Source: a virus. Taken from it: 27,613 bases of DNA. Shown here piece after piece: positions 1-27,613 of the stretch. Each line of letters opens with the position of its first letter. Position 1 is the first letter of the stretch. Location of the stretch: positions 1 to 27,613 of IMG/VR virus record IMGVR_UViG_3300025543_005823, one strand, 5' to 3'. The notes beneath the pieces are model-generated. The model saw nothing but the letters and a program-made list of their open reading frames with translations, ran no database searches and was not told where the DNA came from. A program made the position numbers and the translations under genes.

Positions 1-239
1 TTAAAACGTTTTGGGGGTTCAACTACTACCTTTTCTTCATGTTCTTTAATAGCAAAAAGTTTACTATTTAAAGGCTCCAATCTAAAATGAATATTTTCAC
101 CTGTTTTCTGAAAGTATGCTTCAAGAGTTTCAGTAAGGGAAGGATGTTCAATATCCTCCCCTACTAAAATCCAAGTATCACCTTTTCCTTTAACACGTTC
201 TGCTATAAGGATATTATGTTCTACTGTTTGTATTTCCAT
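1..239 (-). CDS. Hypothetical protein, 3' end cut by the window edge
   Basis: An open frame starts at an ATG at 239-237 and runs off the left edge with no stop, giving at least 79 residues beginning MEIQTVEHNILIAERVKGKG. It starts one base after the groEL stop codon, so it is the next gene of the same operon. The visible part is soluble and charged, with no membrane segment, no cysteine and no motif I recognise. It could be a short phage-specific protein or the start of a longer one. The frame is well supported by its continuity and spacing; the function is unknown. Confidence 0.7.
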   Translation of the reverse strand, partial: MEIQTVEHNILIAERVKGKGDTWILVGEDIEHPSLTETLEAYFQKTGENIHFRLEPLNSKLFAIKEHEEKVVVEPPKRF

Positions 240-240
240 A

Positions 241-2184
<1,944 letters not shown>

Positions 2185-2188
<4 letters not shown>

Positions 2189-2541
2189 ATTCCTGTTTGA
2201 TTTATTAATGTTTGGATTCCTTGCTTAACCTCTTCCCAGGAATCAATATAGGATTTAATTGTAGAGAATTCACCTTTATTTTGATAAAATTTATTTCTAG
2301 CTACACAATTTAAGGCATTCCCAAAATTAGTATAATAACCAATAGTTTTTTCAACTTCTTTTGGTTGGGTTGTTTTACCTTTAAAACCTCGAGTAGATAT
2401 TGATACTTCAATAACTTCAAAATTTCTAGAATCTTTTTTAATATAAAAAGGCTCTATTAGAGGATCTTTAATTATGCAGTAGTTAATAGAATCGGCGGAA
2501 TCTTTTTTTTTAGGTCTTCCTTTTCTTTTTGTTTCTTCCAT
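2185..2541 (-). CDS. Small protein with N-terminal AT-hook-like motif
   Basis: This encodes 118 residues. The first ten or so are KRKGRPKKKD-like, with the GRP core flanked by basic residues that is typical of AT-hook DNA minor-groove binders. The remainder is a compact mixed fold (SINYCIIKDPLIEPFYIKK, later GYYTNFGNALNCVARNKFY) that I cannot assign. The gene overlaps groES by four bases, so translation is likely coupled. The ATG is preceded by an A-rich leader ending AAAAGTTCT. Two other genes in the window (10919-11191 and 16099-16611) carry similar GRPKK-type motifs at a terminus. A DNA-binding or nucleoid-associated role is inference from the motif. Confidence 0.8.
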
Positions 2542-2597
2542 AGAACTTTTATTTTTATTTTTAAATATGTTATAATATACGAAAACTATCTTAAGAA

Positions 2598-2614
2598 AAC
2601 AAGCTTTAGAGCAC
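2598..2614. repeat. Left arm of an inverted repeat flanking hsp20
   Basis: The + strand here reads AACAAGCTTTAGAGCAC. The reverse complement of 3090-3107 is the same sequence with one extra A after AACAAG. The two arms sit in the short non-coding stretches on either side of the Hsp20 gene, about 475 bases apart. They may be a duplicated operator, the remnant edges of an inserted cassette, or a long-range mRNA stem. Confidence 0.5.
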
Positions 2615-2620
2615 TTTTTT

Positions 2621-3034
2621 TTACTTAATTTTCAAAACTTTTGGTTTAGATGTTTCTGAGTATGGGATGAAGATTTTTAGTAATCCATTTTTCATTTCAG
2701 CATCTGTTTTTGTAATATCTAATTTAGAAGATATTCTATAACCTAGATTAAATGAACGTCGTGCTATACCTTTATGAATGTATTCACAATCATTTATATC
2801 ACAACATTTTTCATCTTCAGGTTTATTATAGATAATTTTTAAAATATCCCCTTCAATACTCATCTCAATATCTTTTTTTTCAAGACCGGTACATGCTATT
2901 TCAAAAAATAGCCCTTCTTGGTTTGAGTAGATGTCTAGAGGATGGGGGAATTTAGTTTGTTTTGGTGGGAGAAAATATGTCCCTTGATCGAAAAAATTCC
3001 TAAATAGGAGGTCGAATTCTTGTAGTGTACTCAT
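2621..3034 (-). CDS. Small heat-shock protein (Hsp20/alpha-crystallin family)
   Basis: This 137-residue protein has an alpha-crystallin domain from about residue 30: IYSNQEGLFFEIACTGLEKKDIEM, then GDILKIIYNK, an arginine-containing RRSFNLGYRI strand, and the family signature AEMKNGLLKIFIP. The C-terminus ends KPKVLKIK; the I/V/L-x-I/V/L pattern there is the tail motif used for oligomer contacts. Small heat-shock proteins hold unfolding proteins without ATP. Hsp20 genes are common in T4-like phages of aquatic bacteria. The gene stands alone between two short intergenic stretches bounded by an imperfect inverted repeat (2598-2614 and 3090-3107). The acidic, cysteine-containing DEKCCDINDC loop is unusual for the family. 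Confidence 0.93.
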   Translation of the reverse strand: MSTLQEFDLLFRNFFDQGTYFLPPKQTKFPHPLDIYSNQEGLFFEIACTGLEKKDIEMSIEGDILKIIYNKPEDEKCCDINDCEYIHKGIARRSFNLGYRISSKLDITKTDAEMKNGLLKIFIPYSETSKPKVLKIK

Positions 3035-3089
3035 ATCACTTAAATTTTTGTGAGTGCCTAAGCTACTCGGTTAAACATTAAAATATAAC

Positions 3090-3107
3090 GTGCTCTAAAG
3101 TCTTGTT
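3090..3107. repeat. Right arm of an inverted repeat flanking hsp20
   Basis: The + strand reads GTGCTCTAAAGTCTTGTT. It is the inverted partner of 2598-2614, identical except for one inserted base. On the minus strand it lies about 55 bases upstream of the Hsp20 start and is followed by TTATATTTTAATG, an AT-rich stretch that could include a promoter. Function is unknown. Confidence 0.5.
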
Positions 3108-3122
3108 ATATTGATACATATT

Positions 3123-3144
3123 AAAAAACCAAGTAATTTGGTTT
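3123..3144 (-). terminator. Probable intrinsic terminator after the 76-residue gene
   Basis: On the minus strand, a stem AAACCAA / TTGGTTT with a five-base loop is followed directly by a run of U (from AAAAAA at 3123-3128). It overlaps the stop codon of the gene at 3143-3373. The stem is short and AT-rich, so termination may be partial. Confidence 0.55.
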
Positions 3145-3373
3145 ACTGGTATTTTTGGAATTTAGTAAGTAAAGTTTCTATACTATTTTTAAGATCTAAA
3201 TATTCTTCTTCAGATACTAAATCTTTAATACGATTCATATATGAATCAAGTTCTCCATCTGTAAGAAGTAGTAATACACCTTGTATTACTTTTGATAGTG
3301 ATTGTCTTGAGATTGGAGTAATGTATTTATCTTCATTTTCAGTTAAATATTTTCTTAAATCAAAATTGTCCAT
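3143..3373 (-). CDS. Hypothetical protein, 76 residues, N-terminus MDNFDLRKYLTEN
   Basis: This small, charged, probably helical protein has no membrane segment or known domain. Its N-terminus (MDNFDLRKYLTEN) is an amphipathic stretch ending L-T-E, faintly like the capsid-targeting leaders of T4 internal proteins and like the longer shared tag of four genes farther right, but too short to decide. The gene follows the sliding clamp by 33 bases and appears to end its transcription unit at the hairpin overlapping its stop. The upstream region is A/T-only with no Shine-Dalgarno. It is probably a real gene of unknown function. Confidence 0.7.
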   Translation of the reverse strand: MDNFDLRKYLTENEDKYITPISRQSLSKVIQGVLLLLTDGELDSYMNRIKDLVSEEEYLDLKNSIETLLTKFQKYQ

Positions 3374-3406
3374 TTTATAGTATTATATTAATAAATATAT
3401 GGTTTT

Positions 3407-4150
3407 TTAAAAATCTGTACTTTCTTTACGAACCATATAATAATTACTTTCAATTCCATCTTCTGTTTTAAATTCTAACTTCATTAAACCTTTAGAACTT
3501 AAATACATTGTACCTTTAGTCATATCTTTGTTTGCCTGGAGTATGGTTTTAAATAAGTTTGAATTGAAAGGTAATTTCATTTCTTGAATGTTTATATCTC
3601 CATACATACTATATGTAATCTGGTTGTTATGACCATGTTCGTCTCCAAATGAGAATTTACATATAAGTTCATCGTCATGGTTTTTATCAATAGAGATTAC
3701 CATATTATCTACTTCGGATAAAGCACTTTTAGCTTTAATTAAATGTAATATTTGGTTTTCTTCAGTATCAAATGTTAAAGTAACATCCCAATCAGGCTCA
3801 TTTACAGTTGCTACTTTAGGTATTAAGAGTAGATCTGCTAAGGCATATGTTAGGTTAAAATTTTGGTCTGATATTTTTAGTTTGGTGTATATTTTATGGT
3901 TATTTTCTAGTTCTAATATAACATCTCCTAGAGTAATGCCTACTAAGTTATTTAGTTTTTTAGTGTCAAAAATTGCTATATCACTATCCTCTAAGGGGAA
4001 GTTTGGGCAAGACACATTACCAATAACTTCTTTGTTTGGTGAAACAAAGTCAATGGAGAGTATTTTGTCTTTAGTAGACCATTTTACAGATTCATTTTCA
4101 CCTAAATAATATTTAGTGATGATTGAAGTTAATGTGAGTTTGTTTATCAT
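3407..4150 (-). CDS. 45: Sliding clamp, T4 gp45-like DNA polymerase processivity factor
   Basis: This 247-residue protein is slightly longer than T4 gp45 (228). Features resembling gp45 include the AIFDTKKLNNLVGITLGD segment (gp45: DVAIYDLNGFLGIL), a central EPDWDVTLTF beta region, and a C-terminal strand ending YYMVRKESTDF, close to gp45's YVVALEADSTHDF. The clamp is a trimeric ring that tethers the polymerase to DNA and, in T4, also activates late transcription. It starts directly next to the stop of the polymerase C-terminal gene (no spacer), which fits co-expression of polymerase and clamp. The assignment rests on these local resemblances and the context; overall identity is probably low. 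Confidence 0.85.
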   Translation of the reverse strand: MINKLTLTSIITKYYLGENESVKWSTKDKILSIDFVSPNKEVIGNVSCPNFPLEDSDIAIFDTKKLNNLVGITLGDVILELENNHKIYTKLKISDQNFNLTYALADLLLIPKVATVNEPDWDVTLTFDTEENQILHLIKAKSALSEVDNMVISIDKNHDDELICKFSFGDEHGHNNQITYSMYGDINIQEMKLPFNSNLFKTILQANKDMTKGTMYLSSKGLMKLEFKTEDGIESNYYMVRKESTDF

Positions 4151-5083
4151 TTATTCAAAATTAAAAAAGTGATCCATGTATGGGTTTAAATTTAATCTCC
4201 ATCCTAAATCATCATAAAAATTCTCTAGTTTATTTAATAATATAGATTCAAATATTTTATTTCTATCAGCGTATTTTTCCATAAACTCATTTACCTTATC
4301 AGGAATATCAAAGTCTAGAAAACCAAGTGCATCTACTTGGTATGGATTTGGTTTAAGGTAAACATATTTTATTTTATCTCCTTGAGCAATATATGAATGT
4401 TTTTTATTTAACCCCCAAAATCTTATTAAATCATTATATATTACAGCGGCTTTAGTATTTACAGGAGTGCCTTTTTTCATAACCGTAAACATTTCTCCTG
4501 CTTTAGGTTTACGTTCTATATAATAATTTAGTTTTTTAACACCTGTTGGGTTACCAAGTTCTGATAAAGATATTTCACCTTTTAATATTTTAGCTTTCAT
4601 ATCTTTAACTCGTTTATCTATTTCACTTTGTGTGGCACCTTTTAAAACATCAATAAGAGCTTCATGAAAAAATTTACCTAATACTTTAGGAAAGTTTGCT
4701 TTTTTAAACTCTAAACCTTTAACATCTAATTTTTCTTTTACAATACCTTCTTGTTTTGTAATCCATTGAGCATATCTTCTAGTTTTTCTAAAATATGCTG
4801 AGCGGATGACACATTCGGTTTTCATTTCTAGTCTATGTTTGGAAACATTAAAACATTCTTTAGCTAGAGTATTGTAATAAGAAGTAATATGGTCTTGATA
4901 GTATAAAGCTACTTTCTCTAATAATCCATCTTGTTGTTCTTCAGGAAATTCATCCCAGTTGGGATAGAGTTTTCTTAGTATAGGTTCAGAATGAAAGTAA
5001 TTACTGTCAGTATCTACATAACTACAGTAGTTTTCATCTCCTTCATCACATATCATCCATGGAACATCTTCTAGGTGTTTCAT
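4151..5083 (-). CDS. 43: DNA polymerase family B, C-terminal half (split gene): motif C, thumb, clamp-binding tail
   Basis: This 310-residue protein begins 24 residues before the catalytic motif C, YVDTDSNYF, with metal-binding aspartates D24 and D26. It contains the downstream KYVYLKPNPYQVDALGF segment expected in the palm/thumb. It ends NPYMDHFFNFE, similar in position and character to the clamp-binding tail of T4/RB69 polymerase (LFDMFDF). It has no exonuclease domain and no motifs A or B; those are in the gene at 5861-7639. The two together make 902 residues, almost exactly T4 gp43 (898). It follows the 92-residue ORF by one base and abuts the clamp gene. It must associate with the N-terminal half to be active. 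No intein sequence is seen at its start. Confidence 0.93.
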   Translation of the reverse strand: MKHLEDVPWMICDEGDENYCSYVDTDSNYFHSEPILRKLYPNWDEFPEEQQDGLLEKVALYYQDHITSYYNTLAKECFNVSKHRLEMKTECVIRSAYFRKTRRYAQWITKQEGIVKEKLDVKGLEFKKANFPKVLGKFFHEALIDVLKGATQSEIDKRVKDMKAKILKGEISLSELGNPTGVKKLNYYIERKPKAGEMFTVMKKGTPVNTKAAVIYNDLIRFWGLNKKHSYIAQGDKIKYVYLKPNPYQVDALGFLDFDIPDKVNEFMEKYADRNKIFESILLNKLENFYDDLGWRLNLNPYMDHFFNFE

Positions 5084-5084
5084 T

Positions 5085-5363
5085 TTATCTCAAATAATTT
5101 AAATCAATATCATCATCTTTAGTATTTAGAGGTGTAATAGCAGAGTCAACATTTCCTCTACTATTAAGGATTTGTTCTTCAACCATTATTTTATAATGGT
5201 AACCTCTAACTGTAAATTTACCTCCTTGTTTTAAAAGTTTACGAACTAATATTTCTTCATTATCTGTCCAAGATTTAGATAGTTGGATTAGTTGTTCTTT
5301 TGTTGCTAGTTCATTGTTGATGAATATTTGAACATTACCTCTAATAGATTGTTTACTTAACAT
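5085..5363 (-). CDS. Hypothetical protein, 92 residues, lying between the polymerase halves
   Basis: This small protein begins MLSKQSIRGNVQIFINNELA, with a central helical region and a GGKFTVRGYHYKIMVEEQIL strand pair, and an acidic tail (TKDDDIDLNYLR). I recognise no domain; it is too short for a homing endonuclease and has no HNH or GIY-YIG signature. Its start is preceded by an A-rich leader ending AAAAAGTT. It lies just after the terminator at 5383-5413 and one base before the polymerase C-terminal gene, so the two are probably transcribed together. It may be part of the insertion that split the polymerase, or may help the halves assemble; neither is shown. Confidence 0.75.
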   Translation of the reverse strand: MLSKQSIRGNVQIFINNELATKEQLIQLSKSWTDNEEILVRKLLKQGGKFTVRGYHYKIMVEEQILNSRGNVDSAITPLNTKDDDIDLNYLR

Positions 5364-5382
5364 AACTTTTTATTTTAAATAT

Positions 5383-5413
5383 AAAAAAAAGCCTGTCGAA
5401 AGACAAGCTTTTT
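5383..5413 (-). terminator. Intrinsic terminator after the tagged gene at 5428-5820
   Basis: On the minus strand, AAAAAGCTTGTC - TTTC - GACAGGCTTTTT forms a 12-pair stem with one G-U pair, followed by further U. It lies 15 bases beyond the stop of the tagged gene and is almost the same sequence as the terminator at 7660-7690. It separates the inserted gene from the polymerase C-terminal half. Confidence 0.85.
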
Positions 5414-5427
5414 ATATTAAGAGGTTA

Positions 5428-5820
5428 TTAGGAATTAATTTTTATCCCTTTTGAGCTGAGCCATTCTAAAAAAGGATTTAAAAATTTATCATCTACATCA
5501 AAAAAATCATATGTATGCACTTCTTTATCCTCCCAATCATATTCAGGATCTACAATTAACTCAACAAAAGTTATTTCTTGATCATTAAAATCAATTTGGT
5601 CAAAATAATAATTTGTTCCTGGGAGTTCTTCATTTGTGTCTAGTCTATTAATTTGGTCTTCATAGGGTTTTAGAAGCATTAATAACTTTACTTTTTCTAA
5701 CTCTTCAGTTGTTAAATCACCTTCATCCCATCCAAACATTTCTTCATTCAACTTAATTTTATATTCACCTTCTGTGATAATACCAGCCAACATTTGCATC
5801 CTATATAGCTCTTTTTTCAT
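5428..5820 (-). CDS. Tagged acidic protein inserted in the polymerase (MQxLAGIITEGEYK family)
   Basis: This 130-residue protein starts MKKELYRMQMLAGIITEGEY, the most divergent copy of a leader shared with the genes at 7714, 8470 and 8969. The rest is strongly acidic (EMFGWDEGDLTTEELEK, DPEYDWEDKEV) with aromatic residues and no membrane segment or known domain. The leader resembles the capsid-targeting sequence of T4 internal proteins: an amphipathic start followed by an I-x-E site (I-I-T-E before G), the pattern cut by the T4 gp21 prohead protease. A second site, K-L-N-E, follows. The gene has its own promoter-like element upstream (5839-5852) and its own terminator (5383-5413), and separates the two polymerase halves. 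The virion role is inference. Confidence 0.85.
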   Translation of the reverse strand: MKKELYRMQMLAGIITEGEYKIKLNEEMFGWDEGDLTTEELEKVKLLMLLKPYEDQINRLDTNEELPGTNYYFDQIDFNDQEITFVELIVDPEYDWEDKEVHTYDFFDVDDKFLNPFLEWLSSKGIKINS

Positions 5821-5838
5821 TTTTTTTTTATTAAGTTA

Positions 5839-5852
5839 TTTTATTATAAATA
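5839..5852 (-). promoter_or_regulatory. Conserved intergenic element, candidate late promoter (copy 1)
   Basis: The + strand reads TTTTATTATAAATA; the minus strand reads TATTTATAATAAAA, which contains TATAAT. The same 14 bases occur at 9457-9470 and 21919-21932. Here and at 9457 the match extends over the next bases toward the gene, about 25 of 26 positions. It lies about 20 bases upstream of the tagged gene's start. On the + strand it contains TATAAATA, the T4 late-promoter core, but pointing away from all genes, so direction is uncertain. Confidence 0.4.
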
Positions 5853-5860
5853 TTATATTT

Positions 5861-7639
5861 TTAATCTATAATTAATTCTTCTTCATCTCTCATAACCTTA
5901 TTCATATGTCTATTGGCTGCTAAAGCACTTTCCTGAATGATACGCCATCCTGATAAGGTGATAGCTTCGCTTAATATTGCTTTGTTCATTGCATATCTAA
6001 ATGAAGGTAATGCTGTTGCACCATATAGAGAGTTAAGTAGGATTTTCATTGTGTATTGTAGTAGGTGATATTTTTCTCCACCTTTTTCATCTCCTGCTTT
6101 ATAGCATTTTTTCATTTCACCTTTATAGTATACTCTTTCTTGAAACCACTTATCTAGAATAATTGAAAAGACAGATTTTCTATCAGTTCTAAAAAATGTT
6201 CCATTTGCAGATAAAGACCATTTATTATCTATAACTAAGTTAATAAGATTTTTTACTTTTATTTGAGTACGTTTACCCTTAATATTTTCTATAAGTAATT
6301 CCTCTTCAGGATCTTTATTTTTTAAATCATTTAAACCTAAATAGTTATGTCGATCAGGTTTAGGGGAGTTGGTTTCTGAGTCTAGATATGGTTTAAAATA
6401 AAGATCATCGGGTAAAATTTCATTTATAATTCTTCCCACAAATGTTTCTTTACCAATGTTTAAAGACATGATAATACAAGGATATAGTGAAGTTAAATCC
6501 TCATCAAACATGTTTTTATATATACCTGCTTTAGGACAAAATAAATAACCACCAGCATATCCTAGTTTTTTAACTGGTTTTCTTTCTTTTGATGGTGGGA
6601 CTATATTTTCAGATAAAAGATATGCAGAAATTGCGCCATCATGTATTACAGATGAACTATATACCTCACTATATCTTGTTTTTCCTTTATGAGCTAAGTT
6701 TCGTGTTAAAGTTAAATATTGAGATTTTTTATCCCATTCAACTAAAATTTCAACGTCTCGAAAGTTGTATTGAATAAACTTAAGTTTATCTTCTTCAAAT
6801 AATCTATCGAGTGAACCATTATATTCTATCTTATTTAACCCAGCATATTTTTCTCCCAATGAGTCTAATTTCCAACTTGGTTCATCCTCCCAACTATATT
6901 TTTTATGCATTCTCATATAGTCAAGACTTTCTACACCTACTATATCTATGGGTTGGTCAGTATTCCAAAATTCATCTGTCCCCCATTTTTTACGTTCAAT
7001 AACTTGTCCTAATGGAGATAGATATCCTGCCATTTCTGCTCCTAAAACATTACATATTCTATAATATAGGTAGGGAATATCGAAATAGTCACTGTTATAT
7101 CCTACAAGTATATCTGGGTCTATTTCTCTGATTCGTTCTAGAAATTTTGCTAGAAGTTCCTCTTCAGATACTACAGGGATAATTTCTTTGTTTTTAGCAA
7201 GATAGTGTTTAATAGTACGTTTAGGATCTAAAATTAAAATGTACCACATATCTACTTGTTTATCATACCAAGCAATAGAAGTTACTTTCTTTGGAGCAGA
7301 ACGGATATATTCAGGTGTAAGTTGGTCACCCATTTCAATCTCAATATCGAAAAATACCTCTCTATGAGTTGTTGAAGGTTCATCGTTTATACCATACTTT
7401 TCTATTAAGAATTTTTGATATGGTTTCATATCGTGAAAATGGAGTTTAGGATCATTTTTATCCCATTTTTTAACCTTAATTAAGGGTTCACCATTGATGC
7501 CCATATGAGTAGCATCATATTCATCACATTCTTTATAGACTTGGTTTACCCATTCTATTTGTTGATAACCCCTATCTTCCCACAAGTGTATTTTGAATTT
7601 ATTATAACTTAGCCGTTCGGCGTGTATTTTTTTGTACAT
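5861..7639 (-). CDS. 43: DNA polymerase family B, N-terminal half (split gene): exonuclease, palm motifs A and B
   Basis: This encodes 592 residues. The proofreading exonuclease is intact: Exo I FFDIEIE (D98, E100), Exo II YNSDYFDIPYL (D187) and Exo III YNFRDVEIL (D295). Polymerase motif A is DLTSLYP (D381) and motif B is KILLNSLYGA (K532, N536, Y539). The protein ends at residue 592, about 50 residues after motif B and before motif C, which is in the separate gene at 4151-5083. Both halves keep their active-site residues, so this is a split functional enzyme and not decay. T4-like phages of Aeromonas are known to have gene 43 split in two. The start is the only in-frame ATG near the A-rich leader ending AAAAAGGTT. 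Confidence 0.96.
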   Translation of the reverse strand: MYKKIHAERLSYNKFKIHLWEDRGYQQIEWVNQVYKECDEYDATHMGINGEPLIKVKKWDKNDPKLHFHDMKPYQKFLIEKYGINDEPSTTHREVFFDIEIEMGDQLTPEYIRSAPKKVTSIAWYDKQVDMWYILILDPKRTIKHYLAKNKEIIPVVSEEELLAKFLERIREIDPDILVGYNSDYFDIPYLYYRICNVLGAEMAGYLSPLGQVIERKKWGTDEFWNTDQPIDIVGVESLDYMRMHKKYSWEDEPSWKLDSLGEKYAGLNKIEYNGSLDRLFEEDKLKFIQYNFRDVEILVEWDKKSQYLTLTRNLAHKGKTRYSEVYSSSVIHDGAISAYLLSENIVPPSKERKPVKKLGYAGGYLFCPKAGIYKNMFDEDLTSLYPCIIMSLNIGKETFVGRIINEILPDDLYFKPYLDSETNSPKPDRHNYLGLNDLKNKDPEEELLIENIKGKRTQIKVKNLINLVIDNKWSLSANGTFFRTDRKSVFSIILDKWFQERVYYKGEMKKCYKAGDEKGGEKYHLLQYTMKILLNSLYGATALPSFRYAMNKAILSEAITLSGWRIIQESALAANRHMNKVMRDEEELIID

Positions 7640-7659
7640 ATAACCTTTTTAATAAAGAT

Positions 7660-7690
7660 AAAAAAAAACCTGTCAGAAGACAAGCTTTTT
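7660..7690 (-). terminator. Intrinsic terminator after the tagged gene at 7714-8403
   Basis: On the minus strand, AAAAAGCTTGTC - TTCT - GACAGGTTTTTT forms a 12-pair stem with two G-U pairs and a U tract. It is 24 bases past the stop of the tagged gene and just upstream of the polymerase N-terminal gene. The near-identity to 5383-5413 suggests both came with the same kind of cassette. Confidence 0.82.
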
Positions 7691-7713
7691 AATTTTTTAA
7701 ATAAAGATTTTAA

Positions 7714-8403
7714 TTATAGGTTTGTGTTTGATGCGTCTGTTGACTCTCCAAATCTTATTTTATTTTGAATTTCATCGCCTTTTTTGTATTTAGACGCACC
7801 CATAAGACCTGTAGCTGCACCTGCAATTAAAGCAGCTAAACCTGCAACTGGGTTTATTACGCTAAGAGCTCCTAGTGCTAAGCCTCCAATTGAAGTTGTT
7901 AATCCACCTATTCCCAATATTTGGCCTATTCTCTTCATCCCTTGAGCTTTGTTATAATTCGATGAGTTTCTAGAACGATTTCTTTCTCTTTCTCTTCTCT
8001 CCCTCTCTTCTTCTCTATCCGAAATGGCCTTCTTTTTCCAGTATGGCTTTAGATTAGAGTCTCCGTATTCAGAACTATGGTCCCAATCAGTATGGCCAAC
8101 GGCTTCATTTATTTCATCTGCAACTCCAGATTTCATTAAAGCCATTTCAACTTTTTTAGAATCTGCTAAATCTTCAATTGATAAATTGAGCTTTTTGGCT
8201 AATCCAGGCAATGATTTTTCAGCCTCTTTTCTTGAAGATGGGTCTGATTCAATCTTTTTTGCAGCCTCATCCTCCACCTTTGCTTTAACAGTTTCCTCTT
8301 TTTCATTTAAAGCATCTTCTCTTAATGCTTTTAATTTTTCCTTATACTCACCTTCAGTGATAATACCAGCGAGTTTTTGCATGTATAAAAATTCTTTGTT
8401 CAT
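7714..8403 (-). CDS. Tagged protein with charged middle and glycine/alanine-rich hydrophobic end
   Basis: This 229-residue protein starts with the shared leader MNKEFLYMQKLAGIITEGEY, followed by K-A-L-R-E, a possible second L-x-E cleavage site. Residues about 25-100 are lysine/glutamate-rich and helical (KVEDEAAKKIESDPSSRKE). Residues about 130-145 are arginine/glutamate repeats (DREEERERRERERNRSRN). Residues about 160-205 are a hydrophobic Gly/Ala/Leu hairpin (GIGGLTTSIGGLALGALSV, then PVAGLAALIAGAATGLMGA) that could insert in a membrane. A terminator follows. A processed internal virion protein that reaches the host membrane on injection would fit the layout, but this is inference. No known domain was recognised. 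Confidence 0.85.
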   Translation of the reverse strand: MNKEFLYMQKLAGIITEGEYKEKLKALREDALNEKEETVKAKVEDEAAKKIESDPSSRKEAEKSLPGLAKKLNLSIEDLADSKKVEMALMKSGVADEINEAVGHTDWDHSSEYGDSNLKPYWKKKAISDREEERERRERERNRSRNSSNYNKAQGMKRIGQILGIGGLTTSIGGLALGALSVINPVAGLAALIAGAATGLMGASKYKKGDEIQNKIRFGESTDASNTNL

Positions 8404-8469
8404 TTTTTTTTATTAAAGTTGTCTATGTTTGTTTATTTTTAATTTTAACTTTGGATTTACTTAAACCAC

Positions 8470-8958
8470 TTACTTTGTTTTATACAGTTTGATTTGGAAT
8501 CCATTTTCTTCTAAAAATGAATTAATTTTTTGAATAAATTCACTGTTATCAAGTTCAACTTCGTTATCAAGTTCAACTTCAATAGAAGGTTTAAGTTTAG
8601 CTATATTTTTTCCATTAACTAAACTAACAGCATCTAAAAGTTCATCAACATCAGATCCTACCATTTTAAATTTATTTTCATTTATTTTATACAGTTTGAT
8701 TTGGAATCCATTTTCTTCTAAAAATGAATTAATTTTTTGAATAAATTCACTGTTATCAAATTCACTGTTATCAAATTCAACTTCAATAGAAGGTTTAAGT
8801 TTAGCTATATTTTTTCCATTAACTAAACTAACAGCATCTAAAAGTTCATCAACATCAGATCCTACCATTTCAAATTTATTTTCATTTAGTTGGGATTTGT
8901 ACTCACTTTCTGTGATGATACCAGCGAGTTTTTGCATGTATAAAAATTCTTTGTTCAT
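8470..8958 (-). CDS. Tagged protein with a tandem duplicated domain
   Basis: I place the start at the ATG at 8958, which begins MNKEFLYMQKLAGIITESEY, because the longer frame to 9018 would overlap the previous gene and precede the shared leader. The 162-residue protein consists of the leader plus two nearly identical units of about 67-68 residues, each from NKF(E/K)MVGSDVDELLDAVS to EENGFQIKLYK. The units differ mainly at a short acidic repeat: EVEFDNSEFDNSEF in the first and EVELDNEVELDNSEF in the second. The unit looks like a small alpha/beta domain (helix, strand, helix, strand); I do not recognise it. The near-identity means the duplication is recent. Confidence 0.82.
   Translation of the reverse strand: MNKEFLYMQKLAGIITESEYKSQLNENKFEMVGSDVDELLDAVSLVNGKNIAKLKPSIEVEFDNSEFDNSEFIQKINSFLEENGFQIKLYKINENKFKMVGSDVDELLDAVSLVNGKNIAKLKPSIEVELDNEVELDNSEFIQKINSFLEENGFQIKLYKTK
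8478..8888 (-). repeat. Direct tandem duplication inside the tagged gene
   Basis: Positions 8478-8684 (207 bases) and 8685-8888 (204 bases) are nearly identical head-to-tail copies. They differ mostly at one site where each copy has its own in-frame micro-repeat: two 18-base units at 8545-8580 in one copy, and two 15-base units at 8749-8778 in the other. Reading frame is kept throughout. Confidence 0.93.
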
Positions 8959-8968
8959 TTTTTTTTTA

Positions 8969-9439
8969 TTATTTTTTACGATATAGTTTCTTATAATTCC
9001 AAAGATATGCAGCAGCACCAGCTGCTAATGCCGCTATAATTAAGGCTGGATTGGCGTGTCCACTACCAACAATTTTCATACCAGCACCAGCTAATCCACT
9101 ACTAGCAGAAAGCATTGTAAACAAAGCGGATGTTGCTTTTGATATTTGGTCTCCACTAATTTCATTCAATGTCAATGCATCAGATACTTTTTTCCTATTT
9201 GCCATATCCTTCAAAGATAAACCAGTATCATCTTGTAAACTTTTAAGGGCTTTCATTGCTAATTTTTTCAAATCTTCATTTTTATCTAATTCTGATTTTA
9301 TTTTATCTTCTATTTTATCAAGCTTGTTATCATCTACATCTAAACCTTCTGCTTCTCTTACAGTTTGTAATTTTTCTTTGTACTCACCTTCAGTGATAAT
9401 ACCAGCGAGTTTTTGCATGTGTAAAAATTCCTTGTTCAT
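8969..9439 (-). CDS. Tagged protein with C-terminal membrane segment
   Basis: This 156-residue protein starts with the shared leader MNKEFLHMQKLAGIITEGEY. Residues about 30-110 are charged and helical (KLDKIEDKIKSELDKNEDL, KKLAMKALKSLQDDTGLSL). Residues about 112-147 are Ala/Gly-rich and hydrophobic, ending ALIIAALAAGAAAYLWNYKK, a plausible transmembrane helix with a basic end. The architecture, leader then charged helices then Gly/Ala-rich hydrophobic end, matches the gene at 7714-8403, so the two are probably diverged paralogues. A conserved promoter-like element (9457-9470) lies just upstream. No known domain; a virion or injected-protein role is inferred from the leader. Confidence 0.85.
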   Translation of the reverse strand: MNKEFLHMQKLAGIITEGEYKEKLQTVREAEGLDVDDNKLDKIEDKIKSELDKNEDLKKLAMKALKSLQDDTGLSLKDMANRKKVSDALTLNEISGDQISKATSALFTMLSASSGLAGAGMKIVGSGHANPALIIAALAAGAAAYLWNYKKLYRKK

Positions 9440-9449
9440 TTTTTTTTAT
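9368..9449 (-). repeat. Dispersed repeat: 5' end of tagged genes (third copy)
   Basis: The start codon, the run of A before it and the first 24 codons are nearly identical at the DNA level here, at 8332-8412 and at 8887-8967. A more diverged copy is at 5749-5829. Conservation of third positions and of the leader upstream of ATG shows recent copying of the 5' end, with unrelated or diverged sequence attached after it. Confidence 0.8.
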
Positions 9450-9456
9450 TAAGATA

Positions 9457-9470
9457 TTTTATTATAAATA
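9457..9470 (-). promoter_or_regulatory. Conserved intergenic element, candidate late promoter (copy 2)
   Basis: The + strand reads TTTTATTATAAATA, identical to 5839-5852 and 21919-21932, and lies about 20 bases upstream of the tagged gene starting at 9439. It sits in the short gap after the MazG-like gene, a natural place for a new transcript. The direction is inferred from the genes; TSS mapping would settle it. Confidence 0.4.
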
Positions 9471-9485
9471 TGTAGAGAATGCTTT

Positions 9486-10043
9486 CTATTCAAAAAACTG
9501 CTTTAGATTTGGTCTAAAATAGTTAACACTCTTCATCACCTTCATATCTCTTGTTCTATAGACAACATATCCAGTTTCTTCAGAACCTTCATAATGACAC
9601 GATTCACCTTGCTCTTCACTTCGTACTTTAACGGTTTCTTGAGCTTCTTCTTCTGTTTTACAAATTTTAGACATATTGGATGCTTGTACTTCAGCATATC
9701 CTGGGAGGATTTTATCTTTGAGGCCAAAGACCAAAGCGCCATTTCCTAAACCAACATATGTAATATCTAAAATTGCATCTAGAATACCAACAATATCATC
9801 TTGTTCAATTGCTTCTTTCATCTCATCAAGTTCTTCTTGAATGAAATCAACTACAAACTGTGCGTCTTTTTTATCAATAGTTGGTTCAGTTCTATTCTGC
9901 CAACCCTTACCCATTGTAATGTTAAATTCTTCTACTTCATCTACAAATGGTACTTCTTTTTCTATATCTCGGGCAAAAGAAGCATTTTCATACTGGTATT
10001 CACTAATGAGTTGTTTTTTTAGTTTTGTGATTTTTCTTTCCAT
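9486..10043 (-). CDS. MazG-like/PRA-PH superfamily NTP pyrophosphohydrolase
   Basis: This encodes 185 residues. The central helices hold the all-alpha pyrophosphohydrolase metal motif: EE-x-x-E at residues 70-74 (FIQEELDEM) and D-x-x-x-D at 89-93 (LDAILDITYVGLG). A second half, ending NMSKICKTEEEAQETVKVR and a beta-rich tail, matches the HisE/PRA-PH-like layout of phage MazG proteins. Such enzymes cut nucleoside triphosphates to monophosphates and pyrophosphate, in the cytoplasm. In phages they are thought to adjust nucleotide or (p)ppGpp pools. It is at the 3' end of the 7-deazaguanine block, behind folE and a 56-residue ORF, so a role in handling modified or unwanted NTPs is possible. The exact substrate is unknown. 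Confidence 0.85.
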   Translation of the reverse strand: MERKITKLKKQLISEYQYENASFARDIEKEVPFVDEVEEFNITMGKGWQNRTEPTIDKKDAQFVVDFIQEELDEMKEAIEQDDIVGILDAILDITYVGLGNGALVFGLKDKILPGYAEVQASNMSKICKTEEEAQETVKVRSEEQGESCHYEGSEETGYVVYRTRDMKVMKSVNYFRPNLKQFFE

Positions 10044-10047
10044 AACT

Positions 10048-10218
10048 TTATTTATTTTCTATTAAGTAATAATATAATCTTTCTTTTACAGTATTTTTCC
10101 AAATATTTATTCTAGATTGAGAAAAACTATCTTTTCGTTTAGGATCTATTAAAATCATTAAATTACCTTGTAATTCAGCATCTATTAAAGATAGAACTTC
10201 TTCTTTTGTTAAATCCAT
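10048..10218 (-). CDS. Small hypothetical protein, 56 residues
   Basis: A short frame fills the gap between folE and the MazG-like gene. It starts four bases after folE ends and stops four bases before the next start. It begins MDLTKEEVLSLIDAELQG and ends RLYYYLIENK, with a central basic LIDPKRKDSF segment. The helical, charged make-up and tight packing argue for a real gene. No domain recognised. Confidence 0.65.
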   Translation of the reverse strand: MDLTKEEVLSLIDAELQGNLMILIDPKRKDSFSQSRINIWKNTVKERLYYYLIENK

Positions 10219-10222
10219 TTTT

Positions 10223-10918
10223 TTAGATATTATGTCCTCCGTTGTTAATTTTTAGGCTATCAAAAAATTCTTTACGTGCATTATTTGTATCGTCTCTAAA
10301 TGCTCCTGATGCTTTAGTAGTAACCATTGCTGCTCCTTGATGTTTAACACCTCTACAAGATACACAATTATGAGTACCTACAATAGTAACAATTGCACCT
10401 AAATTACCTTCAGTAATTTTATCTACAGCATTATGAATTGCTGATGTAAGTTGCTCTTGAATAGCACCTCTACGACCAAATAATTCTACAATGCGATTTA
10501 ATTTAGACAAACCAATTACTTGACCTTTAATTCCTGCAATATATCCAATATGAACTACTCCTCCAATTGTTTGATGATGATGAGAACACATTGAAGTAAG
10601 TGGAATATTTCTTTCAATAATTATACCATCATATCCATCTGAAGGGAATGAAGTGATTGGGGACATTGCATTATAACGGCCTGCCCAGAGATCATTTACA
10701 TAGGCTTTAGCTACACGACGAGGTGTTTCCATAGAGTTTGGGTCATTTCTCCAATCACATTTTAGAGCATCTAAAAATTTTCCATATGCTTCTTCTGCTT
10801 CATCAATCATTGATAATTTTTCTTTATCGGTAAGTGGGAAACCAGGTGCTACTCCATTTGCAAATCCTGTTTGCACTACTTCTAAATTTTCATGTAGTTT
10901 TCTACGTTTATTTTCCAT
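10223..10918 (-). CDS. folE: GTP cyclohydrolase I
   Basis: This 231-residue protein converts GTP to dihydroneopterin triphosphate, the first step of preQ0 (7-cyano-7-deazaguanine) synthesis and of folate. The zinc and catalytic residues are visible: C111 and H113-H115 in TSMCSHHHQTIGG, and C185 in GTHNCVSCRGVKHQG. GQVIGLSKLNRIVELFGRR is the usual conserved core, and NSMETPRRVAKAYV is the N-terminal family signature. With queD, queE, queC and a DpdA-like gene upstream in the same direction, its product most likely feeds DNA-base modification. It abuts the AT-hook gene with no spacer. Length is normal, and no key residue is missing. Confidence 0.96.
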   Translation of the reverse strand: MENKRRKLHENLEVVQTGFANGVAPGFPLTDKEKLSMIDEAEEAYGKFLDALKCDWRNDPNSMETPRRVAKAYVNDLWAGRYNAMSPITSFPSDGYDGIIIERNIPLTSMCSHHHQTIGGVVHIGYIAGIKGQVIGLSKLNRIVELFGRRGAIQEQLTSAIHNAVDKITEGNLGAIVTIVGTHNCVSCRGVKHQGAAMVTTKASGAFRDDTNNARKEFFDSLKINNGGHNI

Positions 10919-11191
10919 CTATTTTATTTTATATTGTTTTTTATATACCTCAATAAAAGATTTTCCTATACCAATATCAAGGATTTCATAATTATTTGGA
11001 ATAAGAGGAATATGCTTACGGTTAGTAATGATAGCATCTATCTCATAATCTGTAAAAGTGCTTAAATAATATTTTTTACCTGTGGGTTTTTTATAAACAA
11101 CACATATAACAGTTTTTTCACTTTTAGGACGTCCTGTTCTTACGAATGAGGGGTTTGATGTGATTTTTTTAGGAGGTCTTCCTCTTCCCAT
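10919..11191 (-). CDS. Small protein with two AT-hook-like motifs
   Basis: This 90-residue protein begins MGRGRPPKK and has a second basic motif, RTGRPKSEK, at residues 18-26. Two GRP cores close together are typical of AT-hook proteins that bind the minor groove of AT-rich DNA. The rest (TVICVVYKKPTGKKYYLSTF, then EILDIGIGKSFIEVYKKQY) is a small beta-rich domain I do not recognise. The leader before ATG is A-rich, ending AATAAAAGTT. It abuts folE. It could be a DNA-associated partner of the base-modification enzymes, but only the motif and position suggest this. Confidence 0.78.
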   Translation of the reverse strand: MGRGRPPKKITSNPSFVRTGRPKSEKTVICVVYKKPTGKKYYLSTFTDYEIDAIITNRKHIPLIPNNYEILDIGIGKSFIEVYKKQYKIK

Positions 11192-11239
11192 AACTTTTAT
11201 TTTTATTGTAATATATGAAGGAGATTTTGTTCCTCCAAA

Positions 11240-11485
11240 CTATCTGTTATATAAATCTCTAACTTCGTGAGCAGATTTTACACCAACTAATCGACCCTTT
11301 TCTATTCCATTTTCAATTAAAATTATGGTTGGAACAGAACGTACATTATATTGTATAGCGGTTTGTGAAGAAATCTCTACATCAATAAAAGTAATTGATA
11401 TTTCTGATTGTAAAGATTCTATTACAGGTTTAAATTGTTTACAGGGTTGACACCATGGTGCACTAAAATATAGTAATTGTTTCAT
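11240..11485 (-). CDS. Small thioredoxin-like protein
   Basis: This 81-residue thioredoxin fold has the active site WCQPC (C12, C15) and the cis-proline loop SVPT (P52). It is shorter than cellular thioredoxin (about 105) and close in size to phage thioredoxin/glutaredoxins such as T4 NrdC (87). It probably supplies electrons to the ribonucleotide reductase encoded at 22018-24708, whose large subunit keeps the C-terminal cysteine pair, though that is about 10 kb away. It could also protect the iron-sulphur enzyme QueE, the neighbour upstream. The active site and fold are clear; the partner is inferred. Confidence 0.93.
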   Translation of the reverse strand: MKQLLYFSAPWCQPCKQFKPVIESLQSEISITFIDVEISSQTAIQYNVRSVPTIILIENGIEKGRLVGVKSAHEVRDLYNR

Positions 11486-11541
11486 TTTGTTATAATATAA
11501 TTAATTTGGTAATCTCCGAATGTTGTTGTGACTGTATACAT
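11482..11541 (-). CDS. Possible 19-residue ORF between queE and the thioredoxin gene
   Basis: A frame of 19 codons (MYTVTTTFGDYQINYIITK) starts one base after the queE stop and ends in a TGA that overlaps the thioredoxin ATG (ATGA). The exact fit to the gap suggests translational coupling. It may be a tiny gene or merely a coupling frame; at this length chance is a real possibility. Confidence 0.3.
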   Translation of the reverse strand: MYTVTTTFGDYQINYIITK

Positions 11542-11542
11542 A

Positions 11543-12313
11543 TTAAACTCCTCTTTTAGTATCAAATGCAATGATGTGGTCTCTACCAGTCATATTATAC
11601 CCTTTTTCAGCACACATTTCAAATACAATAGGATACATTTTAATCAACTCCTCTCGAGTATCGCCTGCTGGCATGATATATGTTTTATCTTTTGGAATAC
11701 CTAATGATAAACGGAATGCTTCAATCTGACCTAGATTTTTTTCAGTACCATCCCAAACTGGTTTATAGTGATAGTCTGTGTGAGATTCTATCATTTGTCT
11801 GCAGGTATGAGGGTTTAATCTAAATTTATTATGTTGGTCGATTATTTTTTGGTCCACTACTTTTCCTTGAGGTGTAGCAACCCCTAATTTAGGAACGCTA
11901 TTACTAAACTTAGGGCTAAGCGAGATGAGTCCTATAGGATAATCGGTTTCAATAAAATGTGAACCTTCTGTCTCAATCGTGATAAGAATGTCTCGCTCAT
12001 TTGCAAAGTGTGTTAGTTCGTTTACTAATGCTGGATGCATTGTGGGACTTCCTCCTGTTAACATCATCTCTTTAATGTGTGGATTCTCGTCATAGATCTT
12101 AATAATGTCTTTAAACGTGAATGTACCCTTTTCTGGGTGGATACTTGTATACCAGCTGTCACACCAACCTCCTTCACCAAAGTAGCATCGATGAGTGCAT
12201 CCAGTAGTTCTAACTGCTATAGTTGGTCTACCGAATCTAGAACCTTCACTTTGAACACATCTATATAATTCAACGATAGGTAATGTTTTATTATAATCTT
12301 CTATTCTTTTCAT
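11543..12313 (-). CDS. queE: 7-carboxy-7-deazaguanine synthase (radical SAM)
   Basis: This radical SAM enzyme converts 6-carboxytetrahydropterin to 7-carboxy-7-deazaguanine. I start it at the ATG at 12313 (MKRIEDYNK, 256 residues) because an A-rich leader precedes it; the longer frame to 12340 overlaps the previous gene more. The sequence shows the QueE opening (ELYRCVQSEGSRFGRPTIAVR), cluster cysteines C39, C43 and C51, and the LTGGSPTMHPAL and ITIETEGS strands. The cysteine pattern is CX3CX7C, with YFGEGGW between the second and third cysteines, longer than the common CX3CX2C. Other QueE proteins are known to vary here. Genomic context with queD, queC and folE makes the call firm. Confidence 0.93.
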   Translation of the reverse strand: MKRIEDYNKTLPIVELYRCVQSEGSRFGRPTIAVRTTGCTHRCYFGEGGWCDSWYTSIHPEKGTFTFKDIIKIYDENPHIKEMMLTGGSPTMHPALVNELTHFANERDILITIETEGSHFIETDYPIGLISLSPKFSNSVPKLGVATPQGKVVDQKIIDQHNKFRLNPHTCRQMIESHTDYHYKPVWDGTEKNLGQIEAFRLSLGIPKDKTYIMPAGDTREELIKMYPIVFEMCAEKGYNMTGRDHIIAFDTKRGV

Positions 12314-12318
12314 TATTG

Positions 12319-12513
12319 TTATTGTTTTAAGTTTGAACATATTAAATATGCTTCTTCTAATGTGATTCCCTCAACTTCAGGTCTAAATCCCACCATATTG
12401 CTGCCTTCAACTCTTAAATTATCTTTAGAACTTTCAAACCAACAGTCTGGGTTGTAGTGGCACCACCATCCATTTTCTAGTAGATATTGATGTTTTTTAG
12501 CTTTACTCTTCAT
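12319..12513 (-). CDS. Small tryptophan- and cysteine-containing protein, 64 residues
   Basis: I choose the ATG at 12513 (MKSKAKKHQYLL). It overlaps the end of queD by 11 bases, while the longer frame to 12540 overlaps more. The protein has a basic start, NGWWCHYNPDCWFE in the middle, then a helix (ITLEEAYLICSNLKQ). The close W/C/H residues could bind a metal, but one motif is weak evidence. It lies within the queD-queE operon. No known family recognised. Confidence 0.65.
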   Translation of the reverse strand: MKSKAKKHQYLLENGWWCHYNPDCWFESSKDNLRVEGSNMVGFRPEVEGITLEEAYLICSNLKQ

Positions 12514-12979
12514 ATATACTAGAATTATTATCGTTCTCAAAACATTCTACTTTGATACATTTGCATCTACCCGCATCTGTTTTAGATAGAACTTCATTAA
12601 ATTTATCATATACTAATTTTGCACATGATTCTGCTCCCATTTTATCCATAATACGTAAAGCACAAATACCTTCCATTGCCATAGTTTCAAATAAATCTAA
12701 ATATGGATCATCTTTTTCAATTAATAATGTGTGATCCCACATATAGTTCATCCAAGATTTTAAACCATTACCTTTAGGTGCGTCTTTGAAGCCACCATAA
12801 TCAACGATCCAATTCATATCATCTAATTGGTTTTCCTCTAATGGTTCAATGGATGAAAACCATACTTTAAATTTTAAAGCATAACCATGCAATAATTCAC
12901 AGTGTGAATGTGAGGCTTTATGTTGTCTAAGCGCTACGGAATAATTTTCAAATAGTTTTGTGCTAATATATCTACTCAT
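12503..12979 (-). CDS. queD: 6-carboxytetrahydropterin synthase (QueD/PTPS family)
   Basis: This 158-residue protein of the 6-pyruvoyl-tetrahydropterin synthase fold makes 6-carboxytetrahydropterin from dihydroneopterin triphosphate. Visible markers are HSHCELLHGYALKFKVWF (C27, H31), the MNWIVDYGGFK loop, WDHTLLIEKDDP and a C-terminal CIKVECFE. E. coli QueD has AAH near the start and LHGH; here the segments are VALRQHKASHSH and LHGY. So the zinc histidines appear to be supplied differently, as in a divergent branch of the family. The stop of queC is one base upstream of its start region, so the genes form one operon. Function is firm from context and fold; ligand details are inference. Confidence 0.9.
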   Translation of the reverse strand: MSRYISTKLFENYSVALRQHKASHSHCELLHGYALKFKVWFSSIEPLEENQLDDMNWIVDYGGFKDAPKGNGLKSWMNYMWDHTLLIEKDDPYLDLFETMAMEGICALRIMDKMGAESCAKLVYDKFNEVLSKTDAGRCKCIKVECFENDNNSSIYEE

Positions 12980-12980
12980 A

Positions 12981-13853
12981 TTATTGATTATATGTTTCTA
13001 AAACTTTTGTTACTTCATTTACTACATATTCCCATGTTACCGGACCTGTATTATCTGCATAACGTACAGGATCAGGGCGACCTAATTTAATAAAGGCTTC
13101 TACACGTTCAACTGATGATGCTGATTTATAGTCTGAATACCAATTGTCACCTGAAGATGAGATAATTTGGATTGGTTTATAACTTGTATTTGTACGTTTG
13201 TATACTTCATTAAAATCTAATCCTAATTCTTTACATAGCATTTCTCCATCTTGTAAAATGGTAAATTTATTACCTTCAAGATATGGGGTAAAATATCCTA
13301 CACTATCAGCATCCCAATTACCCATTCTAAAAGCATAATCATCTGCATCTCTAAATTCAGCTCTACAGTCAGGATAAATGCTATGATCACCTGCATGAAT
13401 ACCCATTGCAATGTCACAATTTTCACCTGTTTTATTTGCTATTGAAAGTGCAACAGCTTGAGTAATAGAAGCAAATATTTTGTTTCTGTTTGGGACAACA
13501 GTTGCTTTCATATTATCCTCAGCATAATGTCCTTCAGGTACATCATTTCCTCCTGTTACTAAAGCTGAATCAAGTAGATCTACTAATCCATTTAGTTGGA
13601 TTTGACGATAAGTAACTTTAGGAAAATGATGTAAAATAACTTCTGAGGTTTCAGATTTATATTTTGTTTCATCAGCATTATCATTTAAGTAATCTATCAA
13701 TGATTGAGCTCTCTCTAGCTCTACTCTGTGCTTTTGTCCATAATCAAATGAAATAGCTGTTACACTATCATACTCTTTTAGACATCTAAGCAATAATGTG
13801 CTTGAGTCCATTCCCCCACTAAGTGAAATCACTACATGTTTTTTATTTTTCAT
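12981..13853 (-). CDS. queC: 7-cyano-7-deazaguanine synthase-like protein lacking the usual zinc cysteines
   Basis: This 290-residue protein has the PP-loop ATP site SLSGGMDSS (residues 10-18), ISFDYGQKHRVELERA and VVPNRNKIFASI, all standard for QueC, which turns 7-carboxy-7-deazaguanine into preQ0. The C-terminal region that normally holds four zinc cysteines (TxSCY, then CGxCxxCxER) reads TNTSYKP at 221-227 and SASSVER at 244-250. The expected cysteines are replaced by Ser or other residues, and the loop is about seven residues longer. So the enzyme may be zinc-independent or altered in substrate. It overlaps the gene at 13850-14116 by four bases. Overall length and context still favour a preQ0 role. 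Confidence 0.9.
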   Translation of the reverse strand: MKNKKHVVISLSGGMDSSTLLLRCLKEYDSVTAISFDYGQKHRVELERAQSLIDYLNDNADETKYKSETSEVILHHFPKVTYRQIQLNGLVDLLDSALVTGGNDVPEGHYAEDNMKATVVPNRNKIFASITQAVALSIANKTGENCDIAMGIHAGDHSIYPDCRAEFRDADDYAFRMGNWDADSVGYFTPYLEGNKFTILQDGEMLCKELGLDFNEVYKRTNTSYKPIQIISSSGDNWYSDYKSASSVERVEAFIKLGRPDPVRYADNTGPVTWEYVVNEVTKVLETYNQ

Positions 13854-14116
13854 AATTTATTTGATATTGTTTTAATAATCTCTATATCTTCATTGGATAA
13901 CTGGTAGAAGTTATTCCATAATTTAGTTAAATTATTTCGGAATTGTTCTTCATCAAAAGATTCTTCATTACCTCTAATTAGTTTCCTAATATTAGGTTTT
14001 AAATGGTTTTCTAAAATACCATCATCTAATAACCATACAGCCATTTCTTCTTTATCATACCTAGACATTTTATCATAAATTTCGTCTAGATCTATATCAA
14101 CATTAATATAAGGCAT
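13850..14116 (-). CDS. Hypothetical acidic protein, 88 residues
   Basis: This small acidic helical protein begins MPYINVDIDLDEIYDKMSRY and continues DKEEMAVWLLDDGILENH. No motif or membrane segment is evident. It overlaps queC by four bases (ATGA-type junction), so its translation is tied to that of queC. Its place inside the 7-deazaguanine operon hints at a helper role, but nothing in the sequence shows one. Confidence 0.75.
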   Translation of the reverse strand: MPYINVDIDLDEIYDKMSRYDKEEMAVWLLDDGILENHLKPNIRKLIRGNEESFDEEQFRNNLTKLWNNFYQLSNEDIEIIKTISNKL

Positions 14117-14126
14117 ATTTTAAAAT

Positions 14127-14375
14127 TTAAAAAGGTAAATCATAATCTTGTATATCACCTAATGTAAGATTTTCTTCAGGTTTCTCAAAATAAAAATCCA
14201 AAAAATCTTTAGGATATAAATGTACAGTACCCGTATATTTTGGATTAGAGATTTGACGTTCTTGTGGTTTAATACCACCTTGATAAGCTGCTTGAGCAAC
14301 TTCCCCACCTAATTCCTTGCCTGCAGGTTTCCCTAAGTAGTCATAAAGAGATAAATATTCAATTTTATTTTCCAT
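14127..14375 (-). CDS. Hypothetical protein, 82 residues
   Basis: I choose the ATG at 14375 (MENKIEYLSLYDYLGKPAGK) because it follows an A-rich leader (TAAAAATAAAAATT). The longer frame to 14429 overlaps the upstream gene and adds an unrelated 18 residues. The protein continues ELGGEVAQAAYQGG and IKPQERQISNPKYTGTV, then FLDFYFEKPEENL. I do not recognise a domain. It lies between the DpdA-like gene and the small gene before queC, with short gaps on both sides. Confidence 0.72.
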   Translation of the reverse strand: MENKIEYLSLYDYLGKPAGKELGGEVAQAAYQGGIKPQERQISNPKYTGTVHLYPKDFLDFYFEKPEENLTLGDIQDYDLPF

Positions 14376-14418
14376 AATTTTTATTTTTAATATATTAAAT
14401 AAAGATGGGGATTCCAAA

Positions 14419-15213
14419 TTAGAGTCCATTTATTTTTTTAAACATTTCAACGTTAAATTCTACAAGATCTTCGTTAACAAAGTCAATACTTACATCTTGA
14501 TATTTGTTCATATTGGCAATTGGTTTCATATGTAGTCCCATTTTTGTATAAGGCATTTCACCAATTGCAGCCATAATTGGATTTGAAGTATCAATCGATT
14601 CGATACATTCTATATTTTTATACATTCCAAATTCAATAGGAGATGCAGTACCTAAAAGATGAACTCTATCAAATTTAGTTAATATATCTTGTTCATATAA
14701 AAATGAAAGTACAATGAAACGACCAATTGCTTTTCCAAGATCTTTATTTGGGTGAGGACACATTTTATTATAATATGAAGCTCCATATGAATATGCTATT
14801 TTTTTATATCCTAAATCTTTATAGGATTGTGTACAAAGTATAGCTTCATGAATTGATCTTGCTTGGACTACAGCACATTTAGTAACACCTTCAGGTACTT
14901 CAATATTCACCCATCTTCTAGCGTTGACAACAGATGCATCTTTATCCTCCCATACATCTGGGATAAAAAATGTTGATGGTTCTAGGATTTTCATCCATTT
15001 GATTAAGGTGATATCATCCATCGCGTATCCTAGTTCGTGAAGACTATTGTCGAGATAAATCTCCACACCGTTTTCTTTACATTTAAGAAAATGGTTTCTA
15101 TATTCCTCGTTTGATTCTAGTAGATGAGGGAGAGCATATTGGTAGTCATTGAATTTAAGACTTTGTTCTAAGAGACAAAAAGGAACTTCATGTGATATTT
15201 TTATTTTTTTCAT
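14419..15213 (-). CDS. dpdA: DpdA-like (TGT-family) DNA-guanine transglycosylase
   Basis: This 264-residue protein looks like the short phage branch of the tRNA-guanine transglycosylase family. DpdA exchanges guanine in DNA for a 7-deazaguanine such as preQ0. Supporting segments are EIYLDNSLHELG (D55, in the place of the TGT base-site aspartate), FIPDVWEDKDASVVNARRWV, CAVVQARSIHEAI, RVHLLGTASPIEFGMY (compare TGT's HYLMGVGTP) and ESIDTSNP (D208, a candidate nucleophile). No zinc-binding cysteine cluster is seen, unlike bacterial TGT. It is the first gene of the operon that carries queC, queD, queE and folE, which together make preQ0. The family call is good; whether it acts on DNA or tRNA rests on context. 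Confidence 0.82.
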   Translation of the reverse strand: MKKIKISHEVPFCLLEQSLKFNDYQYALPHLLESNEEYRNHFLKCKENGVEIYLDNSLHELGYAMDDITLIKWMKILEPSTFFIPDVWEDKDASVVNARRWVNIEVPEGVTKCAVVQARSIHEAILCTQSYKDLGYKKIAYSYGASYYNKMCPHPNKDLGKAIGRFIVLSFLYEQDILTKFDRVHLLGTASPIEFGMYKNIECIESIDTSNPIMAAIGEMPYTKMGLHMKPIANMNKYQDVSIDFVNEDLVEFNVEMFKKINGL

Positions 15214-15217
15214 AGTA

Positions 15218-15466
15218 TTAATTTAATGCAAACATATATTCTTTTTCTTTAACTTCCAATCTTTCTTGAGTAGAAAAACGCACAGCATCATATCCAACCC
15301 AACGCATACCCCATTTTGTGGTACCTTCATTTATCGCGCCTTTAATAATGTAAACTCGCTGATCTAATAAATTTAAATATTCATGTTCGACTTCATATTC
15401 TTTCCCTTCAACAATATTGGCTCCTGGAGGGAGGTTTTGGTTATTTGTGCAGATTACTTTTCTCAT
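15218..15466 (-). CDS. Hypothetical small protein, 82 residues
   Basis: The N-terminus reads MRKVICTNNQNLPPGANIVE, followed by GKEYEVEHEY and a beta-rich segment (RVYIIKGAINEGTTKWGMRW), resembling small SH3-like barrel proteins common in phages. It ends with a charged tail. The start overlaps the stop of the glucosaminidase-like gene by one base (TAATG). No function can be assigned. Confidence 0.75.
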   Translation of the reverse strand: MRKVICTNNQNLPPGANIVEGKEYEVEHEYLNLLDQRVYIIKGAINEGTTKWGMRWVGYDAVRFSTQERLEVKEKEYMFALN

Positions 15467-16068
15467 TATATGAATTTGTTTTTTAGATTATGTTTATCAA
15501 CGATATTTTTTAATTTATTCCCATAATTGGGGTCTTCGGCGTAGTAATTATTTAAATATTCATAAAACTGTTGTTCTGTTTTTAACTGTGAAGTATATGT
15601 TGCTCTATAATAAGCATAATCTAATAAACAATCTTCCCATGATTTAAAATAAGCATGTCCACATTGAGTACCAATAGCAAGGTTTATTCGAGATTTAGCT
15701 TCCTTCATTCCAAACATATTATTATTTTCTAAAAACATTTTAGAAGTAAATTGACCTGATTCTAAATAGGCTTGGGCTAGAGCAATATGAGGAAATTTAA
15801 TGTTAAGTTCCTTAATTTTATATATAAATTTATCCTCAGTAAACTTATTTGCTTCTTCAGCTATTAATATTTTTTCATATTTTTGGTTTATTTGAGATAT
15901 CTCTGTTAAAGGCATATCAGGGATGAAAAACATTTGAAATATTTTAATACTTAAATATCCAACAATAATATTAGATAATATAAGTACTATATAATATTTT
16001 TTTAATAAATGTAATATATTCACCTTATCATATGTAAGGGACTTGTTGCAAAATTTGTAAAAACGCAT
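15466..16068 (-). CDS. Membrane-anchored glucosaminidase-like (GH73-type) peptidoglycan hydrolase
   Basis: This 200-residue protein has one hydrophobic segment near residues 25-49 (YYIVLILSNIIVGYLSIKIF) after a basic N-terminus, so the C-terminal domain probably faces the periplasm. The C-terminal half resembles the glucosaminidase/GH73 fold: IALAQAYLESGQF with a candidate catalytic glutamate E103, then ENNNMFGMKEAKSR and a YLNNYYAEDPNYGNKLKNIV ending typical of the family. Such enzymes cut the glycan chain of peptidoglycan. With the amidase endolysin at 20757 the phage would have two wall-degrading activities. It might act in lysis, or the anchor could be a signal-arrest sequence. Family call good, role inferred. 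Confidence 0.8.
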   Translation of the reverse strand: MRFYKFCNKSLTYDKVNILHLLKKYYIVLILSNIIVGYLSIKIFQMFFIPDMPLTEISQINQKYEKILIAEEANKFTEDKFIYKIKELNIKFPHIALAQAYLESGQFTSKMFLENNNMFGMKEAKSRINLAIGTQCGHAYFKSWEDCLLDYAYYRATYTSQLKTEQQFYEYLNNYYAEDPNYGNKLKNIVDKHNLKNKFI

Positions 16069-16098
16069 AACTTTTATTTTATTTTAATTTAATAACTT

Positions 16099-16611
16099 TT
16101 ATTTAAGAATACAGTTTTTTTTAGGTCTTCCTCTTTTTTTCCGAGAATTAAGGGAGTGGTCAAAGGTTTTGCGGACATAATAGTATAGTTCTTCTATTGT
16201 ACCATCAAAACCAATTATAAGATCATCATATTCTTCTTCAGAAATTACAAATTGAGATAGAAAATTTTCTTTAAGTTCTTTTAATAAGGATTCTTCATTT
16301 TTTTCAAAATCATCCCATAATCTTTTTCTACGTTGTAGATCAACTCCATTATTTTCTAATAATTTTTGTATGTCCTTTTTATATTCTTCATATTTAGTAT
16401 TAATTTCTATTTCACAATAAAGAGCTTGATAATAATAATGTGAATATTCAAATTCTTTATTTTTGATTCTATCTAAAAATGAAGCACCCTTAGGTAAAGG
16501 TTTATTAGGACTATCAAATCTTCTCCACCAAAAAAATCTATTATAGTTTAGAGGTTGAAGTTCTGAAATTTTTCTTTTAATATAATCAGGATTTGAGACT
16601 TTATATAACAT
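16099..16611 (-). CDS. Hypothetical protein with C-terminal AT-hook-like tail
   Basis: This 170-residue protein begins MLYKVSNPDYIKRKISELQP and is rich in aromatic and charged residues (NRFFWWRRFDSPNKP, YSHYYYQALYCEIEI). A helical middle (EEYKKDIQKLLENNGVDLQ) leads to the C-terminus NSRKKRGRPKKNCILK, an AT-hook-like motif with GRP flanked by basic residues. No enzyme motif seen. Similar GRPKK-type motifs occur in the genes at 2185 and 10919, but at the N-terminus. The leader before its ATG ends TTAAAGGTT. It could attach to AT-rich phage DNA, but only the tail supports that. Confidence 0.78.
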   Translation of the reverse strand: MLYKVSNPDYIKRKISELQPLNYNRFFWWRRFDSPNKPLPKGASFLDRIKNKEFEYSHYYYQALYCEIEINTKYEEYKKDIQKLLENNGVDLQRRKRLWDDFEKNEESLLKELKENFLSQFVISEEEYDDLIIGFDGTIEELYYYVRKTFDHSLNSRKKRGRPKKNCILK

Positions 16612-16663
16612 AACCTTTAATTTTAAAATTAATATACGAAACCTTTTTTACATCTCCAAGCTT

Positions 16664-17704
16664 TTAATATTCTATTTGATTATCTTTTAAATTTTGATAA
16701 TTTTTTAACTGTTCATTTAGATTATTTAAAGCTAAACCTTTTTTCTTAGATGAAACTGTAGAGTTTTGAATTTTATTGATTTCTTTTTTTAAAGAATCAA
16801 TTTTAAAATCTATTTCGTTATCTTTGATGGGTTGGGAGGGTAGTAGGGTTTGTGGGGAGGGTGAGGGAGGAGATGGTAGAGATCCATTATCTGCATCTAA
16901 TTTAGGTTTTAAGTTTTTGAATGATTGGTTTGTTGCTATAACTAAAGCAATGGCTAAGGGGTCAAAAACAAATATTAATATTAATATAAGCCAATTAGCT
17001 ACAGTTTTAAGAGGTTTACCTGTTATTTCACTCATATATTTTACTACACCTAATTCTCCATTTAACTCTTCAGTAGACTCTAAGTTTAAAATTTCTAATT
17101 CAAGTTTAGTTATACTATCATTTAAAATATCTATTTGTTTTGAGATCGTATCTCTTGATTGAATTGATAGTTCTAATTGAGTTTCAAAGGTTTTACGAGC
17201 CGCACTGGATGTGGTTGAGATGATTTCTCCTGTTTCTTTGTCTTTATATTCTATTCGTGTTCCTGAAGAGAGTTGTTTTCGGAGTTCTGAAATGTCTTCT
17301 GTTAGGGTGAGTTTTTCAGTTTGTTTTTCTTGTTTAGTGATTAAAAATCTAGTCTTTTTAGTCTCTATATTTTCTATAAGACTTTGATTAATGTTTAAGT
17401 TTGCGATATTTTCAGTAAATCCTTTACTTAGTAAACCATAAATTCCTATAGAGGTAATTAAAGATAATACTATTAAGGCTCCTGTTAAATATAATTTTAA
17501 GAAGATATATGTGTTTTTCCATTGATTATGAAGATATGTTGCAATTACAAGTTTAGAGAATTCTAAAAAAGATCCCATTATAATAACTGGTAAAGCAACA
17601 GCGCTAAAAACAACTGAAAGTCCTAATACACTATAGTAAGCAGCAGTAGTGGATAATCCTAAAGCACATATTAATAATATCCAAGGTAAGATTTTTTTAT
17701 TCAT
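16664..17704 (-). CDS. Membrane protein with four segments, long coiled coil and Pro-Ser linker
   Basis: This encodes 346 residues. Likely membrane segments are near residues 8-26, 28-50, 66-92 and 236-258. Between the third and fourth is a long charged region (about 100-215) with heptad-like spacing (KQTEKLTLTEDISELRKQL, later KQIDILNDSITKLELEIL), a coiled coil. After the last segment is a Pro/Ser linker (SLPSPPSPSP) and a second short coiled coil at the C-terminus. It is encoded downstream of another coiled-coil membrane protein and the two-component genes. The linker is encoded by a C-rich stretch whose other strand is a strong G-quadruplex motif (16829-16867). No function known; a membrane scaffold or channel is possible. 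Confidence 0.8.
   Translation of the reverse strand: MNKKILPWILLICALGLSTTAAYYSVLGLSVVFSAVALPVIIMGSFLEFSKLVIATYLHNQWKNTYIFLKLYLTGALIVLSLITSIGIYGLLSKGFTENIANLNINQSLIENIETKKTRFLITKQEKQTEKLTLTEDISELRKQLSSGTRIEYKDKETGEIISTTSSAARKTFETQLELSIQSRDTISKQIDILNDSITKLELEILNLESTEELNGELGVVKYMSEITGKPLKTVANWLILILIFVFDPLAIALVIATNQSFKNLKPKLDADNGSLPSPPSPSPQTLLPSQPIKDNEIDFKIDSLKKEINKIQNSTVSSKKKGLALNNLNEQLKNYQNLKDNQIEY
16829..16867 (+). other. G-quadruplex-forming motif
   Basis: The + strand holds seven runs of three or four G separated by loops of one to five bases (GGGTTGGGAGGG, then TAGTAGGG, TTTGTGGGG, AGGG, TGAGGG). This meets the usual G3+N1-7 definition several times over in an otherwise AT-rich region. It is on the template strand of the gene at 16664-17704, in the part that encodes the Pro/Ser linker. 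Whether it folds in the cell is unknown. Confidence 0.75.
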
Positions 17705-17756
17705 ATTAATAAATATAAATAACTATATCTAAGAAATCAAATACTTTTTAGCATTT

Positions 17757-18353
17757 TTACTTATTTTTTTCTGTGGCATACTTAACACCCATAATAGTAC
17801 CTATAATACTAAAAGAGTTAGTCAGAAGTATACCAAACAAATTTGACCAAGTAGACTCCAATATAGGATTCTCTCTTCCAGCAACCAAGGTAAAGGCAAA
17901 AAGAAATGTAGTAATTACACCTACTCCTAAAATTACCCACAAAGCTACAGTAACAATTTTTCCTATAAGTTCAAATTGGGTTTTTTTCTGCATTAATTCT
18001 AAATCTTCTAATGCTTTATCTTTACCTTTTTCAGCTTCTTGTCTTAATTTATCAGCTTCCCATTCAGCGTTTTTAGCTTCTTCTAAGGCTGATTGGAGCT
18101 CTTCCATAAGAGAATCATTTTCTTCTTGTTTAGCAATTAATTCTTTATTTTGTTGCTGGACTTGTTTAGTTACTTCTAGTCGTTTTTTACGGGTGGAGAC
18201 ATCTTTTTCTTTACAGAATTTAAGGTATTCCTCGAATTCTTTATCGCCTTTAGGAGCTTTAAGAAGTTTAAGGAAATTACCCTCTACATAGATTTTTTTT
18301 GTTTTAGCAACCTCTAGTAGAACATTTCTGGTATGTTCTGTTACTTCAACCAT
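17757..18353 (-). CDS. Coiled-coil protein with two C-terminal membrane segments
   Basis: This 198-residue protein has a soluble N-terminal 50 residues, a long charged helical region at about 55-125 (KQVQQQNKELIAKQEENDSL, then ALEEAKNAEWEADKLRQEA) that reads as coiled coil, and two hydrophobic segments near 130-153 (IVTVALWVILGVGVITTFLF) and 165-188 (LFGILLTNSFSIIGTIMGV). Its ATG overlaps the response-regulator stop by one base (TAATG), so the three genes 20046-17757 are translated in series. This close link suggests it works with the kinase and receiver, perhaps as the output or a membrane sensor; the sequence alone does not prove it. Confidence 0.82.
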   Translation of the reverse strand: MVEVTEHTRNVLLEVAKTKKIYVEGNFLKLLKAPKGDKEFEEYLKFCKEKDVSTRKKRLEVTKQVQQQNKELIAKQEENDSLMEELQSALEEAKNAEWEADKLRQEAEKGKDKALEDLELMQKKTQFELIGKIVTVALWVILGVGVITTFLFAFTLVAGRENPILESTWSNLFGILLTNSFSIIGTIMGVKYATEKNK

Positions 18354-18799
18354 TACCTATAAACTTTAAATGGGTTTGTTTTGTTTTTGTACCCTTCATA
18401 ATCATTTCTAAATTCTTCTAAACGAGGTTCGATATCATCTGATTTAATAATCCAGAATTGGGCTCCTGCTGCTTTAGCTTTTTCAATTTCTTGATTATCA
18501 TCCGAAGAAGAAATGATACCAATCACACACCCATTACCATATTCATGGTTAATTTTATCTACCATCTCAATTCCATTAAATGAAGAACCAATGATATTTA
18601 AATCAACAAACACACATTCAGGGCGTTCATGATTTACATCATCAGGGAACCATTCTTTAAATTTTTTATCAGCTTCATCTGATGAATTAAGGGCTTCTAA
18701 AGAAAGAGTGATGTCCAAGATGCTACATGCATCTTCAAACACTAAGTGAAATAGATCTTCGTCATCTATTAACATAATAGAGTTTATCATTGTGCTCAT
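18353..18799 (-). CDS. Receiver-only response regulator
   Basis: This 148-residue single-domain protein has the response-regulator receiver fold: acidic pair D12-D13 (MLIDDED), phosphoacceptor D66 (CVFVDLNII), the conserved Ser/Thr position in GIISSSDD (about S97), and K119 in WIIKSD. There is no DNA-binding or enzymatic output domain, so it probably acts by binding a partner protein, in the manner of CheY or Spo0F. The start overlaps the kinase stop by four bases (ATGA). A second ATG three codons in (MINSIML) is also possible. With the kinase at 18796-20046 it is a complete phosphorelay pair. Phage-encoded pairs of this kind are unusual. Confidence 0.92.
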   Translation of the reverse strand: MSTMINSIMLIDDEDLFHLVFEDACSILDITLSLEALNSSDEADKKFKEWFPDDVNHERPECVFVDLNIIGSSFNGIEMVDKINHEYGNGCVIGIISSSDDNQEIEKAKAAGAQFWIIKSDDIEPRLEEFRNDYEGYKNKTNPFKVYR

Positions 18800-20046
18800 T
18801 TAATTTTTATTTTTAATTTTGTTCCTGGGTTTGTTTTTTCTGCTATTATCTCGAAACCATGTTCTTTTAGTATGGCTATACATATGTTTAAACCTAATCC
18901 GGAGCCACTTTCTTTTTGGTCTTTTTTACGGGTATACGGTTTAGATAATTCGGTAAATTCTGATTGAGACATTCCTCTCCCATTATCTTGAACAACTAAA
19001 GTGTCACTATTTTCCATATAAATCATAACTGATTTAGTAGAACTATCATTATATTTTAACCCATTGCGGATTAAATTATCAATTGCAGTACAAAATAGAG
19101 GTTCATTAACCTCCACAATAGGGAGTTCATCTATTAAGACTTGTTTAGTATAGGAAGTAGATGATAAATAATTTTTTAAAATTTCTCCTAAATTATGTTC
19201 TTTTTTTTCTAATTGAACTTGTTCTTTAACAAGATTAGTAAATTCTTTTACTCCAGCATAAACCTTTTGTGTATGCTTTAATCCTTCTTCTAACATTCTA
19301 AGAGGAGCATCAATTTTTAATTCTTTAATTTGATCCTCTGATAATCTTCTTTTTAGAGAATTTAAACCTCTAGGCATATAAGTATTAATACCTGAATGCA
19401 TATCATGTCTTAGGATTTTTGCGGCGTGTTCTAAGTATGAGTTCTTTTGATTAACTATTTCTTCGGCTTCATGTTGAGCTGTAACATCTGTAGCAACTTT
19501 TAGTACAGTGCTATATTTACCGTTTTCATCTTTAATAGGAGTATAATTACCAAACAACCATTTTTTAGAACCATCTTTAGCTACTCGTTCAAATTCACCC
19601 GTAATACTTTCACCACGTCTTAATGTTTCCCAAAATTCAACATATTCTTTACTTTTTGCGTATTCAGGAGTAACCATTGAACTATGAGGTTTTTTAACCA
19701 TATTTTTTTCTTGACAACTCATCATATTACAAAAATTATCATTTGCTGTAATAATATAACCATCTACAGTTAGGGTTACAACTAAATTTGATTTACTAAT
19801 TCCTTCAAGTTGAGAGTTAATCTGGGATTCTCTAAGCTTAAATATTTTAAGAAATTCACCGATTACCATAAAGAACGGAGGCATAAATCCTATAATACAC
19901 ACATACCCAAATTGGGCTAAAAATATAGAATTTTCACATATCCCAAATACAATGCAAGTTTGTACTGCAAAAAAGATAAACATAATAGCCCCTGCTAAAG
20001 CAAGAGCTATTTTAGATCTTATTGATATACCTTCTAAAGCTGACAT
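18796..20046 (-). CDS. Membrane sensor histidine kinase with PAS domain
   Basis: This encodes 416 residues. Two membrane segments lie near residues 12-34 and 42-64 with almost no loop between them, so input is probably in or at the membrane. A PAS domain follows at about 80-190, including TLTVDGYIITANDNFC and the GEFERVAKDGSKKWLFG segment with a PAC-like end (STVLKVATDVTAQHEAEE). The phospho-acceptor is H214 in AAKILRHDMHSGI. The ATPase domain has the N box DNLIRNGLKYND (N324, N328), G1 DNGRGMS (354-360) and G2 GSGLGLNI (381-388). All catalytic boxes are present. It precedes a receiver gene by an ATGA overlap and follows lysis-type genes, so it may sense the host membrane or infection state. 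The signal and role are unknown. Confidence 0.93.
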   Translation of the reverse strand: MSALEGISIRSKIALALAGAIMFIFFAVQTCIVFGICENSIFLAQFGYVCIIGFMPPFFMVIGEFLKIFKLRESQINSQLEGISKSNLVVTLTVDGYIITANDNFCNMMSCQEKNMVKKPHSSMVTPEYAKSKEYVEFWETLRRGESITGEFERVAKDGSKKWLFGNYTPIKDENGKYSTVLKVATDVTAQHEAEEIVNQKNSYLEHAAKILRHDMHSGINTYMPRGLNSLKRRLSEDQIKELKIDAPLRMLEEGLKHTQKVYAGVKEFTNLVKEQVQLEKKEHNLGEILKNYLSSTSYTKQVLIDELPIVEVNEPLFCTAIDNLIRNGLKYNDSSTKSVMIYMENSDTLVVQDNGRGMSQSEFTELSKPYTRKKDQKESGSGLGLNICIAILKEHGFEIIAEKTNPGTKLKIKIK

Positions 20047-20222
20047 TTTTTAAAGCCGAGTTTTTCAAAGACCCATTTTGAGGGACAAAACTTGGTCCAA
20101 ACGCCAACATTAAGCATAACAATTACAAATAATACAACCCACCAGTTTGTATAAATTAAACCACCTAATAATACTAATGACATTAGAAGGTATACAGCTC
20201 TAATTGAGGTCCAATTTTTCAT
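20034..20222 (-). CDS. Small two-segment membrane protein, YgaP/DUF2892-like
   Basis: This 62-residue protein has two hydrophobic helices (AVYLLMSLVLLGGLIYTNW and WVVLFVIVMLNVGVWT) and a C-terminal FCPSKWVFEKLGFKKC. The pairing of two helices with a CP...LG...C end is like the DUF2892/YgaP membrane domain found in rhodanese-type proteins. It overlaps the kinase start by 13 bases and the upstream holin candidate by four, so it belongs to the same operon. It might be a signal partner of the kinase or a small lysis accessory. The family resemblance is by pattern only. Confidence 0.7.
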   Translation of the reverse strand: MKNWTSIRAVYLLMSLVLLGGLIYTNWWVVLFVIVMLNVGVWTKFCPSKWVFEKLGFKKCQL

Positions 20223-20641
20223 GATCTTTCGCCTTTATGTTTATCGATTTTATCTAAAATAATGTTTAATAACTCATTTTTGATAAAACCTGCCATAGAA
20301 GCATTTTTAAGAGCTGACATAAGTTGGAATACTATAAATGGGGTAATAACGGTTTCACTTAACCAACTTGTACCAGCAAAACCTTTTTCAATCATTAATA
20401 GAGCTGTAAGGATTATTTCCCAGGTTGCTAATGATTTTAATACTTTAAGGGCTTTATATGTTTTAAATCCTTCCCTTTTGATACCGGCTATTACACCAAA
20501 AAACCCATCTAATAGAAGTACAGCAGCCACCGCTAGATATTGTTCTACGTTTGCCATTGTTAAATCCATAAAATAGGAACAAATAAATCCTATTGATGCT
20601 GCTCCAGCTACTGTTACTTTCATGAATGTTGATTTGATCAT
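20219..20641 (-). CDS. Holin-like membrane protein (phage holin family 4-like)
   Basis: This 140-residue protein has three to four hydrophobic stretches, including VTVAGAASIGFICSYFM, QYLAVAAVLLLDGFFGVIAG and WEIILTALLMIEKGF, and a charged cytoplasmic C-terminus (LDKIDKHKGERS). The LLLDGFFGVIAGIKREGFKT segment, where a helix ends in a short basic loop, is like the Bacillus-type holin family 4 (toxin secretion/phage lysis holin). It lies just downstream of the endolysin gene and a 37-residue ORF. Holins form pores that let the endolysin reach the wall. The function is a good guess from pattern and place; it could be another membrane protein. Confidence 0.68.
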   Translation of the reverse strand: MIKSTFMKVTVAGAASIGFICSYFMDLTMANVEQYLAVAAVLLLDGFFGVIAGIKREGFKTYKALKVLKSLATWEIILTALLMIEKGFAGTSWLSETVITPFIVFQLMSALKNASMAGFIKNELLNIILDKIDKHKGERS

Positions 20642-20643
20642 CT

Positions 20644-20757
20644 TTAGTGTAGGGGTATAGTTTGTATAAAAGCGATTTTAATACGAATCCATAATCTTTG
20701 TTTCCAAGATAATGATTTAAATTCTTCTGTTTTATAAATATCTTCTAACTCTTTCAT
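20644..20757 (-). CDS. Small 37-residue ORF between endolysin and holin genes
   Basis: A frame of 37 codons begins at an ATG overlapping the endolysin stop by one base (TAATG) and ends two bases before the next ATG. The peptide starts MKELEDIYKTEEFKSLSWKQ and ends with a short hydrophobic, basic stretch (RLWIRIKIAFIQTIPLH), which could be amphipathic and membrane-associated. The exact fit to the gap supports a real gene, perhaps a small lysis regulator. Confidence 0.6.
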   Translation of the reverse strand: MKELEDIYKTEEFKSLSWKQRLWIRIKIAFIQTIPLH

Positions 20758-21638
20758 TACAAATTTACTAACATATCCATCAACTCTTGTTGTGGGAACA
20801 TATCTACTTTATCTTTTCTTATGTTAGTGTGAGTCCAAAGGCCTTTTACTCTTCCGTAATAAGCATCTTCGTTAAATTCGAAAGCATCAGCACCTTTTTC
20901 TTTAATTAAAGCAGGTAAACCCGCTCTAACATCAATGCTATCTCTTTCAGCAATCCATAAAATCCATTTATGTAAAGCTTCAATTTGAGCATCTGAGTAA
21001 CGATGCCATAATTTGTGTCCTCTAAATTCTTTTGATAATTCTACAATCTGTGAATCTGCGACTGTAGTACCTGCATAGGTTTTACCATTTACAACATAAC
21101 CAAAATTACATACTTCAATACCAACTGAATTTATATGCATTTTTTGGGAACCATTTTTACCTAAATGCCAACCATAATCTCCATGTGGGAATGCCTGTAC
21201 CATTTCTCCATCGTACTTATCATCGTTTCCTTTTACAGAAGGACCTCCTAATACGAATTCTGTAGCTACTGCACCTCTTGAATCATTAGCCCAGTTATCA
21301 ATTGTTTTGTATGGGTTGTGCCAACCTGCTGTGTGGTGTAAGAATAACCATTCAGCATTGATCGGACCTTGTTTATATTCACCTACTGGAAGGAAGTGTC
21401 TATGAATTATTAAACCGTTATCTGTTGTATAAACTTTTTCAGAAGCATCTGTAGTAGCTAACCCCATTGCATCCCATGTAGCAGGACCTACAATACCATC
21501 AGCCGTTAAACCATTTTCGGATTGCCATTTTTTAACAGAAGCTTCAGTTCCCTTACCAAAGATGCCATCAGCACCTATGTTTAAAAACTCTTGCAATTCT
21601 TTTACTTCTTTACCTTTTGAGCCAACCTTTAGTAACAT
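20757..21638 (-). CDS. Endolysin: N-acetylmuramoyl-L-alanine amidase with peptidoglycan-binding domain
   Basis: This encodes 293 residues. Residues about 3-60 form a PG_binding_1 domain (GSKGKEVKELQEFLNIGADG, GKGTEASVKKWQSENGLTAD, DGIVGPATWDAM). Residues about 75-293 form an amidase_2/PGRP domain: zinc-ligand-type H101-H102 in LFLHHTAG, GWHLGKNG, SVGIEVCNFG, and near the end THTNIRKDKVDMFP with H270 and the catalytic-region K277. It cuts between muramic acid and the peptide. No signal peptide is visible, so release should need a holin, fitting the two holin-like genes around it. It follows a small membrane protein gene by two bases. Confidence 0.95.
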   Translation of the reverse strand: MLLKVGSKGKEVKELQEFLNIGADGIFGKGTEASVKKWQSENGLTADGIVGPATWDAMGLATTDASEKVYTTDNGLIIHRHFLPVGEYKQGPINAEWLFLHHTAGWHNPYKTIDNWANDSRGAVATEFVLGGPSVKGNDDKYDGEMVQAFPHGDYGWHLGKNGSQKMHINSVGIEVCNFGYVVNGKTYAGTTVADSQIVELSKEFRGHKLWHRYSDAQIEALHKWILWIAERDSIDVRAGLPALIKEKGADAFEFNEDAYYGRVKGLWTHTNIRKDKVDMFPQQELMDMLVNL

Positions 21639-21640
21639 AA

Positions 21641-21871
21641 TTATTCTCCTTTTTTCGTAAATATTTTTGTAATACCATCAATACCAAATGAACCCAATGT
21701 GATGATCACAAAAGAGTTAAATACAGTATCGGTAATTACTAATTCTTTACCTAAAATACCTGTAATTACGTCTGCGGCAGCAAAAAGCACCATTACAGCG
21801 AATGAAGCAAACCCAACAATATTTTTTTCGTTTAGGTCATTACTGTCTTTAAATATATCTCTAAATGCCAT
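21641..21871 (-). CDS. Small holin-like membrane protein
   Basis: I start it at the ATG at 21871 (MAFRDIFKDSNDLNEKN, 76 residues), because an A-rich leader ending AAAACAAAATT precedes it; the frame is open to 21895. It has two hydrophobic helices (NIVGFASFAVMVLFAAADV and TVFNSFVIITLGSFGIDGIT) separated by a short loop and a lysine-rich end (KIFTKKGE), the layout of class II holins. It is the first gene after the nrdA terminator and candidate promoter, and the endolysin follows by two bases. Holin role is inferred from size, topology and neighbour. Confidence 0.7.
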   Translation of the reverse strand: MAFRDIFKDSNDLNEKNIVGFASFAVMVLFAAADVITGILGKELVITDTVFNSFVIITLGSFGIDGITKIFTKKGE

Positions 21872-21918
21872 AATTTTGTTTTTAATAAAATTCATCAGGG
21901 AAACTATTAGGTGAAACG

Positions 21919-21932
21919 TTTTATTATAAATA
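21919..21932 (-). promoter_or_regulatory. Conserved intergenic element, candidate late promoter (copy 3)
   Basis: The + strand again reads TTTTATTATAAATA. It lies directly beyond the nrdA terminator hairpin and about 48 bases upstream of the first lysis gene, a typical place for a new promoter. A fourth, imperfect match (TTTTATTATAAAAA, 21988-22001) lies inside the nrdA 3' region. No clear second promoter box was found. Confidence 0.45.
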
Positions 21933-21933
21933 C

Positions 21934-21962
21934 AAAAAGGTTAATGGAAACCCATTAACCTT
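21934..21962 (-). terminator. Intrinsic terminator after nrdA
   Basis: On the minus strand, a perfect 11-base-pair stem (AAGGTTAATGG / CCATTAACCTT) with a four-base loop is followed by TTTTT. It is about 55 bases past the nrdA stop and closes the replication and nucleotide block. On the + strand there is no U run, so it acts in the minus direction only. Confidence 0.9.
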
Positions 21963-22017
21963 AAACTTGTATATTAGGATATATTAGTTTTATTATAAAA
22001 ACATTATTGAAAACATA

Positions 22018-23745
22018 TTAACCCTCACAAGAAACACAATCAGCAGTACGTTGGAGATTATCTCCTCTCAAAATACTTTCTGAACGCATGTAATATAATG
22101 TTTTAATACCTTCTTTCCAAGCTAATTTATGTACTTCACTTATATATTTGGGTGGGTCTGAAGGATCGAATGTTAGATTTAATGAAATAGCTTGGTCAAT
22201 ATGTTTTTGTCTAATTCCATTTTGACGAACAATCTCATATGGATTAATTTCTTTGAACGTCAAGAATACTTCTTTTTCATCCGCAGATAAGATATGATCA
22301 GGTAACCCCATTACAGAACCTTTATCTTTTGCAATTTGTTCCCAAATACTATCAATATTATATCCTTTTGATTCAAGTAAACGTTCTAATGTTGGGTTTT
22401 TCTTAATAAATGTACCTTTAGCTGTTTTTAAGTTAAATACATTTGCGGGGATTGGTTCAATTGAAGGGGAAACACCCCCTGAGATATTTGCATTTGATAC
22501 TGTGGGTGCTATTGCTTGATGGTGGGTGTGTCTTAAACCTGTACCTTTACACCATTCAGGTTCACCATATAATTCTGCTTGATCACGTGATGCTTTTAAT
22601 GTTTCTTTCTCAATGAATTGAGACATAATTCGAGTATAGGAATTTGCTTGTAAACCTGCAAATGGGATATCTTTTTCTTGTAGAAAGGTATGCCAACCTA
22701 AAACACCTATACCAATTGCTCTACCTTTAACTGCTGAGCGGTAGGTGTTTTCCATGAATTTAACGTTTTTAGATCTGTCGATAAATTCTTGTAGTACACC
22801 CTCCAAAAACCAACAAGTTAATTCAGGTAAAGTCATACCATTTTCGAATTTATAATCTTTCCATTCATCCCAACGCGCCACATTCAATGATGATAAACAA
22901 CAAATGAATGAATGAAGTGGATCTGTATAAAGTGAAATTTCAGAACAAATATTTGTCATCGAAACATGCAAATTATTGTTTTTATATGCTTGAGGATTAT
23001 TATTATTTACATTATCTTCAAACATAATGTAAGGCTCACCTGTTTCTAAACGTGTTTTAAGAATTTCTCCCCACAAACGTAAAGCACGTGGTTCTTTATC
23101 CTCTAATTTATTCATGAAATCATCATCAATAACTACACATTGATGTAGATTCAAACATTGTCTGTTAACATCTCCCTTTGGTCGTCGAATCATCAAAAAT
23201 TCCTCAATATCTGGGTGGTTAATATGTAAATTAACAGATGCTGCACCTCTTCTAACTGAACCTTGGTTTGTTGCTAATATTGTTGAGTCGTAAATTTTAG
23301 CCCACGGAACTACACCTTCAGATACACCATTACCTGCAATTTCTTTACCTCTACCTCTAATTCGAGATACACCAATACCTACACCACCACCTTGAGATGA
23401 TAAGCGCATTAGTTCTGAGTTTGCTAATGCAATTCCTTCAATTGAATCGTCTGTGTCAATTCCAAAACATGAAATTGGCATACCACGTTCTGTACCTAAA
23501 TTTGAAAGTACAGGAGATGCTAAACATAACCAATTTTTTTCCATTGCTTCTGCAAAGAATGGTATTAAATCTTTACGTTTTAATCTACGTCCTGCTGCTT
23601 TTGATACTCTGTTAAATGCTTTAAATACATTTTCTTCTGGTAATAGGTATCCTTGTGAGATGATAGAAGTTCCAATTTCATCCATCCATTCAGGATAGTC
23701 TTTCCCTTTCACCCATTTACTTGTGTCTACGTTTAATTTGCTCAT
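22018..23745 (-). CDS. nrdA: Ribonucleotide reductase class I large subunit, short form
   Basis: This 575-residue catalytic subunit reduces ribonucleotides. Visible are C93 (MPISCFG), the radical-site segment N265-C267-E269 (MTNICSEISL), C282/C283 (SFICCLSSLN), the tyrosine pair in TLYYMRSES used for radical transfer, and a C-terminal pair C570/C573 (ADCVSCEG) for thioredoxin-type reduction. It is much shorter than T4 NrdA (about 750 residues). The N-terminus starts directly in the barrel region (MSKLNVDTSKWVKGKDYPEW), so no ATP-cone regulatory domain is seen. Allosteric activity control by dATP through that domain is therefore probably absent. nrdB lies ten bases upstream; both are the same operon. 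Confidence 0.95.
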   Translation of the reverse strand: MSKLNVDTSKWVKGKDYPEWMDEIGTSIISQGYLLPEENVFKAFNRVSKAAGRRLKRKDLIPFFAEAMEKNWLCLASPVLSNLGTERGMPISCFGIDTDDSIEGIALANSELMRLSSQGGGVGIGVSRIRGRGKEIAGNGVSEGVVPWAKIYDSTILATNQGSVRRGAASVNLHINHPDIEEFLMIRRPKGDVNRQCLNLHQCVVIDDDFMNKLEDKEPRALRLWGEILKTRLETGEPYIMFEDNVNNNNPQAYKNNNLHVSMTNICSEISLYTDPLHSFICCLSSLNVARWDEWKDYKFENGMTLPELTCWFLEGVLQEFIDRSKNVKFMENTYRSAVKGRAIGIGVLGWHTFLQEKDIPFAGLQANSYTRIMSQFIEKETLKASRDQAELYGEPEWCKGTGLRHTHHQAIAPTVSNANISGGVSPSIEPIPANVFNLKTAKGTFIKKNPTLERLLESKGYNIDSIWEQIAKDKGSVMGLPDHILSADEKEVFLTFKEINPYEIVRQNGIRQKHIDQAISLNLTFDPSDPPKYISEVHKLAWKEGIKTLYYMRSESILRGDNLQRTADCVSCEG

Positions 23746-23754
23746 TTGTTGTTT

Positions 23755-24708
23755 TTATAAATCGCTCCAATCAGCGGTTGATTTTGAATAATCTGTTACT
23801 CTTCCTGCAAAGAAATCTTGATGTGTTTTACCACTTGTTAAATGTCCGAACCATTCCATTGATTTTAATAGATTTGGATCAATATCATTATATAAAGGAT
23901 TATAACCTAACTCAATTAATTTTTGATTTGCTCTTTCTTTAATAAAGTTCTTTAATTGATCTTGGTTTAAACCTTCAACATTACCCATTTCAAAGGCCGC
24001 ATCTATAAAATCAAACTCTAATTTAACTGAAATTTCACATGCTTCATATATAGCATCTTCCATTCCCCTGTCATTCAATTCTGGCATTTCTTCCATCATT
24101 GTTCTGAAGAGCCAACATCCTGCTTTTGAATGTAAAGATTCATCTCTAACACTATATTCTACAATTTGTCCTGTTCCTTTCATCATATTTCGCAATTGGA
24201 AAGACATTAAGATAGCAAATGATGAGAATAAATTTACACCTTCTGTAAATGCTGAAAATACTGCTAAAGATAATGCTTGTTCACGTAATGTGTCTCCAGG
24301 TAGTTCTGTTAAACGATCGATCTTTGCTTTTGCTTCAGCATCTTCCATAAATGCTTTAAAGTCATCTAAACCTAATTCTTCATTTAAACGAGCATAAGCC
24401 TCAGCATGTATTGATTCAAAATCAGCGAATACACACGCCATAGCTTTAATTTCATGCTTAGGGAACCATACTGCTACTTTTGTAGACCAATAATCGTTTA
24501 CATACGTTTCAGTTTGAGCAAATGATTTTAAGATATTCCCGATTAAGTTTTTTTCTGATTCGCTTAATTTAAGTTTCCAATCATTTAAGTCAGAGGAAAG
24601 TGGAACTTCATCAGCTAACCAATGTACTCTATGCTGATCTTTAAAAAAATCAAATGCGAGTTGATATTCAAAAGGTTTGTAATGTGGACGGTATTCTGTA
24701 ATTGCCAT
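23755..24708 (-). CDS. nrdB: Ribonucleotide reductase class I small subunit
   Basis: This encodes 317 residues. Metal-ligand and radical residues fit class I NrdB: ADFESIHAEAYARL gives E98, H101 and the radical tyrosine Y105 at the E. coli Y122 position. EGVNLFSSFA and VRDESLHSKAG hold the later glutamates and histidine. The fold of long helices is intact, and the length is only a little shorter than E. coli NrdB (376). It supplies the tyrosyl radical to the large subunit encoded just downstream. The presence of the tyrosine suggests a classical Ia/Ib-type radical; the metal cannot be read from the sequence. Confidence 0.96.
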   Translation of the reverse strand: MAITEYRPHYKPFEYQLAFDFFKDQHRVHWLADEVPLSSDLNDWKLKLSESEKNLIGNILKSFAQTETYVNDYWSTKVAVWFPKHEIKAMACVFADFESIHAEAYARLNEELGLDDFKAFMEDAEAKAKIDRLTELPGDTLREQALSLAVFSAFTEGVNLFSSFAILMSFQLRNMMKGTGQIVEYSVRDESLHSKAGCWLFRTMMEEMPELNDRGMEDAIYEACEISVKLEFDFIDAAFEMGNVEGLNQDQLKNFIKERANQKLIELGYNPLYNDIDPNLLKSMEWFGHLTSGKTHQDFFAGRVTDYSKSTADWSDL

Positions 24709-24740
24709 TGATTTATTATATTAATTTTATTGTTTATATA

Positions 24741-26102
24741 TTATACATTTAATTCAAAAAATGCTTTTGATAAATGTTCTTTATCAAACTTATCGATATT
24801 AAGAGAATTAGATGAACCTTGTGTAGGAGAAGGTGAAGAATCCTCATCATATTCTGAAAGGATTTTAAAATGACCGGTTGATGTATCGGCACTCATTTGG
24901 TATGTAATACCATCCATCCCATAACGGTTCTTCATTATGTGGAATCTTCCTGTATTATTTACTTTATCTTCTTTCTTCCTAGAGAGTGAGATTGCGATAT
25001 CTGTGATCATCATTTTATCGTATGATCCTGCGGCCTTATCCCCCTCAATTATATCATCTTTTGAGCCTGCTCTATTTACTTGAGATACACTCCAAATAGG
25101 TATATTAAGTTCTCGAGCAAGTCCCTTAGTACTAGTATAAATATCATCAATCTCAAATTTACGATCAGTGGAATTTCTTTTTGATTTTAAAAGATCAACA
25201 TAATCTATAATTACAAGATCGGGTTTAATACCAAGTGATATAAGTTTTTGAATATGAGCTTCTATTGTAGATATAGAAGCACGACCTGTTGGGAATTCTT
25301 TAATAACTAATTCTCCTTCTAAAGTTTCTACAGCGTGTTCAACTTTTTCACGATTTTCTAAAATTTTGTTTACGGGGATTTGTGTGAAAAAAGAGTCATA
25401 TCTCCTTCCAACATAATCCTCACCTAACTCTAGGGTGTAGTGGGCAACATTATATCCCATTTTTACAGCATATCCTCCTAAGGCTACTAAACTCCAAGAC
25501 TTACCACCTCCGGGATTACCAAATATGAGACCAAAATCCCCATTTCCCAAACCACCTTGGGTGATATCATTTACTTCAGGCCAAGGGGTAGAAATAGTTA
25601 CTCTACTATCTCCACGATATCTTGACTCAATATCTTTATTGTATTCATGTCCGATGTTTTTATCTTGTCCTGCTTTTAACGCGCCTTCAATCATTAATTT
25701 AATTGAATCATAATCACCAGCTTGGAGTAGATCTACTGAGTTGAGTAGTGCTTTTTTTAGTTGTTGGTTTTTACAAAAAGTAGAAAATTCTTCTTTAACA
25801 TATTCAAGATCATCATCAGAGGATTTATAAGCTGATCTTAATTGTTCTTTAATTGAAATTTGTAAAACTTCATTTTTAATTTTTTTAAGTTCTACTTTTA
25901 AAATATCCATACTTGGAACAGTATGGTATTTTGCGTAATAACTTAATATATTTTTTATAATCCATTTGTTAGCATCACTACCAAAATCATTTTCATCTAA
26001 AATATCATGGATGTTTATAAGAAAATCTTTATGAGTGAGTAAGGAGGATATAACTTTTATTTGGAACTGAGGCCCGTATTGGTCTATACTTTGTAATGTC
26101 AT
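24741..26102 (-). CDS. 41: Replicative DNA helicase, T4 gp41/DnaB family
   Basis: This 453-residue protein has an N-terminal helical domain (residues 1-140) and a RecA-type motor. Walker A is GNPGGGKS (195-202), and Walker B is LVIIDYVDLL with D300. GLARELNIPIWSVSQVNRAG is the segment carrying the conserved Q of motif H3, and DIAISLSRKKEDK/HIMKNRYG are the last core motifs. Such helicases form hexameric rings that unwind the fork ahead of the polymerase. The C-terminus is a Ser/Pro-rich tail (EDSSPSPTQGSSNSL) followed by a short helix, a possible primase or clamp contact. It follows the RNase H-like gene by 22 bases. The leader ends AAATAAGTT. Confidence 0.93.
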   Translation of the reverse strand: MTLQSIDQYGPQFQIKVISSLLTHKDFLINIHDILDENDFGSDANKWIIKNILSYYAKYHTVPSMDILKVELKKIKNEVLQISIKEQLRSAYKSSDDDLEYVKEEFSTFCKNQQLKKALLNSVDLLQAGDYDSIKLMIEGALKAGQDKNIGHEYNKDIESRYRGDSRVTISTPWPEVNDITQGGLGNGDFGLIFGNPGGGKSWSLVALGGYAVKMGYNVAHYTLELGEDYVGRRYDSFFTQIPVNKILENREKVEHAVETLEGELVIKEFPTGRASISTIEAHIQKLISLGIKPDLVIIDYVDLLKSKRNSTDRKFEIDDIYTSTKGLARELNIPIWSVSQVNRAGSKDDIIEGDKAAGSYDKMMITDIAISLSRKKEDKVNNTGRFHIMKNRYGMDGITYQMSADTSTGHFKILSEYDEDSSPSPTQGSSNSLNIDKFDKEHLSKAFFELNV

Positions 26103-26124
26103 AACTTATTTTTTAGGTTAATAT

Positions 26125-27147
26125 TTATTTTAAATTTTCAAAACATTCTTTTAGCCATACATTAACATTTCTGATTAAATTTCCTAATCTATCTTGTTCA
26201 TACATTTTAATAAACTCTTGTGGTTGATATTGTGGAGTATAGGTTGTTAAATATTCTTCTATGTATTGTTTATCTGATTCATCTATCATTGGATTTTGAA
26301 GATCCATTACTTTATAACGTTTTTTTAAAGAATTAGGGTCATTTAAGATTCTAGCATATATGATATGTTCCTTTAGTTTATTTTCACTAATTCTTAAAAT
26401 ATCATTTAATTCTATTTTATCACCCTTAAGTTCAGGAAATAATTTATATAATTTTTTCTCCCCTAAACCTTTAACACCGGGGATTTTATCGGAATTATCT
26501 CCCATAAGGACTTTATATAGAATAAAATTATGAGGTAATATTCCAAACTGTTCTTCTACAGCATTCTTTGTATAATATTTTTTTACTATTGGAGAATAAA
26601 CTATAACTTGTTCATTAACTAACTGTAAATAATCTTTATCGCTAGATACTATAAAAACTCTATCATTTGGATTTGTTGGTAAAGTATTACTTAGATACGC
26701 TATAATATCATCTGCTTCTACTTTATCAATAGATAAGGACCTAACTGGGAGGGTTTTAATGTATTGAATGATTCTTACAAGTTGGTCAATTTTAGAATCA
26801 TCTTCTTCTTCATGAGAATCAAAAGCCTCCCAGTTAGTTATCCTAGAAATATTCCTTTCAGATTTATATTCAGGGATAATATTTTTTCTATTATTTGAAG
26901 ATCCTACTCCATCCCATACTATATATACTTCTGTAGGTTCTATTTGTTTAATCATAGCTCCTAAAGAGCGAAAAAAACCACCTAATCCTCCTATATGAAT
27001 TCCTTTTTCATTCACTGCATTAATTACTGCGAAATTTCTAAAGAATAAATTTAAGGCATCTATTAGAAGTACTCTTCGTTGTTTAGGAGTATCATCCCCT
27101 TGCTCTTGAACGTTATTCAAAAGCTTCAATAAATCTTTATTGTTCAT
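26125..27147 (-). CDS. rnh: 5'-3' exonuclease / T4 RNase H-like nuclease
   Basis: This encodes 340 residues. The N-terminal PIN-type nuclease domain shows RRVLLIDALNLFFR (D30), VYIVWDGVGSSNNRK, PEYKSER, KVEADDIIAYL and SSDKDYLQLV, which supply the acidic metal-site residues. The helix-hairpin-helix-type part follows (MGDNSDKIPGVKGLGEKKLYKLF). This matches the 5' nuclease family that includes T4 RNase H and the 5' domain of DNA polymerase I, which removes RNA primers. It lies between the UvsX-like gene and the helicase. Length is close to T4 RNase H (305). The assignment to replication is by family and neighbours. Confidence 0.93.
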   Translation of the reverse strand: MNNKDLLKLLNNVQEQGDDTPKQRRVLLIDALNLFFRNFAVINAVNEKGIHIGGLGGFFRSLGAMIKQIEPTEVYIVWDGVGSSNNRKNIIPEYKSERNISRITNWEAFDSHEEEDDSKIDQLVRIIQYIKTLPVRSLSIDKVEADDIIAYLSNTLPTNPNDRVFIVSSDKDYLQLVNEQVIVYSPIVKKYYTKNAVEEQFGILPHNFILYKVLMGDNSDKIPGVKGLGEKKLYKLFPELKGDKIELNDILRISENKLKEHIIYARILNDPNSLKKRYKVMDLQNPMIDESDKQYIEEYLTTYTPQYQPQEFIKMYEQDRLGNLIRNVNVWLKECFENLK

Positions 27148-27150
27148 GTT

Positions 27151-27613
27151 TTATTCGGGTTCGTTTGTAAATACATCAACATTTATCTCAGAAGATTCTT
27201 CCTCAATAATGTTAAAATTTTCTCCACCTAAAATGGATTTCCATTCTTCTACGTGAGAATCTTTATAGTTTTTTAAGGCTTTATCAGAATCCTCAATAAA
27301 TCCATGTGGAGTCATAATAATTCTACCTCGAGTTTGAACGCCATTAATATGATTTTTATCAATCTGGATATTAGTACGTTTAGCAAATTCTACTTGTTTA
27401 CCATCTTTGATTGCTTTAATCTTAGAAGTCCCAGCATCTGCTATATTACCAAATGTAACTACAAATGTAGCATCAAACCACATAGCAAATCCTCCTTTAT
27501 TCATTAATTTTGGTTGCCCCATAGGTACTGTTGGTTTTGCAGCCCAAACTTTATTAATGCATATTAAAGAATTAGTATAAGGTGATGACTCTTTACGGGA
27601 TAATGTAATACGT
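27151..27613 (-). CDS. uvsX: UvsX/RecA-like recombinase, C-terminal part (5' end outside the window)
   Basis: The frame is open from the right edge with no stop, so the ATG at 27522 is probably internal and the gene continues beyond the window. The readable part begins RITLSRKESSPYTNSLICIN, then KGGFAMWFDATFVVTFGNI and KRTNIQIDKNHINGVQTRGR. This follows the order of UvsX/RecA C-terminal segments: the strand before the L2 loop, a glycine pair, the 'SADTVFIIG' strand, the 'NVEKSR' strand and a final 'GG' (SILGGENF). The match is to pattern, and the ATPase motifs are outside, so the call is moderate. It would start the replication block with a strand-exchange protein. The acidic tail fits UvsX. 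Confidence 0.6.
   Translation of the reverse strand, partial: RITLSRKESSPYTNSLICINKVWAAKPTVPMGQPKLMNKGGFAMWFDATFVVTFGNIADAGTSKIKAIKDGKQVEFAKRTNIQIDKNHINGVQTRGRIIMTPHGFIEDSDKALKNYKDSHVEEWKSILGGENFNIIEEESSEINVDVFTNEPE

Follow-up and report, generated by a model that had tools for sequence, protein, structure and literature searches.

The internal proteins IPI, IPII and IPIII of phage T4, together with Alt, carry a capsid-targeting sequence (CTS; Mullaney and Black 1996; PMC9026906, PMC9958956), and the selection of proteins into the T4 core is still called mysterious (PMC9958956). The locus described here resembles this system in that a short N-terminal leader of 10–20 residues heads otherwise unrelated late proteins and ends in an I/L-x-E prohead-protease site (compare S-T-I-T-E|A in T4 ipI and F-L-T-E|A at position 65 of T4 gp23), and in that the genes are scattered beyond the head operon. 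It differs in that its leader, here called leader 1, shows no sequence similarity to the T4 leader MKTYQEFIAEA, copies the C-terminus of the presumed prohead scaffold, occurs at either protein end, and can be replaced on the same bodies by either of two other leaders. One of these, leader 3 (MDNFDLKKYLAEN), is closer in look to the T4 leader, as judged by eye only. In phiKZ-like phages (SPN3US, phiKZ; PMC5694885, PMC10052503), inner-body and ejection proteins are similar in that they are packaged and bear propeptides processed by the head protease, and SPN3US gp53 and gp54 have common N-termini with diverged bodies; however, propeptides in SPN3US are mostly longer than 100 residues, their site is A-x-E, and a gp22 counterpart is unconfirmed. 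In its position with respect to the S77 protease and gp23-type capsid protein, the T4 scaffold gp22 of the prohead core matches the presumed scaffold considered below, but the motif is missing from its C-terminal end, VYAKVASRF; the N-terminus of gp22, MLKEQLIAEAQ, is similar to the IPIII leader.

The window, that is, the whole stretch of DNA analysed, comprises positions 1 to 27,613 of IMGVR_UViG_3300025543_005823 and is a genome fragment without head genes. Four of its minus-strand genes have in common the 21-residue N-terminus M(N/K)KE-x-x-x-MQ-x-LAGIITE(G/S)EYK (Table 1). This shared N-terminus very likely serves a T4-type Bacteroidetes phage as a capsid-targeting leader, an interpretation inferred from sequence, without virion proteomics, cleavage or injection data.

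Table 1. Tagged genes, leaders and promoter-like elements of the window.
Feature	Position	Strand	Description
Tagged gene A	8969..9439	-	156 aa; leader 1, acidic helical body, C-terminal hydrophobic segment
Leader 1 of gene A, MNKEFLHMQKLAGIITEGEYK	9377..9439	-	predicted cut after E17, codon 9389-9391
Tagged gene B	8470..8958	-	162 aa; leader 1, small alpha/beta domain present twice
Leader 1 of gene B, MNKEFLYMQKLAGIITESEYK	8896..8958	-	predicted cut after E17, codon 8908-8910
Tagged gene C	7714..8403	-	229 aa; leader 1, charged region, Gly/Ala-rich hydrophobic C-terminal region
Leader 1 of gene C, MNKEFLYMQKLAGIITEGEYK	8341..8403	-	predicted cut after E17, codon 8353-8355
Tagged gene D	5428..5820	-	130 aa; leader 1, acidic body
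Leader 1 of gene D, MKKELYRMQMLAGIITEGEYK	5758..5820	-	predicted cut after E17, codon 5770-5772
Gene with leader 3, MDNFDLRKYLTEN	3143..3373	-	76 aa; second, interchangeable leader type in these phages
Late-promoter-like element, TATTTATAATA	9460..9470	-	ahead of tagged run 9439-7714
Late-promoter-like element, TATTTATAATA	5842..5852	-	ahead of tagged gene D

Gene A heads a three-gene tagged run (A, B and C), and a family-B DNA polymerase gene is split into two parts with gene D between them. The mechanically called ORF of gene B opens at GTG 9018, and the ATG at 8958 makes its tag N-terminal. The first-pass annotation had proposed that these four genes share an N-terminal tag, which held, followed by unrelated bodies, which failed in part: genes A and C are paralogues (44% over 103 aa, tag included). 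Its description of a duplicated alpha/beta body in gene B was also correct, this body being an internal duplication of one domain that other phages also have. The same is true of the claim that most copies have a second L-x-E site, since LNE occurs in genes B, C and D, with an additional LRE in gene C; gene A has V-R-E instead of a second L/I-x-E site.

Across the study ORFs, the core motif lies near the N-terminal Met 191 times and at C-termini 136 times, compared with two occurrences in residue-shuffled copies, and it is therefore not a product of chance. Because tag patterns served to retrieve part of the loci, the counts do not represent a random sample; related sequences are likewise not independent. 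Position was also scanned with a matrix trained on N-terminal tags only, covering 729,325 positions (8,707 ORFs from 14 sequences). Above 8 bits this yielded 39 matches, 33 N-terminal and six C-terminal (four scaffolds and two other C-tagged proteins), with none internal. Among 163 non-redundant N-terminal tags, the E of I-T-E, which is present in all four window tags, is kept in 156, and the following residue is S in 81 and G in 67, although these figures were partly forced by the first search pattern. The protease site precedes the motif in 146 of 147 C-terminal tags, a mirror-image arrangement that leaves the site on the body side of the motif at either terminus. For the leader of gene B, an AF2 model of a relative predicts a helix at residues 3-11, a loop at 12-16 and a second helix at 17-26. 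The literature searched contained no paper with the leader strings and no published description of them.

In about 100 relatives, the peptide RMQKLAGII(K) is also the C-terminal end of the presumed prohead scaffold (gp22 position), and nearly all of these scaffolds end in R(M/W/F)(Q/K)KLAGI(I)(K). T4-type head genes were seen in immuto (Flavobacterium phage immuto 2-6A, host strain LMO8), an isolate relative and the sole match of a short-peptide tblastn search against isolate phages; its presumed scaffold, gp067, is flanked by the S77 protease and the gp23-type capsid protein and ends in SEQVSRWQKLAGIIK. The scaffold assignment rests on position and composition, and a PHROGs search of the presumed scaffold returned no scaffold match. 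Comparison by eye of tag and scaffold variants within one genome revealed no clear co-variation. The I-T-E|S/G site agrees with the N-terminal site of the prohead protease itself, LLTE|S; protease N-termini bear LLTES, MLTES, VLTES or ILRES, and capsid proteins bear QIVSE. As a further sign of a T4-type head in these phages, PF03420 was found in 11 of 28 tag-bearing records, including six of the eight that reach at least 98 kb.

Beyond the window, the 163 non-redundant N-terminal tags head 82 body families, formed by 155 bodies. The same body can be found with leader 1 or with either of the two other leaders, homology resuming at L-x-E. For instance, the body that has leader 1 in L016 has leader 3 in its L045 homologue (75%) and leader 2 in L298, L091 and L115. 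Likewise, the protein in the slot between protease and scaffold bears leader 1 in G013 and leader 3 in L182, L160 and G015; in two phages a tagged gene occupies this location. Within one genomic slot, the bodies themselves swap. In 22 genes the motif is C-terminal on a 77-aa protein; the C-terminal motif is absent from the two ORFs that fuse this protein to an N-tagged partner, and ten ORFs containing the 77-aa domain have no recognised motif.

The element TAT(T/G)TATAA(A)TA was found upstream of 53 of 159 tagged genes and 25 of 180 late genes, compared with one of 186 early genes and 63 of 1391 ORFs overall. Judged by sequence only, the tagged genes thus meet the expectation of late expression together with virion proteins. 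A general translation signal was considered for this element and rejected as the main reading, because the element separates late from early genes. The strict late element is present in only a third of the tagged genes, although some tagged genes lie inside operons.

When 142 tagged proteins were compared with Pfam, PHROGs and PADLOC, the matches were weak or isolated apart from DUF6576 in five proteins, and neither an Alt-like ADP-ribosyltransferase nor any other known injected effector was among them; gene C has a weak SLATT match under the cut-off. A fold search with the domain type of gene B (AF2 pLDDT 86.6) detected only weak PII, CutA and ferredoxin-like resemblances, with query TM below 0.5, and gave no basis for assigning a function. 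For the bodies of genes C and D, no relatives were found except near-identical contigs or the tag region.

The mechanism we propose begins with the leader core, E-x-x-R-M-Q-K-L-A-G-I, which copies the scaffold's C-terminal peptide; a tagged protein should therefore dock where the scaffold end docks and would thereby enter the prohead core. The head protease would cut after I-T-E, and in many copies a second cut at a nearby L-x-E would free the body within the head, both cuts being inferred from site identity. As the tagged genes carry the late element, their proteins would be made along with the virion. Docking, packaging and cleavage of the tagged proteins are inferences; delivery into the next host together with the DNA is plausible, without injection data. 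The capsid-targeting and protease-site reading of the first-pass annotation is supported by independent sequence evidence, namely the scaffold C-terminus identity, the LLTE|S site, the late promoters, the tagged genes of the head operon and the leader swaps at L-x-E. Its suggested resemblance to the T4 leader holds by function only, with packaging inferred: leader 1 is classed as CTS-like and not as a member of the T4 CTS family because it has no similarity to MKTYQEFIAEA or MKTFKEF. Its injected early effectors are no more than plausible, and the bodies contain no known effector domain. Virion proteomics for these proteins was not found in the literature, and a 2020 Flavobacterium phage paper has none.

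A bolder reading, which we favour only narrowly when all its parts are taken together, is that these phages label their capsid cargo by means of a modular address code. The code would comprise three or more leaders that can stand in for one another, one of them a copy of the scaffold docking peptide; leaders would be N-terminal, with leader 1 also mirrored C-terminally, and the protease site would always face the body. Some cargo would consist of polyproteins that combine one tag with several passenger domains spaced by L-N-E.

Among the rival explanations, the one that survives best, though unlikely, is that the tagged proteins are accessory proteins of the prohead core or scaffold, serving assembly only and then degraded or expelled without delivery. 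T4 gp67 and gp68 are such core proteins, the head-operon slot is occupied by leader-bearing proteins, and many bodies hold several L/I-x-E sites and would be cut up. Against it, the diversity of body families and their swapping in one slot fit accessory cargo better than essential parts, and, like T4 ipI-III, a good number of the tagged genes are found away from the head operon. It is much less likely that an assembly helper, and not the core, binds the leader, e.g., the phage GroEL/GroES or Hsp20, or a membrane site of head assembly. GroEL, GroES and Hsp20 are all encoded in the window, and the N-terminus of the T4 capsid protein directs that protein to GroEL (a paper title cited in PMC10052503); however, the motif also forms the end of the scaffold itself, and at either terminus a protease site adjoins it on the body side, which a chaperone signal would not need. 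Less likely still is a mobile expression cassette, comprising late promoter, start codon and the first 20 codons, spread by recombination and encoding a peptide without address function. In its favour, the first 66 nt are 88-94% identical among three window genes despite differing bodies, with the following DNA at 36-46% (position by position, ungapped), and upstream elements are shared; but the 40 nt upstream of the window's tagged genes are only 50-65% identical, M-Q-x-L-A-G-I-x-T-E is conserved at the protein level across distant phages, and the peptide recurs at C-termini, where there is no promoter or start codon. Finally, a host-compartment signal or cellular domain unrelated to the capsid, suggested by the hydrophobic C-terminal segments of genes A and C, is the least likely of all, given that the scaffold bears the same peptide and that 84,980 cellular species genomes, searched since tags in cellular proteins would have refuted the original proposal, gave three exact pattern matches (two by chance and one real, on a virus-like contig) compared with at least 119 matching stretches in viral contigs.

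For the selection of proteins into the prohead core, the sequence suggests an answer, a leader imitating the scaffold's terminal peptide, which can be tested by truncating or swapping 12 residues. The tag offers a simple search key for proteins that are packaged, by inference, and probably injected, without data as yet on injection, in an abundant and little-studied phage group; almost all of them lack known domains, and they are candidate host-defence inhibitors and takeover factors. If the bolder reading were true, the tag would allow unknown proteins delivered by the virion to be listed by the hundred from sequence alone. In practical terms, a short tag is suggested for loading foreign proteins into a Flavobacterium phage.

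The Flavobacterium phage immuto, a T4-type isolate of 160 kb, is a relative of the window, a 27.6-kb piece of one virus record, to which it is linked by a single 0.9-kb stretch over queC with 80% identity. The first-pass annotation had read the leader common to genes 5428, 7714, 8470 and 8969 as a T4-like capsid-targeting sequence heading unrelated bodies, which would be packed and injected, three of them being candidate early effectors. The shared 21-residue leader held: all four minus-strand genes begin M(N/K)KE-x-x-x-MQ-x-LAGIITE(G/S)EYK, with ATG 8958 as the start of gene 8470 (a mechanical ORF call extended it to GTG 9018, into the neighbouring gene). Three of these leaders are 88–94% identical across the first 66 nt, and the downstream DNA is 36–46% identical position by position. 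The unrelatedness of the bodies held only in part, since gene 7714 is a paralogue of gene 8969 (44% across 103 aa when the leader is counted in). The 8470 body is a duplicated domain, with single-copy versions in other phages.

The same peptide closes the presumed scaffold. In immuto, the gene order runs portal, three small genes, S77 protease gp070, gp069, gp067 and gp23-type capsid protein gp066. The acidic gp067 occupies the position of T4 gp22 and ends in ...SEQVSRWQKLAGIIK. It has 577 matches in viral contigs, and the scaffolds of about 100 relatives nearly all end in R(M/W/F)(Q/K)KLAGI(I)(K). The family is assigned as prohead scaffold by position; PHROGs gave no scaffold match for the protein. 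A position matrix built from N-terminal tags only, applied to all 729,325 ORF positions of 14 tag-bearing sequences, returned 39 matches above 8 bits, all terminal (33 N-, 6 C-terminal), and four of the six C-terminal ones were scaffolds. Of 15,505 ORF ends, those with the C-terminal motif belong to just three families, apart from two single proteins: 103 to the scaffold, 22 to a protein of roughly 330 aa and 20 to a 77-aa protein.

In these phages the prohead protease has LLTES, MLTES, VLTES, ILRES or similar close to its N-terminus, and their capsid proteins carry QIVSE or QIVAE where the mature part starts. The tag's G-I-I-T-E-S is nearly identical to the protease's own G-L-L-T-E-S, and its I-T-E compares with FLTE↓A at residue 65 of T4 gp23 and STITEA of T4 ipI. 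Among C-terminally tagged proteins, 146 of 147 have an [ILVM]-x-E within the 18 residues preceding the motif, compared with a rate of 58% over positions of these E-rich proteins; in this mirrored geometry the motif is outermost, with the predicted cutting site between motif and body. Modelling of an 8470-type protein predicts two short leader helices with an I-I-T loop between them, consistent with an exposed cutting site.

Searches of the viral collection with a degenerate nucleotide pattern encoding MQ-x-L-A-G-x-x-T-E-[GSR] (at least 119 stretches) and with (L)RMQ[KM]LAG[IL], which does not force I-T-E, yielded 171 N-terminal, 57 C-terminal and 3 internal occurrences after duplicate removal. 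Non-redundant N-tagged proteins number 163, with a median of about 157 aa; 156 keep the E of I-T-E, and the next residue is S in 81 and G in 67, counts partly forced by the first pattern and not by the second. Their bodies form 82 families, 69 of them with one member. Occurrence in cellular, non-virion proteins would have refuted the reading and was not found: across 84,980 cellular species genomes, one tag pattern had no match and a broader one had three, two by chance and the third on a viral-looking 31.6-kb contig (28% GC) binned with a Fluviicola genome. One long ORF (L327) has two tandem leader-1 copies about 33 residues apart.

Two further leaders, recognised after the fact by regular expression, recur in these phages. 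Leader 2 reads M..s.LRQIIKEEIxKVL(N/K)E and occurs 39 times at N-termini and 13 times elsewhere; leader 3, with 66 N-terminal and 4 other occurrences, reads M(D/E)NFDLKKYLxEN, or MENNFDIHKWQAKFLKE in its head-operon form. By eye only, leader 3 resembles the T4 leader in having an aromatic residue and then I/L-A-E. Leader 2 stands on diverse bodies (loci L297, L298, L309, L024, L091, L115 and others), some also found under leader 1, and leader 3 heads unrelated bodies in and outside the head operon, including the protease–scaffold interval of L129–L190. The body under leader 1 in L016 is 75% identical to one under leader 3 in L045, with relatives under leader 2 in L298, L091 and L115; the alignment starts at LNE/LKE, the predicted cutting site. 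Likewise, L076 and L309 have a body in common, one copy under leader 1 and the other under leader 2. The protease–scaffold interval contains one or two leader-bearing ORFs, with many different bodies, in 30 of 77 loci (leader 3 in 29, leader 1 in record G013); in record G021, too, a leader-1 gene lies in this interval. One such body carries leader 1 in G013. In L182 and L160 its leader is leader 3, which it also has at a different genomic place in G015. At the sequence level, leaders are detachable from bodies.

The 77-aa protein bears the C-terminal motif in 22 separate genes, usually located directly after an N-tagged gene; it is fused to its N-tagged partner in two ORFs, which retain the N-terminal motif alone. 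Passenger domains inside some tagged proteins occur alone behind a leader elsewhere (L017 and L020; L110, L228 and L120), often directly after L-N-E; [LI]-x-E lies near 33 of 66 junction ends against a 21% background, although junctions are not independent. Mosaics with one leader and several L-N-E-separated passengers (L012, L117, L032, L020, L228, L120, L092 and L102) look as though they were packaged as polyproteins, packaging itself being inferred. Almost no domains were recognised in the bodies, as in T4 internal proteins. Five tagged proteins match DUF6576, a short segment that occurs in proteins of Bacteroidetes, which may point to host mimicry.

The late-promoter-like element TAT(T/G)TATAA(A)TA occurs in the 50 nt preceding 53/159 tagged and 25/180 late (structural or lysis) genes; the figure is 1/186 for early or metabolic genes and 63/1391 for ORFs overall. 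In record G002, three tagged genes have it upstream, as do one gene of the head operon, the sheath-like gene and a putative tape-measure gene; the window has exactly three strict copies. Late synthesis, itself inferred, is expected for virion cargo and odd for an ordinary early effector. Other window features are tabulated; the queuosine-type cluster, similar to one in immuto, suggests 7-deazaguanine DNA modification.

Positions of features in the window and in named loci
Feature	Location	Position (strand)	Remark
Leader-3 gene	window	3143-3373 (-)	
Family-B DNA polymerase	window	4151-7639 (-)	split into ORFs of 592 aa and 310 aa, which flank a 92-aa ORF and tagged gene 5428
Tagged gene 7714	window	7714-8403 (-)	hydrophobic C-terminal part; weak SLATT resemblance (NF033634, E=0.007, far below cut-off)
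Queuosine-type cluster	window	10223-13853 (-)	FolE, QueC and, by inspection, QueD, QueE
PAS/HATPase histidine kinase	window	18353-20046 (-)	hydrophobic N-terminal segments; adjoining response-regulator gene (just under Pfam cut-off); two-component-like pair in a phage
Late element	window	9470	ahead of tagged run
Late element	window	5852	ahead of tagged gene 5428 (5428-5820)
Late element	window	21932	ahead of small membrane-protein gene adjoining lysis genes
Tandem leader-1 copies	L327 (record G014)	about 67.9-68.0 kb	
DUF6576 match	L115	5138-5608	
Two adjacent leader-1 genes	L375, JAJTEO010000009.1		virus-like contig, Fluviicola genome bin

Scaffold-end identity, the protease-site match, the late element and leader swaps together support the capsid-targeting reading, with docking partner, packaging and cleavage remaining inferred. 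The leader would most likely imitate the scaffold's terminal peptide; the tagged protein would probably enter the prohead core through the docking site of the scaffold end, and the protease would then, in all likelihood, remove the leader. Delivery to the host would come as an additional step, for which T4 IPI and Alt provide the analogy. The T4 capsid-targeting sequence is a 10-residue leader in which residues 4 and 7 serve targeting and 8 and 10 processing (PMC9026906); leader 1 is inferred to work like it but belongs to a different sequence family. The open-licence literature searched (description elsewhere is not excluded) contains no account of the proposed scaffold mimicry, of a tag used at either terminus, of several leaders that can replace one another, or of such a scale.
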